64,000 nucleotides of DNA from Gemmobacter aquarius (GTDB lineage: Bacteria > Pseudomonadota > Alphaproteobacteria > Rhodobacterales > Rhodobacteraceae). How positions within the stretch are numbered: position 1 is the stretch's first letter; every line of letters starts with the position of its first letter. A program made the position numbers and the translations under genes. Positions 1 through 64,000 of this stretch are shown here, one piece after another. The DNA lies in assembly GCF_003060865.1 (NCBI RefSeq), contig NZ_CP028918.1, positions 3,150,001 through 3,214,000 of the forward strand. The letters are read 5' to 3'. Below the pieces are notes generated by a model. It did not search any database. It had not been told where the DNA came from and saw only the letters and a list, made by a program, of their open reading frames with translations.

Positions 1-83
1 TTTCGCGAACCACGTCCCTCCCAAGGCCATAAGCTAAATCATGCCGACCTGCTAAAAAGATTTCAGACGAGTGGGAGAGTGTG

Positions 84-1184
84 ATGACGAGTGAGTGGAT
101 TAACAGACAGGTTGCAGCGCGTGCGCTCCCCGTTTCGGCCGATGCGATCGACCGTATCATCACGGGCGAGTCCGCCCCGATCCGCCAGTTGAAGCGCATG
201 ATCGCTGCCGTCGCCGTCAGTGACGCCTCTGTCGTCGTGACCGGCCCAACGGGGTCGGGCAAGGAACTGGTTGCCGAAGCCCTGCACCGCGCCTCGGGCC
301 GTTCGGGCCCGCTGGTTGCGGTGAACTGCGCCGCCATCCCCGCCGAGCTTCTGGAAAGCGAGCTTTTCGGCCACGAGAAGGGCGCTTTCACCGGCGCCGA
401 CCGTGCCCGCACCGGCCGCATCGAACAGGCCGCCGGCGGCACGTTGTTCCTCGATGAAATCGGCGACATGCCCTTGGCATTGCAGGCAAAACTTCTGCGC
501 GTCCTCGAAAGCCGCCGTATCCAGCGCCTCGGTTCGAACAGCGATATTCCGGTCAATTTCCGCCTCGTCACCGCAACCCACCGCGATCTGTCGCAGTCGA
601 TCGAACAGGGCCAGTTCCGCGCCGACCTGTTCTACCGCATCAACGTCTTCACGCTGACGGTCCCTAGCCTCGCGGAACGCACCTGCGACATCCCGCTCAT
701 CCTCGCACGGATGATCTCGGACCAGATGTGCCAGAACCCCGCTGCCGACTCGCCGCACTTCGACGTTTCGGCGATCCGGGCGCTCTGCGCCTATCCCTGG
801 CCCGGCAACGTGCGCGAGCTGAAAAACGTGCTCCACCGCGCCTTCGTCATGCTGCCGGGGCGCATGGTCACCGCCCGCCATGTGCGTGACAACCTTCTGG
901 GCATGGCCATGCCCGACCTGTCGGACCAGGGATGCGACCTGCCCGAACCCGCACCCCTGTCGGGCGACATGCCCGATCCGGCTGGCATACAGACCGCCTT
1001 TGGCAAACTCGGCGACATCGATATGCGCGGCTATATCCGCGACATCGAAGTGGCGATGATCGAAGCGGCGCTCGACAAGCGGGTCGGCAACGTGGCGCAA
1101 GCCGCCGACATGCTGCGTCTGCGCCGCACCACACTGATCGAGAAGATGAAGAAATATGGCATCCGCCGCGGGCTGGACGCGTAA
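84..1184 (+). CDS. fleQ: FleQ-like sigma54-dependent flagellar master activator
   Basis: Enhancer-binding protein that hydrolyses ATP to open sigma54-RNA polymerase promoters. Seen (366 aa): a short N-terminus without a receiver domain; Walker A GPTGSGKE at about 54-61; the sigma54-contacting loop GAFTGA at about 100-105; Walker [12 protein letters not shown] at about 118-128; the AAA+ lid motif WPGNVREL; and a Fis-type helix-turn-helix near 335-360 ([20 protein letters not shown]). The HTH makes this the DNA-binding partner, since the second activator at 20208-21344 lacks one. In R. sphaeroides FleQ and FleT act together, with FleQ first switching on the fleT operon. SD GGGAGAG lies just before ATG 84; a GTG at 81 is an alternative. 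I saw no clear promoter in bases 1-83. It converges on fliD. Confidence 0.9.
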
Positions 1185-1187
1185 GCG

Positions 1188-2828
1188 TCAGCCCGATTTG
1201 TTCCACTGCGCGACAAGGTTCGTCAGATAGTTTCCGGTGCTCTTCATGCTGGAAATCGCTGTCTCCATCGCGGTAAAGCGTGACAGGTAGCGCTTTTCCA
1301 GCTTGGCCGCGCGAACGTCCAGTTCGGCCAGCTTGGTGTTAGCCTCGGTGATCCGCGCGCCAAGCTGGTCTTCACGCTTGCCCAGACTGCCCCCGTTCAG
1401 CGCCGCAGCCATCAGCCCGTCCAGCGCCGACAGGAAACTGCGCCCGAAGGTGATCTTCGCCGCGTCCACACCATCGGGCGCGGTCACGATCAGGCCCGAG
1501 AACGGCCCTTCCAGCACGGCGAACTTCTTCATCCCGTCCGCCATCGGAATGCCCAGCGTGCTGTAGCCGTCCAGCGTCGCCCGCCCCGTAGCCGGATCGC
1601 GCCGGAACTCGTGCGAACCGGCAGCCGCCTCGGCCCCCACAACGCCACGCACCTCGACCCCTGTGGTATCAGACACCAGACGGTTGGCAAAAACGGCATC
1701 GAACCGCTGCGGATCGGCCTTGAACGCGTCTTCGAACGCCAGCGGCCGCAGTTTGAGGTTTCCGTCCCGCTGCGTGACCACACCCAGATCCACCAGATAG
1801 ACCGGATCCTTGCCAAAGCCGTTGATCGGCGCGGCGATCAGACGCGACAGATCGGCCTTCAACCGCTCGATCACCTGGTCCCCCGCCAAAGCCCCCGGCG
1901 GCGTTCCGTTCAGGCCGCGCGCCGAAACTTCGTTCAGCTTCGCCCGGGTCGCGTTCACCTGATCGACCAGATAGCCCAGATTGGCCTTCGCGGTATCCAT
2001 GTCGCGACTGAAACCGACCGTGGTTTTCGTCCCCGCCGCAGCGGTGATGTCCAGCGTGGCCCCGGGTATCAGATCGTCCACCGTATTCGTGGGCCGGAAC
2101 ACCGCAATCCCGTCAACCTCGACCACCAGATCCTGCGCGGCCTGTATCTGGACCGCCGCATTGGTCGCCGTGGTGTCAAAGGTAGAAAGCCCCGCCACCG
2201 TCTGCTGCGCGGTGAACCGCACCGCCGATCCGGCCCCCGCCTCGCTGACCACCCCCAGCGAGAATGTCCCGTTTCCCTTGTCGATCACCCGTGCCGACAC
2301 GCCATCCAGCGCATCGAGCGTCTCGGCAAGCTGCGTCAGCGTCGCCCCCTCGGGAATGTCGAAACTGCTCACCTTGCTGCCCGGATTGACGGCAAATTGC
2401 GCGACACCACCCGCATCGTCGAACCACGCGCCGACCTCCATGGTCAGCTTCCCCGCCCCGATGGGGGTTTCGGCGCTGGCAAATCCCTTGAACTCCAACA
2501 CCTGCCGCTGCGCGGTCTGCACCACACCGATATTCCGCGTGGTGTTCACGATCTTCGACGGGTCAGTCACCGTCACCTGCACACCGGAACTTCCGCTTGT
2601 TGCCTTCAGGATCGGGGTCGAATTCACCGCGGCAAGCGCGGTCTGCAACGACTGGAACTGTGACCGCACCTGCCCCAGCGTCGAGATCGAGGTCGTCGCC
2701 TCGTCCACTCTGGCCTTCTGCGCCTTTTGCAGCGGCGTGATCTCGGCGGCCACCAACGATGCCGTCAGGCCAGTCAGGCTTAACCCCGAGCCGTTCTTGT
2801 TCAGCGTGGTCAGGATATCGACGGCCAT
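1188..2828 (-). CDS. fliD: Flagellar filament cap protein FliD
   Basis: Hook-associated protein 2, which caps the growing filament and folds incoming flagellin. The protein has 546 aa. Both conserved terminal coiled-coil regions are present: an N-terminus starting MAVDILTTLNKNGSGL and a C-terminus with AKLEKRYLSRFTAMETAIS and SMKSTGNYL. The middle is variable, as expected for surface-exposed domains. I chose ATG 2828 because GAGGAG lies just upstream; an in-frame extension to 3041 would swallow the promoter and reads as non-coding. A strong sigma54 promoter sits about 107 bases upstream (2935-2950). The gene ends 3 bases from the convergent fleQ stop. Confidence 0.93.
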   Translation of the reverse strand: MAVDILTTLNKNGSGLSLTGLTASLVAAEITPLQKAQKARVDEATTSISTLGQVRSQFQSLQTALAAVNSTPILKATSGSSGVQVTVTDPSKIVNTTRNIGVVQTAQRQVLEFKGFASAETPIGAGKLTMEVGAWFDDAGGVAQFAVNPGSKVSSFDIPEGATLTQLAETLDALDGVSARVIDKGNGTFSLGVVSEAGAGSAVRFTAQQTVAGLSTFDTTATNAAVQIQAAQDLVVEVDGIAVFRPTNTVDDLIPGATLDITAAAGTKTTVGFSRDMDTAKANLGYLVDQVNATRAKLNEVSARGLNGTPPGALAGDQVIERLKADLSRLIAAPINGFGKDPVYLVDLGVVTQRDGNLKLRPLAFEDAFKADPQRFDAVFANRLVSDTTGVEVRGVVGAEAAAGSHEFRRDPATGRATLDGYSTLGIPMADGMKKFAVLEGPFSGLIVTAPDGVDAAKITFGRSFLSALDGLMAAALNGGSLGKREDQLGARITEANTKLAELDVRAAKLEKRYLSRFTAMETAISSMKSTGNYLTNLVAQWNKSG

Positions 2829-2934
2829 GCGCGCTCCTCGTTCAATTGCCTTTACGGCCCGCAGCCAGCGGCCTTTAGCGCCACGGCGGGAGTCCGGCCC
2901 CGTGACTGATGCCCCGTGACTGGCCCACCTTACT

Positions 2935-2950
2935 GGCAAAACCCGTGCCA
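2935..2950 (-). promoter_or_regulatory. Sigma54 promoter of fliD
   Basis: On the minus strand this reads TGGCACGGGTTTTGCC, a full match to TGGCAC-N5-TTGC with the obligatory GG and GC ten bases apart. Transcription should start near 2923, about 95 bases before the fliD start. It is almost identical to the motF promoter at 7654-7669. Confidence 0.85.
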
Positions 2951-3156
2951 GCCCGCCCGCGCGACCCGCGTCCGTACGGGGCTGGCGGCAAATCCGCCCC
3001 GTTCCGGACACGGAAAAAGCGCCGCCCAAAGCGGAAAGCACCCCGTAACACGCTGAATTCAGGCGATCTTCATCATTCTGCTAAACATCTTCCAATCGGG
3101 TCGTTCTGATTGCCAGGCGCTGACGGCGCGAACGGATCAATCAGGAGGCTGGAACC
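2951..3156 (+). promoter_or_regulatory. fliD-fliC divergent intergenic region with candidate class IV fliC promoter
   Basis: Non-coding stretch between the divergent fliD and fliC genes. For fliC the best candidate is TAAA at 3082-3085 followed, after 14 bases, by GTCGTTCT at 3100-3107. It resembles sigma28 promoters (TAAA-N15-GCCGATAA) and recurs upstream of fliS and of the NHLP-like gene. It would give a leader of about 40 bases. A strong SD, AGGAGG, lies at 3143-3148. I found no acceptable sigma54 site for fliC. Confidence 0.5.
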
Positions 3157-4611
3157 ATGACGACGATCAATACCAACATCGGGGCCATCGCAGCACAAGC
3201 GAACATGTCCAAGGTGAACGACGACTTCAACCAGGCCATGACGCGCCTTTCGTCGGGCCTGCGTATCAACGCAGCCAAGGACGATGCCGCCGGTATGGCC
3301 ATTGCCGAAAAGATGACCGCACAGGTCATGGGCATCAACCAGGCTGTCCGCAACGCGACCGACGGCAAGAACCTGCTCGACACGACGGAAAGCGCGCATG
3401 TCGAAGTTTCGAACATGCTGCAGCGCATGCGCGAACTCGCCGTGCAGTCGTCGAACGATACGAACACCGGATCGGACCGCGGCAACATCACCGCTGAATC
3501 GCGCCAGCTCGTCGCCGAAATCAACCGCATCGCCGAAAACACCACCTTCAACGGCATGAAGGTCATGGACGGCTCGTTCAACGGCAAGCAGTTCCAGATC
3601 GGTGCCGACAACGGCCAGACGCTGAACATCTCGATCGACTCGGCTGCTGCCACCGACATCGGTGCCTTCAAGGTCCAATCGAAGGTCCTCACCAAGGCAA
3701 CCGCAGGCGAAGACCTCGTGATCTCGGGCCACGCCGGCAACAGCAACATCACCACCACCGCCGGCATGTCGGCCAAGGATCTGGCCGCCAAAGTCAACGC
3801 GGCATCCGCCCAGACCGGCGTGCAGGCAACCGCCGTCTCCAAGGCATCGCTCTCGGGCCTGACCGAAAAAGGCAAGGTTTCGTTCGAAATCAACGGCCAG
3901 TCGATCGGCACCGTCGCGATCTCGGACAAGACCGACCTGCGCAGCTTGCGCGATGCGATCAATACCAAGACCACCTCGACCGGCGTCACTGCCTCGATGG
4001 GTTCGACGAACGGCGAAATCACCCTGACGGACTCGACCGGCAAGAACATCGCCATCACCAACTTCACGTCGACCGACGCGGAAACCGCCGGCGGCGCCGA
4101 GCTTGACGTCACCGGCCTCGAAACCGACGGCACCGCTGCCTCGGGCCCGGTCACGCTCGACGGCACCACCTCGGATGCCACCGTGACCGGTCAGGTCACC
4201 TTCGCTTCGACCCAGACCTTCTCGGTGAACTCGTCGTCGACCACAGACACGACCGAGGCTTTCTTCTCGGACAAAGCCAACGCGTCGGAACTGAGCCAGG
4301 TCGCTGAAATCGACCTGTCGACCGCCGAAGGCGCTGCCGAAGCCATCACCGTGATCGACGTCGCCCTGCAAAAGATCAGTCAGGCACGCGGTAACCTCGG
4401 TGCCATGTCGAACCGCCTCGACTCGACGATCTCGAACCTGACCAACATCTCGGTTTCGGTTCAGGCCGCCAAATCGCAGGTCGTCGATGCCGACTTCGCC
4501 GCCGAATCGACCCAGCTCGCACGGGGCCAGATTCTGTCGCAGGCAGCCACCGCGATGCTCGCCCAGGCGAACTCCAGCAAGCAGAACGTGATGTCGCTGC
4601 TCCGTGGCTGA
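3157..4611 (+). CDS. fliC: Flagellin FliC
   Basis: Filament subunit, exported through the flagellar type III system. The protein has 484 aa. Its N-terminal D0/D1 domain starts MTTINTNIGAIAAQANM and includes RLSSGLRINAAKDDAAGMAI; its C-terminal D1/D0 domain includes NRLDSTISNLTNIS and ends SSKQNVMSLLRG. The Thr/Ser-rich centre (about 180-400) forms the surface domains. It has no signal peptide and no cysteine, as expected for a type III substrate. Codon use is stricter (heavily C/G-ending) than in neighbours, fitting very high expression. The AGGAGG ribosome site and downstream terminator suggest a monocistronic message. Confidence 0.97.
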   Translation: MTTINTNIGAIAAQANMSKVNDDFNQAMTRLSSGLRINAAKDDAAGMAIAEKMTAQVMGINQAVRNATDGKNLLDTTESAHVEVSNMLQRMRELAVQSSNDTNTGSDRGNITAESRQLVAEINRIAENTTFNGMKVMDGSFNGKQFQIGADNGQTLNISIDSAAATDIGAFKVQSKVLTKATAGEDLVISGHAGNSNITTTAGMSAKDLAAKVNAASAQTGVQATAVSKASLSGLTEKGKVSFEINGQSIGTVAISDKTDLRSLRDAINTKTTSTGVTASMGSTNGEITLTDSTGKNIAITNFTSTDAETAGGAELDVTGLETDGTAASGPVTLDGTTSDATVTGQVTFASTQTFSVNSSSTTDTTEAFFSDKANASELSQVAEIDLSTAEGAAEAITVIDVALQKISQARGNLGAMSNRLDSTISNLTNISVSVQAAKSQVVDADFAAESTQLARGQILSQAATAMLAQANSSKQNVMSLLRG

Positions 4612-4636
4612 CGGAAACGGGACATACTAAAGATAG

Positions 4637-4662
4637 CCTCGGCGTACAAACGCCGGGGTTTT
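4637..4662 (+). terminator. Rho-independent terminator of fliC
   Basis: An 8-bp stem (CCTCGGCG with CGCCGGGG, one G-T pair) around the loop TACAAA is followed by TTTT, then further T-rich sequence. It starts 26 bases after the fliC stop. Confidence 0.85.
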
Positions 4663-4794
4663 CATATTTTTCAATTACTTAGCGACTATCTTTCGCGCGC
4701 TACGAGTCAAGTTTGCGCCATTTTAGGGGTGTCAAAGGGTTTTTTTGCATGCGCCGCACCGCCATGGCTAAGACGGTTCCAAGGAGAACCCGCC

Positions 4795-6132
4795 ATGCAA
4801 CTCTTCAACGCCCAGATCGTCGGACAGCGCCAATCGCTCGTCGTGACTGCCCAGCTTCAGCAGGCCATCCAGCTTTTGCAGATGGGCAATTCCGACCTGC
4901 AATCCTTCATCGAAGGGCAGGCCGAAGAGAACCCCTTCCTCGAACTGGGCCTGCCGAAATCAACAGCCCCGCGCGATCTGGCGCTGCCGTCCCAAGCCCG
5001 CACCAGCGGCGACGACGACTGGGACCGCATCGGCCAGCTTGCCGCCGATCCCGGCCCCTCGCTCTACGCCCATGCCAGCGCCGAGGTGGCACGCCTCGAC
5101 CTGACCCCAGCCGACCGGTTGCTCGCCGGGCTGTTTCTCGACGCGCTCGAACCGTCGGGCTGGCTTGGCCAATCCGTCTGCGCCATCGCCGAGCGGGCCG
5201 GTGTCGACGAGGAACACGCCCTCCACGTGCTGACCCGTCTGCAACGCATCGAACCCGCCGGCCTCTTTGCCCGCAACCTGTCGGAATGCCTGCGCCTGCA
5301 AGCCGCCGATCAGGGCCTTCTCACCCCTGCGTTCGGCAGGCTGCTCGACAACCTGCCGATGCTCGCCGCAGCCGACCTGCGCGGCCTCATGCGGGTCTGC
5401 GCCGTGTCGATGGATGACCTCAAGGCCATGCTGCGCCAGATCCGCAGCCTGAACCCCAAACCGGGCGCCACCTTCGATGCCGCGCCCTCGCCGCAGCGTC
5501 CGCCAGACCTGATCGTGACCCGTGGCGAAACCGGCTGGCGCGTCGACCTGAACCGCTCGACCTTGCCATCCGTCGTGGTGCGCGACGATGCCGCACGCGA
5601 CGTGAAGAATCCGCAAGCCAACGCCTATATCGCCGAACGCCTGTCGGTCGCCCGCTGGCTAAGCCGCGCCGTCGAACACCGCAACCAGACCACGCTCAAG
5701 GTCGGTGCCGAAGTGGTGCGCCGTCAGGCCGACTTCCTGCAAGGCGGCTTGTCCAGGATGCGCCCGATGATCCTGCGCGAAATCGCCGATGCCATCGGCG
5801 TGCACGAAAGCACGGTTTCCCGCGTCTGCGCGGGCATCCTGATCGCGACGCCGCAGGGCACCTTCCCGCTGAAAAGCTTTTTCAGCGCCTCGCTCGGCAG
5901 TAGCACCGGCGAAGCCCCCGGTTCGGCATCGGCCGTGCGCCACCGCATCGGCAAACTGATCGCCGCCGAATCCAGCGACGAGCCTCTGTCAGACGACACG
6001 ATCGCCCGCATCATCAAGGATGAAGACGGCATCCATCTTGCCCGTCGCACGGTGGCGAAATACCGCGACCAGCTCCGTATCGCCTCGTCGGTCGAACGCC
6101 GCCGTCGCGCCGCGGTGAATGGCCAGATGTGA
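4795..6132 (+). CDS. rpoN: RNA polymerase sigma54 factor RpoN (flagellar copy)
   Basis: Sigma54 recognises -24/-12 promoters and needs AAA+ activators such as FleQ/FleT. The protein has 445 aa. Region I (1-50) is glutamine/leucine rich (QLQQAIQLLQMGNSDLQ, then EENPFLEL); the DNA-binding helix-turn-helix reads IGVHESTVSRVCAG; the RpoN box ARRTVAKYR is at 416-424. ATG 4795 has an AAGGAG ribosome site; an upstream in-frame start at 4729 lacks one. Position beside fleQ, fliC and motF, as for R. sphaeroides rpoN2, implies a sigma54 dedicated to flagellar genes; that specialisation is inference. A nitrogen-fixation-type rpoN would be expected elsewhere. I found no recognisable promoter of its own. 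Confidence 0.95.
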   Translation: MQLFNAQIVGQRQSLVVTAQLQQAIQLLQMGNSDLQSFIEGQAEENPFLELGLPKSTAPRDLALPSQARTSGDDDWDRIGQLAADPGPSLYAHASAEVARLDLTPADRLLAGLFLDALEPSGWLGQSVCAIAERAGVDEEHALHVLTRLQRIEPAGLFARNLSECLRLQAADQGLLTPAFGRLLDNLPMLAAADLRGLMRVCAVSMDDLKAMLRQIRSLNPKPGATFDAAPSPQRPPDLIVTRGETGWRVDLNRSTLPSVVVRDDAARDVKNPQANAYIAERLSVARWLSRAVEHRNQTTLKVGAEVVRRQADFLQGGLSRMRPMILREIADAIGVHESTVSRVCAGILIATPQGTFPLKSFFSASLGSSTGEAPGSASAVRHRIGKLIAAESSDEPLSDDTIARIIKDEDGIHLARRTVAKYRDQLRIASSVERRRRAAVNGQM

Positions 6133-6216
6133 CCCAAGTCACCTGCACCACGACAGTCCCACGCAGGCCAACGGCCCGCCCACGCACCCTTTCCGGACGC
6201 AAAAAGGCGGCAGCCG

Positions 6217-6906
6217 TCAAGCGTTGACCGCCTCGTGGCGTTTGGCGGCGGGGGCAAAGATGTATTGGTCTTCCGGTTGCAAGGCGCGATATGCGGCATG
6301 GGCCTGCGCTTCGGTCCGCACGGCAAGTACCGTCTGGAACGACAACCCACGCGCGCGCCGGTCAAGCCGCAGATACATCGCATGCATGCTTCGCAAATGG
6401 ACCCCGGCCGCCGCATGGACAACCAGCGCCAGCGCGGGGTGAACGATCATGCCCGCCGTCACCGCGGCGACCAGCATGGCACAGGGCAGCCACAACCGCA
6501 TCTGCATCAGCCAAAGCTGCGGCAACAGCATCGCCGTCGCAGGCAGGCGATGCGGGAACAGATCGTAACTGCCGTCAACAGCCCGCATCACCTCCCAGTT
6601 TCGCAAAAAGGCCGGATCGATCCGCCGCCGCGATGCGTCATCGGCAAGGGCAGGCACCGCCTCCCAACGCCCGAGGTGCAGCGTGTCCGTCAGGACCGTA
6701 ACCTCGGACCCGCCACGCTGGACCGTCAGCGCCATCTCTCCGCCCGATCCGGACAGGACAGTTTGCAGCGCAGCCAGATCGCCGCGGAATCCGCGGCCGT
6801 TTACCGCGACGACCGTATCGCCCGACCGCATCCCAAGCGCACGCCCCGCAAAACCGGCGGGAACATCTTTCAGCTGCAATGTGGCGGGAGAGGTTTCGTC
6901 GGTCAT
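6217..6906 (-). CDS. PDZ-domain membrane protein in the motF operon
   Basis: Function unknown. The 229-aa product begins with a PDZ-like fold (about 8-70: AGFAGRALGMRSGDTVVAVNG, then beta strands). It continues through a linker containing RRRIDPAFLRNWEVM, and then one or two hydrophobic segments (LWLPCAMLVAAVTAGMIV and a following stretch rich in Ala/His), ending in a basic cytoplasmic-looking tail. It starts 4 bases after the motF-like stop, so it should be translated from the same sigma54-driven message. This suggests a role in assembly or function of the flagellar base or motor. Its ribosome site (GTGAG) is weak, consistent with coupling. It converges on rpoN. Confidence 0.75.
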   Translation of the reverse strand: MTDETSPATLQLKDVPAGFAGRALGMRSGDTVVAVNGRGFRGDLAALQTVLSGSGGEMALTVQRGGSEVTVLTDTLHLGRWEAVPALADDASRRRIDPAFLRNWEVMRAVDGSYDLFPHRLPATAMLLPQLWLMQMRLWLPCAMLVAAVTAGMIVHPALALVVHAAAGVHLRSMHAMYLRLDRRARGLSFQTVLAVRTEAQAHAAYRALQPEDQYIFAPAAKRHEAVNA

Positions 6907-6910
6907 GATC

Positions 6911-7624
6911 TCACGGATATACGAATGGATCGGGTTCGGCAGGCTTGGCCGCCCGCGTCGCAGGTTTCGGCTTCGGCTTCGGCGCGGGTGCTTTTGCAGG
7001 TTCGGATGTGGCGGCAGCGGCATTGGTCGCAGGGGCGGCCACAGCTTCCCTGACCATAGCATGCAGCTCTTCCAGCAGCACTTTCATCTCGGGGCTGTCG
7101 AGCATCGTTCCGCCCGCAGGTGCCGCCGCGATAGCAGCCAGAACCTCGTCCTTCGCCGCGCCAAGATCTTCCTTCACCCCGTCGCGGATCGCAGTCGCCA
7201 CCTGTGCATCCATCGGCTTTTGCTCTCGGCCCAGCTTTGCAAGATCATGGCTGACTTTTTCGGTCATCGCCGTCAGCGCGGCCTCGACCACGGCTTCGCG
7301 CTCTTCGGCCTTGTCGAGCATCGCATCGAAGCGCGTCACCTGTTCGACCAGCAATTCCGCCGCCGTCGCCTGCACCGTGCCTGCTTCGCGCAAGTCGGCG
7401 ACAGACCGGAACCAGATCAGCCCGCCAAGGCCAAGCCCCAGCAAAGCGCCCAGCGCCGCCCCTCCCGCCAATGCGGTCGACCGCTTCTGGCTCCGCGCCA
7501 CCCCTTCGGCAAACGCCCGATGGGCCGCAGAAATGCGGGCGATGTCCTCGGCCGCGAAATTGGCGGCTTCCGCCGCATCGAGGGCGCGTTTTATCGCCTC
7601 GGTAATCTGGTCGGGCTCGCTCAT
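6911..7624 (-). CDS. motF: MotF-like bitopic membrane protein required for flagellar rotation
   Basis: The 237-aa protein has a cytoplasmic N-terminus of about 50 residues, one transmembrane segment (ALAGGAALGALLGLGLGGLI, about 51-71), a long helical and probably coiled-coil region (75-190), and an Ala/Pro/Lys-rich tail. In R. sphaeroides MotF is a bitopic protein needed for Fla1 rotation, encoded near rpoN2 as the first gene of its operon. Length, topology, position and an exact sigma54 promoter 30 bases upstream all agree, but I have no sequence alignment, so the name rests on context. SD AGGAGAG precedes ATG 7624. The PDZ membrane gene follows after 4 bases. Confidence 0.6.
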   Translation of the reverse strand: MSEPDQITEAIKRALDAAEAANFAAEDIARISAAHRAFAEGVARSQKRSTALAGGAALGALLGLGLGGLIWFRSVADLREAGTVQATAAELLVEQVTRFDAMLDKAEEREAVVEAALTAMTEKVSHDLAKLGREQKPMDAQVATAIRDGVKEDLGAAKDEVLAAIAAAPAGGTMLDSPEMKVLLEELHAMVREAVAAPATNAAAATSEPAKAPAPKPKPKPATRAAKPAEPDPFVYP

Positions 7625-7653
7625 GCCGCTCTCCTGATAGCTCGTGCTGTCAT

Positions 7654-7669
7654 GGCAAAATCCGTGCCA
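7654..7669 (-). promoter_or_regulatory. Sigma54 promoter of the motF-PDZ operon
   Basis: The minus strand reads TGGCACGGATTTTGCC, a full TGGCAC-N5-TTGC match. Predicted start is near 7642, about 18 bases before the motF ATG. It lies between the 64-residue gene and motF, so motF is transcribed independently of flhB. Confidence 0.87.
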
Positions 7670-7678
7670 CCCGCCGGC

Positions 7679-7873
7679 CTAGCGCCAGCGCCGGACCAAA
7701 GCCGCAATCTGGAAGCGAAAGGCGGCAAGCCCTGTGCCGACCCCGCAGATGACCAGCACGACCCGTTCCGCCATGCCCCGCGCCGGATCGGTCGCGGCGA
7801 GCAGGAAAAACGCCCCCGCTCCGCCAAAGACCACGCTGGAAATCGTCTCGCCCGCTGACATGCGTTTTTTCAT
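7679..7873 (-). CDS. Small membrane protein translationally coupled to flhB
   Basis: The 64-aa product has two hydrophobic stretches (ISSVVFGGAGAFFLLAA and RVVLVICGVGTGLAAFRFQIA) and a basic end, so a small helical-hairpin inner-membrane protein is likely. Its ATG overlaps the flhB stop (ATGA at 7870-7873), meaning ribosomes leaving flhB probably restart here. I do not recognise a family. A role tied to the export gate is only suggested by the coupling. An overlapping 107-codon frame reaching into flhB has no hydrophobic logic and was not used. Confidence 0.65.
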   Translation of the reverse strand: MKKRMSAGETISSVVFGGAGAFFLLAATDPARGMAERVVLVICGVGTGLAAFRFQIAALVRRWR

Positions 7874-9021
7874 GCCGTTCCCTCCATCCGTCCGAATTCG
7901 TTGAAGCGCAGCTCTGCCGGAACCTCGACATCGGGCAGGTTCGATCCCTCGCCCCGCTCCAGCCGATAGACATGCGCCAGCACGGCGGCCACGGCGGTGA
8001 ACAACTGTTCGTTGATCTCGCCCCCGATATCGCCGGTAAAGTACAAGGCCCGTGCCAAGAGCGGGATCTGCAAGGGTTGCAGCCCGACGGCCTTGCCCCG
8101 CGCCATGACCTCCTGCGCCATGGGGCCCTTGCCCATCGCCACGATCACCGGCGCCCGCGTTTCGCCGGGCACATAGCGGATCGCCACTGCGAAATGGGTG
8201 GGGTTCGTGATGATCGCGGTCGCGCGCGGCACATCGTCCAACGCCTTGCGCTGGCCTGCGCCCCGCCGGCTCGCCTCCATCTGCAACTGGCGCAAACGGC
8301 CCTTAACCTCGGGCGAGCCGTTCTGCTCCTTGCTCTCCTGCTTTACCTCTTCCATCGACATCATCAGCTTCTTTCGCATCGACATGATCTGCCATGCGAG
8401 ATCAGCCGCCCCGATCGCGGCAAGACCGAGCGTCAGCCCCGATACCAGTTTCAAGACCGCAGAACCCAACACCACCAGCGCGCCGCCCGCCGTCTGTTCG
8501 CCCAGCCGCCCGATCAGCGGCAGCATGCCAGACACGATCAGCCATGCGATACCGCACAGCACCGCGACCTTGGCAACCGCCTTGCCCAGTTCGACAAGCG
8601 CATTCGCCGAAACCATCCGCGCCAATCCAGCCCCCGGATTGATGCGCGACAGCTGCAACCCCATCGCCTTTGGCGACCAGTGCAGCCCCCCGAGCGCAAT
8701 CTGCAAACCGACCATCACCGCCAGAAGCGGCAGCGCCACCACGACCGAAATTCCCAGAATGTGCCAGAACGCCGCGCCGATCCGCAGCGTCACCAGATCG
8801 TCCAGCGCATCGGCCCGCCCCAGCCGCAGATAATCGGCCCAGACCGGCACCATGCCGGGCAATACGGCGGGGGCCATCGACAAAAGCCCCGTCCCCACCG
8901 CGAAACCGGCAAAGACCATCGCCTCTTTCGAGGTCAGGACCTGCCCGTCCTCGCGCGCGTCATCCTTGCGCTTCTGTGTCGGTTCCTGTGACTTTTCGGC
9001 GCCGTCATCCTCCTCAGCCAT
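7870..9021 (-). CDS. flhB: Flagellar export gate and specificity-switch protein FlhB
   Basis: FlhB sits in the membrane export gate and switches the system from rod/hook to filament substrates when its cytoplasmic domain cleaves itself. The protein has 383 aa: a charged N-terminus (AEKSQEPTQKRKDDAREDGQ), four transmembrane helices within about 35-210, and a cytoplasmic FlhB-C domain with the autocleavage site NPTH (IITNPTHFAVAI). The start overlaps the end of fliR by 8 bases, with GAGGG before ATG. It belongs to the fliO-fliP-fliQ-fliR-flhB unit expected to start at the sigma54 promoter at 11129-11144. FliK acts on this protein. Confidence 0.96.
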   Translation of the reverse strand: MAEEDDGAEKSQEPTQKRKDDAREDGQVLTSKEAMVFAGFAVGTGLLSMAPAVLPGMVPVWADYLRLGRADALDDLVTLRIGAAFWHILGISVVVALPLLAVMVGLQIALGGLHWSPKAMGLQLSRINPGAGLARMVSANALVELGKAVAKVAVLCGIAWLIVSGMLPLIGRLGEQTAGGALVVLGSAVLKLVSGLTLGLAAIGAADLAWQIMSMRKKLMMSMEEVKQESKEQNGSPEVKGRLRQLQMEASRRGAGQRKALDDVPRATAIITNPTHFAVAIRYVPGETRAPVIVAMGKGPMAQEVMARGKAVGLQPLQIPLLARALYFTGDIGGEINEQLFTAVAAVLAHVYRLERGEGSNLPDVEVPAELRFNEFGRMEGTA

Positions 9022-9826
9022 CGCGCCCTCCCAGAACGGCCGCGATCATGTCGACCCCTTCGAATACCACATCCTCGAGCGAGGCAGCCGTGGTCGGCAC
9101 GGTGATGTACAAAAGCAGCAAGGTCGCAACCATCGTGACCGGAAAGCCAAAGGAAAACAGGTTCAGCGACGGCGCAGAGCGCGTGACGATCCCGACCGCG
9201 ATGTTCAAAAGCAGCAGGCAGGCCACCACCGGCAGCATCGTGGCCATGCCCAGCGCGAACATCCTGCTTCCTGCTGTCAGCCCCGCTGCGATGATGCGGG
9301 CGAAATCGACAGGCGCACCGGGCGGCACCGCCTGATAGCTTTCCAGCACCACGCGGATCGCGGCCAGATGGCCATCACTGCCCAGAAAGACCATCAACAT
9401 GAAAAGCCCGAAGATCTGCGCCACCACCGGCGTCTGCCCTCCGGCGGCAGGGTCGAACTGCGCGGCAAAGCCAAGCCCCGCCGTCGCTGCGATCCGGTCC
9501 CCCGCCAAGGCCGCCGCCCCGAACAGGATCGTCAGCACCAGCCCCGCGACCAGCCCCAGCATCAGCTCGGCAAAGACCAGCCGCAGCGCGGCCAGCCCCG
9601 CAAGGGCAGCCGGTTCGGGCAGCACCACGCCGCCCTCGATCCCGCCCGCCACCACCGGCAGCGCCAGAACCGCAATCGCCATCACCCGCACCTGCGCCGG
9701 CACGAACCGCCCGCCGAACCCCGGCGAGGCCATGACGAAAGCCCCGATCCGCAGCATGGCGAACAGGTATTGCGTCAGCCACCCCGTCACCGCGCCAAGA
9801 TCGAGCCCCGGAAGCATCGCCTCCAT
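9014..9826 (-). CDS. fliR: Flagellar export gate protein FliR
   Basis: Integral membrane part of the FliPQR export channel. The protein has 270 aa with about six hydrophobic helices. The FliR-typical patterns FVMASPGFGGRFVPAQVR, FAAQFDPAAGGQTPVVAQIF and LNIAVGIVTRSAPSLNLFS are clear. The length is normal for the family. Its start codon overlaps the end of fliQ and its stop overlaps flhB, so the genes are translationally coupled. Confidence 0.95.
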   Translation of the reverse strand: MEAMLPGLDLGAVTGWLTQYLFAMLRIGAFVMASPGFGGRFVPAQVRVMAIAVLALPVVAGGIEGGVVLPEPAALAGLAALRLVFAELMLGLVAGLVLTILFGAAALAGDRIAATAGLGFAAQFDPAAGGQTPVVAQIFGLFMLMVFLGSDGHLAAIRVVLESYQAVPPGAPVDFARIIAAGLTAGSRMFALGMATMLPVVACLLLLNIAVGIVTRSAPSLNLFSFGFPVTMVATLLLLYITVPTTAASLEDVVFEGVDMIAAVLGGRDG

Positions 9827-10092
9827 CAGCGGATCGCCGCGATGGTTTCGAAGACGTAGTGGAAATAATCCGTCATCCGCGTCAGCATGAAGCCCGACGC
9901 CAGCGCAAGCACCCCCATGCTGATCGCCAGCTTGGGCACAAAGGACAGCGTCTGCTCGTTGATCGATGTCGCCGCCTGCAACACGCCGATCACCAGACCG
10001 ACCACCAGCGCCACGCCCAGAACCGGCCCCGCGACGACCAGGATGTTCCAGTAAGCGATCTGCAAATTCTCGATATTGCTGTCGAAATCCAT
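9826..10092 (-). CDS. fliQ: Flagellar export gate protein FliQ (in frame with fliP)
   Basis: FliQ is a two-helix hairpin protein of the export channel. From ATG 10092 the product is 88 aa, the usual size, and carries the hallmark VLQAATSINEQTLSFVPKLA. The ATG lies inside a reading frame that is open from fliP with no stop between, so the sequence as given would make a FliP-FliQ fusion. The purine-rich GGGGGATAGG just upstream could serve as its ribosome site. If one C were added to the run at 10101-10105, fliP would end at TAG 10097-10099 and fliQ would be a separate gene 4 bases later. Confidence 0.85.
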   Translation of the reverse strand: MDFDSNIENLQIAYWNILVVAGPVLGVALVVGLVIGVLQAATSINEQTLSFVPKLAISMGVLALASGFMLTRMTDYFHYVFETIAAIR

Positions 10093-10830
10093 GATCCTAT
10101 CCCCCAGACCATAGGTCGCCGCCAGCGACCCGACCGTCAAAGCCCAACCATCGACCAGCACGAACAACAGCAGTTTCAGCGGCAGGGACACCAGCATCGG
10201 CGACAGCATCATCATGCCAAGCGCCATCAGGATCGACGCGACCACCATGTCGATCACGAGAAACGGCAGATAGATCAGGAACCCGATCTGGAACGCGGTC
10301 TTCAACTCCGATGTCATATAGGCGGGCAGCAGCACCGAAAGCGGAACCGAGTCGTTGTCGGTATAGGGCGCATCCCCCGCCAGCCGCTGGAACATCAAAA
10401 GGTCGTTCTGGCGCGTGTTCTCGATCAGGAAGCCCTTGATGATATGGCTTGCCGTGTCCATCGCGGGCTGCGCCTCCATCTGCCCGTCGAGATAGGGCGA
10501 AAGCGACTGGTCATAGATCGCGGTAAAGGTCGGCTGCATGATGAAAAAGGTCAGGAACAGCGCCAGCGCCACCAGAACCTGGTTGGGCGGGGTTTGCTGC
10601 GTGCCCAGCGCCTGCCGCAGGATCGACAGCACGATGATGATCCGCGTGAAAGCCGTCATCCCCAGCAACAGGGACGGAAGGATCGTCAGCGCCGACATCA
10701 GCGCCACGATCTGCAACGACAGCGAATAGGTCGTCCCCTCGGGCCCTTGTGTCAGGTTCAGCGCAGGCAGACCCTGGGCATGGGCGGCAAGGGGCAGCAG
10801 GATGAACAGCGGAACCAGCAGGCGTTTCAT
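9826..10830 (-). CDS. fliP: Flagellar export gate protein FliP, reading through into FliQ
   Basis: FliP forms the export channel with FliQ and FliR. The frame encodes 334 aa, about 90 more than usual. Residues 1-18 are a signal peptide (ends AAHA); the FliP core follows with TRIIIVLSILRQALGTQQTPPNQV, FLIENTRQND and LSPMLVSLPLKLLLFVLVDGW. FliP normally ends just after this motif; here the frame continues GLGDRIM into a complete FliQ. Either this is a real fusion or a one-base loss in the C5 run at 10101-10105 removed the FliP stop. I favour the latter, because adding one C restores FliP ending ...TYGLGG. The start overlaps the fliO stop as ATGA. Confidence 0.88.
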   Translation of the reverse strand: MKRLLVPLFILLPLAAHAQGLPALNLTQGPEGTTYSLSLQIVALMSALTILPSLLLGMTAFTRIIIVLSILRQALGTQQTPPNQVLVALALFLTFFIMQPTFTAIYDQSLSPYLDGQMEAQPAMDTASHIIKGFLIENTRQNDLLMFQRLAGDAPYTDNDSVPLSVLLPAYMTSELKTAFQIGFLIYLPFLVIDMVVASILMALGMMMLSPMLVSLPLKLLLFVLVDGWALTVGSLAATYGLGDRIMDFDSNIENLQIAYWNILVVAGPVLGVALVVGLVIGVLQAATSINEQTLSFVPKLAISMGVLALASGFMLTRMTDYFHYVFETIAAIR

Positions 10831-11096
10831 GCCGCCACCTCGCGCTTGGGCAGCGCCTGCATCACCGGAGCAGCCCCCTTGCAGCGGATCAGCAGAAACT
10901 CTTGCCCGTCCACGGTCAGGATCATGGCGCGGTCGGTCGGCGACAGCGCCGTCACCTCGGCCAGCCTGATACGCCGCTCTCCGGCAACGCGGCGGGCAAG
11001 CCCGCCCTTGTTGATCGTGACCACCAGCCAGCCAAGGCCAAGCACGGCCATGAACAGAAAAAGCGTCACATATTGGTCAGGTCTGATCGCGTCCAA
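10827..11096 (-). CDS. fliO: Flagellar export assembly protein FliO
   Basis: Small bitopic protein that helps assemble the FliP ring. Seen: an N-terminal transmembrane segment (YVTLFLFMAVLGLGWLVV) and a short basic cytoplasmic domain with VDGQEFLLIRCKGAAPVMQ. I propose TTG 11096, which has GGAG 10 bases upstream and gives 89 aa. A TTG at 11114 would lie only a few bases from the predicted transcription start of the sigma54 promoter at 11129-11144. Its stop overlaps the fliP start. FliO is weakly conserved, so the call rests on topology, size and position. Confidence 0.8.
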   Translation of the reverse strand: MDAIRPDQYVTLFLFMAVLGLGWLVVTINKGGLARRVAGERRIRLAEVTALSPTDRAMILTVDGQEFLLIRCKGAAPVMQALPKREVAA

Positions 11097-11128
11097 GGCA
11101 AAGCACTCCGGCAATTACACCGAATGCG

Positions 11129-11144
11129 TGCAATCCCCGTGCCG
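11129..11144 (-). promoter_or_regulatory. Sigma54 promoter of the fliO-fliP-fliQ-fliR-flhB unit
   Basis: The minus strand reads CGGCACGGGGATTGCA: GG and GC are correctly spaced and only the first base departs from TGGCAC-N5-TTGCA. Expected start is near 11117, about 21 bases before the proposed TTG start of fliO. It adjoins the hairpin array at 11150-11270. Confidence 0.75.
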
Positions 11145-11149
11145 CGTGC

Positions 11150-11270
11150 CCGATTTCTGACGCAGAAATCGGCACGAAATCTGACACAGATTTCGCGCAA
11201 AGACCCGTCCGGTCGCGGGGGCAACGGAATTTGCGTCAAATTCCGCCGCGATTTCTGCGTCAGAAATCGC
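11150..11270 (+). repeat. Array of four related short palindromes between fliN and fliO
   Basis: Four perfect inverted repeats, each with a 3-base centre, fill 121 bases: 11150-11172 (arms CCGATTTCTG/CAGAAATCGG), 11175-11195 (CGAAATCTG/CAGATTTCG), 11225-11245 (CGGAATTTG/CAAATTCCG) and 11248-11270 (GCGATTTCTG/CAGAAATCGC). Units 1 and 4 share the core GATTTCTG-N3-CAGAAATC; 2 and 3 are rearranged relatives. The array lies within the fliK-N to fliO-flhB boundary, just upstream of the fliO promoter. It could act as transcription attenuator, RNA-stability element or activator-binding array. I saw no other copy of the core in this window. Confidence 0.85.
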
Positions 11271-11272
11271 CC

Positions 11273-11554
11273 TTAGATCGACTCGGCACGCTTCTCCGGA
11301 TCGATGATCTGCCCGAAACGGATGCCGAAGCGTTCACCGACCATCACCACCTCGCCCTTGGCGATCAGCGTGCCGTTCACCAGCACGTCCAGCGGATCAC
11401 CCGCCAGCCGGTCCAGCTCGATCACCGACCCCTCCGACAGCCGCAGCAGATCGCGGATCGTCAACTCGGCGCGCCCCACCTCGACCGTCAGCTTGACGCC
11501 CACGTTTTCCAGCAGGCGCAGCCCGTCATGCCCGCCCTTCAATGCCTCGTTCAT
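11273..11554 (-). CDS. fliN: Flagellar C-ring switch protein FliN
   Basis: Lower C-ring protein of the rotor/switch, which also docks the FliH-FliI export ATPase. The protein has 93 aa, almost all a SpoA/FliN domain: LLENVGVKLTVEVGRAELTIRD, EGSVIELDRLAGDPLDVLVNG and VGERFGIRF. The extended acidic N-terminus of enterobacterial FliN is missing, so it is a short form. The start overlaps the end of fliM by 4 bases (ATGA). It ends 2 bases before the hairpin array and is the last gene of the fliK-L-M-N unit. Confidence 0.95.
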   Translation of the reverse strand: MNEALKGGHDGLRLLENVGVKLTVEVGRAELTIRDLLRLSEGSVIELDRLAGDPLDVLVNGTLIAKGEVVMVGERFGIRFGQIIDPEKRAESI

Positions 11555-12531
11555 AGCGCATTTCCCTTCAGCTTCTTGGTGATGCTCAAGGCCGATTTTC
11601 CGGCAACATCGCCCGGCACGGCCTCGAAATAGGGCTTCCCGTCGATCAGGACCTGAACGGTTTCAGCCAGTTTCGCGGGGATCACGTCCCCTTCTTTCAG
11701 CGCGGTCAACTGCCGCAAGGCAATCTCCGGCTCGCACATGCGCGCCTGCACCTGCAACGGGATGTTCATCACCGCCCGTTCCAGCCGGTCGCGCCACGAC
11801 TGGTCATCGTCGAGGAAGTCCGACTGCATCCGGCTCCGCAACTGGCTCGCGATGGGTTTAAGCGTCTGGAGCGGATAGAGGATGTCGAAACTCGCAGGCT
11901 CGGCATCGGGCAATTGCACCATGAAAGAACAGTTCACCACCATGTCATCGCCATCGACGAAGGCTGCGAACTGCATGTTCTCCTCGCGGCTGGCCACGGT
12001 AAATGTCAGCCCCATCAGGTCGCGCCACGCCAGTTGCAGCGCGTTGTTCAGCCGGTCGGTCACGATCTCGATCACGCGCTGCTCGGTCGCGGTAAACTCG
12101 TTGCGGTGGCTTTTGACGTAGCGCACCTGTCCGCCATAATAGGCGTCGGTCAGAAGGCTGATGAACGGCGGAGGGATCACGATCAGATGGTTGCCGCGCA
12201 GCTCATCGATCTTGGTATTGGTCAGGCTGACGAAATTGTCCTGACTGTTGCGGTAATCGTCGAATGTCCGCGTTTCCGCCGGAAAGGCCGAAATCCGCGG
12301 CTGGATCCGCAGCATGGGCAGAAACACCGACCGCGCGATGCGGCAGAAGCGTTCGTTGATCATCCGCAGCGCGTGGTAATCGCCCATCAACGACAGGTCG
12401 TTCGACCCGAAGACGTACGGGCGAACTTCGGCACCGCTCAGCGACGTCTCCATGTCGCCGGGCGAGTCCATCAACCCGCCAACAAGGGCTGCAACGTCCC
12501 CTGCCGATAGTTTCCGCGGTTTCGCGATCAT
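11551..12531 (-). CDS. fliM: Flagellar switch protein FliM
   Basis: Middle C-ring protein that receives phosphorylated CheY and passes the signal to FliG. The protein has 326 aa: an N-terminal segment LSAGDVAALVGGLMD (degenerate compared with the LSQDEIDALL CheY-binding peptide), a central CheC-like domain (about 45-230) containing YRNSQDNFVSLTN and GNHLIVIPPPFISLLTD, and a C-terminal SpoA domain from about 245. The divergent CheY-docking peptide fits a motor that is stopped rather than reversed, but that link is inference. It is separated from fliL by 12 bases. Confidence 0.94.
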   Translation of the reverse strand: MIAKPRKLSAGDVAALVGGLMDSPGDMETSLSGAEVRPYVFGSNDLSLMGDYHALRMINERFCRIARSVFLPMLRIQPRISAFPAETRTFDDYRNSQDNFVSLTNTKIDELRGNHLIVIPPPFISLLTDAYYGGQVRYVKSHRNEFTATEQRVIEIVTDRLNNALQLAWRDLMGLTFTVASREENMQFAAFVDGDDMVVNCSFMVQLPDAEPASFDILYPLQTLKPIASQLRSRMQSDFLDDDQSWRDRLERAVMNIPLQVQARMCEPEIALRQLTALKEGDVIPAKLAETVQVLIDGKPYFEAVPGDVAGKSALSITKKLKGNAL

Positions 12532-12543
12532 CTCACGCGCCCC

Positions 12544-13119
12544 TTACTGCAGCACAAAGGACGGAAAGAACACATCCTCGATCCCGCCAAAGCCCTCGGC
12601 CTTTTCCAGCCGCGCGTTGATCGCTTCTTTCACCGCATCGGCCAGATGGGCGCGGCCCTCTGTCCCCTCGATGTCCGTCTCCGAAAAGGTGGAAAGCACC
12701 GTCAGCATGTCCGATTGCAAGGCCAGCTTATGCGTCTCGACATTCTTCATGACCGACTCGTCATATTGCGTCGACACACCGATCTGCACCTGAAGGAACC
12801 GCTTGCTGTCGCGCAGGTTCGCGGTGATCGGGTCGGGAAAGGTGAAATAGCTGGTCTGGAACTTCTCTTCCTCGGGCACGGGTTTGGGAACCTTGAGCGG
12901 CGCCTCGCCCTCGCCTTCGGCGGCGTGTTCCCCGGCGGGCGCGGCCGATTGCGGGTCGATCAGTTGCAGCATGTCCTGCGCGGGCGACAGCGGGTTGGCG
13001 AAATAGAACCAGCCGCCGCCGAACCCCGCACCCAGCAGGATCACCGCGAAAAGCAAAGTCTTTATCATCCCCATCAGACCGCCCTTGCGTTTCGGGGCAT
13101 CGATTGCTTGCATCGTCAT
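12544..13119 (-). CDS. fliL: Flagellar basal-body associated protein FliL
   Basis: FliL surrounds stator units and supports motor torque. The protein has 191 aa: one transmembrane segment near 17-41 (MIKTLLFAVILLGAGFGGGW), a Pro/Glu-rich linker, and a periplasmic FliL domain with LQVQIGVSTQYDESV, LSTFSETDIEGTEGR and a C-terminus ending DVFFPSFVLQ. The start at 13119 has GGA seven bases upstream. It lies 14 bases after fliK in the sigma54-driven fliK-L-M-N unit. A second FliL-like protein is encoded at 33567-34049. Confidence 0.93.
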   Translation of the reverse strand: MTMQAIDAPKRKGGLMGMIKTLLFAVILLGAGFGGGWFYFANPLSPAQDMLQLIDPQSAAPAGEHAAEGEGEAPLKVPKPVPEEEKFQTSYFTFPDPITANLRDSKRFLQVQIGVSTQYDESVMKNVETHKLALQSDMLTVLSTFSETDIEGTEGRAHLADAVKEAINARLEKAEGFGGIEDVFFPSFVLQ

Positions 13120-13133
13120 CTTCGTTTCCGTCC

Positions 13134-14612
13134 TCAGGCCATCAGGTTGACAAGACCCGCCGCAGCACGGCGCAAGCCGGGCGCGTCGCCCGCCTCGATC
13201 CGGCGCGAATGGGTCAGAAATTCGGTCATGCGGTTGCGCGGGGTGGCGCGGTCATCCGGCTGGCTGCCCTGCCTGCCGCTTTCGGCGCTCTGGCTGCCAA
13301 GGTCGATCCCGGCGCGTGACAGCCCTTCGGTCAACCGGTGCTGCGCTTCGGTAAAGACCCGCGCGGCTTCAGGTGTCGCGGTGATGAATTTCACCTGCGC
13401 CAGCCCGTCGACCATCTCGAGCTTGATCCGCAACGGCCCCAGCTTTTCGGGGCTGAGCGACAGTTCGATCTCTTGCCCGTCATCCGACAGTTCGGCACTG
13501 ATGCGTTCCGACAAAACCTGTTCCCAGCCGGGCAGATCGGTCCGCAACGGCTGCGCGACTGTCCGGTCGGCCGCATGTGACACGGGCAGCGGCATTTGCT
13601 GCACCACGGGGTTACCCGGATCGGCGAGTTTCGGTTCGGCAAGTACAGGCTTCGGGGCGACAGGGGCTGCGCCGGCTGCCGCCGCGCCAGTCACCGCATC
13701 GACCGTCCGCGACACCGCCGGTTCGGCAGCCGTCACGATGGCCAGGGCTTTCGGCTTGGCAGGCTTTGCCTCACCCGACCCGTCGTCTGCTCCGGCCTTG
13801 TCTGACGGTATTTCCTTGCCCGTCACCGAACCCGTAACAGGCCCCGTTTCCTGCTCCGCCCCGGTCCGCGCAACGGCGGTCTCGACCGTCACCGACACCG
13901 CGACAGGCATCGCATCGACCAAGGCTCGCCTTGCCTGACGCAACGGCTTCGCCGCTGTCGATTCAGCGTCGGACCCAGCGCCCGCAACAGCCTCGGTCAC
14001 CGTGCTCGCGACAGCCCCCGCTGCCACGGGCCCCGCAACCGGCCCCGCAACCGGCACAGGCACAGGCACGGGCACAGGCGCCGTCACAGACGCCGTCACA
14101 GACGCGGCCTCCAACAGCTCATCCGCCTCTGTGTCCGCGGCGGGCGCAACCTTTTCCCCGGCATCTTCGCCGACGGTCTCGGCCCGGTCGGAAACGACCG
14201 GCATCCCCGCTGCGACAATCGACACATCGCGCGGCCCAATATCTGCTGCAACAACCCCATCGGCACCAGCCGGCAAGGTAGCGTCGCCACCCGCTTCAGG
14301 CGCAACGGCAGACTGGACATCTGCCATGGCCACACCACCCGACAACGCTGCCTGAACCGCCAGAACGTCCGCTACCGGCACCACCTCACCGCCAACGGCA
14401 GCATCCGCGACCACGACACCCGCAACGGCAACCTGCGCGTCCACCGGCACCGTTCCCGGTTTCCCCGCCACAGGCGCAGGCGCTTCGCCCATCGCCTTGG
14501 CCAGCCTGTCGGCAAAGCCGGCAGCCCCTGCCGCAAGGGCAGGCGCAGCCGATCCGGCCACGGCCAAAGCCTCGGGCGTTGGCAAAATCGCACTGGTCTC
14601 GCCGATGTTCAT
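13134..14612 (-). CDS. fliK: Flagellar hook-length control protein FliK
   Basis: Secreted molecular ruler that ends hook growth by acting on FlhB. The protein has 492 aa. Residues 1-350 are a low-complexity Ala/Val/Pro ruler region with short repeats (VPVPVPVPVAGPVAGPVAAG). The C-terminal Flg_hook domain (about 365-450) has LSERISAELSDDGQEIELSLSP and KLGPLRIKLEMVDGLAQVKF. SD AGGATGAG precedes ATG 14612. A matching sigma54 promoter is at 14666-14681, so fliK starts its own unit apart from fliJ. The repeat-rich centre would be prone to length change. Confidence 0.92.
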   Translation of the reverse strand: MNIGETSAILPTPEALAVAGSAAPALAAGAAGFADRLAKAMGEAPAPVAGKPGTVPVDAQVAVAGVVVADAAVGGEVVPVADVLAVQAALSGGVAMADVQSAVAPEAGGDATLPAGADGVVAADIGPRDVSIVAAGMPVVSDRAETVGEDAGEKVAPAADTEADELLEAASVTASVTAPVPVPVPVPVAGPVAGPVAAGAVASTVTEAVAGAGSDAESTAAKPLRQARRALVDAMPVAVSVTVETAVARTGAEQETGPVTGSVTGKEIPSDKAGADDGSGEAKPAKPKALAIVTAAEPAVSRTVDAVTGAAAAGAAPVAPKPVLAEPKLADPGNPVVQQMPLPVSHAADRTVAQPLRTDLPGWEQVLSERISAELSDDGQEIELSLSPEKLGPLRIKLEMVDGLAQVKFITATPEAARVFTEAQHRLTEGLSRAGIDLGSQSAESGRQGSQPDDRATPRNRMTEFLTHSRRIEAGDAPGLRRAAAGLVNLMA

Positions 14613-14665
14613 CGGTGTCTCATCCTTTCGGGCAATCCGCCCGCTCGATCCATTGCCGTCCCGTT

Positions 14666-14681
14666 TGCAAGTTCGGTGCCA
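14666..14681 (-). promoter_or_regulatory. Sigma54 promoter of the fliK-L-M-N unit
   Basis: The minus strand reads TGGCACCGAACTTGCA, a full match to TGGCAC-N5-TTGCA. Predicted start is near 14654, about 42 bases before the fliK ATG. It lies just after the fliJ stop. Confidence 0.87.
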
Positions 14682-14687
14682 AGCGGC

Positions 14688-15098
14688 CTAACGTTTGCGC
14701 GGCGGCATCGCACCATCGCGCAGGGCCTGCTTTGCCTCGGCCTCGCCGCGCCGCGCCTCGCGGGCCTTGTCGGCCAAAAGCTGCAAGCGGTGCTCCTCTC
14801 GCGCCAGCTTCGCCTGCGCCTCGGCCACGGCCAGTGCCAGAGCCGACTCACGGTCGCGCTGCTTGTCGATCTCGGCCAATATCTGCCCGACCATGCCGCG
14901 CTCGGCCCGCAGGGTCGCCATGCTTTGCACCGCAGGCGCCGCCCCGCGCTTTTCGGCCAGCACCGCCGCCAGCCGTTCGGCCACCGCCCCCGCCTGCGCC
15001 TTTTGCATCAGCACTTCACGCAAGCCGCCCAGCGTTTCCGCGACCCGCGCCTTTTCCTTCAGCGCCATCAAAGCCAGCGTCTTGGACCGCTCGGTCAC
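14688..15098 (-). CDS. fliJ: Flagellar export chaperone/stalk protein FliJ
   Basis: FliJ inserts into the FliI ATPase hexamer like the gamma subunit of F1 and links it to FlhA. The protein has 136 aa and is almost entirely charged, Ala/Glu/Arg/Lys-rich helix, as expected for a coiled coil (LAREEHRLQLLADKAREARR). It starts with GTG 15098, overlapping the TGA that ends fliI in the corrected frame (15095-15097). That overlap argues that the normal fliI frame is the biologically selected one. Sequence conservation in FliJ is low, so size, coiled coil and position carry the call. Confidence 0.85.
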   Translation of the reverse strand: MTERSKTLALMALKEKARVAETLGGLREVLMQKAQAGAVAERLAAVLAEKRGAAPAVQSMATLRAERGMVGQILAEIDKQRDRESALALAVAEAQAKLAREEHRLQLLADKAREARRGEAEAKQALRDGAMPPRKR

Positions 15099-16419
15099 GC
15101 CACACCCGCCAGCGCCAGCAACTCGGCCCGACTGTCATCGAAAGCCGAAGCCTCGTGCGCGCCCTGCCGGATGAACGCCTCGATCGCGGGCCAAAGTCGT
15201 ATCGCCTCGTCGAGGTCTGCATCCTGACCGGGCATATAGCCCCCATCAGCATCAGGTCGCGGTTGTCCATATAAAGCGAGATCATCCGCCGCAGCTTCTG
15301 CGCCGCCGCCCGATGCTCCTTGTCCGTGATATCACCCATCACACGGCTGGTGGATTGCGGCAGATCGACCGCCGGATAGATCCCCATCTGCGTCTGCCGC
15401 CGCGACAGAACCATATGCCCGTCGAGGATCGCCCGCGCCGTATCGACCACCGGATCGTTCGTCGTGTCGTCCCCGTCCGCAAGCACCGTGTAGATCGCGG
15501 TGATCGCTCCCTCGCCGGGCAATCCCGGCCCCGTCCGTTCGATCAGTGTAGGGATCAGCGACACCACGCTTGGCGGATAGCCCTTGGCCGTCGGCTGCTC
15601 GCCCAAGGCAAGGCCGATCTCGCGCTGGGCATGGGCCACCCGCGTCAGACTGTCCATGATCAGCAAGACCTGCTTGCCCTCGGCGCGGAAGGCTTCGGCA
15701 ATCGCCGTCGCCCGCCGCGCCGCCCGCAGGCGCAGCAGAGGCGAACGGTCGGCAGGCACGGCCACCATGCAGATGCGCTTGGCGGCTTCGCCCGTCATCA
15801 CCGACCGCACGAAAGCGCCGACTTCCCGCGCCCTCTCGCCGATCAGCCCGACCACGATCACATCGGCACTTGTGAACCGCGCCATCATCTCCATGAGCAC
15901 CGATTTTCCGACGCCCGACCCCGCGATGATCCCGATCCGCTGCCCCTGCCCGATGGTCAGCGCAGCGTTCAAGATCCGCACGCCCACATCCAGCGGTTTG
16001 TCGACCGGAGTCCGCGCAAGCGGGTTCATCACCTTGCCCGCAAGCGGCCAGACCTTGTCACACCGCGGCGCGGGCAGCCCGTCGAGCGGATGCCCCTCGG
16101 CATCGATCACGCGGCCCAGTAGGGCCTCGCCCACCTCGGCCATCTGCCCGCCGCCGATCACCCGCACCCGCGCTCCCGCGATGACAGCAGCGCCGGGCTG
16201 GTTCAGAAAGAGCATCACGTTGCCGCGCGCAAAGCCGATCACCTCGCCCTGCACCGCATCGCCCGTCTCGGTCGCGATTTCGCACATCGTGCCGGGGCTG
16301 GCGGGAAAGCCGGTCGCCTCCATGATCAGCCCGTCATAGCGCAGCACCCGCCCCTCGATGCGCGGGGCGGCCACCGCCGCCCGCGTCACATCGGCAGCGA
16401 TCCGGGCAAGCAAGGTCAT
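15095..16419 (-). CDS. fliI: Flagellar export ATPase FliI, with apparent -1 frameshift near its C-terminus
   Basis: Cytoplasmic ATPase of the flagellar type III export system. Walker A AGSGVGKS, GERAREVGAF, Walker B VLLIMDSLTR and the catalytic-domain pattern VDLPQSTSRVMGDIT are intact. After NRDLMLMGA (near 15244) the frame departs from the family and would run to 15016 across fliJ as an arginine-rich tail. Adding one base to the C5 run at 15240-15244 restores a normal ending (GYMPGQDADLDEAIRLWP, FIRQGAHEASAFDDSR, LLALAGVA) that stops at 15095-15097, overlapping the fliJ start. The corrected protein has 441 aa. Either a sequence error or a true mutation or slippage site. The start overlaps the fliH stop. 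Confidence 0.9.
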
Positions 16420-17108
16420 GGCGCGACCCCGATCAGGTCCGTAAGCGAAATCCCCTCGGCCCGCACGGCAACATCGCCCCGCGACAGGCGCGGGTCGGCG
16501 GCAACGACAGCCCCCGCAAGGTCAGACCCGGCAAGATAGGGCGCGACCGCTGCCAGATCTTCGGGATGCAAAGCAACAGTCACCGCCCGAACCCCTTGGG
16601 CCACACGGTCGGCCAAAATCTCGATCCGCGCCAGAAACGGCGCAGGCAGATCGTCGATCACCTGCCCCGCCCGCACCGATGCCATGGACCGCACCGCGCC
16701 CGACAGCGCCGCCGACAGCGCATCGGCACCGTCCATCCCCGTCACTGCCAGCTTGGAAGCCAGCGCCACGAACGCATCCCGCGCCGCGATCACGCCAGCC
16801 TCGGTATCCAAAGCCCCCAGCTTGCGCCCCTCGGCCAATCCGTCCGCCCTGCCTGCGGCAAAGCCCGCCTCGCGCGCCTCGGCCAGCAGTTCCTCGACCG
16901 TGGGCGCGGGCGGGACAACCTCGGCCATGTCATCCACGACAACCTCGGCCTCGACCGCCTCGACCGCCGCCGCTTCGAGCCGTGCCATGCGGTCTATCGG
17001 AACGGCACGGAAACTGCCGTCGACCGGACGCGCGGTGCCCGAAAATCCCTTGCCCGCCTTTGCGCGGACAAGCGCCATAACCTCGGCCGTTCCCATCGCC
17101 TGTGCCAC
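16416..17108 (-). CDS. fliH: Flagellar export ATPase regulator FliH
   Basis: FliH holds and regulates FliI and ties it to FliN. The protein has 230 aa: an Ala/Val-rich N-terminal half, the Ala/Gly helix-packing repeat typical of FliH (EAREAGFAAGRADGLAEGRK, near 80-100), and a C-terminal half ending LTDLIGVAP that resembles a V-ATPase E subunit. The start is GTG 17108, 3 bases after the fliG stop; ATG 17096 is an alternative. Its stop overlaps the fliI start (ATGA). Overall conservation is low, as usual for FliH. Confidence 0.88.
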   Translation of the reverse strand: MAQAMGTAEVMALVRAKAGKGFSGTARPVDGSFRAVPIDRMARLEAAAVEAVEAEVVVDDMAEVVPPAPTVEELLAEAREAGFAAGRADGLAEGRKLGALDTEAGVIAARDAFVALASKLAVTGMDGADALSAALSGAVRSMASVRAGQVIDDLPAPFLARIEILADRVAQGVRAVTVALHPEDLAAVAPYLAGSDLAGAVVAADPRLSRGDVAVRAEGISLTDLIGVAP

Positions 17109-17111
17109 GCC

Positions 17112-18161
17112 TTACACCATCTGCTCGCCGCCGCGTCCGGCCAGCATGATCGTTCCCTCGTCCGACAAGCGCCGCGCCGTGGCGACGATCATCTTCTGCG
17201 CTTCCTGCACTTCGGTCAGGCGCACGGGTCCCATCGCCTCCATCTCGTCGCGCAGGTTCGCCGCCGCACGGGTCGACATGCAGCCCAGCAACTTTTCCTT
17301 CAGCACCTCGTCGGCACCCTTCAACGCCAGCACCAACTGCTCGTTGTCGACGTTTCGCAGCAGCGTCTGCAACGAACGGTCGTCCGACTTCACCAGATTG
17401 TCGAAGATGAACATGTTGTCCTGAATGGCCATCATCAGGTCTTTGTCATCCTTCCTGACATCGCGCAAAATCCGCTGCTCGGTCGCGGTCTTGGTAAAGT
17501 TCATGATCCGCGCCGCCGCCTTGACCCCGCCGATCTGGCTGGCCCGCGTGGTGGAACTCGCCTTGAACTTTTTCTGCATCACCTGCTCCAGATCGCGCAG
17601 CGCCTCGGGCTGGATCGTCGACAACTCGGCGATCCGGCGCACGATATCGGGCTGCGCCCCCTCGGGCAGCATGGTCAGAACCTCGGCGGCCAGCCCGTAT
17701 TCCAGACAGGCGATGACCAGCGCGATGATCTGCGGATGCTCGTCAAGGATCAGCTCGGCAATCGATCGCGCATCCATCCAGTCGAGTATCTCGATAGGCC
17801 GCTCGGCACTCGAAGGGTTGATCCGGCTGATGATCGACTGCGCCTTGTCCTCGCCCAGCGCCTCGGTCATCACCGACCGGATATAGACCGGCGCACCCAG
17901 CCCAAGCCCGGTCTCGGCCGACAATCCGGTCAGGAATTCCTCGACCACATCCTCGAGCGATGCCTGATCCACATCGCCGATCGCATACATCGCCGCCCCC
18001 AGATTCTGCACCTCGACCGGCGTCAGGTTCTTCAAGACCGCCGCCGCCGCCCGTTCCCCGAACAGAAGCATCAGCACGGCCGCCTTTTGCAGCTTCGTCA
18101 GTTCGACCGAAGTCAACGGCCGACCTACGGGATCAACACTCACAGGACGCGGAGCAGGCAT
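17112..18161 (-). CDS. fliG: Flagellar motor switch protein FliG
   Basis: Upper C-ring protein that contacts the stator and generates torque. The protein has 349 aa with three armadillo-like domains. Seen: LQKAAVLMLLFGERAAAAVLK at the N-terminus, the EHPQ motif in ELILDEHPQIIALVIACLE, and the C-terminal torque helix region VDNEQLVLALKGADEVLKEK followed by MSTRAAANLRDEMEAMGPVR, with charged residues kept. It starts 12 bases after fliF. Confidence 0.96.
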   Translation of the reverse strand: MPAPRPVSVDPVGRPLTSVELTKLQKAAVLMLLFGERAAAAVLKNLTPVEVQNLGAAMYAIGDVDQASLEDVVEEFLTGLSAETGLGLGAPVYIRSVMTEALGEDKAQSIISRINPSSAERPIEILDWMDARSIAELILDEHPQIIALVIACLEYGLAAEVLTMLPEGAQPDIVRRIAELSTIQPEALRDLEQVMQKKFKASSTTRASQIGGVKAAARIMNFTKTATEQRILRDVRKDDKDLMMAIQDNMFIFDNLVKSDDRSLQTLLRNVDNEQLVLALKGADEVLKEKLLGCMSTRAAANLRDEMEAMGPVRLTEVQEAQKMIVATARRLSDEGTIMLAGRGGEQMV

Positions 18162-18173
18162 GTCAGACCCCTT

Positions 18174-19898
18174 TCAGGAAACGCTGGAATCGAGTTCGTC
18201 TTTCATCATCCGCTGCAGGACCGACGCGATCCGTGCAGGGTCTTCGGCGGCAATCTGGCGCAGCACGGCAAATTTCTCCTCACGCGTGGCCGATGACCCT
18301 AGCGCCGCCTGGGTCAGCTTGGACCGCCGCGCCTCAAGCCGCGCCTGCACATCGTCCAGCGTCTCGCCCTCGCCGACTTCCACACCGGGAACCCCGCCGA
18401 TGCTTACGCTGCCCGGCGCGCTTGCCAGTGCCTCGGCCGTCATCGGGCTACGCGTCAGCATGGGGCGGATGATACCCAGCGCCACGATGGCGATCAGCGC
18501 GATAAGCCCCACCTGCTTTGCCGCCTCGGGCAGCCAGGAATAATCGGTAGGCGCCGCGTCGATCAGCGGCTCTTCCATAAAGGGCTGGGCCATCACCACC
18601 ACGCTGTCGCCACGGGTCGCATCGAAACCGATGGCACTTTGCGCCAACCGCTCCAGATCGGCCTTCAGCGCATCGGGCAGCGCCGGGGGCGCAGTCTCGC
18701 CCTCGGCCAGCGGCACCGTCGACGGCACCGCCCGCATCAGGATCGCCGCGCTGACCTTCTTGATCGTCGCTGTCGCAGGTTGCGTCGTCTCGACGGTCCG
18801 GCTCACCTGATAGGTCTTCGTCGTGCCCGAGGTTCGGTTCGTCGGCACCGTCTTTTCCCCGTTCACCGGCGCATTGACCGGTGCCGCGTCCGGTGCAGCC
18901 AGTGTGCCCTGATTGGGCGGCGTGTTCGACACGGCGCCGGGAATTCCCTTGGCCACGCCTTCGGTGCTTTCCGACATTTCCGACTGTTCGCTGCTGATCG
19001 CCGTGCCGTTCGGGTCCACCCGTTCGGACGTGATCGAACTTTGGGTGAAATCCATATCCACCGTCACCTGCACCGAAAGATTGCCCACCCCGGCAATCGG
19101 CGTCAGCAGGGCCTCGATCCGCTGACGGTAGACCTTTTCCACCTCCATCCGCTGCTGCAACTGCCGATCCGTCACAAGCGTGCCCGCATCATCCGACCCG
19201 CGCGACAACAGCCGCCCCATCTGGTCGACCACCGTCACGTCGCCCCGCGCCATTCCGGGCACGCTCGACGACACAAGGTTCACGATCGCCTCGACCTGCG
19301 CCTGCTCCATCACGCGCCCGCTGGCGAGTTGCAGGAACACGCTCGCACGCGGCGGTTCCTGATCGCGCAAGAACGCCGACCGCTCGGGCAGCGCCAGATG
19401 TACCCGTGCGCCCTGCACCGATGCGATCTCGGTGATCGACCCCGCCAGTTCCAACTCTTGCGCCTGCCGCAGCCGCGCGGCCTCGACCGACCGGCTTGCG
19501 CCCATCGGCAGATCGGTCAGCATGGCGTCGCCGCCCGGCATCGCCTCGGGCAACCCCTGCGACGCGAGCAGCATCTTGGCCTTGTGGAAATCGGCACTCG
19601 GCACCAGAATTTCGCCCGTCACCTGATCCACCGTCGCATCGATCCGCGCCGACGTCAGCGCGTCGAACACGCGGCTTTTCTCGGCCTCGGCCAGCCCCGG
19701 ATACAGCGACATCCGCGACGGCTCGCGCAACAGCGCCCAGGCAGCCAGCGCAAGCACCGTCACCACCATGATCATCACGGCAGGCATCGCCCGCCGCAGC
19801 GCGGGCTGATCGCCCATCCGCAACACATTGCTCACCGCGTTGCGCGCCTGCGCCACCAACGGGTTACCGGCCAGCGGGGAATTCGGGGTCATAGCCAT
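18174..19898 (-). CDS. fliF: Flagellar MS-ring protein FliF
   Basis: Forms the membrane MS ring on which the rotor and export gate are built. The protein has 574 aa: a first transmembrane helix (AMPAVMIMVVTVLALAAWAL), the secretin/PrgK-like ring-building domains (YPGLAEAEKSRVFDALTSA; RVHLALPERSAFLRDQEPP), a periplasmic Ser/Thr/Pro-rich loop, a second transmembrane helix (VGLIALIAIVALGIIRPML, about 465-485) and a C-terminal FliG-binding tail. The start at 19898 lies 4 bases after fliE; an in-frame ATG two codons on (MTPNSP) is an alternative. Confidence 0.95.
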   Translation of the reverse strand: MAMTPNSPLAGNPLVAQARNAVSNVLRMGDQPALRRAMPAVMIMVVTVLALAAWALLREPSRMSLYPGLAEAEKSRVFDALTSARIDATVDQVTGEILVPSADFHKAKMLLASQGLPEAMPGGDAMLTDLPMGASRSVEAARLRQAQELELAGSITEIASVQGARVHLALPERSAFLRDQEPPRASVFLQLASGRVMEQAQVEAIVNLVSSSVPGMARGDVTVVDQMGRLLSRGSDDAGTLVTDRQLQQRMEVEKVYRQRIEALLTPIAGVGNLSVQVTVDMDFTQSSITSERVDPNGTAISSEQSEMSESTEGVAKGIPGAVSNTPPNQGTLAAPDAAPVNAPVNGEKTVPTNRTSGTTKTYQVSRTVETTQPATATIKKVSAAILMRAVPSTVPLAEGETAPPALPDALKADLERLAQSAIGFDATRGDSVVVMAQPFMEEPLIDAAPTDYSWLPEAAKQVGLIALIAIVALGIIRPMLTRSPMTAEALASAPGSVSIGGVPGVEVGEGETLDDVQARLEARRSKLTQAALGSSATREEKFAVLRQIAAEDPARIASVLQRMMKDELDSSVS

Positions 19899-19902
19899 CT
19901 GG

Positions 19903-20199
19903 TCACACCGGCATGTTCATGATGTCGCGATACGCGCTCAGCGCCTTGTTCCGCACGTTCAGGGCGAACTGGAACCCGAGCGAGGAAATCTGCTGGTCCA
20001 CCATCACGCTGGCCAGATCGCTGGTCTTGCCAAGTTCAAAGGCCTTGGCCGATTCTGACGCCTTGGCCTGCGCCCCGGCCAGATCGTTGACAGCATCACC
20101 TATCCGGTCCGCGAAACCGGTGGTTTCCGGTGCGACCTGCGGCTTGGCAATGGGTGTGGGTTGAAAGGGCTGAAAGCCCGAAACTGGTCCGACGGTCAT
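19903..20199 (-). CDS. fliE: Flagellar rod-base protein FliE
   Basis: FliE joins the MS ring to the rod and is the first exported subunit. The protein has 98 aa, normal for the family. The C-terminal helix pair is clear: KTSDLASVMVDQQISSLGFQ and FALNVRNKALSAYRDIMNM. It follows fleT by 8 bases and precedes fliF by 4, giving the order fleT-fliE-F-G-H-I-J known from R. sphaeroides. Confidence 0.94.
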   Translation of the reverse strand: MTVGPVSGFQPFQPTPIAKPQVAPETTGFADRIGDAVNDLAGAQAKASESAKAFELGKTSDLASVMVDQQISSLGFQFALNVRNKALSAYRDIMNMPV

Positions 20200-20207
20200 G
20201 TCCTACC

Positions 20208-21344
20208 TCAGACCGCACGCGCCAGCGCAAGCATCGCACTCGGCGCGCTCGCGTTGATCAGAAGATCGACCGGCTGGATCACCCCGTCTTCGTGCATCAC
20301 CAGCGCCCGCTGGATGACGTTTTCCAACTCGCGCACATTGCCCGGCCAGTCGTGCGACATCAGCACCGTGATGGCCTCGGCCGACAGCATCGGCAGCGCC
20401 GAACCTGCGGGCGTATGCCGCCGCACCATCGCCGCGGCCAGCACCGGAATGTCATCGGGACGCTCGCACAGCGCACGGGTGGCCAGCGGAAACACGTTCA
20501 GACGATAGAAAAGGTCTTCGCGGAACCGCCGCGCCCGCACTTCTTCGGGCATGTCGCGGTTCGACGTGGCGATGATGCGGATATCGACCGCCACTTCCGT
20601 CTGCGACCCGATCGGCGTCAGGCGGCGCTCTTGCAACACGCGCAGCAGCTTCGACTGCAAGCCCATCGGCATTTCCGACACCTCGTCCAGCATCAGCGTA
20701 CCGCCCTCGGCTGCACGGATAATCCCCTTGTTCGCGGTCGACGCACCCGTGAACGCGCCCTTCTCGTGCCCGAACAGGATCGCTTCCAGCATGTTTTCGG
20801 GAATGGCCGCGCAGTTGATCGCCACGAAAGGCGCATTGGCGCGGCGGCTTGCGGCATGCACCTGACGCGCCAGCACTTCCTTGCCCGAACCGGTAGGCCC
20901 GTTGATGAACACCGTCACATCCGTCCGCGCCACACGCGCGGCCAGATCGATCAACTGCCCCGTGGCCGGATCAGCGGCGACCATCGCCTGAACCTGCCCG
21001 CCCAGAATGTCGGCCAGCATCAAAAGCCCGCTGTCGCGCAGCGCGACCTGCCCCGTCACCGGCAGCGAAACCCGCAGCAAACGCCCGCCCATCTCCTCGG
21101 CCAGCGCAAAGGCCGCAGCCCCTTCGGTCACGACCACGATGCACTTCGCGCCGCAAGCCCGCGCCAGATCGGCCACCCCACGCGGACCTCCCGCCTTCAG
21201 CTCGTACGCCGCCGAGACGGCCAGCACCTGCACCCCCTGCACCGGCCTCGCCCCACGCTCCACCGCAACGCGCCGCCGCCCCAGAAGCAGGGCCAATGCC
21301 CCTGCAGCCTCGAAGCACTCGTCAATCAGGTGGATCGTTGCCAT
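20208..21344 (-). CDS. fleT: FleT-like sigma54 activator without DNA-binding domain
   Basis: Partner of FleQ in activating sigma54-dependent flagellar promoters. The protein has 378 aa: an N-terminal region of about 125 residues of unknown fold, then an AAA+ domain with Walker [17 protein letters not shown] and Walker B GGTLMLDEVSEM, and the lid [18 protein letters not shown]. It ends about 30 residues later, with no helix-turn-helix. R. sphaeroides FleT likewise lacks a DNA-binding domain and works through FleQ. ATG 21344 has AAGGAAG upstream. First gene of the fleT-fliEFGHIJ operon, behind a sigma54 promoter at 21386-21401. Confidence 0.9.
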   Translation of the reverse strand: MATIHLIDECFEAAGALALLLGRRRVAVERGARPVQGVQVLAVSAAYELKAGGPRGVADLARACGAKCIVVVTEGAAAFALAEEMGGRLLRVSLPVTGQVALRDSGLLMLADILGGQVQAMVAADPATGQLIDLAARVARTDVTVFINGPTGSGKEVLARQVHAASRRANAPFVAINCAAIPENMLEAILFGHEKGAFTGASTANKGIIRAAEGGTLMLDEVSEMPMGLQSKLLRVLQERRLTPIGSQTEVAVDIRIIATSNRDMPEEVRARRFREDLFYRLNVFPLATRALCERPDDIPVLAAAMVRRHTPAGSALPMLSAEAITVLMSHDWPGNVRELENVIQRALVMHEDGVIQPVDLLINASAPSAMLALARAV

Positions 21345-21385
21345 GGCAGGTCTTCCTTTGTGCAATCCGTCGTTGCACCGGAAGA

Positions 21386-21401
21386 AGCAGGTTGCGTGCC
21401 A
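21386..21401 (-). promoter_or_regulatory. Sigma54 promoter of the fleT-fliEFGHIJ operon
   Basis: The minus strand reads TGGCACGCAACCTGCT. The -24 element is exact and the -12 element is CTGCT instead of TTGCT, with correct spacing. Predicted start is near 21375, about 30 bases before the fleT ATG. Confidence 0.8.
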
Positions 21402-21438
21402 GACGCAGGCCCAACCGCAAAAAAGTTTGCACAGCCCC

Positions 21439-21465
21439 TAAAATGGCCCCTCAAGCGGCCGATAC
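21439..21465 (+). promoter_or_regulatory. Sigma28 (FliA-type) promoter of the chemotaxis operon
   Basis: TAAA at 21439-21442, 15 bases, then GCCGATAC at 21458-21465. This fits the enterobacterial TAAA-N15-GCCGATAA consensus in all but the last base. It points toward the genes from 21742 on and would give a leader of about 270 bases. The remaining leader (21466-21741) contains no ORF I can support. Confidence 0.75.
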
Positions 21466-21741
21466 CATGAACGGAGCCGCCAAAGTGGCGTCGAATTTCC
21501 GGCGCGAAAGCGTGGCGGTTCCGCCCTATCGATTTTCCGACGCGCCAGCGGGCGGTAAGGCGCCCCTGCCGATGGCATCCGACCCATACGGGTCTGCCCA
21601 TCTCGGCGGGGTCAGCCAATACCTTCTGCCCGCCACGGCGCGACCTATTCCATTACCCCATACCAAGGTCTGTATCACATTCCGGTCAATCACGCCGTTC
21701 TTTCCATCGAACAAGCGACAACCTCTAGGGGCAAGCGGTCC

Positions 21742-22047
21742 ATGCTGTCAAAAACCTACCATCTGAAATTTCCTTCACTCGACGCAGCACAGATCGCAGC
21801 GCCTTTCGTGATCGAGGCTTTGGGAAACGCCATTCCCTCCTGCAACCTGACGGGCCTGAACGTCCTGATCAGCAAGGAAGGCGACGTGTCGATCAACGTC
21901 TTCTTCCCGTCGGTCAACGACCTCAAGGTCTTTGAAAAGAAACACGGCGGTTTCCTCGACACGATGAAGAAGACGTTCCTGTTCAAGTCCACCGGTTTCG
22001 ACGGCGTGTGCATCTTCAACTTCGACCGCAACGAAGACGCAGCCTGA
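21742..22047 (+). CDS. Unknown 101-residue protein heading the chemotaxis operon
   Basis: I do not recognise a family. The 101-aa product is soluble, mixed alpha/beta by eye, and contains repeated Phe/Lys-rich strands (SKEGDVSINVFFPSVNDL, FLDTMKKTFLFKS, FDGVCIFNFDRN). It has no signal peptide or transmembrane segment. It is the first gene after the sigma28-type promoter at 21439-21465 and precedes cheA, so co-expression with chemotaxis proteins is likely. The ribosome site is weak (AGGGGC). The codon pattern is typical of the region. Confidence 0.75.
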   Translation: MLSKTYHLKFPSLDAAQIAAPFVIEALGNAIPSCNLTGLNVLISKEGDVSINVFFPSVNDLKVFEKKHGGFLDTMKKTFLFKSTGFDGVCIFNFDRNEDAA

Positions 22048-22117
22048 CTTTGTGCATGGGCCCTGTTGGCCCGCGATTTGCAGATACCGCCCCAGACGGA
22101 ACAAAGGGAACGACGGG

Positions 22118-22201
22118 ATGACCTTCCGCGACGACATCGTGCTGCTTGCATCTCGCACACCCGCGACGCCCCGCGCCGTGGAACGGGGTGTGCATCCATG
22201 A
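22118..22201 (+). CDS. 27-residue ORF coupled to the cheA start
   Basis: ATG 22118 is preceded by AAAGGGAACGACGGG and opens 27 sense codons (starting MTFRDDIVLLASRTP) whose third positions are mostly G or C. Its TGA at 22199-22201 overlaps the cheA ATG at 22198-22200. The cheA gene has only a modest ribosome site, so this ORF may act as a leader peptide for translational coupling, or be the remnant of a longer N-terminal CheA domain. No function is known. Confidence 0.45.
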   Translation: MTFRDDIVLLASRTPATPRAVERGVHP

Positions 22202-23412
22202 GCACCGGAGTCGAAAACGCAGCGCCCGCCACCGCCTCGGCCGATACCGGCCTGATGCGCGTGTCGTCCGAAAAGATCAGCCGCCTGATGGACCTCGTGG
22301 GCGAACTCTCGCTCTCGGTCTCGGAAACGGTGCAGTCGCCCGATCTGAACGGCCTCGTGCTGTCGAACTTCGACACCGCCGTGCACCGCCTGAACATGAT
22401 CGTGCGCGAGGTACAGGACGCTGCGACCGATCTGCGCCTCGTGCCCATCGACGATGTGTTCCGCCGCCTGCGCCGGATGGTGCGCGAATTGGAACGCCAG
22501 ACCGGAAAATCCATCGACATGGTGATCGAAGGCGGCGAAACCGCCATCGACAAACTGGTCGCCGACAAACTTTACGACCCGCTCCTCCACGTCGTCCGCA
22601 ACTCTGCCGACCACGGCCTCGAACCGCCAGAAGAGCGCAGCGCCAACGGCAAGGAGCCGCAAGGCCGTATCACCCTTTCCGCCGCACAGGTCGGATCCGA
22701 AGTGCAGATCATCGTCGCCGACGATGGCCGCGGCCTCTCGCGCGACCGCATCCTGAAAAAAGCCCGCGAAAAGGGTTTCTTCGGCCCCGACGAGGAACCC
22801 GAACCCTCGGCGCTGTGGAAATGCATCTTCGAGCCGGGCTTTTCCACCGCCGAAACCGTGTCGAACCTGTCGGGCCGCGGCGTCGGCATGGACGTCTTGA
22901 ACTCCACCATGACCGCCCTTCGCGGCCGCATCGCGGTCGACAGCACCGCCGGCGCGGGCACGCGCGTGGCGCTGCACATCCCCGTCTCGCTCGCCTTTCT
23001 CGACTGCATCATCCTGCGCCTTGGCGAACAGCTCTTCGCCGTTCCGATCGACGTGGTCTCGGAAATCGCCCGCCCCGCCCCCGGCGAACTCCTCGGCATC
23101 TCTGCCGAAGGCGGGTCCGAGATGTTCCGTCTACGCGGCAAGCACATCCCGATCTGCCGCCTCGACCACTTCTACGGCACCCCGCAAAGCGGCAACTCGT
23201 CCTCGACCGGCGTTCTCGTCGTCTTCAACACCACCTCGGGCGCAATCGCGGTCCCTGTCGATGAAATCCTCGACCGCCAGCAAGTCGTGATGAAGCCGCT
23301 CGTCGGTCGCCTCGCCGCCGTCCGTGCCAGCTGGGGCTGCGCGCTTCTCGGCACCGGCGAAGTCGCCCTCGTGCTCGATTGCGAACGCCTCGGTGCAGGG
23401 GTCGCATCATGA
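22198..23412 (+). CDS. cheA4: CheA kinase of P3-P4-P5 type (CheA4-like, no phosphotransfer domain)
   Basis: Histidine kinase half of a split CheA. The protein has 404 aa. P3 dimerisation helices are at about 20-100 (SSEKISRLMDLVGELSLS). The P4 ATPase domain has N box HVVRNSADHGLE (131-142), G1 DDGRGL (175-180), F box FEPGFST (211-217) and G2 GRGVGMD (226-232). A P5 CheW-like domain runs from about 265. P1 (Hpt) and P2 are absent, so it cannot phosphorylate itself on histidine; the partner at 28586-31795 carries the Hpt. In R. sphaeroides CheA4 phosphorylates CheA3 in trans. The stop overlaps cheR (ATGA). Low chance that an upstream in-frame start is used. Confidence 0.92.
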   Translation: MSTGVENAAPATASADTGLMRVSSEKISRLMDLVGELSLSVSETVQSPDLNGLVLSNFDTAVHRLNMIVREVQDAATDLRLVPIDDVFRRLRRMVRELERQTGKSIDMVIEGGETAIDKLVADKLYDPLLHVVRNSADHGLEPPEERSANGKEPQGRITLSAAQVGSEVQIIVADDGRGLSRDRILKKAREKGFFGPDEEPEPSALWKCIFEPGFSTAETVSNLSGRGVGMDVLNSTMTALRGRIAVDSTAGAGTRVALHIPVSLAFLDCIILRLGEQLFAVPIDVVSEIARPAPGELLGISAEGGSEMFRLRGKHIPICRLDHFYGTPQSGNSSSTGVLVVFNTTSGAIAVPVDEILDRQQVVMKPLVGRLAAVRASWGCALLGTGEVALVLDCERLGAGVAS

Positions 23413-24218
23413 GCCAATCGGAACTGCACAGCTGCGAACAGATCCGCGGCTGGCTCAGCCAGCGCTGCGGCATCCATTACCCCGAACACAAGATGGAGCT
23501 GTTGCGCCAGCGCCTGTCCCGCGTGCAGCGCGCCTTTTCGGTCGAAACCCTGTCTGACCTGTCGCGCAAGCTCTCGACCGATGCCAGCCATGACCTGCAA
23601 CTCGCAGTGATGCACGCGGCCTCGACCAACCACACCTACTTCTTCCGCGAGGTCGAGGTGCTGGACCAGTTCCGCCGCCAGATCATGCCCACCCTTGCCC
23701 AGCGCGACGAAATCCGTATCTGGTCCGCCGCCTGCTCGACCGGCGACGAAGCCTATACGCTGGCCATCATGATCGCCGAAGATTACGGCCTCTCGGCCTT
23801 GAAGCGCACCGCCATCCTCGGCACCGACATTTCGGCCCCCGTGGTCGAACAGGCCGAATCCGGCCTTTTCGCCGAACAGCGCCTCGACCGTGTCCCGCCC
23901 GACCTGCGTCGCAAGTATTTCGAACCCGTCGGCCTTGCCCAGTTCCGCGTCCGCGACGAATTGCGCGATTGCTGCACCTTCCGGCAAATGAACCTCAAGA
24001 CCACGCCCTACCCGTTCCGCAAGGCGTTCCAGGCGGTGTTCTGCCGTAACATCCTTTACTATTTCGAACCGGCCGACCAGCTCGCCACGCTCGACGCGAT
24101 CAACGATGTCACAGAACCGAATGGCTGGCTCGTCACCTCGGTGACCGAAAACATCCGCGATCTGCCGTCGCGCTGGCACTCGGTCGACAACGGCATCCAC
24201 CGCAAGGGGGGCAACTGA
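23409..24218 (+). CDS. cheR: Chemoreceptor methyltransferase CheR
   Basis: Transfers methyl groups from S-adenosylmethionine to receptor glutamates. The protein has 269 aa: an N-terminal helical domain (RGWLSQRCGIHYPEHKMELL), then a SAM-binding fold with ACSTGDEAYTLAIM, LGTDIS, the loop NLKTTPYPFRKAFQAVFCRN and VTSVTENI. It is overlapped by 4 bases at each end by cheA and cheB, so the three are translationally coupled. The C-terminus lacks a pentapeptide-tether-binding insert that I can identify. Confidence 0.95.
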   Translation: MSQSELHSCEQIRGWLSQRCGIHYPEHKMELLRQRLSRVQRAFSVETLSDLSRKLSTDASHDLQLAVMHAASTNHTYFFREVEVLDQFRRQIMPTLAQRDEIRIWSAACSTGDEAYTLAIMIAEDYGLSALKRTAILGTDISAPVVEQAESGLFAEQRLDRVPPDLRRKYFEPVGLAQFRVRDELRDCCTFRQMNLKTTPYPFRKAFQAVFCRNILYYFEPADQLATLDAINDVTEPNGWLVTSVTENIRDLPSRWHSVDNGIHRKGGN

Positions 24219-25306
24219 TGGCCCCGCCGCGGATCGTCAAGGTCCTGATCGTCGACGACTCGGCCATGGTCCGCAAGGTGCTGACCATGGGCCTGTCGTC
24301 CGACCGCTTCATCCAGGTGGTCGGCGCGGCGTCGAACCCCGACACCGCCTGGCAGATGATCCAGGCTCTGCGCCCCGATGTCATCACGCTCGACGTCGAG
24401 ATGCCCGAAATGGACGGCATCACCTTCCTTCGCAGCTTCCTGCCGAAAGCCCGCATCCCCACCGTGATGATCTCGGCCCATACCCGCGACGGCGCCCAGA
24501 CTTCGATGGATGCGATGGAAGCGGGAGCCGTCGACATCATCCCCAAGCCCGCCCTCGGCGCGGGCCTCGCCTCGGGCCTGCCCGCGATGATGGCCGACAT
24601 CTGCGCCCGCGTGCGCGCCGCCGCCGATGCCCATGTCGTCCTTGGCCGCACCCGCCCCGCAGCCCCGCAGCGCCCTGCCGCCCCGGTCATATCGCGCGGC
24701 CCCGGCGGCGGCGAAATCCTCGCACTCGGCTCCTCCACCGGCGGGGTGCAGGCGCTTGGCACCATCCTGCCGATGTTCCCGCATGATTGCCCGCCCATCG
24801 TCATCGTCCAGCACATGCCCGAGGCGTTCACCGGCCCCTTCGCCGCGCGCCTCGACGGCACCTGCACGGTGCATGTCCGCGAAGCCCAGGACGGCGAGCT
24901 GGTCGAAGCGGGCACCGCACTTATCGCACCGGGCGGCAAACGCCATATGGAGCTTGACCGCGCAGGCCGCGGCTACCGCATCCGCCTTGTCGAAGGCCCC
25001 GCCGTCTGCTTCTCGCGCCCCTCCGTCGACGTGCTGTTCAACTCGGTCGCCCGCCTTGCCGGTGCGAATGCGGTCGGCGCGATCCTGACGGGTATGGGCC
25101 GCGACGGCGCCGCGGGCCTTCTGGCCATCCGCAACGCAGGCGGCCGCACCCTGTCACAGGATCAAGACAGCTCTGTCGTCTACGGCATGCCCATGGCGGC
25201 ATGGGAAAACGGCGCGTCCGAAGCCGCACTTCCACTCGATGATATTCCCGCACGGATGCTGCACCTGCTCGGCACCCGCACGTCCCGCCCCGAAATCCGC
25301 GCCTGA
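24218..25306 (+). CDS. cheB: Chemoreceptor glutamate methylesterase/deamidase CheB
   Basis: Removes receptor methyl groups when its receiver is phosphorylated. The protein has 362 aa. The receiver (5-125) has VDDSAM, TLDVEMPEMDG (phosphoacceptor Asp) and PKP. The catalytic domain (about 165-350) has Ser in GSSTGGVQAL, His in VQHMPEAFT and Asp in TGMGRDGAAG. The linker is Ala/Pro rich. It starts one base before the end of cheR. Confidence 0.96.
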   Translation: MAPPRIVKVLIVDDSAMVRKVLTMGLSSDRFIQVVGAASNPDTAWQMIQALRPDVITLDVEMPEMDGITFLRSFLPKARIPTVMISAHTRDGAQTSMDAMEAGAVDIIPKPALGAGLASGLPAMMADICARVRAAADAHVVLGRTRPAAPQRPAAPVISRGPGGGEILALGSSTGGVQALGTILPMFPHDCPPIVIVQHMPEAFTGPFAARLDGTCTVHVREAQDGELVEAGTALIAPGGKRHMELDRAGRGYRIRLVEGPAVCFSRPSVDVLFNSVARLAGANAVGAILTGMGRDGAAGLLAIRNAGGRTLSQDQDSSVVYGMPMAAWENGASEAALPLDDIPARMLHLLGTRTSRPEIRA

Positions 25307-25336
25307 TGCGCCCCGAAAGAACGACAGGAGACCCGA

Positions 25337-25843
25337 ATGTCTGAAAACGCCCCCGCCGGACTGTCGCTTGGCGACACCGACAACATCGACGAGATGTATC
25401 TGACCTTCGCCCTCGCAAACGAGGAATACGGCGTCGGCATCGCAGGCGTGACCGAAATCGTCGGCATGCAACGCATCATGTCGGTGCCCGACGTGCCGCA
25501 TTACATCAAAGGCGTGATCAACCTGCGCGGCAAGGTGATCCCCCTGATGGACGTCCGCCTGCGCTTCGGCATGCCCGAACGCGCCTATGACGAACGCACC
25601 GTCGTCATCGTGATGGACGTGGGCGATGCGCCCATCGGCCTGATCGTCGACGGCGTGTCCGAGGTCCTCGAAATCCCGCCCGCGCAGGTCGATCGCCACA
25701 CCCAGTTCGGCCGCTCGGCCTCGCGTCCGGTCATCTCGGGCATCGGCCGCATCGGTGACCGCGTCGCCGTGCTGCTCGATACCTCGGTGCTGGTGTCCGA
25801 CACCGACATCTCGGTCCCGAACGACCTTGTGGCCGCGGAATAG
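25337..25843 (+). CDS. cheW: Chemotaxis coupling protein CheW
   Basis: Couples chemoreceptors to CheA. The protein has 168 aa. A 15-residue acidic lead is followed by a CheW SH3-like domain: YLTFALANEEYGVGIAGVTEI, KGVINLRGKVIPLMDVRLRFG and GLIVDGVSEVLEI. It has a good ribosome site (ACAGGAG). It lies 30 bases after cheB and 8 bases before the soluble receptor, equivalent in order to R. sphaeroides cheW4. Confidence 0.95.
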   Translation: MSENAPAGLSLGDTDNIDEMYLTFALANEEYGVGIAGVTEIVGMQRIMSVPDVPHYIKGVINLRGKVIPLMDVRLRFGMPERAYDERTVVIVMDVGDAPIGLIVDGVSEVLEIPPAQVDRHTQFGRSASRPVISGIGRIGDRVAVLLDTSVLVSDTDISVPNDLVAAE

Positions 25844-25851
25844 AGACCGAC

Positions 25852-28077
25852 ATGAACCGCAGGACCCCTCCCCGCCCCACCCGTGGAACCGGACGCGTCG
25901 ACCCGCTCGACGATCTGGCGAACGTGCCGCCCGAACTGTCCCCCCCCGCCACACCCTCCGCCAAAGCCCCTCGCAGCCAAGGCAGCCAAAGGACCGAAGT
26001 CATGGCAAACGAACAGACAATCGAATCCAGGATCTTGGACGGCATGTCGTCCTTCGAAACACTCGACATCCTGTCCAACCCGGTGATGCTGGCCGACGCG
26101 GATATGGTCATCCGCCACGTCAACGAGGCAGGCTACGAGATGTTCGAACGCATCGAGGCCGACATTCGCCGCGACCTGCCGAACTTCCGTGCCCGCGACG
26201 TGCTTGGCAAAAGCATCGACATGTTCCACACGCACCCGCAATACCAGCGCGGCATCATGCACGGAATGGTCGAACCGCATGACGGAAAATTCACCGTCGG
26301 CGGTCGCCACCTCGCCTTCCGCGCCACGCCGAAATTTACCAAAGGCAGCGAAATCGGCTGCATCTTCGTCGAATGGCAGGACCAAACCGAAGTCGTCGTC
26401 GCCAAAACCCAGACTGACCGCCTGGTCGCGGACCTCGCCGCCATGACCGCATCCCACCACATGGGCGACATTGACCATTTCGTGTCCGTCGCAGGCTATG
26501 AACCCGCCTTCGCAACCGTCGCGACCGAAGTGAACGACATGGTTCGCGAGCATATCGAAACCAAGAAGAAAGTGGTCGGCTGCCTGACCGAAATCGCCAA
26601 TGGCAACTTCGACGCAAAGCTCGAAACCTTCCCCGGCAAAAAAGTCTTCCTCAACGTGGTGGTCGAGGAAATCCGCGATAACCTCAAGAACAACAAAGCC
26701 CAGATCGACAAGCTCCTGACCGAAATCCGCAGCATGGCAGCCGCGCATCACGCGGGCGACATCGACGAATTCGTGGATTCCGAAGGGTTCGATCCGGCAT
26801 TCGCCTCGGTCGTGAACGACATGAACGCGATGGTGCTCGAGCATATCGAAACCAAGAAGAAAGTCGTGCTTTGCCTTGCGGAAATTGCCAAGGGCAACTT
26901 CGCGGCCCACCTCGAAAAATTCCCGCGCAAGAAAGCCTTCCTCAACGATGTGGTGGAAGACATGCGCAAGAACTTTACAGCCGTCATCAACGAGATCGAA
27001 CGTCTGTCGAACGCGATCGTCGACGGCTCGCTTGACGTCCAGCCCGACCGCGGCCGCTTTGAAGGCGATTTCGTCCGTATCGTCGATGCTTTCGATTCAG
27101 CTTTCGTCGGTTTGAACGGGGCCTTCAACCTGATCGGCCAGCAGATCGGACAGGTCGCCACCACCGTCGAACAGATGAGCCAGTCTTCGCAGGCGCTCGC
27201 CACCAACTCGCAGGTCCAGTCGTCCTCGGTCGACGAAGTCTCGGCTTCGGCAGAACAAACCGACGCACAGGTTAAATCGAACGCCGCCGCCGCCACCAAG
27301 GCAAGCCAGCTTGTCGTGGGCGCCAGCGAAGTCGCCGAAGTCGGCAAGGGCAAGATCAACGAAATGGTCACGGCGATGCAGGGCATCCGCGCGTCAAGCC
27401 AGGACATCGGCAAGATCATCAAGGTGATCGACGAGATCGCCTTCCAGACCAATCTGCTCGCCCTCAACGCCGCGGTCGAGGCCGCACGCGCCGGACAACA
27501 TGGCCGCGGTTTCGCCGTCGTGGCGCAGGAAGTCCGCAACCTTGCCGGACGCTCGGCCAAAGCGGCACGCGAAACCTCGGAACTGATCGAGGACGCGGCA
27601 ACCCGCGTGCAATCGGGCGTCAAGATCGCCGATGAAACCAGCCGCGCCTTCGTCAGCATCGCCGATGACATCGAAAAGGTGAAAGGCCTCGTCACCGAAA
27701 TCGCGACTGCCTCTGACGAACAGGCGCGCGGCGTGGCGCAGATCAACATCGCCATCGGTGAAATCGCGAAATCCGCACTTTCCACCAGCCAGCAGGCCGA
27801 AGAACTCGCGGCGTCGTCGAACGAGATGCAGGCCGCGACCGAAAGCATGCGCTCGGAAATCGCGCGCTACCGCCTGCGCAAGGTGGCAACCCGCAGCATA
27901 GGCGGCATGTCCCTCGAAGGCGTGCCCGCCGATCTCATGGCCCAGATACAGGCCATGATCGCAGGCCAGATGGGCGGCAACCGTGGCGCACAGTCGGCTC
28001 CGGCACCGGCCCGTGCCGCAGCCACGGGCGGCAGCCGCAACAGCGACCGCGACCAACGCGGTTTCGGCAACTTCTGA
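25852..28077 (+). CDS. tlpT: Soluble (cytoplasmic) chemoreceptor, TlpT-like
   Basis: The 741-aa protein has no transmembrane segment. Order: a basic, proline-rich N-terminus (1-50), a PAS-like domain (about 60-180), two tandem repeats of about 95 residues (192-285 and 288-381, sharing HIETKKKVV, CL-EIA-GNF and KK-FLN-VVE), and a methyl-accepting domain with the conserved tip (DEIAFQTNLLALNAAVEAAR, near 525-560). The cytoplasmic cluster would bind CheW and both CheAs. ATG 25852 is 8 bases after cheW; ATG 26002 has a better ribosome site (AAAGGA) and would drop the basic extension. The extension is coding-like, and in R. sphaeroides TlpT the N-terminus contacts the ParA-like PpfA, so I keep it. 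Confidence 0.88.
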   Translation: MNRRTPPRPTRGTGRVDPLDDLANVPPELSPPATPSAKAPRSQGSQRTEVMANEQTIESRILDGMSSFETLDILSNPVMLADADMVIRHVNEAGYEMFERIEADIRRDLPNFRARDVLGKSIDMFHTHPQYQRGIMHGMVEPHDGKFTVGGRHLAFRATPKFTKGSEIGCIFVEWQDQTEVVVAKTQTDRLVADLAAMTASHHMGDIDHFVSVAGYEPAFATVATEVNDMVREHIETKKKVVGCLTEIANGNFDAKLETFPGKKVFLNVVVEEIRDNLKNNKAQIDKLLTEIRSMAAAHHAGDIDEFVDSEGFDPAFASVVNDMNAMVLEHIETKKKVVLCLAEIAKGNFAAHLEKFPRKKAFLNDVVEDMRKNFTAVINEIERLSNAIVDGSLDVQPDRGRFEGDFVRIVDAFDSAFVGLNGAFNLIGQQIGQVATTVEQMSQSSQALATNSQVQSSSVDEVSASAEQTDAQVKSNAAAATKASQLVVGASEVAEVGKGKINEMVTAMQGIRASSQDIGKIIKVIDEIAFQTNLLALNAAVEAARAGQHGRGFAVVAQEVRNLAGRSAKAARETSELIEDAATRVQSGVKIADETSRAFVSIADDIEKVKGLVTEIATASDEQARGVAQINIAIGEIAKSALSTSQQAEELAASSNEMQAATESMRSEIARYRLRKVATRSIGGMSLEGVPADLMAQIQAMIAGQMGGNRGAQSAPAPARAAATGGSRNSDRDQRGFGNF

Positions 28078-28136
28078 CCCAACAGGCCGCGGCGCCCACA
28101 CCGCTGCGGCCCCCTCCCAAACCCAAGGATACTCCC

Positions 28137-28541
28137 ATGCCCTTCAATGTGATGATCGTCGATGACGCCGCGATGATGCGCCTCTACATCGCCAGCTTCA
28201 TCAAAACCCTGCCCGATTTCAAAGTGGTGGCCCAGGCTGCCAACGGTCAGGAAGCGCTCGACAAGCTGACCACCGTGCCCGATGTCGACCTCATCCTTCT
28301 CGATATCGAGATGCCGGTGATGGACGGGCTGGAATTCCTGCGCCACGCCAAGCTCAAGACCCGCGCCAAGATATGCATGCTCTCGTCGGTCGCCGTCTCC
28401 GGTTCGGCCCATGCCGCAAAGGCCCGCGAACTGGGTGCCGATGGTGTCGTGGCAAAGCCCTCGGGAACTGTGTCGCACGACCTCGAGGAAAAGACCGGCG
28501 ACGAACTCGCCCGCACAATGCGTACGCTGGTGGCGGCCTAA
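28137..28541 (+). CDS. cheY: CheY response regulator (CheY6-like)
   Basis: Single receiver domain, 134 aa. Acidic pair VDD at 8-10, phosphoacceptor Asp56 in LLDIEMPVMDG, Ser in the switch position (MLSS) and Lys in AKPSG. An insertion before the last helix (SGTVSHDLEEKTGDEL) makes it longer than enteric CheY, as in R. sphaeroides CheY6, which binds FliM and is dephosphorylated by CheA3. The position between the soluble receptor and the P1-type CheA matches cheY6. The role in stopping the motor is inferred from that analogy. Confidence 0.93.
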   Translation: MPFNVMIVDDAAMMRLYIASFIKTLPDFKVVAQAANGQEALDKLTTVPDVDLILLDIEMPVMDGLEFLRHAKLKTRAKICMLSSVAVSGSAHAAKARELGADGVVAKPSGTVSHDLEEKTGDELARTMRTLVAA

Positions 28542-28585
28542 AGCCGCCCCGCCCCCTTCCGCCCTACGATAAATGCGAGGACGCG

Positions 28586-31500
28586 ATGTCTGACGAAATG
28601 GACGAAATCTGGGCGCTTTACGCCGATGACGGAGCGCAGGCGCTCGACGCGATGGAAACCGCGTTGATGGCGCTTGGCGATGGATCGGGTGGCGGTCAGG
28701 ATGCCCATGTCAGCGCCCTTTTCCGTGCCGTGCACACGTTCAAGGGCAACTCGCGTGTCCTTGGCCTTGCCGTCGTGGAAAGCCGCGCCCATCATTCCGA
28801 AGACCTGATCGGCCTCGTGCGCGATCAGGGCGTGCCATGGGACGGCGAGATCAAGGATATCCTTCTGCTCGCCGCCGACACGCTGCGTACGATGCTGGAA
28901 GAAACCGCCGCCACCCGCGCCGATGTCGACGGTTCGTCGTCCGAAATGCTGATGACACGCCTGCTCGACAAGATCGCCCGTTGCAGCGGTGCCGAACCCG
29001 CATCGGCGGAAGTGGTCGCCCCTCCCGCTCCGGTTCAGGCAAACCCGTTTGCCTCCACCGAACCAGAAGCCGACCCGCAACCCGAGCCTGCTGCCGAAGC
29101 CGAAGCCGAACCCCAACCTGAACCCGAAGCGGCCCCCGAACCCGCCGCACCGGCAAAAAAGCCCAAATCGCGCAAGACAGCCGACCCTGCGGCTGTCGCC
29201 GCCTTCCTGTCCGATCCCGAACCGCCAGCAGCCCCCGCCGAAGCGGCCGCCCCGCCTGCGAAGGAACCCGCGCCACCCGCTCCGCGCGCGCGCCGCTTGG
29301 CCGACGACCCGACGTACCGCGACATCTTCAAGGGCATGAGCACCGACACCCGCACCAAGCTGTCCGCGCTCTACGCCTCCTACGCCGCCGACCCCGAAGC
29401 CGCCCCAAAGGCCCGTCGCGAAGCCGACGGGCTGTGCCACGCCGCCAAACAGATGGGCCTCGACGACTGGGTCGAAGCCCTGCAAACCTACCTTTCCACC
29501 GCGACCGAAGCGGCCAGCGCCGAAGACCTCGCAACGCTTCTGCTGCGCCTCGACGACCTGACCGACGCGACCTTCGGCGCGCCCGCATCAGACCCCGCCG
29601 ACACCGGCAATTTCTTCGACGGCATCCGCGGTTTCCTGTCGGAAATCGCCAGCATGGGCACCGACTTCTCCTTGGGCGACGCCCCCTCGCCCGACCGCAT
29701 CGCCGCAGCCATTGCCACACTGCAAGCCGCCGCTGCGCCCTTCGGCTTCCTGCGCCTGTCGGAATCTGCCGCAGCCCTTGCCCGCGCCAGCACCGCCACA
29801 GAATACCGCAGCGCCGAACTGCGCCTTTACGAAGAGCTTTCGGCCGTCGAGGCCGTCATGCCCGAAGCGGCCCTCGCCGCAGGCATCAGCCCCCGCGAAC
29901 TGGTGCAAAGCTGGAGTGCCGAACACGTCTTCGACACGCTCGCCAGCCTTGAAGCCACCCTGGACCGGCTCCGCGCCCCGTCCTCCAACCGCGACAAGGA
30001 CCACGCGCTTCTCGACCACCTGCTGCGTCTGGTCCACCACGCCTGCGCCCATTACCGCATCGATACGGCAGGCCAGCTTGCCATGTCGCTGATCGACCTG
30101 TTCGCCCGCGTGCAATCCACCGGCATCGCCCCCGACGCGATCCTGACCCATATCGCCCGCGGTTTCATCGACACCATCGAACTGGTGTTCGACGCGCTCT
30201 ACCAGGGTGAAACCCCCGACACCCAGAATCTCGAAAAACTGTTCGAGGAAGCCGCAAACGTCTGTTTCGTGCAAGACGGGCTGATGACCGCCTCGGCCAT
30301 CGAACGCCGCCTTGGCCTGCCCAAGGAATTCCACCGCGTCCTCTCGCCCGAAAGCGTGCGCGCCGCCTCGGAAGCGATCGAAAGCGGCCAACGCTTCTAC
30401 ATCATCCGCGCCGACATCAACACCGACGAGTCGCTGGCCGAAGCGTTCATCGTCTGGCTGTCCTCGGGCCTTGCCAGACCCATCACCAACGTCACCGTCT
30501 TTCAGGGCGACGACACGCTCTTCGATTTCCTCGTGTCGACCACACTCGACGAGCCGAGCCTTGCCGAAGCCCTCGCCCGCCTCGATCCGGGTACCCGCAA
30601 GCTGCGGGCGCTCCGCGCGCTGACAATCCAGCAAGACACCCCCCAGACCGAGGCTGCGCCCGCCGATCCCGAAAACGCGGCAATGTCGCAGATGCAAAGC
30701 GGCGTCACCCCCGAAATGCTCGAATCGATCGGCGAGATCGCGGCCAGCCAGTCGATGATAAGCCATATGCTGGGCGAGCTTGCCGATCACGACCTGATGG
30801 ACAGCATCGACAATATCCTGCGCGGCAACGGGCAAGACTGGCGCCGCGCCCGGACGCAGGTCCGCACGCTGATGGCCGACTTCGCCACCCGCCTGCAGGA
30901 AGTCACCCAGATGGAGGCGCAGCTGGTCGGCCAATTGACCCAGCTGCAGGAAGAAACCGTCGAAATCCGCAGCCGCGCCATTTCCTCGGTCATCCGGCCC
31001 TTGGAAACTTTCGTCCAGACCTATTCCCGCCGCAACCGGCGCGAGGCGCAGTTCTCCTGTTCGGGCGGCGATCTCACGCTTGACATCACCATCCTCGAAA
31101 CCCTCCGCAAACTCTTGCGCTCGCTGTTCGTCATGCGCCTCGACCTTGGCCCCGATGCGCCGCAATCCATCCACATCGCCTTCCACCGCGACGAAGAGCG
31201 CGTTCTCGCCATCGTCGAGGATGACGGCGCCATGATCGACGCCTCGCCCGTGCTCGACGAAATCCAGTCCACCCTCTCCCGCTCGGGCGGCGAACTCCGC
31301 CGCGTGGCGATTCCGGGCAAGGGCATGCGCTTCCACATCTCGCTGCCCCTCGCCATGGTGGTGCTCGACGGCATGGTCGTCGGCGTCAAAGGCGTACGCT
31401 ACGTGGTGCCGGTCGATGCGATCCGCATGATCCTGCAACCCGAAACCGATGTCGCCTTCACCGTCTCGGCCGCAGAAGGCCAACAGATGCTGCGGATCGC

Positions 31501-31795
31501 CGACGATGAAATCGTGGCCGTCCATTCCCTGGCTGCACGCGACCAGACCGACGGCGAAAGCCGGCGTGTCTACGTGGTCGTGGGCGCGCAGGGCCGGTCC
31601 GTTGCCGTCCCTGTAGATGAACTCATCGGCCAGCAACTGGTGCTTTTGCGCCCGTTACGCGGCGTGCTGAGTCGCGTCCAGAACATGACGGGAATCGCTT
31701 TGCTCGCCGGCGGCGACGTCGGAATGGTGGTTTCTGCCAATATGCTCTGCGCCGCGTCGCGCGAAGCGGTGCGAAACCCATCCCTGCGGATGTAG
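28586..31795 (+). CDS. cheA3: CheA3-like phosphotransfer/scaffold protein with P1 and P5 but no working kinase domain
   Basis: The protein has 1069 aa. The N-terminal Hpt domain has HTFKGNSRVLG with His50 as phosphorylation site. An Ala/Pro/Glu linker follows (about 135-240). The middle (250-800) is helical, with two further Hpt-looking segments, LCHAAKQMGLDDW (His285) and LVHHACAHY (His484/485). Residues about 810-920 resemble CheA P3-P4, but the N box and glycine boxes are lost, so ATP binding is unlikely. A P5 CheW-like domain follows (920-1055). In R. sphaeroides CheA3 is phosphorylated by CheA4 and also acts as a CheY6-P phosphatase. ATG 28586 has GCGAGG upstream. Confidence 0.9.
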   Translation: MSDEMDEIWALYADDGAQALDAMETALMALGDGSGGGQDAHVSALFRAVHTFKGNSRVLGLAVVESRAHHSEDLIGLVRDQGVPWDGEIKDILLLAADTLRTMLEETAATRADVDGSSSEMLMTRLLDKIARCSGAEPASAEVVAPPAPVQANPFASTEPEADPQPEPAAEAEAEPQPEPEAAPEPAAPAKKPKSRKTADPAAVAAFLSDPEPPAAPAEAAAPPAKEPAPPAPRARRLADDPTYRDIFKGMSTDTRTKLSALYASYAADPEAAPKARREADGLCHAAKQMGLDDWVEALQTYLSTATEAASAEDLATLLLRLDDLTDATFGAPASDPADTGNFFDGIRGFLSEIASMGTDFSLGDAPSPDRIAAAIATLQAAAAPFGFLRLSESAAALARASTATEYRSAELRLYEELSAVEAVMPEAALAAGISPRELVQSWSAEHVFDTLASLEATLDRLRAPSSNRDKDHALLDHLLRLVHHACAHYRIDTAGQLAMSLIDLFARVQSTGIAPDAILTHIARGFIDTIELVFDALYQGETPDTQNLEKLFEEAANVCFVQDGLMTASAIERRLGLPKEFHRVLSPESVRAASEAIESGQRFYIIRADINTDESLAEAFIVWLSSGLARPITNVTVFQGDDTLFDFLVSTTLDEPSLAEALARLDPGTRKLRALRALTIQQDTPQTEAAPADPENAAMSQMQSGVTPEMLESIGEIAASQSMISHMLGELADHDLMDSIDNILRGNGQDWRRARTQVRTLMADFATRLQEVTQMEAQLVGQLTQLQEETVEIRSRAISSVIRPLETFVQTYSRRNRREAQFSCSGGDLTLDITILETLRKLLRSLFVMRLDLGPDAPQSIHIAFHRDEERVLAIVEDDGAMIDASPVLDEIQSTLSRSGGELRRVAIPGKGMRFHISLPLAMVVLDGMVVGVKGVRYVVPVDAIRMILQPETDVAFTVSAAEGQQMLRIADDEIVAVHSLAARDQTDGESRRVYVVVGAQGRSVAVPVDELIGQQLVLLRPLRGVLSRVQNMTGIALLAGGDVGMVVSANMLCAASREAVRNPSLRM

Positions 31796-31959
31796 CCGCC
31801 CCATACCGGTCTGCCGCCGCCCGAAGCATCCGTATCGGTCGGCGTCAGACCTGTTGATCTGAAACGGAATCGCACGGATTTACGGGGCCGACAGCACACC
31901 GCGCGCCCTGCGACCACATAGGCAGGGACCGACCATCAGGCTCAGGAGGGCCGCCCGCC

Positions 31960-32418
31960 ATGACCAGCGCACCCCGCGCCACAGCCACCGTGACGCTGCG
32001 TCCCCCGCAGGCCAGCCGGTCCAACGGCCTCGTCGCCGCCATCCTCTCCGACCGGCCCGCACCGATTGCCGAAGCCGCCCGCGCCGCCGGCATCGCCTGC
32101 GATTGCGCGACTGCCGAAACGCTCTGGCTTTTGCCCTACAACGCCCCGCGCATCCTGTTTCTCGACCTGCCCGTGGCCGGTGTGACGCCCCGCCGTCTTG
32201 CCCTTCTTCTGCGCCAGCTCTGCCGCGCCAACCCCGACATGGTCATCGCCGCCCTCGCCCCCCCACAGGGCCTGCCCTGCGACATCGAGGTCGAAGCCCT
32301 CACCGAAGACGCCCTGTCCGACGCCTTTGCCGAGGCCCGCCATTTCCTGCGCCCCGTGCCGAACCGCCGCTCGCTCTTCTTCCCGACGACCCCGAAACGC
32401 GCATCGCTCTTCCGCTGA
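31960..32418 (+). CDS. Receiver-like (pseudo-receiver) protein of unknown function
   Basis: The 152-aa product is not recognised as a named family. Its alternating strands and helices resemble a response-regulator receiver: GLVAAILSD (strand 1), RILFLDLPVAG (strand 3 with Asp in the phosphoacceptor position), MVIAALAPP (strand 4) and DIEVEALTEDALSDAFAEAR (strand 5, helix 5). The acidic pair is reduced and the conserved Lys is missing, so it may be a non-phosphorylated receiver. It has a strong ribosome site (AGGAGGG), lies 164 bases after cheA3 and precedes fliS, so a flagellar or chemotaxis role is likely. Confidence 0.65.
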   Translation: MTSAPRATATVTLRPPQASRSNGLVAAILSDRPAPIAEAARAAGIACDCATAETLWLLPYNAPRILFLDLPVAGVTPRRLALLLRQLCRANPDMVIAALAPPQGLPCDIEVEALTEDALSDAFAEARHFLRPVPNRRSLFFPTTPKRASLFR

Positions 32419-32490
32419 CCCTGTGGTCAGCGGTCGGCGGGGGTGGGCTGTGACTGGCGTTCGGCCCGCCCCCGTTTCTCTTGCTTCCCC

Positions 32491-32517
32491 TAAAACACTG
32501 CCCCTTCCGGTCGTTCT
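32491..32517 (+). promoter_or_regulatory. Candidate sigma28-type promoter of fliS
   Basis: TAAA at 32491-32494, 15 bases, then GTCGTTCT at 32510-32517, about 40 bases before the fliS start. The same -10 element with the same spacing (one base less) precedes fliC. Confidence 0.5.
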
Positions 32518-32568
32518 TCCTTTCAACCGGCCGCTGAAACAACGGCGGCACTACGAAAGGCAGCGACG

Positions 32569-32949
32569 ATGACGTTTCTCAACGCAAGGGCACAATACCG
32601 GCGCACCGATCAGGGTGATGGCCTCTCGGTCGAAAGCCCGCACGGCATCATCACCGTCACCTTGCGCGAACTGGAACGCTCGCTCCGCGCCCTAGCCGCA
32701 GCCGAACCCGACCGCACCTATCCTGCCCTGCACCTTAACCGCGCCTTCACCGCGATCTACATCCTGCAATCGAGCCTCGATTTCGACAAGGGCGGCGAAA
32801 TCGCCCTGAACCTGTTCCGCGTCTATGAATTCGCCCGCCTCCGCGTGGACGAGGCGTTCCGCAAACTTCCCAGCCCGCAACTGCACGAAGCCGCAGAGCA
32901 CGTCGCCTCGCTTCTCGGCGCATGGTCCACCATCGGCACAAAGGCATAA
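32569..32949 (+). CDS. fliS: Flagellin export chaperone FliS
   Basis: Binds the disordered C-terminus of flagellin and prevents premature polymerisation. The protein has 126 aa, a helical bundle with the family pattern: RAFTAIYILQSSLDFDKGGEIA and LNLFRVYEFARLRVDEA. The N-terminus MTFLNARAQYRRTD resembles the FliS opening MNAYNQYR. GAAAGG precedes the ATG by 8 bases. A FliT-like gene follows directly. It shares a candidate promoter type with fliC, its client. Confidence 0.9.
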   Translation: MTFLNARAQYRRTDQGDGLSVESPHGIITVTLRELERSLRALAAAEPDRTYPALHLNRAFTAIYILQSSLDFDKGGEIALNLFRVYEFARLRVDEAFRKLPSPQLHEAAEHVASLLGAWSTIGTKA

Positions 32950-32951
32950 GG

Positions 32952-33266
32952 ATGCACGGCATGATGCAACATGTGGTCGAAGGTCCCGCGGCGCTCAGCC
33001 TCGCCATGGCCGAAGGCCACCTGCAACAGGCGATGAGCAGGTCCGACATGGTCGATGTGCTGGTCGCCGCCTCCGAGCTTGACCGCATGGTGCGCTCGCT
33101 CGGGCCCTCGGCCCGGTCCGATCAGGACCGCGCAGCCCTATTGCGCGCCGGCGACGTCGTCGGTTCGGTCCTGATGCGGCTGGAAACCGAAATGACGCGC
33201 GGACTGGCCGCACGCCGCAACGATGCGCGCCTGCGCAACGCCTATTTCGTGCCCGACCTGACCTGA
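32952..33266 (+). CDS. Small helical protein after fliS, possibly FliT
   Basis: The 104-aa product is predicted almost all-helical (AMAEGHLQQAMSRSDMVDVLVAASELDRMVRSL, residues about 18-50; LETEMTRGLAARRNDARLRNAYF near the end). It has no signal or membrane segment. fliT, the chaperone of FliD, often follows fliS, and size and composition fit, but sequence similarity is not evident. ATG 32952 has AAAGG seven bases upstream, overlapping the end of fliS; ATG 32961 is an alternative. Confidence 0.65.
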   Translation: MHGMMQHVVEGPAALSLAMAEGHLQQAMSRSDMVDVLVAASELDRMVRSLGPSARSDQDRAALLRAGDVVGSVLMRLETEMTRGLAARRNDARLRNAYFVPDLT

Positions 33267-33286
33267 CTTCCTTCAGACATGCGAAA

Positions 33287-33306
33287 ACGGGCGCAAGACT
33301 GCGCCC
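33287..33306 (-). terminator. Terminator of the minus-strand fliL-like operon
   Basis: A 7-bp GC stem (GGGCGCA/TGCGCCC with a 4-base loop, 33289-33306) is followed on the minus strand by GTTTTC. It ends transcripts from 33331 and could also slow transcripts from the fliS side. Confidence 0.6.
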
Positions 33307-33330
33307 GCACGTCACCCTGTCTTCCGGTCC

Positions 33331-33519
33331 TCAGCCCTGCTGATCGGCAAAGACGCTGCGCGCCCGCCGCCGCGACCCCAAAAGCGACAACATCGCCACA
33401 GAGCGGCGCTTTGCCGGTTCACCCGCCTCGTCGCAAAACACGCATTCCACCCGCAGGTTCGCCAGATCGACACCCGGCGTCGGCGTAAAGGCTTCGGTGA
33501 TGTTCAATTCAGGTTTCAT
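33331..33519 (-). CDS. Unknown 62-residue protein downstream of the second fliL-like gene
   Basis: The 62-aa product is not recognised. It is soluble, with two Cys (VECVFCDEAGEP) and a basic C-terminal half (SLLGSRRRARSVFADQQG). A good ribosome site, GGAGAGG, precedes ATG 33519. It lies 47 bases after the fliL-like stop on the same strand and before a terminator, so the two genes are probably one transcript. Confidence 0.6.
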   Translation of the reverse strand: MKPELNITEAFTPTPGVDLANLRVECVFCDEAGEPAKRRSVAMLSLLGSRRRARSVFADQQG

Positions 33520-33566
33520 CGCACCTCTCCGGTTGCTCCTGCCCCCGTGCTGCAAGCCGCGTGCCG

Positions 33567-34049
33567 CTACTGCGTCACCAGACCCATAATCAGCACTTCC
33601 TCGACGGGTTCTGGCAGCGCATCGGTTCCCAGCGCCTTGTTCACCACGTCGCGCAACGGTCCGGGCAGGGTTTTCAGCAAAACCGCAGGCTCCGCCGTCT
33701 TGGCCACCTCGACCTGCGCCACCTTCAGCAACGCCGCCAACAGGGCGGGCCGCCGCTCGTCCACATCGGCCTTCAGCGCGACAAGATCGCCCACCGATGC
33801 CCGCAGCGAAACCCCCAGCGTCAGCATCACCCGCACCGGCTGTTCGGCCACCGCGACAGCAAGCTGTTCTTCCAGCGGCACATAGACCAGCATCGTATCG
33901 GGTTCAGGCGCCACCTCGTCCTTTGGCACCTGTGCAAAGGGCGGCGGCGGCACCGGCTGCATCACCCGAAAGGCCGCAACCCCGAACCCCCCTCCAAGGC
34001 AAAGGAATCCGAGCACGGCAAAGACAAGGGGCGGTGTGGCTTGCGACAT
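33567..34049 (-). CDS. Second FliL-like bitopic protein
   Basis: The 160-aa product has one N-terminal transmembrane segment (PLVFAVLGFLCLGGGFGVAAF, about 6-27) followed by a Pro-rich linker. A periplasmic domain resembles FliL (TMLVYVPLEEQLAVAV, RVMLTLGVSLRASVGD, C-terminus VEEVLIMGLVTQ). The main FliL is at 12544-13119. A sigma54 promoter (34060-34075) lies so close that the message would have almost no leader if ATG 34049 is used. Motor or stator association is inferred from the FliL-like layout and promoter class. Confidence 0.65.
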   Translation of the reverse strand: MSQATPPLVFAVLGFLCLGGGFGVAAFRVMQPVPPPPFAQVPKDEVAPEPDTMLVYVPLEEQLAVAVAEQPVRVMLTLGVSLRASVGDLVALKADVDERRPALLAALLKVAQVEVAKTAEPAVLLKTLPGPLRDVVNKALGTDALPEPVEEVLIMGLVTQ

Positions 34050-34059
34050 GCCCGCCCCC

Positions 34060-34075
34060 TGCAAGCCCCGTTCCA
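34060..34075 (-). promoter_or_regulatory. Sigma54 promoter of the fliL-like gene
   Basis: The minus strand reads TGGAACGGGGCTTGCA: correct GG-N10-GC spacing and TTGCA, with one departure (TGGAAC for TGGCAC). The expected start, near 34050, falls next to the ATG at 34049, implying a leaderless or very short leader message. Confidence 0.65.
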
Positions 34076-34086
34076 CCCGCAGTACC

Positions 34087-34113
34087 TAAACATCCGGCGC
34101 ATCCTGTCGTTGC
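34087..34113 (+). promoter_or_regulatory. Candidate sigma28-type promoter of the NHLP-like/Sel1 operon
   Basis: TAAA at 34087-34090, 15 bases, then GTCGTTGC at 34106-34113, about 35 bases before ATG 34149. It shares TAAACATC and GTCGTT with the fliC upstream region. It is divergent from the sigma54 promoter at 34060-34075. Confidence 0.5.
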
Positions 34114-34148
34114 ATCACCTAAGGCCGCTACCAAAGGAAACCCGCGCC

Positions 34149-34571
34149 ATGAAGGAAAGGATGTCCCGCGCCCTCGTGCCGGTCATCTCGCGGCTGCCCA
34201 TGGTGGTGCGCCAGCGGCTCGACCCCAAAGAGCGCGCCGAAAAACTGCGCGCCTCCGAAGCGCAGGACTTCGACCTCGTCCGCCACGAAACCCACCTCAG
34301 GAACCGCAGCCAGGTCGAGCGTTTCCTGCCCGACATCCTTGGCCGCGCCCTTGCCCGCATCTGGATCGACCAGACCTTCCGCCTGCGCTTTTCCACCGAC
34401 CCCAAAGGCACCCTTGCCGATTACGGCGTCCATCTGCCCGATGCGATCACCATCGATTTCGTCACCGAAGGCACGATCCGCCCGCAGGTCGTGGTCTACG
34501 AACGCATGGCCCCGAACGTCCCGCCGCGCCGCCTTTTGTATCTGCAACTCGTGATGATGGCGGGCAAATGA
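34149..34571 (+). CDS. NHLP-like (nitrile hydratase leader-like) domain protein in the flagellar cluster
   Basis: The 140-aa product has a basic helical N-terminal half (MSRALVPVISRLPMVVRQRL, EKLRASEAQDFDLVR). The C-terminal half matches the pattern of nitrile-hydratase-alpha/NHLP leader domains: ARIWIDQTFRLRFSTDPKG, LADYGVHLPDAITIDFV, then beta strands (RPQVVVYERM) and a hydrophobic end. The nitrile hydratase metal motif CTLCSC is absent, so it is not that enzyme. No RiPP maturase lies nearby. AAAGGAAA precedes ATG 34149. It is coupled to the next gene (TGA overlapping ATG) and sits behind a flagellar-type promoter. Function unknown. Confidence 0.7.
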   Translation: MKERMSRALVPVISRLPMVVRQRLDPKERAEKLRASEAQDFDLVRHETHLRNRSQVERFLPDILGRALARIWIDQTFRLRFSTDPKGTLADYGVHLPDAITIDFVTEGTIRPQVVVYERMAPNVPPRRLLYLQLVMMAGK

Positions 34572-35203
34572 TGCGACTTGCCCTTGCTCTTTCGGCGCTT
34601 CTCACCTTGCCCGCGCAGGCGCAGGCGCAAGTAACCGAAACGCCCGATTTCCGCCGCGCCATCGCCGCCGCCCGCGCAGGCGATACCGCCACCGCCGCTG
34701 CCCTGTTCCTGCCCCTTGCCCGTGGCGGAGACGCACAGGCGCAATTCAACCTCGCACTTTTGTTCTTCGATGGCCGCGGCCTGCCGCAAAACCATGCCGA
34801 GGCGCTCTACTGGGCATGGCGCGCCCGCCTGTCAGGCCGGCCCGAGGCGCAAGCCCTCATCGCCCGCATGGTCGATGCCGCCACGCCCGACCTGCGAAAG
34901 GCGCTCGCCGCCCGCATAACCGCCGACCTCGATCCACGCGTCAAGGCGGGCGAAGGCCGCGCCATGCTGGAACTGTCCTTCGTCCTTCTCGACATCCTGC
35001 CCGAGCCCGATCTCGTCTCGGCCTATGTCTGGCAGGCTCTGTCGGCAGCATTCGAAACGCCCAACGCCGTCGCCGCCCGCAACGCGACCTTCGCCCGCCT
35101 CGACCCCAAAGACCGCCCAAAGGCGCAAGAAATGGCGATGGGCCAGCTCAAAACCCTCTGCCAGTCCGGACTGGCCGATCCGGTCTGCGCCGCCCTGTTC
35201 TGA
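34571..35203 (+). CDS. Secreted Sel1/TPR-repeat protein
   Basis: The 210-aa product starts with a clear signal peptide (MRLALALSALLTLPAQAQAQ), so it is periplasmic. The mature part has Sel1-like helical repeats: DTATAAALFLPLARGGDAQA, FNLALLFFDGRGLPQNHAEA, and later helices (AYVWQALSAAFETPNAVAA). Two cysteines near the C-terminus (TLCQSGLADPVCAAL) may form a disulfide. It is translated with the NHLP-like gene (1-base overlap). A role in the periplasmic part of the motor or in envelope assembly is possible but unproven. It converges on rnr, 2 bases apart. Confidence 0.8.
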   Translation: MRLALALSALLTLPAQAQAQVTETPDFRRAIAAARAGDTATAAALFLPLARGGDAQAQFNLALLFFDGRGLPQNHAEALYWAWRARLSGRPEAQALIARMVDAATPDLRKALAARITADLDPRVKAGEGRAMLELSFVLLDILPEPDLVSAYVWQALSAAFETPNAVAARNATFARLDPKDRPKAQEMAMGQLKTLCQSGLADPVCAALF

Positions 35204-35205
35204 CC

Positions 35206-37458
35206 CTAACGCCGCTTGCGTTCGACCTTGCGCTTGATCTTGGCATCGCGCGGGGCGAACTTGCCGGGCTTGCGCGGCGCATAGCCCCGCCGCTTCTGGC
35301 CGTGCCCCTGGGCAAGCGCCGACCCTTCCAGCGTCAGCAACTCCAGCACCAGCCCTCCCGTAACCGGTGTCGCCTCGGCCAGACGCACCGTCACGCGCTG
35401 GCCGATCCCGATGGTCTGGCCGGTATCGGCCCCCGTCAGGATCTGCGCGTCCTGATCGTAATGGAAGAACTCGCGCCCCAATTCGCGGATCGGAATCAAC
35501 CCGTCCGCGCCGGTTTCGTCCAGCTTCACGAAGACGCCGAACCGCTGCACGCCGGAAATCCGCCCTGCGAATTCGGCCCCGACACGGTCGGACAAATAGG
35601 CCGCCAGATAGCGGTCGGTCGTATCGCGCTCTGCCGCCATCGACCGCCGTTCCGCATCCGAAATCTGCTTGGCGGTTTCTTCCAGCGCCTCGATATCGCC
35701 CGCCGACAACCCGTCATCGCCCCAAGCGTGCCCCGCGATCAGCGCGCGATGCACGATCAGGTCCGAATACCGCCGGATGGGTGATGTGAAATGCGCGTAG
35801 CTTCGCAGTGCCAGCCCGAAATGCCCGAAATTCTGCGGATGGTAATAGGCCTGCGTCATCGACCGCAGGGTCGAGATGTTCAACAGCTCGTCAAACTCGG
35901 TCCCCTGCGCCTGCGAAAGCAGCCGGTTCAGATGCGCGGTTTTCAGCACCTGCCCCTTGGCCAGCGTAAAGCCCGAAGCCTCGGCCACCTCGCGCAGCGC
36001 GTCCATCTTGTCGACGCTCGGTTCTTCATGCACGCGGAACAGCAAGGGCTTCTTCAGCCGCGTCAATTCCTCGGCCGCCGCCACATTGGCAAGGATCATG
36101 AACTCCTCGATCAACTTGTGCGCGTCCAGCCGGTCGCGGAAATCGACCGACAGCACCTTACCCTCGTCCGACAGCACGATCTTGCGCTCGGGCAGGTCCA
36201 GCTCCAGCGGCTGGCGCACCGCCCGCGCCGTCTTGGTCGCCTCATAGGCGGCATAAAGCGGGGCGATCACGCGCTCCATCAGGGGCGCCGTGCGCTCGGT
36301 GGGGCGGCCATCCACCGCCGCCTGAACCTCGCCGTAATGCAACGACGCTGCCGACCGCATCAACCCGCGCACGAAACGGTGCCCGATCTTGGCCCCGCCC
36401 GCATCCAGCTTCATACGCACCGCAATGCAGGGCCGATCCACCCCTTCGTGCAGGCTGCACAAATCGCCCGAAAGCGTATCGGGCAGCATCGGCACCACAC
36501 GGTCGGGGAAATAGGTCGAATTCCCGCGCTTCCTCGCCTCGCGGTCCAGCTTCGATCCGGGGCGCACGTAATAGGCCACATCGGCAATCGCCACCCAGAC
36601 GATATGCCCGCCGGGGTTGGCCGCGTCGGTATCGGCCTCGGCGAACACCGCGTCATCGTGGTCGCGCGCGTCAGAGGGGTCTATCGTCACCAGCGGCAGG
36701 TCGCGCAAATCCTCGCGCCCGTCCAGCGGTGCGGGCAAGGCGCGGTCGGCCTCGGCCACCACGGCATCGGGGAACTGGTCGGGAATGCCGTGCTGATGGA
36801 TCGCGATCAGGCTGACAGCCCGCGGCCCCATCGGATCACCCAACCGCGCCGTAATCCTCGCCCGCGGCAGGCCCAGCCGCTTCGGCCCCGTATGTTCCGC
36901 CTCGACCAGCTCGCCGTCCTTGGCACCGCCCGTATCCTCGCGGCCCACGCGCCATTCCTTGTCGGCGCCCTTGTCGATGGGCACGATCCGCCCGCCCTCG
37001 GCCTCGGCACGGAACACACCCAGCACCCGCGCGGGGTTCGACCCCAGCTGCCGGATCAGCCGCGCCTCATAGGCGTAATCGTCCAGATCGACCTTGGCCA
37101 GACGCGCAAGGATACGGTCCCCCGCGCCCAGCGCCGGATCGCCCTTCTTCGCAATGAACAGGATGCGCGGCGGCTCGTCCTCGCCGGTCCATTCCAAAGG
37201 CTTAAGGAACAGATCCCCCGCCTCATCGGGCGGCAGCACGGCCAGCAGCGTCACCGGCGGCAGACTGCCCGCCTCGCGGAAGGTCCGGCGCGTCTTGACG
37301 ACACCGCCTTCGTCCTCCAGCTCGCGCAAGATGCGCTTAAGCTCGATGCGCCCCGCACCCTTGATGTTGAAAGCCTTGGCAATATCACGCTTCGCCCCCT
37401 GTCCGGGGTTCTCGGCGATCCACTGGCGGATCTGGTCTTTTGTGGGCAACTGGTTCAT
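35206..37458 (-). CDS. rnr: Ribonuclease R
   Basis: 3'-5' processive exoribonuclease that degrades structured RNA. The protein has 750 aa: an N-terminal helix-turn-helix-like and cold-shock region (QIRQWIAENPGQGAKRDIAK), the RNB catalytic domain with Asp-rich motif TIDPSDARDHDDAVF, NSTYFPDRVVPMLP, and LRSYAHFTSPIRRYSDLIVH, an S1 domain (about 640-720), and a Lys/Arg-rich tail ending KRKVERKRR. The length is typical. Several long frames on the opposite strand are shadows of this GC-rich gene. Confidence 0.96.
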   Translation of the reverse strand: MNQLPTKDQIRQWIAENPGQGAKRDIAKAFNIKGAGRIELKRILRELEDEGGVVKTRRTFREAGSLPPVTLLAVLPPDEAGDLFLKPLEWTGEDEPPRILFIAKKGDPALGAGDRILARLAKVDLDDYAYEARLIRQLGSNPARVLGVFRAEAEGGRIVPIDKGADKEWRVGREDTGGAKDGELVEAEHTGPKRLGLPRARITARLGDPMGPRAVSLIAIHQHGIPDQFPDAVVAEADRALPAPLDGREDLRDLPLVTIDPSDARDHDDAVFAEADTDAANPGGHIVWVAIADVAYYVRPGSKLDREARKRGNSTYFPDRVVPMLPDTLSGDLCSLHEGVDRPCIAVRMKLDAGGAKIGHRFVRGLMRSAASLHYGEVQAAVDGRPTERTAPLMERVIAPLYAAYEATKTARAVRQPLELDLPERKIVLSDEGKVLSVDFRDRLDAHKLIEEFMILANVAAAEELTRLKKPLLFRVHEEPSVDKMDALREVAEASGFTLAKGQVLKTAHLNRLLSQAQGTEFDELLNISTLRSMTQAYYHPQNFGHFGLALRSYAHFTSPIRRYSDLIVHRALIAGHAWGDDGLSAGDIEALEETAKQISDAERRSMAAERDTTDRYLAAYLSDRVGAEFAGRISGVQRFGVFVKLDETGADGLIPIRELGREFFHYDQDAQILTGADTGQTIGIGQRVTVRLAEATPVTGGLVLELLTLEGSALAQGHGQKRRGYAPRKPGKFAPRDAKIKRKVERKRR

Positions 37459-37573
37459 GGCTCGGGGTTAACATGACAAGGCCGGAAAGGCCATATTGCT
37501 GCACGCCAAGGCCCGAACCGCACAAAACAGCCAACGCCCGAAACCCGTCCTTCCTGCCGTGCTTCGACCGCGC

Positions 37574-38578
37574 TCATCCCGCCATGCACCGAAAACAGGC
37601 CTCGGCCCCGGCCACCATTCGCCTGATCCGCTCGGCCGCGGGGACGATATCACCGATAGCCCCCGCCCCCTGCCCCGCGAAAAGCGCCATCTCCTCCATC
37701 GCCCCCACCGTCGTCCGCAGGGGCGAATCGGTGCTGTAGCGGTAAAGCGGGCGGCCCTCCTCCCATGCGATCACCTCGCGCGGCAGGCGGTCCGGGTCAT
37801 GGCCCAACAGGTCGAACCCCAGCCGGTCCGTCACGCTGTTCGCGATCACCCGCACCGCCGCCTGCGCGGGCCAGTTCAGCACATAGACATCGGTCAGCAC
37901 CGTATCCTCTGCCCCCGCCGCGACGACACGCTCCTTATGATACTGATGCGCAAAGGATTCCTCGGTCGCCAGAAAGGCCGTCCCGCAGTGCACGCCCCCG
38001 GCCCCCATCGCCAGCGCCGCAGCCAGCCCCGCCCCCGTCGCGATCCCGCCCGACGCCACGACCGGAACGCCGGCCCCCGCCACCACCTGCTCCAGCAACA
38101 CAAGCCCGCCGACACGCCCATGCACATGCCCGCCCGCCTCGACCCCCTGCGCGATCAGCACATCGGCCCCCGCCCCCTCGGCCTGCCGCGCCGCCTCGAC
38201 GGTGCCTACCTGATGCAGCACCTTGCACCCCGCAGCCTTGACCCGCGCCACCGCTTCGGGAACCACATCCCAGAAAAACGTGAAATCGCGCACCCCGAGA
38301 TCGAGGCACCGCCCGATCTGCCTGTCCAGCAGCCCCGCCTCGGTGGCTGCAGGGATCACATTCACCGCAAAGTTGCGATCCGTCGCCGCCCGCAGCGCCG
38401 TCACCTCGCGGGCGATCAGATCGGGGTCCTCGCGCACCATGCCAAGCATGGCATAGCCCCCCGCATTGGCCACCGCCGCCGCCAGTTCCCACCGCGCCAC
38501 GCCGCCCATTCCGGCCAGCAGGATCGGCACGTCGCAACCCAGAACATCGCACAGCGGGGTGTAAAGCGTTCGTGACAT
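37574..38578 (-). CDS. Nitronate monooxygenase / enoyl-reductase-like flavoprotein
   Basis: FMN-dependent TIM-barrel oxidoreductase of the nitronate monooxygenase family (334 aa). Seen: PILLAGMGGVARWELAAAVANAGG, FAVNVIPA, QVGTVEAARQAEGAGADVLIAQGVEAGGH broken across the substrate region, VPVVASGGIATGAGLAAALAMGA (flavin phosphate site) and GTAFLATEES. The His in EAGGHVHG is the usual catalytic residue. Substrate is unknown. GGAG precedes ATG 38578; an upstream start at 38602 is less likely. Confidence 0.85.
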   Translation of the reverse strand: MSRTLYTPLCDVLGCDVPILLAGMGGVARWELAAAVANAGGYAMLGMVREDPDLIAREVTALRAATDRNFAVNVIPAATEAGLLDRQIGRCLDLGVRDFTFFWDVVPEAVARVKAAGCKVLHQVGTVEAARQAEGAGADVLIAQGVEAGGHVHGRVGGLVLLEQVVAGAGVPVVASGGIATGAGLAAALAMGAGGVHCGTAFLATEESFAHQYHKERVVAAGAEDTVLTDVYVLNWPAQAAVRVIANSVTDRLGFDLLGHDPDRLPREVIAWEEGRPLYRYSTDSPLRTTVGAMEEMALFAGQGAGAIGDIVPAAERIRRMVAGAEACFRCMAG

Positions 38579-38619
38579 CGTCCGGCTCCTGCATGGCAAC
38601 ATGTCCGCAGGCTGCGCCC

Positions 38620-38666
38620 GATTCCCATCTTGGTAAATACCCCGCCAAGGGGGCGGCAGCGCCCCG
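38620..38666 (-). repeat. Intergenic hairpin plus TATTTACC element
   Basis: On the minus strand a GC stem (GGGGCG with CGCCCC, within 38650-38665) is followed by GGCGGGGTATTTACCAAGATGGG. The layout (G/C-rich hairpin, then GG-TATTT) resembles the sequence after lldD at 55846-55880. I know this type of sequence from intergenic regions of Rhodobacteraceae. The rest of the 296-base gap between 38579 and 38874 shows nothing I can name. Confidence 0.4.
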
Positions 38667-38874
38667 CTTACGGATCGGGCCCGTCCGGCAGCGGATCAAG
38701 CTGCGCCACCCCGATCATCCCCGACGATCCGCGCGCAATCGCTGCGTGTCACCTGATCGCCCGCCACCCCCTCGCGCGGGGTCCACAGCATCAACCTTTG
38801 GCTTGGCGCACCACGGCACGGTAGCAGCCTGCAAGCCCGTTCATCATCCGCACGGCGGATTCAGGGAACACGCG

Positions 38875-41424
38875 CTAGGCCGCAAGTGCCTGCAGCAACA
38901 ACCGGCTTTCATAGGCACGCAAACTCGGCCGCGCCGCCTGCCGCGCGGCATGGCCCGCATCGGCAAGGTCGGGAAATATCCTGAACAACTCCTCGCGCTG
39001 CGCCGCATCCAGCCCCGCCATGGTCTGGTCACCCGGCTGGAAACTCTCGGTCCACAGACCGTTCGATTTCACCACCTCGTGCCTGTCAAAGACAAAGTGG
39101 ATATACTCGACAAAGCCAACCTCGACCTGACGCACGCCGGGATGACCCAAAAGATGCAGCGCAGGCACCAGCACTTCGGCCTCGCCGAACAGCAGCTCGC
39201 ACAGACTGCCTGCGAACAGCACCCGATGCTGCGGCGAAACCACCAGCGCCCTCCGGGGCAATCCACCGCCCAAAGCCCACGCCGCAATCTCGACCGGCAT
39301 CAGTTCGGGATGCGCTGCCAACTCGGCCGCCTCCAGCCGCCGCCGCCCAACCCAACGCACGGGCGCAAAGCCTCCATCGCGCACCCGCACCCTGTCGCCC
39401 ACCCGCAATGCCTCGACCTTGACCGCCCCCTTGTCGGTCGCGATCCTGCATCCGGGCGTGAAGCACGGCACCACCGTCTCGATGTTCTGATAGGAAAGTG
39501 ACCCGATCACCTGCGCTTGGGCATTCAGGAACTGCACCGTCCCGCTGCCGGCCACCTGCGTGTTGCGCAAGATCCGCACCGGACCCATACCCGCCAGATC
39601 CAGCCGGTCCAAATCCGCGCCACCATCCACGGTATCGCCGATCCCCGCACGGATCACATCATTGCCACTCCCGCCCCAGATGCCGTCGCCGCCACTGCCG
39701 CCGGTGACGATGTCATCCCCCGCCCCGCCGTAAAGCAGGTTCACCCCGGCCGCATCGGTCATGACGTCACTGCCGTCGCCGCCATAAACCGTATCGGCCC
39801 CCGCTCCGGTCTGGACCGTATCGTTGCCCGCGCCGGCCTCGATCGCGTTCGCCCCGCCCGTATCGGTGATCAGGTCCGCATCGTCGCCGCCAAAAAGCGC
39901 GTCGTTCCCCCCGCCCGAGATCAGCGTATCCGCCCCGGCGCCGCCTTCCAGCCGGTTCGCGCCGAGCGAATCCTCCAGCCGGTCGCTCCCCGTCCCGCCG
40001 TAAAGCGAATCCGCCCCGGAACCGCCCGTAATCCGGTCATTGCCCGCATCGCCATAAAGCTGGTTTTCGCCGGCACTGTCGGCAATCGTGTCGGAGCCGT
40101 CCCCGCCATAGACCGTATCCGATCCCGCATCGCCGGTCAGGCTGTCGTCGCCCGTCCCGCCATCGACCAGATCGTTGCCCGCACCGCCGATGATCGTGTC
40201 GTTGTCGGCCCCGCCATAAAGGCTGTCGTTGCCCCCCGCCCCGTCCAGAAGGTCATTCCCCGCACCACCGAAGAACACGTTGGTGAAACTGTCGCCCGCA
40301 ACCGTCGATTGCTGGTCGAAACCGGTCAAAGTATCGCCAAAGGCCGACCCGATGATGCCCTCGACCGAAACGAGGGTATCGCCCTGTGCATGCCCGCCAG
40401 AAACGACGCCGGTGTTCAGGTTGACCGACACCGCCGCGTTCGATGCCGAATAATCGACCACATCGCTGCCAGGCCCGCCGTTGATGACATCGCCGCCCAG
40501 CCCGCCCGCCAGCGTATCGGCTCCGGCCCCGCCCAGCAGCGAATCCGTACCCACCCCGCCGAACAGCCTGTCGTTGCCGTCATCACCCAAAAGCGTGTCG
40601 TTGCCATAGCCGCCCGACAGCGTATCGTCATCCGCCCCGCCCTCGATCCGGTCGTTGTCGACCCGCACCGCCTCGAACTGGATATTGGACACATAGACGA
40701 CCTGCGTCGCCCCGCCGAGGTTGCTGTAGATGATCTGTACCCGCGCGACCGGACCGGCGATCTGCACCAGCGCCGACCCTTGTGCCACCGACATCGTGTC
40801 GGTGGTCCCCGCCGCAGTGATCGTCGACCCCGACACCACATCGTTGCCGCTCGCCGTGATCGTCACCGGTACCGCAATGCCGTTCGCGGCAAAGGCGAGG
40901 ATCTGCACCCTGTCTTGCCACCCGCCCGAGTCGATGTCGTTCAGCCGGAATGCGACGTTCTGGACATTCGCCTCCATCCCGCCACCGCTGACCGGCGCGA
41001 AATTGACCGTCGTCGTCGATTGCCCGTTGCCCGGCCCGTCGATCTGCAGGTTCGATGTCGCGCTGAACGTCTCGCCCGGCGCGACATAGGCCGTGTCGAC
41101 GCTCTCGATCGAAAAATCCGTCTTGCCGACATCGTCCGAGAATCCAACCGACACGGTCATACCCGAAACGGTTTCGGTCTGCGTCCGGGTCAGCTTGGCC
41201 TCGTCCCGCCCGAGAGAGGCCCAACTGAACACGCCCGAAACCACCGTCGGCGTCTCGGCGCTGCCGACGATGCTGTCCGCACCGGCCCCGCCGATCAGCG
41301 TGTCATTGCCGGCCAGGCCGGTCATCAGGTCGTTCTGCCCGGACCCCGACAGACTGTCGTTGCCGGTCCCACCGGTTAACGTCGCCAAACTGCTCTCCTC
41401 GGCAGATGCATTCTGAACGCGCAT
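38875..41424 (-). CDS. RTX calcium-binding protein with C-terminal Hint domain
   Basis: Large, probably type I-secreted protein of 849 aa. It has RTX nonapeptide repeats near the N-terminus (GGTGNDSLSGSGQND) and from about 270 to 620 (GGYGNDTLLGDDGNDRLFGG and many more), separated by a beta-rich domain (75-265). A Hint (hedgehog/intein-like) domain covers about 650-790: CFTPGCRIATDKGAVKVEAL with the nucleophile Cys, and VSPQHRVLFAG. In the array, a second repeat type (D-GAN-LEGGAGAD) alternates with classical RTX units. No secretion genes are nearby. The start is uncertain: ATG 41424 has a poorly spaced site, while a TTG 12 codons later follows GAGGAG. Confidence 0.85.
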   Translation of the reverse strand: MRVQNASAEESSLATLTGGTGNDSLSGSGQNDLMTGLAGNDTLIGGAGADSIVGSAETPTVVSGVFSWASLGRDEAKLTRTQTETVSGMTVSVGFSDDVGKTDFSIESVDTAYVAPGETFSATSNLQIDGPGNGQSTTTVNFAPVSGGGMEANVQNVAFRLNDIDSGGWQDRVQILAFAANGIAVPVTITASGNDVVSGSTITAAGTTDTMSVAQGSALVQIAGPVARVQIIYSNLGGATQVVYVSNIQFEAVRVDNDRIEGGADDDTLSGGYGNDTLLGDDGNDRLFGGVGTDSLLGGAGADTLAGGLGGDVINGGPGSDVVDYSASNAAVSVNLNTGVVSGGHAQGDTLVSVEGIIGSAFGDTLTGFDQQSTVAGDSFTNVFFGGAGNDLLDGAGGNDSLYGGADNDTIIGGAGNDLVDGGTGDDSLTGDAGSDTVYGGDGSDTIADSAGENQLYGDAGNDRITGGSGADSLYGGTGSDRLEDSLGANRLEGGAGADTLISGGGNDALFGGDDADLITDTGGANAIEAGAGNDTVQTGAGADTVYGGDGSDVMTDAAGVNLLYGGAGDDIVTGGSGGDGIWGGSGNDVIRAGIGDTVDGGADLDRLDLAGMGPVRILRNTQVAGSGTVQFLNAQAQVIGSLSYQNIETVVPCFTPGCRIATDKGAVKVEALRVGDRVRVRDGGFAPVRWVGRRRLEAAELAAHPELMPVEIAAWALGGGLPRRALVVSPQHRVLFAGSLCELLFGEAEVLVPALHLLGHPGVRQVEVGFVEYIHFVFDRHEVVKSNGLWTESFQPGDQTMAGLDAAQREELFRIFPDLADAGHAARQAARPSLRAYESRLLLQALAA

Positions 41425-41617
41425 CCTTTACCGACGTTAGTATATGTTAATGATCCATCGGGATAGGGTGGCCCCAAGCGCAGCACACAAACCGTGGCAG
41501 AAAAGCCAATATCGCAACACTTCCCCGCACCCGCCGCAGCCGTGTAATTAACTAAAGTAAAGATTTAAGCTTCGTCGAAACCGGACCATATCGCCGCAAA
41601 CCATGGAGGGGCGCCGA

Positions 41618-43597
41618 ATGTCTGCCACCCCCGACCTTGCCCCGCGCCCCGCCGACGGCGTGGCCGCTGCTCCGCCCAAGCGCGCGGTCGTACGGCCAGC
41701 AATGGTCCTCGACAGCCTCGCCGCGCTGGTGCTGATCGCGGCGCTCTGGTTTGCCACACGCCCCTATGGAGGCATCGTCCACGATGCCCAGCTCTACCTT
41801 GCTCAGGCGCTGCACCGCGCCGATCCGGCAACCTACGGGTCTGACATCTTCTTCCGCTACGGATCGCAAGACCGCTATTCGCTGGTGTCGCTGGCCTATG
41901 CGCCCGCCGTCCGCGCCCTCGGTCCGGGGGGCGCGCATCTGGCGTTCTTCCTTGCCGCCTCGTCGCTGTGGCTGTCGGCGGTCTATGCCTTCGCCCGCAG
42001 CCTGTCCGGCAGTCACCGCCTCGCGCTGCTTGGCTGCGTCACCGCCTGCACGCTGCTGCCGACCTACACCTTTGGCGTCCTGCAATACGGCGAGCCGTTC
42101 TTCACCCCCCGCCTGCTGGTCGAGGCGGCAGGCATGGCGGCACTCGCCTGCATCTGTCGCGGCAACCGGCTGGCCGCCTTTGCCCTCGGCGCGGTTGCAC
42201 TGTTGCTGCACCCCTTGCTGGCGCTGCCACTGCTGGCGCTCCTTCTTGTCCTGTCCGGCCCGATCACCCGCATCTTCCTCCCGGTATCCGCCACCGGCGT
42301 CCTCGCGGCACTCACCCTCGGCCTTTCGGGCATAGACCCTTTCGACCGCCTGTTCCAAAGCATCGATGCCGAATGGCTCGGGCTTCTGGAGAAATGGTCG
42401 CAACACAGCTTCGTCAGCTATTGGGGCTGGCAAACGCTGGCCATCTGCATCCTGCCCGCCGTCTGCCTGTGGCTGGTCGCCCGCTTCGGAACCCACGTGC
42501 AGCGCAGGCTTGCAGCGGGAGCATCCGTCATCGCCGCAGCCTTTGTCCTGACCAGTTGGGTGATGGGCGACCTTTTCGCGAACCTCTTGATAACGAACCT
42601 GCAACTCTGGCGCGCTACATGGCTTTTCGTGCTTCCCGCCGCCTGCCTCGCCCCCGTAGCACTCGCCCTGCTTCCCGCCACCGGTGCAGCCCGCCCGATC
42701 TTCCTCGCCGCCCTGACCCTCAACGCCATCGAAGCCCGCTTCGGCAGCGGAGCGATTCCCTTCGCCTCGGCCAGCCTTGCCCTCGCAGCCCTCGCAGCCC
42801 TCGCCTCGGCACGCGCGCAAACCCCACGGCTGCGCCGCCTCGCAGGCCTCGGCTCGTCGGGCCTTGCCGCAGCAGCGACCCTGCTTGCCTTGGCCGAAGT
42901 CGCAGGCTTCGTCGCAGACCGGCCCACTGCGGTGCTGAAAGACAGCCTGACCCGCAGCGCCCTTGTCCTGTGTCTCGCACTTGCCCTCGTCGCGCTCGTC
43001 CATGGCTGGCAAAACACCCGTCGCGCGGCCCTCAGGCGCACCGCGCTGGCCCTCGTCACCGCAGCCCTTGCCGTGGCAAGCGTCAGCATGGCCGACCGCC
43101 GCGACGGGCGGATGCGCCTCGTGACCACCGCAGCCCCCCTCGACGCCCGCTTCTTAGCAGCCCTTTCAGACCGCAGCGTCTATTGGGAAAACGGGCTGCA
43201 AATCCAGTGGTTCCGCTTGCGTCAGCCCGCCTATTACTCGTGCATCCAAAGCGCCGGCTCCATGTTCTTCCGCCAGACCGCGATCGAACTCGCCCGCCGC
43301 AGCGCAGCACTTTCCGCCCTGAACACCGCCGATTTCCCGACCGATCCCGAAGCAAACTGCCGCCCCCGCGCCAATCCGGCCGAAAACGGCCCGACCACGG
43401 TCGCACAGATCGAAACCGCCTGCCGCGCCCTGCCAGACCTCGACGCGATGGTCCTTAACGCCGACCTGCCCGACGCTCCGCACCTGTCGTGGCAACCGGG
43501 CTACGACCTGCCGGTCACGACCGGCGCCCCGAAAGCGGCGCAAGACGGCCCGACAGGGTCATACAACCTCTACCTCTGCGCCGACTTCCGCCCCTAG
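41618..43597 (+). CDS. Polytopic membrane protein, possibly glycosyltransferase-like
   Basis: The 659-aa product has about ten to twelve hydrophobic helices (LVLIAALWFATRPYGG, LGAVALLLHPLLALPLLALL, LFVLPAACLAPVALALLP) and a C-terminal soluble domain of about 160 residues. An early periplasmic-looking loop (GGIVHDAQLYLAQALHRAD) with an Asp after the first helix resembles membrane glycosyltransferases of the GT-C fold, but I do not recognise the family. GGAGGGG precedes ATG 41618. The upstream gap (41425-41617) is AT-rich near 41545-41570 (TAATTAACTAAAGTAAAG) and probably holds promoters for this gene and the divergent RTX gene. It overlaps the convergent FkbM gene by 4 bases. Confidence 0.75.
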   Translation: MSATPDLAPRPADGVAAAPPKRAVVRPAMVLDSLAALVLIAALWFATRPYGGIVHDAQLYLAQALHRADPATYGSDIFFRYGSQDRYSLVSLAYAPAVRALGPGGAHLAFFLAASSLWLSAVYAFARSLSGSHRLALLGCVTACTLLPTYTFGVLQYGEPFFTPRLLVEAAGMAALACICRGNRLAAFALGAVALLLHPLLALPLLALLLVLSGPITRIFLPVSATGVLAALTLGLSGIDPFDRLFQSIDAEWLGLLEKWSQHSFVSYWGWQTLAICILPAVCLWLVARFGTHVQRRLAAGASVIAAAFVLTSWVMGDLFANLLITNLQLWRATWLFVLPAACLAPVALALLPATGAARPIFLAALTLNAIEARFGSGAIPFASASLALAALAALASARAQTPRLRRLAGLGSSGLAAAATLLALAEVAGFVADRPTAVLKDSLTRSALVLCLALALVALVHGWQNTRRAALRRTALALVTAALAVASVSMADRRDGRMRLVTTAAPLDARFLAALSDRSVYWENGLQIQWFRLRQPAYYSCIQSAGSMFFRQTAIELARRSAALSALNTADFPTDPEANCRPRANPAENGPTTVAQIETACRALPDLDAMVLNADLPDAPHLSWQPGYDLPVTTGAPKAAQDGPTGSYNLYLCADFRP

Positions 43598-44439
43598 CCG
43601 TCGCGCAGATAGAACGAGTTGTTGTTGCTGCGCCCCACAAGCCGGTAACCATTTCGTGCAAAGGCAGCCGCACATCCCGGATAATCGGTATCCGCTTCGG
43701 GATGCTCGATCACGATCCGGCGCGGCATCAGATGCGTCGGCCCCTCGTCCAGAAACGGCACAAGCGCGCGGTCCTCATGCCCCTCGATGTCGATCTTCAG
43801 CCCGTAAATCGCATCCAGGCCCGCCTCGGCCAGCACTGCCTCCAGCTTTCGCATGGGCACCGGTCCGGCCGCACTTTCCTCGACCGAAACGATCGCCAGA
43901 TCATCCTTGCGAATCAACAGATCGGCGCGGCCCTCGGTGTCGCTGACAGCGGCATGAACCACCGTCAGGTTCGCAAGCCCGGTCGCCTCGGCATTCCACA
44001 GCAACTCTTCGACCATCTTGGCATTGGCATCCACCGCCACCACCCGCCCCGTCCGGCAGGCCACCGCCAGCGGCAAGGCATAAAGCCCGATGTTGCTGCC
44101 CAGATCGACGAAATTCGCCCCCTCACCGGCCCCGTCCAGCAGGAAATCGATATCCTCGGCGTTATAGTCCGGCACCAGAAGCAGCCCGTATTCGATCAGG
44201 TTGTTCTGAAGCCTGATACGATACCGCGCCCCGCGAAACGCGATATCCAGCGCCCCGCTCCCCAACCCGAAGATCAGCTTGGTCAAGGTGCCCCGAAACA
44301 CCCCGCGTTTCATGAAACTGTGCCGCCCCAGCGTGATCAGCATGCGCTGCACCCGATTGGGACGATACCTGCCATAGGGTTGAAAATCCGAAACGAGCGC
44401 CTTTTCCGTCTCGGTCAAAGACCGCCAAACCTTGGCCAT
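43594..44439 (-). CDS. FkbM-family SAM-dependent methyltransferase
   Basis: The 281-aa product has the class I methyltransferase core: FVDLGSNIGLYALPLA (SAM loop), VVAVDANAKMVEELLWNAEA, and the FkbM signature YGLKIDIEGHEDRALVPFL. The N-terminal 60 residues are basic with a hydrophobic patch. FkbM enzymes methylate sugars or lipids, often in polysaccharide loci; with the neighbouring membrane protein a surface-glycan role is possible. The substrate cannot be read from sequence. Confidence 0.85.
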   Translation of the reverse strand: MAKVWRSLTETEKALVSDFQPYGRYRPNRVQRMLITLGRHSFMKRGVFRGTLTKLIFGLGSGALDIAFRGARYRIRLQNNLIEYGLLLVPDYNAEDIDFLLDGAGEGANFVDLGSNIGLYALPLAVACRTGRVVAVDANAKMVEELLWNAEATGLANLTVVHAAVSDTEGRADLLIRKDDLAIVSVEESAAGPVPMRKLEAVLAEAGLDAIYGLKIDIEGHEDRALVPFLDEGPTHLMPRRIVIEHPEADTDYPGCAAAFARNGYRLVGRSNNNSFYLRDG

Positions 44440-44543
44440 CACACACTTTCTACAAACTCACACACTCGCACGCCGCGACCCTAGCCGCCGACGCCCGCCG
44501 CTTCAAGTCTGGCGCGACAGGTGTGCTGCGCGGTAACGTCGCG

Positions 44544-45785
44544 TCAACCTCCGCCCGTCAACGCCTGATCGAGGTCGGCGATCACATCTTCGGCCGCCTC
44601 CAGCCCGACCGAAAGCCGGAACCCGCCGCCGCCGGCGTAACGGCGATAATCCAGCACCTGCGCCGGCGTCAGCCGATAGGTCTCGCGCGCCATCGCATCG
44701 GTATCGAGCATCGTCACGATGCTGCGCTGATGCCCCAGCGAAAAGGCGTAATGCACCACCTGCAACCGTTCCGCCAAACGCCGCGCCATAGCCTCGGGCG
44801 CGTCGGTGCGAAAAAAGATCATGCCCCCCGCAAGCTTCATCTGCCGCGCGGCAAGCCCCGCCTGCGGATGCGACGCAAGGCCGGGATAGACCACGCCCGT
44901 GACCGCGCCATGCCCTTCCAGAAACGCCGCCACCCGCCCCGCCGTCTCGTTTATCTGGCGCATGCGGGGGAACAGCGTGTCGATCCCGCGCAGGATAAGC
45001 CATGCGTTCGCCGCAGGCATCGCAGCCCCCAGATACACGCCCGCCCGCCCCCGCATCCGCGCAATCACCTCGCGCCGCCCCGCGACGACCCCGCCCAGTG
45101 CATCGCCATGGCCATTGATGAACTTGGTCAGCGAATGCACCACCAGATCCACCCCCAGCGCCAAAGGCTGCGTGGCCACAGGCGTCGCCAACGTGCTGTC
45201 GACCGACACCGGCACCCCCCGCGCATGGGCGATCCGCGCCACCTCGGCCAGATCGGTCAGCCGCAAGATCGGGTTGCACGGGCTTTCGCAATGCACCAGC
45301 CGCGTGTTCGGTCGCAGCGCCGCCGCCAGCGCCCCCGGTTCCGACAGGTTCACCGCCGTCACCTCGATCCCAAGGTCAGGCAGGATGCCCCGCGCCAGCT
45401 CGGCCGCACCGGCATAGGTCACATCGCCGATCACCAGATGGTCGCCCTGCTTCAACAGCGTCAGGAACATCCCCGCAATCGCCGCAACCCCCGTGGCAAA
45501 GGCCAGCGCATCCTCGGCCCCCTCCAGCGCCGCCATCCGGACCTCGAGCGCCCGCACCGTGGGGTTCAGCCACCGTGCATAGGTGAACGGCTCTTGCGCG
45601 ATGTCCCCCAGGCCCGCCGCCGAAAACGCACCCTCGCCGGGCACCACCAGATTGTTGACCGACATCGACAGATTGGGCTGGATCGACCGCGTCACCGGAT
45701 CGATCTGCAACCCGGCATCCAGCGCCAGCGTTTCCGGCCGCGCGGTCGCGGGCACCACCGGCAGTCTCGGCTTTCTCTCGTCCAT
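44544..45785 (-). CDS. Cys/Met metabolism PLP-dependent enzyme (trans-sulfuration family)
   Basis: Pyridoxal-phosphate enzyme of the cystathionine gamma-synthase/beta-lyase/homocysteine synthase family, 413 aa. Seen: YARWLNPTVRALEVRMAALEG (cofactor contacts), ALAFATGVAAIAG, VDSTLATPV, and the PLP lysine in VVHSLTKFINGHGDALGG. The end has GHQRSIV and FRLSVGLEAAEDVI. Family members cannot be told apart reliably without alignment. AGGAAG precedes ATG 45785. It is divergent from the Rrf2 gene and beside sulfate uptake genes, so it likely serves cysteine/methionine synthesis or breakdown. Confidence 0.88.
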   Translation of the reverse strand: MDERKPRLPVVPATARPETLALDAGLQIDPVTRSIQPNLSMSVNNLVVPGEGAFSAAGLGDIAQEPFTYARWLNPTVRALEVRMAALEGAEDALAFATGVAAIAGMFLTLLKQGDHLVIGDVTYAGAAELARGILPDLGIEVTAVNLSEPGALAAALRPNTRLVHCESPCNPILRLTDLAEVARIAHARGVPVSVDSTLATPVATQPLALGVDLVVHSLTKFINGHGDALGGVVAGRREVIARMRGRAGVYLGAAMPAANAWLILRGIDTLFPRMRQINETAGRVAAFLEGHGAVTGVVYPGLASHPQAGLAARQMKLAGGMIFFRTDAPEAMARRLAERLQVVHYAFSLGHQRSIVTMLDTDAMARETYRLTPAQVLDYRRYAGGGGFRLSVGLEAAEDVIADLDQALTGGG

Positions 45786-45907
45786 CTTCGGTCTTCCTGT
45801 CTGCCGCGCCATCCGCACCCGGCCAAAGATGCCCCGCTTTCGCCGGAATGGCGACACCCCCCTTTTCCTCCCCGCCGATACACGACAGCATCAGGCGTGT
45901 TTTTACA

Positions 45908-45923
45908 TTGAGCAAATGCTCGA
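45908..45923. promoter_or_regulatory. Possible Rrf2 operator in the PLP-enzyme/Rrf2 divergent region
   Basis: GAGCA-AA-TGCTC at 45910-45921 forms a dyad with an extra T/A pair outside. It lies between the two divergent genes, 20 bases before the Rrf2 ATG. Autoregulation by Rrf2 is inferred. Confidence 0.35.
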
Positions 45924-45942
45924 CCGGGCGTATTCAAAGGCT

Positions 45943-46407
45943 ATGCTCACGCAAAAGATGAAATATGCCCTCAAAGCCCTGATGGAACTCGCCGCCGAAC
46001 GGGCAGGCGAAGGCCAGCCCCTGCGGATCGAGGAAATCGCCAAGCGGTCGGGCACGCCGAAACGGTTTCTCGAACACATCCTGCTCGAGGTCCGCAACGC
46101 AGGCTTCGTCGCCTCGGTCCGCGGGCGGCACGGCGGCTATGCGCTGATCAAAGACCCGCGCGAGGTTCCGCTGAGCGAGCTGATGCGCCTGATCGACGGG
46201 CCGATCGCACCCCTGCCCTGCCTGTCCCGCCGCGCCTACCAGCGCTGCGACGATTGCCCCGACGAAGAAGCCTGCCGCCTTCGCAAGGTGTTCGGGCAGG
46301 TGTTCTGGTCCTATCTCCTGCTGATCGACTCGCTCACCTTGGCCGATCTCGTCGGCACCGGCGAATCGTCCGACCCCGCCGCCGCGGCCCTGCAACTGGG
46401 CGTATAA
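45943..46407 (+). CDS. Rrf2-family regulator with cysteine cluster
   Basis: Winged-helix regulator of 154 aa. The N-terminus MLTQKMKYALKALMELA is typical of Rrf2, followed by the recognition region IAKRSGTPKRFLEHILLEVRN and wing GGYALIKDP. A cysteine set (PCLSRRAYQRC, then CPDEEAC) could bind an iron-sulfur cluster or metal; spacing differs from IscR. The neighbours (sulfate transporter, trans-sulfuration enzyme) suggest control of sulfur assimilation, as CymR does in Bacillus; this is inference. An ATG at 45916 would overlap the dyad, so I prefer 45943. Confidence 0.88.
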   Translation: MLTQKMKYALKALMELAAERAGEGQPLRIEEIAKRSGTPKRFLEHILLEVRNAGFVASVRGRHGGYALIKDPREVPLSELMRLIDGPIAPLPCLSRRAYQRCDDCPDEEACRLRKVFGQVFWSYLLLIDSLTLADLVGTGESSDPAAAALQLGV

Positions 46408-46456
46408 GTCCGCTTTCCCCTGCCAAAGCCGGACGAGAGAGAATGATCATCTCTTT

Positions 46457-46513
46457 TCACGACAAACATTGACGTGATTATTCCGTTGATTTTCTCGACC
46501 ACATCTGTCGTGA
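46457..46513 (+). promoter_or_regulatory. Inverted repeat and promoter region of the sulfate uptake operon
   Basis: TCACGACA (46457-46464) and TGTCGTGA (46506-46513) are perfect inverted repeats 41 bases apart, flanking TTGACG, a possible -35 element, at 46469-46474. They could be binding half-sites for the Rrf2 or Lrp regulator encoded on either side. Confidence 0.4.
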
Positions 46514-46562
46514 TTGTCGTCATAGAGGCACTGCGCCTCGGTCACACAGCAAAGGCCTCGCC

Positions 46563-47591
46563 ATGATCCACACCGTAGCCCAGCAAACCCGCGCACGTTC
46601 CCTCAAATCCATGATCGCCGCCGCCCTCGTCGGCTTCGGCGCGCTGACGCTGGCCGCCCCAACGGCGCAGGCCGAAACCCTGTTGAACGTCAGCTACGAC
46701 CCAACGCGCGAATTCTACCGCGACTACAACGAATGGTTCGCCAACTGGTGGGTGGCCCAAGGCAACCCCGCCCCCGAAATCCAGACCTCGCACGGTGGAT
46801 CGGGCGCACAGGCCCGCGCCGTGATCGACGGGCTGGAAGCACAGGTCGTCACGCTCGCCCTCGCCTCGGACATCGACCAGATCGCAGCGCGAACGACCCT
46901 TATCCCCAAGGACTGGCAATCGCGTCTGCCGCACAATTCCTCGCCCTACACCTCGACCATCGTCTTCCTCGTGCGCGAGGGGAACCCCAAAGGGATCAAG
47001 GACTGGAACGACCTGATCGCCGACGGCGTGCAGGTCATCACCCCCAACCCCAAAACCTCGGGCGGGGCGCGGTGGAACTACCTTGCTGCATGGGGCTATG
47101 CGACCAGGAACGGGCTGGACCCGCGCGAATTCGTCGCCTCCCTTTACCGCAACGTCCCCGTGCTCGACACCGGCGCGCGCGGCTCCACCACCACCTTCGC
47201 CCAGCGCGGCATCGGCGACGTGCTGCTGGCATGGGAGAACGAGGCCTATCTGGCGCTGGCCGAACTGGGCGAAGATCAGTTCGACATCGTGGTCCCCTCG
47301 ATTTCGGTTCTGGCCGAGCCGCCGGTTGCGCTGGTCGATGGCCACCTGACCGATGAAAACCGCGCCTTGGCGACGGCCTATCTGGAACAGCTCTACAGCC
47401 CCGAAGCGCAGGCAATGGCGCTGCGCCACTACTACCGCGCATGGGATACCTCAGCCGCCGATCCGGCCGACGTGGCCCGCTTCCCTGAAATCGAACGCCT
47501 GTCGATCGCCGATTTCGGCGGCTGGGCAAAGGTGCAGCCGGAACATTTCGGCGACGGCGGCATCTTCGACCAGATCTACCAGGCGCAGTAA
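46563..47591 (+). CDS. sbp: Sulfate ABC transporter periplasmic binding protein
   Basis: The 342-aa product has a signal peptide (basic start, hydrophobic core MIAAALVGFGALTLAAP, cleavage after AQA). Family patterns of Sbp/CysP follow: LLNVSYDPTREFYRDYN, SHGGSGAQARAVIDGL, ASDIDQIA, SPYTSTIVFLVREGNPKGI and ITPNPKTSGGARWNYLAAW. It captures sulfate or thiosulfate for CysTWA. AAAGG precedes the ATG. First gene of sbp-cysT-cysW-cysA-lrp. Confidence 0.95.
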   Translation: MIHTVAQQTRARSLKSMIAAALVGFGALTLAAPTAQAETLLNVSYDPTREFYRDYNEWFANWWVAQGNPAPEIQTSHGGSGAQARAVIDGLEAQVVTLALASDIDQIAARTTLIPKDWQSRLPHNSSPYTSTIVFLVREGNPKGIKDWNDLIADGVQVITPNPKTSGGARWNYLAAWGYATRNGLDPREFVASLYRNVPVLDTGARGSTTTFAQRGIGDVLLAWENEAYLALAELGEDQFDIVVPSISVLAEPPVALVDGHLTDENRALATAYLEQLYSPEAQAMALRHYYRAWDTSAADPADVARFPEIERLSIADFGGWAKVQPEHFGDGGIFDQIYQAQ

Positions 47592-47592
47592 C

Positions 47593-48444
47593 ATGACCGC
47601 ACGCGCCTTCACCTTACGCAATCCCACCCCCATGCCGGGGTGGGGCCTTTCCTTCGGCATCATGCTGACAATGCTGTCCCTCGTCGTGCTCATCCCCATG
47701 GCCGTACTCTTGTGGCGCGGCTTCGCGGGCTTCGGCGCCGGCGGGATATGGGAGGTGGTCAACCGCCCCCGCGTCTGGTCGGCGCTGGCCCTGTCGTTCC
47801 GCGCGGCCTTGGTCGCCTCGCTGTTCAACCTCGTCTTCGGCGTGCTGCTCGCGTGGGTGCTGGTGCGCTACCGCTTCCCCGCCAAGGGGATCATCGACGC
47901 CGCCGTCGACCTGCCCTTCGCCTTGCCCACGGCCGTTGCGGGCATCGCCCTGACCGCGATCTATGCGCCGAACGGCGTGTTCGGATCGGTCATCGCCGAC
48001 ACCTTCGGCCTGCGCGTGGCCTATACCGAACTCGGCATCTGGATCGCCCTCATCTTCGTGGGCCTGCCCTTCGTCGTCCGCACCGTGCAACCCGTGATCG
48101 AAGAGATCGACCGCGAGACGGAAGAAGCCTCCGCCACCCTCGGCGCCAGCCGCCTGCGCACGCTCACCCATGTCGTCCTGCCGATGCTCGCCCCCGCCGC
48201 GCTGACCGGCTTTGCCCTCGCCCTCGCCCGGGCGGTGGGTGAATACGGGTCGGTCATCTTCATCGCAGGCAACCTGCCCAACGTGACCGAAATCGCCCCC
48301 CTCCTCATCGTCATCCGGCTGGAAGAGTTCGACTATGACGGTGCCGTCGCCATCGCCATCGCGATGCTGGCGATCTCGTTCACCCTGCTTCTGGCCATCA
48401 ACCTGATCCAGATCTGGAGCCGCCGTCGCATGGGCGCGGTATGA
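47593..48444 (+). CDS. cysT: Sulfate ABC transporter permease CysT
   Basis: Inner-membrane permease, 283 aa with six hydrophobic helices. Seen: [40 protein letters not shown] and the EAA coupling loop [21 protein letters not shown]. It starts one base after the sbp stop and overlaps cysW by 4 bases. Confidence 0.94.
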
Positions 48445-49334
48445 CAAGGCACATCATGACCGACACGCTGACCGCCCCCCCGCGCCGACGCGCCTTTCGC
48501 CCCGCCACGACCGAACCGGCCGTGGTGAAATGGACCCTTATCGCGCTTTGCCTCGCCGTGCTGACCGTCCTTTTGTTCGCGCCGCTGATTGCGGTATTCG
48601 ACGAGGCGTTGCAGCGCGGCTGGGCCTTTGCACTCGCCTCGCTCTCGGAACCCGACGCGCATCGTGCGATCTGGCTGACCCTGACGGTAGCCGCCATCGT
48701 CGTGCCGCTGAACGCCGTCTTCGGCATTGCCGCCGCATGGGCCGTCACCAAATTCGATTGGCGCGGCAAGGCCTGGGTCATCACCCTGATCGACCTGCCG
48801 TTCTCGGTCTCGCCCGTCGTCGCGGGCCTTCTCTTCGTGCTGATCTTCGGCGCGAACTCGGCCCTTGGCGCATGGCTTGTCGCCAGCAGCTTTCCCGTGG
48901 TCTTCGCCGTGCCGGGGATCGTGCTGGCCACGCTCTTCATCACCTTCCCCTTCGTCGCCCGCGAACTGATCCCCGTCATGCTCGAACAGGGACGGGCCGA
49001 GGAAGAAGCCGCCCTTACCCTTGGCGCCTCGGGCTGGCGCACATTCCTCACCGTGACGCTGCCCAACATCCGCTGGGCGCTGCTGTACGGCGTCCTCCTT
49101 TGCAACGCCCGCGCGATGGGCGAATTCGGCGCGGTCGCCGTCGTCTCGGGCAAGATCCGTGGCCAGACCACGACCATGCCCCTGATGATCGAGATGTTTT
49201 ACAACGAATACCTCTCGGTCGCAGCCTTCACCATGGCCGCGCTTCTTGCGCTTCTGGCCTTCGTTACCCTGACGCTGAAATCCGCCTTGGAATGGCGCTA
49301 CGCCGACCAGTTGGCCGCAACCCACCGCCATTAG
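48441..49334 (+). CDS. cysW: Sulfate ABC transporter permease CysW
   Basis: Second permease subunit, 297 aa, with an N-terminal cytoplasmic extension of about 30 residues before the first helix ([20 protein letters not shown]). EAA loop: [22 protein letters not shown]. Other patterns: [20 protein letters not shown] and [19 protein letters not shown]. It lies 11 bases before cysA. Confidence 0.94.
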
Positions 49335-49345
49335 GGACTCTCGCC

Positions 49346-50065
49346 ATGAACATCGAAATCGAAGACATCGCCAAGGAATTCGGCGCCACGGCGGCGCTGC
49401 AGCCCGTCTCTCTGACCATCCCCTCGGGCACGCTCGTGGCCCTGCTCGGCCCCTCCGGCTCGGGCAAGACCACGCTCCTGCGTATCCTCGGCGGGCTGGA
49501 ATTCCCGACTGCCGGCCGCGTCCTCTTCGACGGGCAAGACGCCACGGGCCTTACGGTGCAGGAACGCCGCGCGGGCTTCGTGTTCCAGTCCTATGCGCTT
49601 TTCCGGCACATGACGGTGTTCGACAACATCGCCTACGGCCTACGCGCCCGCCCGCGCAAGACGCGCCCCCCCGCAGCCGAGATCGCCCGCCGTGTCGGCA
49701 AACTTCTCGACCTCATCAAACTGCCCGACATCGGCAAGCGCTATCCCAGCCAGCTTTCCGGCGGCCAGCGGCAGCGCGTGGCACTGGCCCGTGCGCTGGC
49801 GATCGAGCCGCGCATGCTGCTCCTCGACGAACCCTTCGGCGCTCTGGATGCAAAGGTGCGTAAAGAACTGCGCCAAGGCCTGCGCGACATCCACGACACC
49901 ACGGGCCTGACCACCATCTTCGTCACCCACGATCAGGACGAGGCAATGGAACTCGCCGATCTGGTGGTGGTCATGTCGATGGGCCGCATCGAACAGGTCG
50001 GCAAGCCCGAAGACATCCGCGCCCGCCCCAAGACCCAATTCGTGCGTGAGTTCATAACGGCATGA
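49346..50065 (+). CDS. cysA: Sulfate ABC transporter ATPase CysA, short form
   Basis: ATPase subunit of the sulfate importer. Walker [13 protein letters not shown] loop [12 protein letters not shown], signature [15 protein letters not shown], Walker [16 protein letters not shown] and H loop VTHDQ are all present. The protein has only 239 aa, ending [11 protein letters not shown]. Classical CysA proteins run to about 330-365 with a C-terminal regulatory domain after FVREF, which is missing here. The Lrp gene begins in the last codons (ATGA overlap), so the short form is not caused by a nearby frameshift that I can see. Confidence 0.93.
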
Positions 50066-50544
50066 CAGACGCAGTCCCCCTCGACCGGATCGACCGCCGC
50101 ATCCTCTCGGAATTGATGCGCGACGCCACCGTGCCCGTCTCGCAACTGGCCGAACGTGTGGGCCTGTCGCAGACGCCCTGCTGGAAACGCGTCCAGAAAC
50201 TCGAAGCGGCTGGCGTCATCACCGGCCGCGTCGCCATCGTAGACCCCGCCGCCATCGGCCTCGGCCTGACCGTCCTCGTCGAGATCGAAGCCGCAGACCA
50301 TACGCCCGAATGGCGCGCGGCCTTCGCGACAACCGTCGAGCGCTACCCCGAAATCGTCGAAGTCTATCGCATGGCCGGAGAGGTCGATTACCTCCTCAAG
50401 GTCGTTGTCAGCGGCATGGCCGCCTATGACGCCTTCTACCTCGACCTCACCCAACGCCTCGCCTGCCGCAACGTGACCTCCAAATTCGCGATGGAGCGCA
50501 TGAAGGCAGTCACCGCCCTGCCCATAGACACATCCCTCGCCTGA
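50062..50544 (+). CDS. Lrp/AsnC-family transcriptional regulator
   Basis: The 160-aa product has an N-terminal helix-turn-helix ([41 protein letters not shown]) and a C-terminal RAM ligand domain ([29 protein letters not shown]). It is translationally coupled to cysA, so it probably senses an amino acid such as cysteine or methionine and feeds back on sulfur genes; the ligand is unknown. Confidence 0.9.
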
Positions 50545-50563
50545 CCCCCGCCCTTCACGCCGG

Positions 50564-50845
50564 CTAAAGCGGCGCGGCGCGCAGACTTCGCTTGCACTCT
50601 TCCGGCGGCTTGCGCCCAACCGCAAAGGCGTCGGATCCGCAAGCCGCGCATTGCCATTTCACCAGCCGCGTCCCCGACCTGTAGCCCATCCGCTTCCACC
50701 TGCACGGCCGAGGCTTTCGCTTTGGCATAAGGTGGCGCAGCGCCCCGATCAGCCCCGCAAGGATTAAAAGGTAGGGAATCCAAGCTTCTGGCCGCTCTAT
50801 CAGCGGGCGGATGAGTGAAATCAGGGACCCTGCGTGGTCAAACAT
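50564..50845 (-). CDS. Small membrane protein with cysteine pair
   Basis: Unrecognised 93-aa product. One transmembrane helix (WIPYLLILAGLIGALRHL, about 22-40) is followed by a basic stretch and a C-terminal part with QCAACGSDAF and a later Cys (PPEEC), which might bind zinc. The start at 50845 has GGAA a few bases upstream. The coding pattern is plausible, but there is no family or operon support. Confidence 0.6.
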   Translation of the reverse strand: MFDHAGSLISLIRPLIERPEAWIPYLLILAGLIGALRHLMPKRKPRPCRWKRMGYRSGTRLVKWQCAACGSDAFAVGRKPPEECKRSLRAAPL

Positions 50846-50961
50846 AGCGGTTCCAACTGGCCCTGTGTTCCCGCGGAGCCGAAGTCATCCAAGCCTAGGT
50901 GGTGGATTTTGGGCAATAAAATCGACGTCGTCGATAAAATTCATAAAGTAAATAAAGGTAT

Positions 50962-51051
50962 TGGCGGAGCCGAAGGGATTCGAACCCTCGAGACGGTTTC
51001 CCGCCTGCGCCCTTAGCAGGGGCGTGCCTTCGACCACTCGGCCACAGCTCC
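50962..51051 (-). tRNA. tRNA-Ser (anticodon GCT)
   Basis: The minus strand folds as a class II tRNA: 7-bp acceptor stem GGAGCTG/CGGCTCC, D arm with GTGGCCGAGTGGTC, anticodon loop CTGCTAA with anticodon GCT, a long variable arm and T arm GAGGGTTCGAATCCCTT. CCA is encoded at the 3' end (50962-50964). It reads AGC/AGT serine codons. Confidence 0.97.
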
Positions 51052-51092
51052 GCTGACCGCAATAACGGGGGCGTGTGGGGCGTGCAAGGCCA

Positions 51093-51218
51093 TTATGGCT
51101 TTGCGGTGCGGGCCTTGGGCGGAATTTGCACGGGCTTGGCCGTTTCCGTCTTATCCGGCTTCGGCGCGGGCACTGCAAAGGCCGTGCGGAAGTATTCGAT
51201 CTGGTCATCGTCCAACAT
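51093..51218 (-). CDS. Possible 41-residue protein downstream of ychF
   Basis: ATG 51218 opens 41 codons (MLDDDQIEYFRTAFAVPAP, then a Lys/Thr/Pro-rich end) ending in TAA at 51093-51095. Third codon positions are mostly G or C, unlike the other frames here. There is no clear ribosome site. The frame is open a few codons further upstream to a TAG. Function unknown. The rest of the gap between tRNA-Ser and ychF holds nothing I can support. Confidence 0.4.
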   Translation of the reverse strand: MLDDDQIEYFRTAFAVPAPKPDKTETAKPVQIPPKARTAKP

Positions 51219-51327
51219 GGACAGGCACTCGCGTTGCTACAGGGCAGACTCGTGCCTGCCCGCAAACCCTATCATGCCGCGCCGCAGCGTGTCCTGCGGT
51301 AAGTTTAGGCAAACGCGCCCCGAACGC

Positions 51328-52425
51328 TCAGCCGCTGAAAAGGAAGTGCAGCACGTCGCCGTCCTTGACCTCGTAGGTCTTGCCCTCGACGCGGAACTTG
51401 CCCGCTTCCTTGGCCCCTGCCTCGCCATTGCCTGCGATGTAATCGTCATAGGCGATGGTTTCCGACCGGATGAAGCCCTTTTCGAAATCGCCGTGAATCA
51501 CCCCGGCCGCACGCGGCGCAAGCCAGCCCGCCTCGATCGTCCAGGCGCGGGCCTCTTTCGGCCCCACGGTGAAATAGGTCCGCAGGCCCAGCAACGCGTA
51601 ACCGGCCTTGATCAGACGGTCCAGCCCCGCCTCGTGCAGCCCCATCTCCTCAAGGAACATCGTCGCTTCCTCGTCGGACAGCTGGCTGATCTCTTCCTCG
51701 ATGCGGGCCGAGATCACCACGCTTGCCGCCCCCTGCGCGCGGGCCATTGCGGCCACACGGTCCGACTGGCTGTTGCCGTTCGCAGCGCAGGACTCTTCGA
51801 CGTTGCACACGTAAAGCACCGGTTTTGCCGTCAAAAGCTGCAACATGCGCCATAACCGCTCGTCATCGGCATCGACCTTGACGGTGCGCGCAGGCTTGCC
51901 CTCGTTGAGTGCTGCCAGCGCGGCCTTCAGCAGACGGTCCTGATCCAGCGTCTCCTGATCGCCGCCGCGCAGCTTTTTCGCCAGGTTCGTCAAGCGCCGC
52001 TCGATCGATTCCATATCTGCCAGCATCAGCTCGGTCTCGATGGTCTCGGCATCGGCCACGGGATCGATGCGGCCTTCCACATGGGTGATGTCGCCATCTT
52101 CAAAGCACCGCAGCACATGGGCAATGGCGTCACATTCGCGGATGTTGGCCAGAAACTGGTTCCCCAGCCCCTCGCCCTTCGACGCGCCCCGCACGAGGCC
52201 AGCAATATCGACGAATGTCATCCGCGTGGGAATGATCTGCTTCGATCCCGCAATCGCGGCCAGCTTGTCCAGCCGCGCATCGGGCACCGCCACCTCGCCC
52301 ACATTCGGCTCGATGGTGCAGAACGGAAAGTTCGCAGCCTGCGCGGCGGCGGTGCGCGTGAGCGCGTTGAACAGCGTCGATTTGCCCACATTCGGCAAAC
52401 CCACGATCCCCATCTTGAACCCCAT
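51328..52425 (-). CDS. ychF: Ribosome-associated ATPase YchF (OLA1 family)
   Basis: Obg-like P-loop protein that binds ribosomes and prefers ATP. The protein has 365 aa, the usual length: G1 GLPNVGKSTLFNALT, G3-like FVDIAGLVRGASKGEGLGNQF, the NVEE-type motif in VLYVCNVEESC, and a C-terminal TGS domain (LRTYFTVGPKEARAWTIEAG to VEGKTYEVKDGDVLHFLF). AAGGAG precedes ATG 52425, which is therefore chosen over 52434. Confidence 0.96.
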   Translation of the reverse strand: MGFKMGIVGLPNVGKSTLFNALTRTAAAQAANFPFCTIEPNVGEVAVPDARLDKLAAIAGSKQIIPTRMTFVDIAGLVRGASKGEGLGNQFLANIRECDAIAHVLRCFEDGDITHVEGRIDPVADAETIETELMLADMESIERRLTNLAKKLRGGDQETLDQDRLLKAALAALNEGKPARTVKVDADDERLWRMLQLLTAKPVLYVCNVEESCAANGNSQSDRVAAMARAQGAASVVISARIEEEISQLSDEEATMFLEEMGLHEAGLDRLIKAGYALLGLRTYFTVGPKEARAWTIEAGWLAPRAAGVIHGDFEKGFIRSETIAYDDYIAGNGEAGAKEAGKFRVEGKTYEVKDGDVLHFLFSG

Positions 52426-52549
52426 ATCGCGCACTCCTTGGCCCTGATCGCGCCGCTTCTAGTCGGCGGGGCCGGGCTTATCAAGTTCCGCAACCATTTC
52501 GCGCGACTCGGGGTTGCCTGTGATACCGTGCCGTCAGGAGACCACGCCC

Positions 52550-52981
52550 ATGCCGATGCCCTATATCCACTTCCAAGGCCACTGCGCCGAGGCGCTGACC
52601 TTCTACGCCGACATCTTCGGTGCAACCGATCTGTCGATGATGCGCTATTCCGACGCGCCCGAGATGGATGACACCCTGCGCGACCCCAACCGCGTGATCC
52701 ACGCCCAACTCACCCTGCCAGATGGCGTGCTGATGGCGTCGGATTATCCGCCGGGAATGGCGGGCGAACCCCAAGCCGCCGTCTCGCTGATGACCGTGAC
52801 CGAAAGCGTCCCCGAAGCGCAACGCATCTTCAACGCGCTGGCGACCGGCGGCGCGGTGATACAGGGCTTCGGATCGACCTTCTTCTCGCGCGGCTTCGGC
52901 ATGGTCAAAGACCGCTATGGCACGCATTGGATGGTGTCGGTCAGCCCCGAAGACCCGCTCGACCGCACCGCGGATGCCTGA
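52550..52981 (+). CDS. PhnB-like VOC (glyoxalase/bleomycin-resistance fold) protein
   Basis: The 143-aa product has the paired beta-alpha-beta VOC fold: [38 protein letters not shown], and [16 protein letters not shown]. PhnB-type DUF1428/3-demethylubiquinone-like members often have unknown substrates. CAGGAG lies 9 bases before ATG 52550. It stands alone, followed 74 bases later by trpA. Confidence 0.85.
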
Positions 52982-53055
52982 GCGCCGCCAAGGGGGCATT
53001 GATCTTCCCCGCCCGACCGTGGCACACCCGTTGCGGTGTTAACGGGGCGGGCAAG

Positions 53056-53847
53056 ATGACCAGAATCGACGCGACTTTCGCACGGCTGAAAGCTGACGGC
53101 AAAAAGGCTTTCGTCGCCTATATCATGGGCGGCGATCCCGATCCCGAAACCTCGCTTGCCGTGATGCAGGGAATGCCTGCCGCAGGCGTCGACATCATCG
53201 AACTCGGCATGCCTTTCACCGATCCGATGGCAGACGGCCCCACCATCCAGCTTGCCGGACAGCGGGCGCTTGAAATCGGCATGACGATGGACCGGGTCTT
53301 CGACATGGTCCGCGCCTTCCGCGCGGGCAACGATACGACGCCCATCGTCCTCATGGGCTATTACAACCCGATCTACTCGCGCGGGGTCGACCGCTTCCTG
53401 ACCGACGCGAAAGCAGCAGGCATCGACGGGCTGATCGTCGTCGACTTGCCCCCCGAGGAAGACAGCGAACTCTGCCTTCCGGCACAGGCAGCGGGCCTCA
53501 ACTTCATCCGCCTCGCCACCCCTACGACCGATGCAAAACGCCTGCCCAAGGTGCTGCAGAACACTTCGGGCTTCGTCTATTACGTCTCGATCACCGGCAT
53601 TACGGGGGCTGCCACCGCCGTCGCCACCAACGTCGGCCCCGAGGTCGCCCGCATCAAGGCCGCAACCGACCTGCCGGTCATCGTGGGCTTCGGCATCAAC
53701 ACCCCCGACAGCGCGCGCACCATCGCATCGGTGGCAGACGGCTGCGTGGTCGGCTCGGCAATCGTCAAGGAAATCGGCGCCAAACGTCCGGTGGCCGAGG
53801 TGCTCTCCTTCATCGCCTCGCTCGCAGCAGGCGCACACAGCGCCTGA
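53056..53847 (+). CDS. trpA: Tryptophan synthase alpha subunit
   Basis: Cleaves indole-3-glycerol phosphate to indole for TrpB. The protein has 263 aa, a TIM barrel with catalytic Glu and Asp in [16 protein letters not shown], then [35 protein letters not shown] and the phosphate site [22 protein letters not shown]. No other trp gene is in the window, so trpA is separate from trpB here or its partner lies elsewhere. The ribosome site is weak (GGGCAAG). Confidence 0.96.
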
Positions 53848-54023
53848 CTGCCTGCCAGCCGCAGACCATAGCGCCGATGTCACGCTTGCCATGCCGCCGA
53901 AATTCGCGGCGATCTTCGGCTCGATATCGGGCCTCAGCCGGGTTTTGACCCAGCTCGACCGGATCGCCGCGGTCTTGCGCGGCATCCGTCCAACCGCGTA
54001 AAGACAGCCCCGCAACACCCGTC

Positions 54024-54467
54024 TCAGGCGGCGCGCAGCCCCTCCATCACCTGCCGCAAATGCGCGATCGCCGCCCGCAGCGGCGCCAGCGCATCGCCGT
54101 CAACCCGTGCCGCCAACGCCGCAAGTTCGGGCGCCAGCGCCGTGACGGCCACGCTCCGCAGCGTGCGCCCCTTTGGCGTCAGCCAGACCAGTTTCGACCG
54201 CCCGTCGCGCGGGTTCGGTTCGATCCGCACCAGACCGTGCTTTTCCAGCACGATCAACGTATGCGTCATCGATGTCTTGGGCACTTCGAAGGTGCGGGCC
54301 AGCGCAACCGGTGTCTGCCCCTCGCCCGCCAGATACAGATGGTTCAGCACCGCAAACTGCGACCACTGGAACCCGTCCGGAAGCCGCTGCTCGACCAGCG
54401 CCCGCGCCATCTGGTCAAGGGCGCTCACCTCGGCAAAAAAGCCCAGAAACGTCTCGCAGCTGTCCAT
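54024..54467 (-). CDS. MarR-family regulator, divergent from lldD
   Basis: Winged-helix regulator of 147 aa: RLPDGFQWSQFAVLNHLYLA, VPKTSMTHTLIVLEKHGLV (recognition helix) and wing PNPRDGRSKLVWLTPKG. AAGG stands 7 bases before ATG 54467, better than GTG 54473. Divergent orientation suggests control of lldD and of itself. Gap 53848-54023 downstream holds only a doubtful 36-codon frame. Confidence 0.88.
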   Translation of the reverse strand: MDSCETFLGFFAEVSALDQMARALVEQRLPDGFQWSQFAVLNHLYLAGEGQTPVALARTFEVPKTSMTHTLIVLEKHGLVRIEPNPRDGRSKLVWLTPKGRTLRSVAVTALAPELAALAARVDGDALAPLRAAIAHLRQVMEGLRAA

Positions 54468-54624
54468 CGTCACACCTTTTCATACCGTTACGCACAACCT
54501 CGTCCGAAGCAGGACGATCTGGTGCTGTCCCGAACTGCGTAGATGGCGCGGGACCGGACGGAAATCTGGCCAGAGGCACGGGACCGAACCTTTCGTATGG
54601 GCGGGATTGCGGGTTTGGCCATGC

Positions 54625-54647
54625 ATTGGTAAAGAGAACTAACCAAT
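54625..54647. promoter_or_regulatory. Candidate operator in the marR-lldD intergenic region
   Basis: ATTGGT (54625-54630) and ACCAAT (54642-54647) form a perfect inverted repeat with an 11-base A-rich centre, 20 bases before the lldD start. Size and place fit a MarR dimer site. The rest of 54468-54666 holds no other clear element. Confidence 0.4.
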
Positions 54648-54666
54648 CACCAAAGGTTAGCCGGAT

Positions 54667-55830
54667 ATGCCCGTGATCACCTGCATCGATGACCTCAAGC
54701 GTCTTCACAAACGCCGCACGCCCAAGATGTTCTACGACTATTGCGAAAGCGGCAGCTACACCGAGCAGACCTTCCGCGAGAACACGACCGATTTCCAGAA
54801 GCTGCGCCTTCGCCAGAAGGTCGCGGTCGACATGTCGGGCCGCAGCACCGCCAGCCACATGATCGGCGAGCCTGTCGCCATGCCGGTCGCCCTTGCGCCG
54901 GTCGGCATGACCGGCATGCAGCGCGCCGATGGCGAGATCAAAGCCGCCCGCGCCGCCGAAGCCTTCGGTGTGCCCTTCACCCTGTCCACAATGTCGATCT
55001 GCTCCATCGAAGACATCGCCGCCCACACGAAGAAACCGTTCTGGTTCCAACTCTACGTGATGAAGGATGAAGAATTCGTCGACAGCGCCATCGAACGCGC
55101 CCGCGCCGCAGGCTGTTCGGCACTGGTGCTGACGCTCGATCTGCAAATCCTCGGGCAGCGGCACAAGGACCTGAAGAACGGCCTGTCCGCCCCGCCGAAG
55201 CTGACGCTCCCGAACCTGCTCGACATCGCGATCCGCCCGCAATGGGCGCTGGAAATGCTGTCCACCCCGCGCCGCACGTTCCGCAACATCGTGGGCCATG
55301 CCAAAGGCGTCGGCGATATGTCCAGCCTGATGAGCTGGACAAACGAACAGTTCGACCCGCATCTCGATTGGAACAAGATCGCCCGCATCCGCGACAAATG
55401 GGGCGGCAAGCTGATCCTCAAAGGCATCCTCGACGCAGATGACGCCAAGCGCGCCGCCGGTTTCGGCGCCGATGCGATCATCGTGTCGAACCACGGCGGC
55501 CGCCAGCTCGACGGGGCGGTGTCAGCAATCCGCATGCTCCCCCCCATCGTCCGAGCCGTCGGCGACAAGACCGAGGTGTTCATGGATTCCGGCATCCGCT
55601 CGGGGCAAGACGTGCTCAAGGCCCTCGCCCTCGGCGCCAAGGGCACCTTCATCGGGCGGGCCTATATCCACGGCCTCGGCGCGATGGGACAGCCGGGCGT
55701 CACCGCAGCGCTCGAGGTGATCCGCAAGGAACTCGACACCACGATGGCGCTTTGCGGTGAAAAGAACGTGCAGAACCTGAGCCGCGACAACCTTCTGGTT
55801 CCCGCCGATTTCGAAGGCTTCTGGGCGTAG
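54667..55830 (+). CDS. lldD: L-lactate dehydrogenase (FMN-dependent, LldD family)
   Basis: Alpha-hydroxy-acid oxidising flavoprotein, 387 aa. Seen: RTPKMFYDYCESGSYTEQT, PVALAPVGMTGMQRADGE, FWFQLYV, the catalytic His/Arg in VSNHGGRQLDGA and the FMN phosphate site FMDSGIRSGQDVLKALALGA. It oxidises L-lactate to pyruvate and passes electrons to the membrane; other 2-hydroxyacids are possible. AAAGG precedes the ATG. A MarR regulator is divergent. Confidence 0.92.
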   Translation: MPVITCIDDLKRLHKRRTPKMFYDYCESGSYTEQTFRENTTDFQKLRLRQKVAVDMSGRSTASHMIGEPVAMPVALAPVGMTGMQRADGEIKAARAAEAFGVPFTLSTMSICSIEDIAAHTKKPFWFQLYVMKDEEFVDSAIERARAAGCSALVLTLDLQILGQRHKDLKNGLSAPPKLTLPNLLDIAIRPQWALEMLSTPRRTFRNIVGHAKGVGDMSSLMSWTNEQFDPHLDWNKIARIRDKWGGKLILKGILDADDAKRAAGFGADAIIVSNHGGRQLDGAVSAIRMLPPIVRAVGDKTEVFMDSGIRSGQDVLKALALGAKGTFIGRAYIHGLGAMGQPGVTAALEVIRKELDTTMALCGEKNVQNLSRDNLLVPADFEGFWA

Positions 55831-55845
55831 TTTCTTCGCCAAAGA

Positions 55846-55880
55846 CCGGGGGTTTCACACCCCCGGACCCCCGTGGGATA
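55846..55880 (+). repeat. Intergenic hairpin plus GGGATATTT element after lldD
   Basis: A perfect 8-bp stem CCGGGGGT-TTCAC-ACCCCCGG (55846-55866) is followed by ACCCCCGTGGGATATTT. There is no T tract, so it is a weak terminator at best. It can end both lldD and the convergent MFS gene. It resembles the element at 38620-38666. Confidence 0.5.
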
Positions 55881-55901
55881 TTTAGGGGCAGAAAATGCAG
55901 G

Positions 55902-57053
55902 TCAGTCCGCTTTCTGCCGCGCCATGAGCGGGGCGAGAACCAGTACGGCCAGCAGCATCACCGCCGCAAAGACAAAGGCAAACCGCAGACCGAACGCGCC
56001 CGCGATGAAGCCCAGCGCCGGCGGCCCGACGAAATAGCCGAAATATCCGTATAGCGTCGCCCGCGCCACGGCCCGCGCCCGCGCTTGCCGCGTGGCCAGC
56101 CTTCCCACCAGCGAAAACGCCGTGGGCGCGATCACCGAAGCACCGATCCCCATGACAATGAACCCGGCATAGGCCATGGCGGGCGTCACCGCCAAAGCCG
56201 CGCCCAGCGCGCCGATCCCCGCGATCACCGCACCCCCTACCAGCACGCGGAACGGGTTGAGCCGTGTCACCAGCCCCTGCCCCGCCAGACGCGACAACCC
56301 CATCGTCAGCGCCAATGCCGCTGGCCCCATCGCCCCCTGCTCGGGCGATCCGCCGAGCGTCTTTTCGATATGCAGCGCAGACCAGCTTTCCGCCGCGTTT
56401 TCGGTCAGAAAGGCGATTAGCACGATCCCCCCCCCGATCACCGGCACCAGCCCCAATCGGCCCGCTCCCCCGCCCTCCTTGGGCCGACGCAACCCGTGGA
56501 TCGTGCCATCCCGCTCGAACGCCATGAACGCAAAGCCCCCCGCCAAGACCGCGCAAGTCCCCATCACCCACCCCGGAGGCCATTCCGCCCCGCGCATCAC
56601 CCCCGTCAGCACCGCGCCCCCCGCATAGCCGAAGCTATAGGCCGCGTGGCACAGGTTCATCAGATGCAGGCCCCGCTCGTTCTCCAAAGCGGCGACGCGG
56701 GCGTTCATCAGCACATCGGTCAACCCCGTCGCCGCCCCGCAGCACATCATCGCCAGCGGGAACACCCAAGCCACCGTCACATGCCCCGGCAAGATGAACG
56801 CCGCCGCCATCAGCAGCGATGCCACCGGCACCGCCACCCGCCCCAGCCACGCCCCGATCATCGGCGCTGCCAGCATGGCCACGACCGCGGCAAGCGGCGT
56901 GGGCAGCAGGATCAACCCTAGCCGGGTTTCATCCACCCCCACCTGATCCTTCAGGTCCGGCAGTACGGCGGCAAACGTCCCCCACAGCACGCCCATCGCA
57001 GCGAATGCGGCAAGCGGCGCGCGCGCCGTGGCAAGGGTGCGAAAGAACGACAT
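55902..57053 (-). CDS. MFS transporter
   Basis: Major facilitator of 383 aa with about twelve hydrophobic helices ([58 protein letters not shown]). The pattern [30 protein letters not shown] resembles the fucose-permease-like/YbjJ branch; the substrate is unknown. AGGAG precedes ATG 57053; the upstream in-frame extension to 57164 is non-coding in character. Confidence 0.85.
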
Positions 57054-57244
57054 GCGGGGAACTCCTGTGCCCTTTGCAGCTAGGCCCGGCCCCGTCCGGG
57101 GGCAAGCCTGCCCGCGACACCCCGGCCCCATCCGCGACCCCGCCCCGCTTTTCCTGCTTTCCAAACTGCCGAATCGCCGCTATAGCCCCACGGTCGCGTC
57201 GCACACCCTTGGAGGGCGGCGGACTTATTTATTGGAGAATACCC

Positions 57245-57838
57245 ATGGCTCGCGAGATCCCCGATCTTCAGGCTGCGGTACGGACGGGGACAGGCAAGGG
57301 GGCCGCTCGTCAAGCTCGTCGTGAGGGCTACGTACCCGGCATCGTATATGGCGACGGCAAAGAGCCGACGCCGCTCAACCTGAACTACAACTACCTGCTC
57401 AAGCGCCTGCGTCAGGGCCGCTTCCTTCAGACGCTGTTCAACCTCAAGGTTGAAGGCGGCGAGGAAGTCCATGTGATCTGCCGCGGTGTACAGCGCGACG
57501 TGGTCAAGGACCTGCCGACCCACGTCGATTTCATGCGGATCAACGACGAATCGCGGATCAACCTGTTCATCCACGTCAACTTCGACAACGCCGAGGCGTC
57601 GCCCGGCATCAAGCGCGGCGGTACGCTGACCACCGTTCGCGCCGAAGTCGAACTCGAAGTGCTGGCCGGTGACATTCCCGACCACATCACCGTCGACCTG
57701 ACGGGTCGCCAGATCGGTGACGTCATCCACATCGAAGACGTGACCCTGCCCGCAGGTGCCAAACCGACCATCAACCGGAACTTCGTCATCGCCAAGATCG
57801 ACGCGCCGACCGGCCTGGCCGCCAGCACCGACGAGTGA
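57245..57838 (+). CDS. rplY: 50S ribosomal protein L25 (Ctc form)
   Basis: Binds 5S rRNA. The protein has 197 aa, the long TL5/Ctc type: N-terminal L25 domain ([45 protein letters not shown]) plus a C-terminal beta domain ([31 protein letters not shown]). GGAGAA precedes ATG. pth follows, as in many bacteria, but with a gene inserted on the other strand. Confidence 0.95.
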
Positions 57839-57856
57839 TCTTCTGATCCATCCGGC

Positions 57857-57890
57857 AAAAGGGCGCGTGGGAAACCTCGCGCCCTTTTTT
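57857..57890 (+). terminator. Terminator of rplY
   Basis: An 11-bp stem AAAAGGGCGCG with CGCGCCCTTTT around a 10-base loop is followed by a T tract (TTTTTT at 57885-57890). Strong rho-independent form; the symmetric A/T runs make it useful in both directions, including for the minus-strand glycosyltransferase. Confidence 0.9.
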
Positions 57891-57908
57891 GCATTCCGCA
57901 TGCTCGTC

Positions 57909-58895
57909 TCAACTCCGTTCGCTATGCGCCAGCCAGCGCGGATCGTCCCGCGGGTCGCCGCCAGCCTTGGCCACCAGCCGCGCCACATAATCGGCGCAGG
58001 CGCGGTGATGCAGCCGCGCCACCGCTGCATCCGCCATCATCTGCCCGTAAACCGCATCGAACGCCGCCGCATGGCGCAGGATCGTCACATCCTCCACCTC
58101 GTTCCGATCCGCCCCTTCGTAATATTCATCCGTATAGCGGTCCCGCCCCGCCACCGGCGAAAGGGTCCCGCGCTTAAGGGCGAAACTCTCGGCGTTTCGC
58201 AGCATGAAATGGTTGATCTGCGCCACGCCATATCCGCGCATCCCTTGCGGCAGCACGCGCAGGCTTTCACCTTCTGGCGTCCATCCGGTCAACTCCATCC
58301 CCGCCGGATTGATCCAGCGCATGCCCGCCAGCCCCCAGTCGCGCATCCGGAACGGCCGCAGCTTTTTGGGCGAATGTTCGCCCAACCGCGCAAACCACCC
58401 CGGATGCCGATGGATCGACTTTACCCAACCCGACAGCTTGCCCCCTTCGGCTGCGGCCATCCTGTGCAGCCGGTGCTGCAACCCGTCCTCCCAATGCTGC
58501 CGCCCCATCGTGCCGAACACCCGCCACGGTATCGACATGCCGAGGAAAGGCTCGTCGAACCCGCCAAGCAAGTCCTCCAGCCGCCCCGCCCCGCGATGGA
58601 TGTTCAGGAATTCGTCCACATCGCAGACCATCACCCAATCCGCGCCGGCCACCTGCGGCAGGGCCTTGGCCGCCGCCAGCTTCGTTCCGGTGATCCGCGC
58701 CCCTGATGGCACATCGCAGACCAGATGCGTCACCCAGCCCCGCGCGGCCATTGCATCGAGCAGCGCGGGCGAGGCATCGGTGCAATCGTTCGTCACCACC
58801 ACCACGTCGGTGAACCCCAGCATCCGCTGCCAGGCGACCCATTCGACAAGGAAAGGCCCCTCGTCCTTCACCGAACAGACCACCGTATACCGCAA
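57909..58895 (-). CDS. Glycosyltransferase family 2-like protein (DUF4422/GT92-like)
   Basis: The 328-aa product starts YTVVCSVKDEGPFLVEWVAW and has the nucleotide-sugar DxD site in WVMVCDVDEFLNIH, with VVVTNDCTDASPALLDAM, SIPWRVFGTMGRQHW and SVHRHPGW-like WVKSIHRHPGWFA. This pattern fits the glycosyl transferase family 92/Glyco_tranf_2_4 group often seen in Rhodobacteraceae. There is no ATG near the conserved start; TTG 58895 follows a G-rich ribosome site, while TTG 58979 would reach into the pth upstream region. Confidence 0.8.
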   Translation of the reverse strand: MRYTVVCSVKDEGPFLVEWVAWQRMLGFTDVVVVTNDCTDASPALLDAMAARGWVTHLVCDVPSGARITGTKLAAAKALPQVAGADWVMVCDVDEFLNIHRGAGRLEDLLGGFDEPFLGMSIPWRVFGTMGRQHWEDGLQHRLHRMAAAEGGKLSGWVKSIHRHPGWFARLGEHSPKKLRPFRMRDWGLAGMRWINPAGMELTGWTPEGESLRVLPQGMRGYGVAQINHFMLRNAESFALKRGTLSPVAGRDRYTDEYYEGADRNEVEDVTILRHAAAFDAVYGQMMADAAVARLHHRACADYVARLVAKAGGDPRDDPRWLAHSERS

Positions 58896-59010
58896 ACCCG
58901 CCCCCCGCTTTGGCCAAGCCTTGCCCCTTGCGCCCCCGCCGTCAAGACTTGCACCAGACCCGACAGTCGGGCATTGCAACGATCACGCGGCAAGGAAAGG
59001 GCACGGGCAC

Positions 59011-59709
59011 ATGAAACTCATCGTCGGCCTCGGCAATCCCGGCGCGAAATATGCGGGCAACCGCCACAACATCGGCTTCATGGCGCTTGACCGCATCGCC
59101 GCCGATCACGGCTTTTCCCCTTGGAAAGCACAGTTCAAGGGCTTGGTCGCCCAAGGCCAGCTTGGCGCCGAAAAGGTGCTGCTGCTCAAGCCACAAACTT
59201 TCATGAACGTCTCGGGCGAAAGTGTCCGCCCCGCGATGGAATTCTGGAAACTCACCCCCGCCGACATCACCGTCTTCCATGACGAACTTGACCTCGCCCC
59301 CGGCAAGGCCCGCGTCAAGGCAGGCGGCGGCCATGCCGGACACAACGGCTTGCGCTCGATGCACCAGCATCTCGGCACCGACGCCTATAACCGCGTGCGG
59401 CTCGGCATCGGCCATCCCGGCCACAAAGATGCCGTCGCCGCCTATGTGCTCAACGATTTCGCCAAATCCGAACAGGATTGGCTTGATGATCTTCTTCGCG
59501 GCATTTCCGACGGGGCCGAAGCCCTCGCAAACGGCGATCCGACGCGATTTCTCAACGCCATCGCCCTGCGGACCGCCCCGCCGCGGTCATCCACCTCGGA
59601 CCGCCCCGCAGGCCCGAAGGACAAGCCGGTCAAGGCGGCACCGCCAGCACCCGCAGCGCCGGAAGATACCCGAACGCCCGTTCAGAAACTGCTCGACCGG
59701 TTTCGCTAA
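59011..59709 (+). CDS. pth: Peptidyl-tRNA hydrolase
   Basis: Recycles peptidyl-tRNA. The protein has 232 aa: LIVGLGNPGAKYAGNRHNIGF with catalytic His, KPQTFMNVSGESV, VFHDELDLAPGK with the Asp, and GHAGHNGLRS. The C-terminus is extended by about 40 Pro/Ala/Lys residues beyond the enzyme core, as in other Rhodobacteraceae. AAGGAAAGG precedes the ATG. Confidence 0.96.
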   Translation: MKLIVGLGNPGAKYAGNRHNIGFMALDRIAADHGFSPWKAQFKGLVAQGQLGAEKVLLLKPQTFMNVSGESVRPAMEFWKLTPADITVFHDELDLAPGKARVKAGGGHAGHNGLRSMHQHLGTDAYNRVRLGIGHPGHKDAVAAYVLNDFAKSEQDWLDDLLRGISDGAEALANGDPTRFLNAIALRTAPPRSSTSDRPAGPKDKPVKAAPPAPAAPEDTRTPVQKLLDRFR

Positions 59710-60677
59710 ACCTGATCCCCACGTGAAAACAGCCCGCCCAGCGCACGGCTGACCGTCTGTGTCACGCCCGGTTTTGCCAATGTGACAAAGGGCATGGGCC
59801 GGCACACCTCGATCGCGGCCAGCCCGACCCGCGCCGTCAGCGCCCCGTTGACCACGCCTTCGCCGAACCGCCGCGACACCTTGGAAAGCAGGCCGCCGCC
59901 CGCCACCGAATGGATCATATCATCGGTCAAGGCCAGGGCCCCCGTCGCCACCAGATGCCCGAACACCCGCCTCAGCAGCCGCATCGACCCGAAAATCCCC
60001 GACCTTCCGCCATAGACTTCGGCAATCCGTCTGATCATTCGTAAATTCGCGTAAAGCGCCGTCGCCACATCGGCCAGCGCCAGCGGAACCAGCGCCGTCA
60101 CGGTCGCCACCTGCCTTGCCGCGCCCTCTACCTCGGCCCGCGCCGCGGCATCCAGCGGGGCCATAAGCTCGACCTCGGCCAACCCAAGCAGCGCGTCGCC
60201 ATCCATCACCTCGCTCCGCCGCTCGGCCAACCGCGCAAGTCCCCAGGCCTGATCGACCCGCCCGCCATAAAGCCCCGCCACAAGGTCGACCGCCGCCCGC
60301 GCCTCGGCCAAAGTCACCGCCGCCGCCACACGCGCCCGCAACCCGTCAAGCCGCGCCAGCCGCGCAAAGCCCGCAGCCTCGCGCAGCGCCAGCAGCGTTG
60401 CTGCCAGCACCGCCAAAGCCACAAGCGAAAGCCCGACCGCCCCCAGCACCGTATTGGCCGCCAGCAGCGACGCGACAAAGTCATAGGCCGCGACCGACAG
60501 CACAAAGGAAAACAGCGCCCCGAAAGCCCAACCCGCAAAGGCCCCCAACCGCGACCGCCGCCGCGACCGCAGCGCAAGCGCGACCTGCACCGCCCGCCCC
60601 TCGGCTTCCGGCACCGGAGGGGCCAGCGAAGGGTCCACCCCCTCATCCACATCGATCACAAAGGGTTTTTCGCTCAC
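59706..60677 (-). CDS. YcjF/TIGR01620-type membrane protein (DUF697)
   Basis: The 323-aa product has a cytoplasmic acidic lead, two transmembrane helices (LGAFAGWAFGALFSFVLSVA and LGAVGLSLVALAVLAATLLA) and a large C-terminal domain with the DUF697 pattern LVPLALADVATALYANLRMI and LLSKVSRRFGEGVVNGALTARVG. Start is GTG 60677, overlapping the stop of the upstream ycjX gene. The ycjX-ycjF pair is linked to envelope stress in enterobacteria; function here unknown. It overlaps the convergent pth end. Confidence 0.88.
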   Translation of the reverse strand: MSEKPFVIDVDEGVDPSLAPPVPEAEGRAVQVALALRSRRRSRLGAFAGWAFGALFSFVLSVAAYDFVASLLAANTVLGAVGLSLVALAVLAATLLALREAAGFARLARLDGLRARVAAAVTLAEARAAVDLVAGLYGGRVDQAWGLARLAERRSEVMDGDALLGLAEVELMAPLDAAARAEVEGAARQVATVTALVPLALADVATALYANLRMIRRIAEVYGGRSGIFGSMRLLRRVFGHLVATGALALTDDMIHSVAGGGLLSKVSRRFGEGVVNGALTARVGLAAIEVCRPMPFVTLAKPGVTQTVSRALGGLFSRGDQV

Positions 60678-62083
60678 AGCCGGTCTCCGAACAGAAATTC
60701 CGCCGCACGGTCCAGCCTTATATGCGGCACCCCGTCCCCCGGTTTCAGCGCCATGCGCGCAGGCTGGAACGCCATCAGCCCGAACTCGGCCTCAAGCCAT
60801 TTCTCCGCCCCCGCCCGCGCCGGAACCAGCAGGCGTGACGGGTCTTCCGGCAACCGCCCCGGATACAGCGCGACCGTCCGCCCGTCGGCCACACGCCCCC
60901 GCACCACCGGCACGGCGACGCCGTCGCGCATCGCCTCGTCCTCGACCGTGGCGCGAAACCCGGCCAGCGACATCGCAGCCGTCGCCGCCCCCGCAAATTC
61001 GGCGCGGTCCTTGGCCTCGCGCAGCATAGCCTCGGCAATCGCCGTCAGCGCCCCGTGCTGGCTGTGGTGCAAATGGTCGGCCTTGGTCGCGGCAAACAAT
61101 ATCTTATCGACCCGCTTTCCCCCCAAAAGCCGCGTCAGCCACCCGTTGCGCCCGTGGCGAAAGGCGCCCAGCACCTCGGCCATCACCCGCCGCAAATCCT
61201 CGACCGCCTGCGGCCCCTGATGGATCGCCCCCAGCACATCGGCCAGCACCACCTGCCGGTCTATCCGCGCAAAATGGGTGCGGAAAAACGGCTGCACCAC
61301 CTTTGACCGATAGGCATCGTAACGCCGCTCCATCTCGCGCCACAAAGACCCGCGCGACACCGTGGCAGGCTTCGGCAAGGGCGCGAATGTCAGCACGGGC
61401 GACCCCGCCAGATCACCGGGCAACAAGAACCGCCCCGGCGTGCAATCCGACCGGCCCAAGGCCTGCGCCGCATGCAGACAGCGCGTGTAACATTCGGCCA
61501 GCGCCTGCGCCCGCCCCTCGTCCAGCGCCAGCGCCCCGTCCTCGGCCCGCGCCACGGCCATGAATTCCGCCGCCTCGGCCCGCTTGGCCAGACGGGCCAG
61601 CACACCTTCGGCCCAATCCTCATAGCTGCGCTCGAGCAGCGACAGGTCCAAAAGCCACTCGCCCGGATAATCGACGATATCCAGATGCACCACGCGCGGC
61701 CCCGCGAACCCCGCCAGAAACCCCGCAGGCCGCACCCGGAACGACAGCCGCAATTCCGAAACCGCCCGCGTCGAGTCAGGCCATTGTGGGCTATCCCCCG
61801 TCAGCGCCGCCAGATGCCCCTCGTAGTCGAAACGCGGCAGCGTCATGTCGGGCTGCGGCTGCAGATAGACCGCCTCGATCCGCCCCTGCGCCACGGCCCC
61901 CATCTGCCCCATGCGGCCACGGTTCAACAGGTTCGCCACCAGCCCCGTGATGAACACGGTCTTTCCGGCCCGCGAAAGCCCCGTCACACCCAGCCGCACC
62001 ACAGGTTCGAACTGCCCGCCCGCAAGCGCGACCGCCCCTTCGACAGAGCGGGCGATCCCGTCGGTTATTCCGTATAAGGCCAC
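60674..62083 (-). CDS. YcjX-family P-loop protein (DUF463)
   Basis: The 469-aa product has Walker A GLSRAGKTVF, LDIVDYPGEWLLDL, and KILFAATKADHLHHSQH (NKxD-like), the features of the YcjX family of GTPase-like proteins. GTG 62083 has AAAGGGG upstream. It is coupled to the YcjF-type gene. Confidence 0.9.
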   Translation of the reverse strand: MALYGITDGIARSVEGAVALAGGQFEPVVRLGVTGLSRAGKTVFITGLVANLLNRGRMGQMGAVAQGRIEAVYLQPQPDMTLPRFDYEGHLAALTGDSPQWPDSTRAVSELRLSFRVRPAGFLAGFAGPRVVHLDIVDYPGEWLLDLSLLERSYEDWAEGVLARLAKRAEAAEFMAVARAEDGALALDEGRAQALAECYTRCLHAAQALGRSDCTPGRFLLPGDLAGSPVLTFAPLPKPATVSRGSLWREMERRYDAYRSKVVQPFFRTHFARIDRQVVLADVLGAIHQGPQAVEDLRRVMAEVLGAFRHGRNGWLTRLLGGKRVDKILFAATKADHLHHSQHGALTAIAEAMLREAKDRAEFAGAATAAMSLAGFRATVEDEAMRDGVAVPVVRGRVADGRTVALYPGRLPEDPSRLLVPARAGAEKWLEAEFGLMAFQPARMALKPGDGVPHIRLDRAAEFLFGDRL

Positions 62084-62179
62084 ATCAGACCCCTTTCATT
62101 AGCCCCAACATAGGCATGCGGACCGCCACTGTGTAGGGCAAGTCTAGACGCGCCCCCCCCGATCCGCTAACCCCGCCCC

Positions 62180-62950
62180 ATGCCCCGCTACGCCCTTCTC
62201 ATCGAATATGACGGCATGCCCTTCAACGGCTGGCAACGCCAATACGGCGGCCAACCCACCGTGCAGGCGTCGATCGAGGCGGCGCTGGCAAAACTCGAAC
62301 CCGGCCCCCACACCATCGCCGCCGCTGGCCGCACAGATACCGGCGTACACGCCACCGGTCAGGTCGCCACAGTCGATCTTGCGAAAGACTGGGACCCCTT
62401 CCGCCTGCAAGGGGCGCTGAACTACCACCTGCGCCTGACCCCCATCGCCATCCTGCGCGTCGTGATCGTGGCACCCGACTTCCACGCCCGCTTCTCGGCG
62501 CTGGAACGGCGCTATCTCTTTCGCCTAGTCGCCCGCCGCGCGCCCATGGCGCTGGACAAGAACCGCGTCTGGCAAGTGCTCGACCCGCTCGACCTTGCGG
62601 CGATGCAACAAGGTGCCGCCCATTTGATCGGCAAGCACGATTTCACCACCTTCCGCTCGTCGCTCTGCCAAGCCAAAAGCCCGGTGAAAACGCTCGACGA
62701 ACTGACCATCACCGCACAGGAAATCCCCACCGGCACCGAATACCGCTTCACGCTGCGGGCGCGGTCCTTCCTGCACAATCAGGTCCGCTCGATCGTCGGC
62801 ACGCTGCACCGCGTCGGCACCGGCGGCTGGCCGCCCGCCCGCGTCGCCGAAGCCCTCGCCGCCCGCGACCGCGCCGCCTGCGGGCCGGTCTGCCCGCCGC
62901 AGGGCCTGTATCTCACCGGCGTCGGCTACAGCGAAGACCTCTTCGCCTAG
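62180..62950 (+). CDS. truA: tRNA pseudouridine(38-40) synthase TruA
   Basis: Converts uridines 38-40 of tRNA anticodon arms to pseudouridine. The protein has 256 aa: [18 protein letters not shown], catalytic Asp in [49 protein letters not shown] and [15 protein letters not shown]. It overlaps the convergent exonuclease gene by 4 bases. Confidence 0.96.
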
Positions 62951-64000
62951 CCCAAAGGCTCGTTCAGGTCAGCAAGCAGCCGCCCGTGCCGCCGCACCTC
63001 GGCCAGCACCGCGCCAAACGTGCCATGTCCCCGCCCGCGCAGCATCGGCAGCATCTCGAGCAGCGCATCCGCCGTGGCCAGCGTATCGCCCAACGCCGTG
63101 GGCCGCGCCTCGTCCGGGATCACGATGCCAAGCCGATGGCACAGCGCATCCAGCGAATGCACGTCATGCTGGCCATAAAGCACCGCCGACAACAGCACCG
63201 TGTCAAAGATCGGCATATCGAAGCGCAGCCCCAGCCCCGCCTCGCGCCGCCGCAGGAATTGCATGTCGATGGGCGCGTTATGCGCCACCAGCACCGCCCC
63301 TTGGGCAAAGGCGTGAAACCGCCGCAACGCCTCGTTTACGCCGACCGCATCGGCCACCATTGCGTCGGTGATGTCATGCACCGCCGTGGCCCCGGCCGGA
63401 ATGGCGCGGCCGGGATTGACCAGCATGTCGACCGCCTCGCCTGCCACGCGCCGCCCGTTCACGATCCGCACGGCGGCGATCTGCACGATCTCGTCGCCCT
63501 GCGCGGGCAAAAGCCCGGTCGTTTCGGTGTCGAACACCACATAGGTCAGGTCTTCCAGCCGCGCCTCGGCCAAAGCCTCGTTCCGCACCTTGCCCAGCAG
63601 GTCAAAGTCATAGACCACCGCCCGCACCGCAGGGGCAGGCCGCCCCACATCGCGCCGCGCCTGCGGGATCGGCAGGCACAGCGCATAGCCGCCCTGCGCC
63701 GCTTCGGGCCACAGCTCGATGCGATGCGCGGCAAGCACGGCTTGGCCCGTCACATCAGGCCCCCCCGCCTCGACCGCTTCGCCCAGCCAATCACCAAGCT
63801 GCTTGACAGCAAGCGGCGCACCCGACCAGTAAAGCCGGATCGCAGCGCCCCCGTCCTCTTCGGCCACGGCAATACGGAACCCCGTGGCCCCCACCGAAAC
63901 CGCCAGCCGCCTCGCAAGGCCCGACAGCAGCGCAATCACCTCGAACCCGTTGCAGCGCAGCAAAAGCGGGTCGGTCGCAACCCCCGCCACCGCCAGCCCC
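62947..64000 (-). CDS. DEDD-type 3'-5' exonuclease (DnaQ-like), 5' end beyond the window
   Basis: Partial C-terminal 351 residues of a longer protein. After an N-terminal domain of about 160 residues with sensor-like character comes the exonuclease: Exo[21 protein letters not shown], Exo[14 protein letters not shown] and Exo[22 protein letters not shown]. In DEDDh enzymes ExoIII carries H-x4-D; here the His position is Pro (codon CCC, 63100-63102), leaving the last Asp. The family includes DNA polymerase III epsilon-like proofreaders fused to other domains. The upstream part continues past base 64000. Confidence 0.88.

Follow-up and report, generated by a model that had tools for sequence, protein, structure and literature searches.

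A joint FliP-FliQ reading frame in the Gemmobacter aquarius assembly is probably the product of a one-base homopolymer loss

The flagellar export gate has been solved as a FliP5Q4R1 complex, with five FliQ subunits in some complexes, according to excerpts of PMC7064499. The locus described here most closely resembles the arrangement of separate fliP and fliQ genes (NCBIfam families TIGR01103 and TIGR01402, respectively), with which it shares gene order, strand, the place of the FliQ ATG and near-full-length domains, but as assembled it displays no stop codon between the two. A natural fusion of two export-gate proteins in one chain, FliR-FlhB, is described for Clostridium in the same excerpts, although it involves other subunits, and a FliP-FliQ frame occurs in none of the relatives examined here. 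A change in run length within fliP also characterises the phase-variable fliP of Helicobacter pylori, for which available sections of the review PMC3930126 describe a truncated protein, whereas here the frame continues into FliQ. Finally, homopolymer indels that shift reading frames are described for long-read assemblies in excerpts of PMC8011154 and PMC12007338. The likeness lies in frame-breaking losses of single bases at G/C runs, but the outcome at this locus is a fusion rather than a truncation.

Domain organisation of the joint frame

The window, a stretch of 64,000 nucleotides, comprises bases 3150001-3214000 of contig C1 in a genome of 4.2 Mb and four contigs. As the preliminary description had claimed, the list of open reading frames (ORFs) together with NCBIfam and Pfam searches revealed a single 334-residue frame that carries FliP and then FliQ (Table 1). 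The FliP match extends over residues 44-238 (258.1 bits against a cut-off of 217.45; model positions 1-195 of 197) and the FliQ match over residues 247-332 (99.2 bits against a cut-off of 88.9; model positions 1-86 of 88), both families being recognised above the curated score over nearly the entire model. Pfam places PF00813 at residues 44-236 and PF01313 at residues 256-323. Because both domains are close to full length and follow the usual fliP-fliQ order, the joint frame is more than a chance ORF. The further sequence details given in that description were also found in place: a run of five C on the plus strand, thus five G on the minus strand, lies at the 3′ end of fliP; a CTA at 10097-10099, which reads TAG on the minus strand, is out of frame in the assembled sequence; and a CAT at 10090-10092, ATG on the minus strand, stands where FliQ begins in relatives. 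A second fliP (G000:C1:3664295-3664960) and a second fliQ (3679932-3680144), not adjacent to each other, are located about half a megabase away and look like part of a second flagellar gene set.

Table 1. Features of the joint frame, fliI and four further break sites. Coordinates refer to the window unless contig G000:C1 is indicated.
Feature	Position	Strand	Basis
fliP-fliQ joint frame, 334 aa	9826..10830	-	ORF list; NCBIfam, Pfam
fliP part, residues 1-243	10102..10830	-	TIGR01103, PF00813; end point of FliP in relatives
fliQ part, residue 247 (start ATG in relatives) to the stop	9826..10092	-	TIGR01402; FliQ starts in relatives
Five-G run (five C on plus strand) at fliP 3′ end; six G in nearest relatives	10101..10105	-	Sequence and relatives
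fliI as assembled, frame-broken near 15229-15244 at a five-C run	15016..16419	-	Pfam, alignments
hemE break site	G000:C1 3031258		
aroC break site	G000:C1 3533246		
ccoN break site	G000:C1 3047130		
COQ9-family gene break site	G000:C1 3070736		

The fliP-fliQ junction in relatives and in protein databases

Loci from a search of the genome itself, a search of 40 relatives, a scan of named genomes and a family search were pooled, giving 120 loci. One lacked a FliP match and 15 lacked an adjacent FliQ match, leaving 104 adjacent pairs. A stop codon separates fliP from fliQ in 103 of the 104, the locus in the window being the only exception; the 103 separated loci are not all independent genomes, as some apparently represent the same record twice (e.g. 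L004 and L033). Thus, none of the 103 other adjacent pairs lacks the stop, and no related genome among them keeps a fusion. The preliminary description had raised the possibility that near relatives hold separate genes divided by a TAG; the separation was confirmed, while the stop itself varies between TAG, TGA and TAA. In the nearest relatives six G precede the FliP stop, against five in the window. Among the 29 separated loci with a FliP identity of 74% or higher, 20 have six G as the longest run near the stop; four have five, another four have four, and one has two. At L004 and L005 (genomes G008 and G010) the FliQ ATG comes immediately after the FliP stop TAG and is in frame with it, such that readthrough would yield a fusion. 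The family search, at E ≤ 1e-60, returned matches in 15 of 198 genomes, comprising the window's own, six in which a single match spans FliP and FliQ and contains one stop, and eight in which only FliP matched.

Proteins carrying both domains were sought in two protein database searches, in which the best 120 of at least 7,999 scored candidates were examined. At least three such proteins, P0009, P0011 and P0082, are present among the matches listed, the same three in both searches and each with one ENA record. The FliP part of P0011 is 98% identical to the unfused FliP P0123, which has 110 member sequences, and P0082 displays an odd stretch immediately ahead of the junction. These three, known here from protein records alone, appear sporadic and are possibly errors of a similar kind. 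A search aimed at the FliQ part (370 candidates) gave two matches, P0121 and P0122, for neither of which a FliP domain is listed; its sensitivity is low, as P0009, P0011 and P0082 were not returned. An inherited clade of FliP-FliQ fusions was rejected on these results, with at least three single-record fused proteins among the matches listed and no FliP domain listed for the two matches of the low-sensitivity FliQ-part search. Among solved structures, 15 distinct PDB sequences align to the FliP or the FliQ part and none to both, and a literature search for a FliP-FliQ fusion, which included the available sections of PMC7064499 and PMC5542437, met no report.

One-base losses across the assembly

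Approximately 1.42 Mb of the genome was compared with contig C8 of G003, a genome of the same genus and the only relative used at genome scale. The alignment comprises 116 stretches that cover 417,994 bases with a mean identity of 81%. In 48 isolated one-base gaps this genome is the shorter, and in 35 it is G003; within the shorter sequence, 11 of the 48 against 0 of the 35 touch G/C runs at least five long (Fisher p = 0.002). Losses at other runs are therefore seen here and not in the relative, as expected of homopolymer assembly errors. Relative to the fraction of bases lying in G/C runs of at least five, a rough binomial figure for the 11 gaps is 4e-10. All 11 shift the frame of a gene, namely fliP/fliQ and ten of the twelve further genes which alignment and translation revealed to be broken by a single-base loss. 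The remaining two broken genes touch shorter runs, of four at 3026913, inside a gene, and of three in the COQ9-family gene.

A codon-phase filter applied to this comparison retained 281 frame-changing indel clusters, of which 15 have the frame intact in G003 and broken here and six show the reverse. Isolated one-base losses account for 11 of the 15, ten of them inside genes; the other, at 3137247, lies just ahead of a flgB-like start and breaks no gene. The filter missed fliI and the gene at 2685076. It is also blind to what a fused frame means and scores fliP/fliQ as a frame kept here, and this locus is one of the six reverse cases, the other five lying at gene starts or between genes on reading of the translations. 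Three other measures did not tell the genomes apart: a protein-level survey found 13 breaks here and 10 in G003, with frame extensions upstream of genes producing false breaks in both directions; a local amino-acid test gave 30 of 48 against 19 of 35; and a strict first filter found two breaks here and six in relatives, two of those six being fliP/fliQ itself.

Runs of six G or C are not depleted overall, with 36.4 per 100 kb here and, for stretches from three relatives, 35.0, 46.7 and 41.7, and 36 aligned runs outside the window are six long in both genomes. A wholesale collapse of such runs is excluded by these counts; since six-runs are not depleted and are often kept when aligned, any error would affect only a minority of them. 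In the flagellar region at window positions 1-24000, the aligned part contains a single G/C run at least six long, against 12 at the corresponding places of G003; one-base losses do not account for most of these differences.

The assembled fliI lacks one base at 15242 relative to all three aligned relatives; the annotated C-terminus continues out of frame into fliJ. Using the G003 copies, NCBIfam identified hemE, aroC, ccoN, the COQ9-family gene and fliI above a cut-off, while a hybrid histidine kinase gave its best match, TIGR02956, below the cut-off. Pfam named a TauE/SafE permease, a CheW-domain protein, a histone-deacetylase-domain protein and a MacB-like-domain protein. The broken gene at 2685076 is a 268-residue frame, and that at 3321357 matched neither NCBIfam nor Pfam. 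When the whole genome was searched with the G003 proteins, AroC and HemE each appeared once, split into two parts that lie in different frames. Both hemE and aroC are normally required in a free-living aerobe. Decay of this flagellar gene set is not favoured, as unrelated genes elsewhere carry the same losses.

These losses bear on the view that the base was truly and recently deleted from the G run by slippage, perhaps reversibly, such that the flagellar set would produce a fused protein or be switched, with the second fliP and fliQ able to cover for it. An open frame with both domains near full length, the presence of those second copies and the phase variation reported for H. pylori fliP in the review sections cited above would fit such an event. 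Unrelated genes, single-copy hemE and aroC among them, show the same type of loss, and no other strain among the loci examined has the fusion; both observations speak against such a deletion, and we consider it highly improbable.

A thirteenth frame-broken gene is dnaX (NF006585), in which the frame changes at 3065709-3065745 beside a seven-G run, within a gap cluster of net length -4. Some bacteria frameshift dnaX deliberately, as a programmed event, and it is therefore weaker evidence. The break in dnaX, and the recurrence of breaks at comparable G/C runs across numerous genes, would also be compatible with transcriptional or translational slippage that tolerates run indels and makes fused and separate products side by side. 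Such slippage would need to operate in numerous unrelated genes, at runs down to five in length. In G003, gaps of this kind are absent from runs of at least five (0 of 35), and we know of no precedent across many genes in a free-living bacterium. It is the least credible of the explanations considered and very unlikely.

Origin and meaning of the joint frame

Two things were observed directly: the arrangement in relatives, and an excess in this assembly of single-base losses at G/C runs. Because fliP and fliQ are separate in relatives and single bases are missing at similar runs in other genes, a sequencing error is the most likely source of the fusion. Judged from sequence comparison, a homopolymer deletion in the assembly is the best explanation, with a probability of roughly 0.94, and the FliP-FliQ fusion is probably not real in the cell. 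According to this explanation, fliP and fliQ would be two ordinary neighbouring genes, and the assembled sequence would be one base short in the G run at the fliP 3′ end; the missing base would place the fliP stop out of frame and so join the two frames on paper. The base would have been lost during sequencing or assembly yet be present in the cell. The preliminary description had left the choice between an indel error and a real fusion undecided; relatives and the losses elsewhere in the assembly favour the former, and the latter is disfavoured.

The possibility that the strain truly carries five G, and that a covalent FliP-FliQ forcing equal subunit numbers serves to build, or to switch, one of its flagellar systems, seems to us slightly more doubtful still than a recent slippage deletion. 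The suggestion that a fusion fixes the subunit ratio gained nothing further, the joint frame itself being the sole observation behind it. If real, the fusion would tie FliP and FliQ at 1:1 in a gate of the FliP5Q4R1 type and constrain its topology. With an assembly error as the preferred reading, other fused or broken genes from this assembly need to be compared with relatives before they are interpreted.
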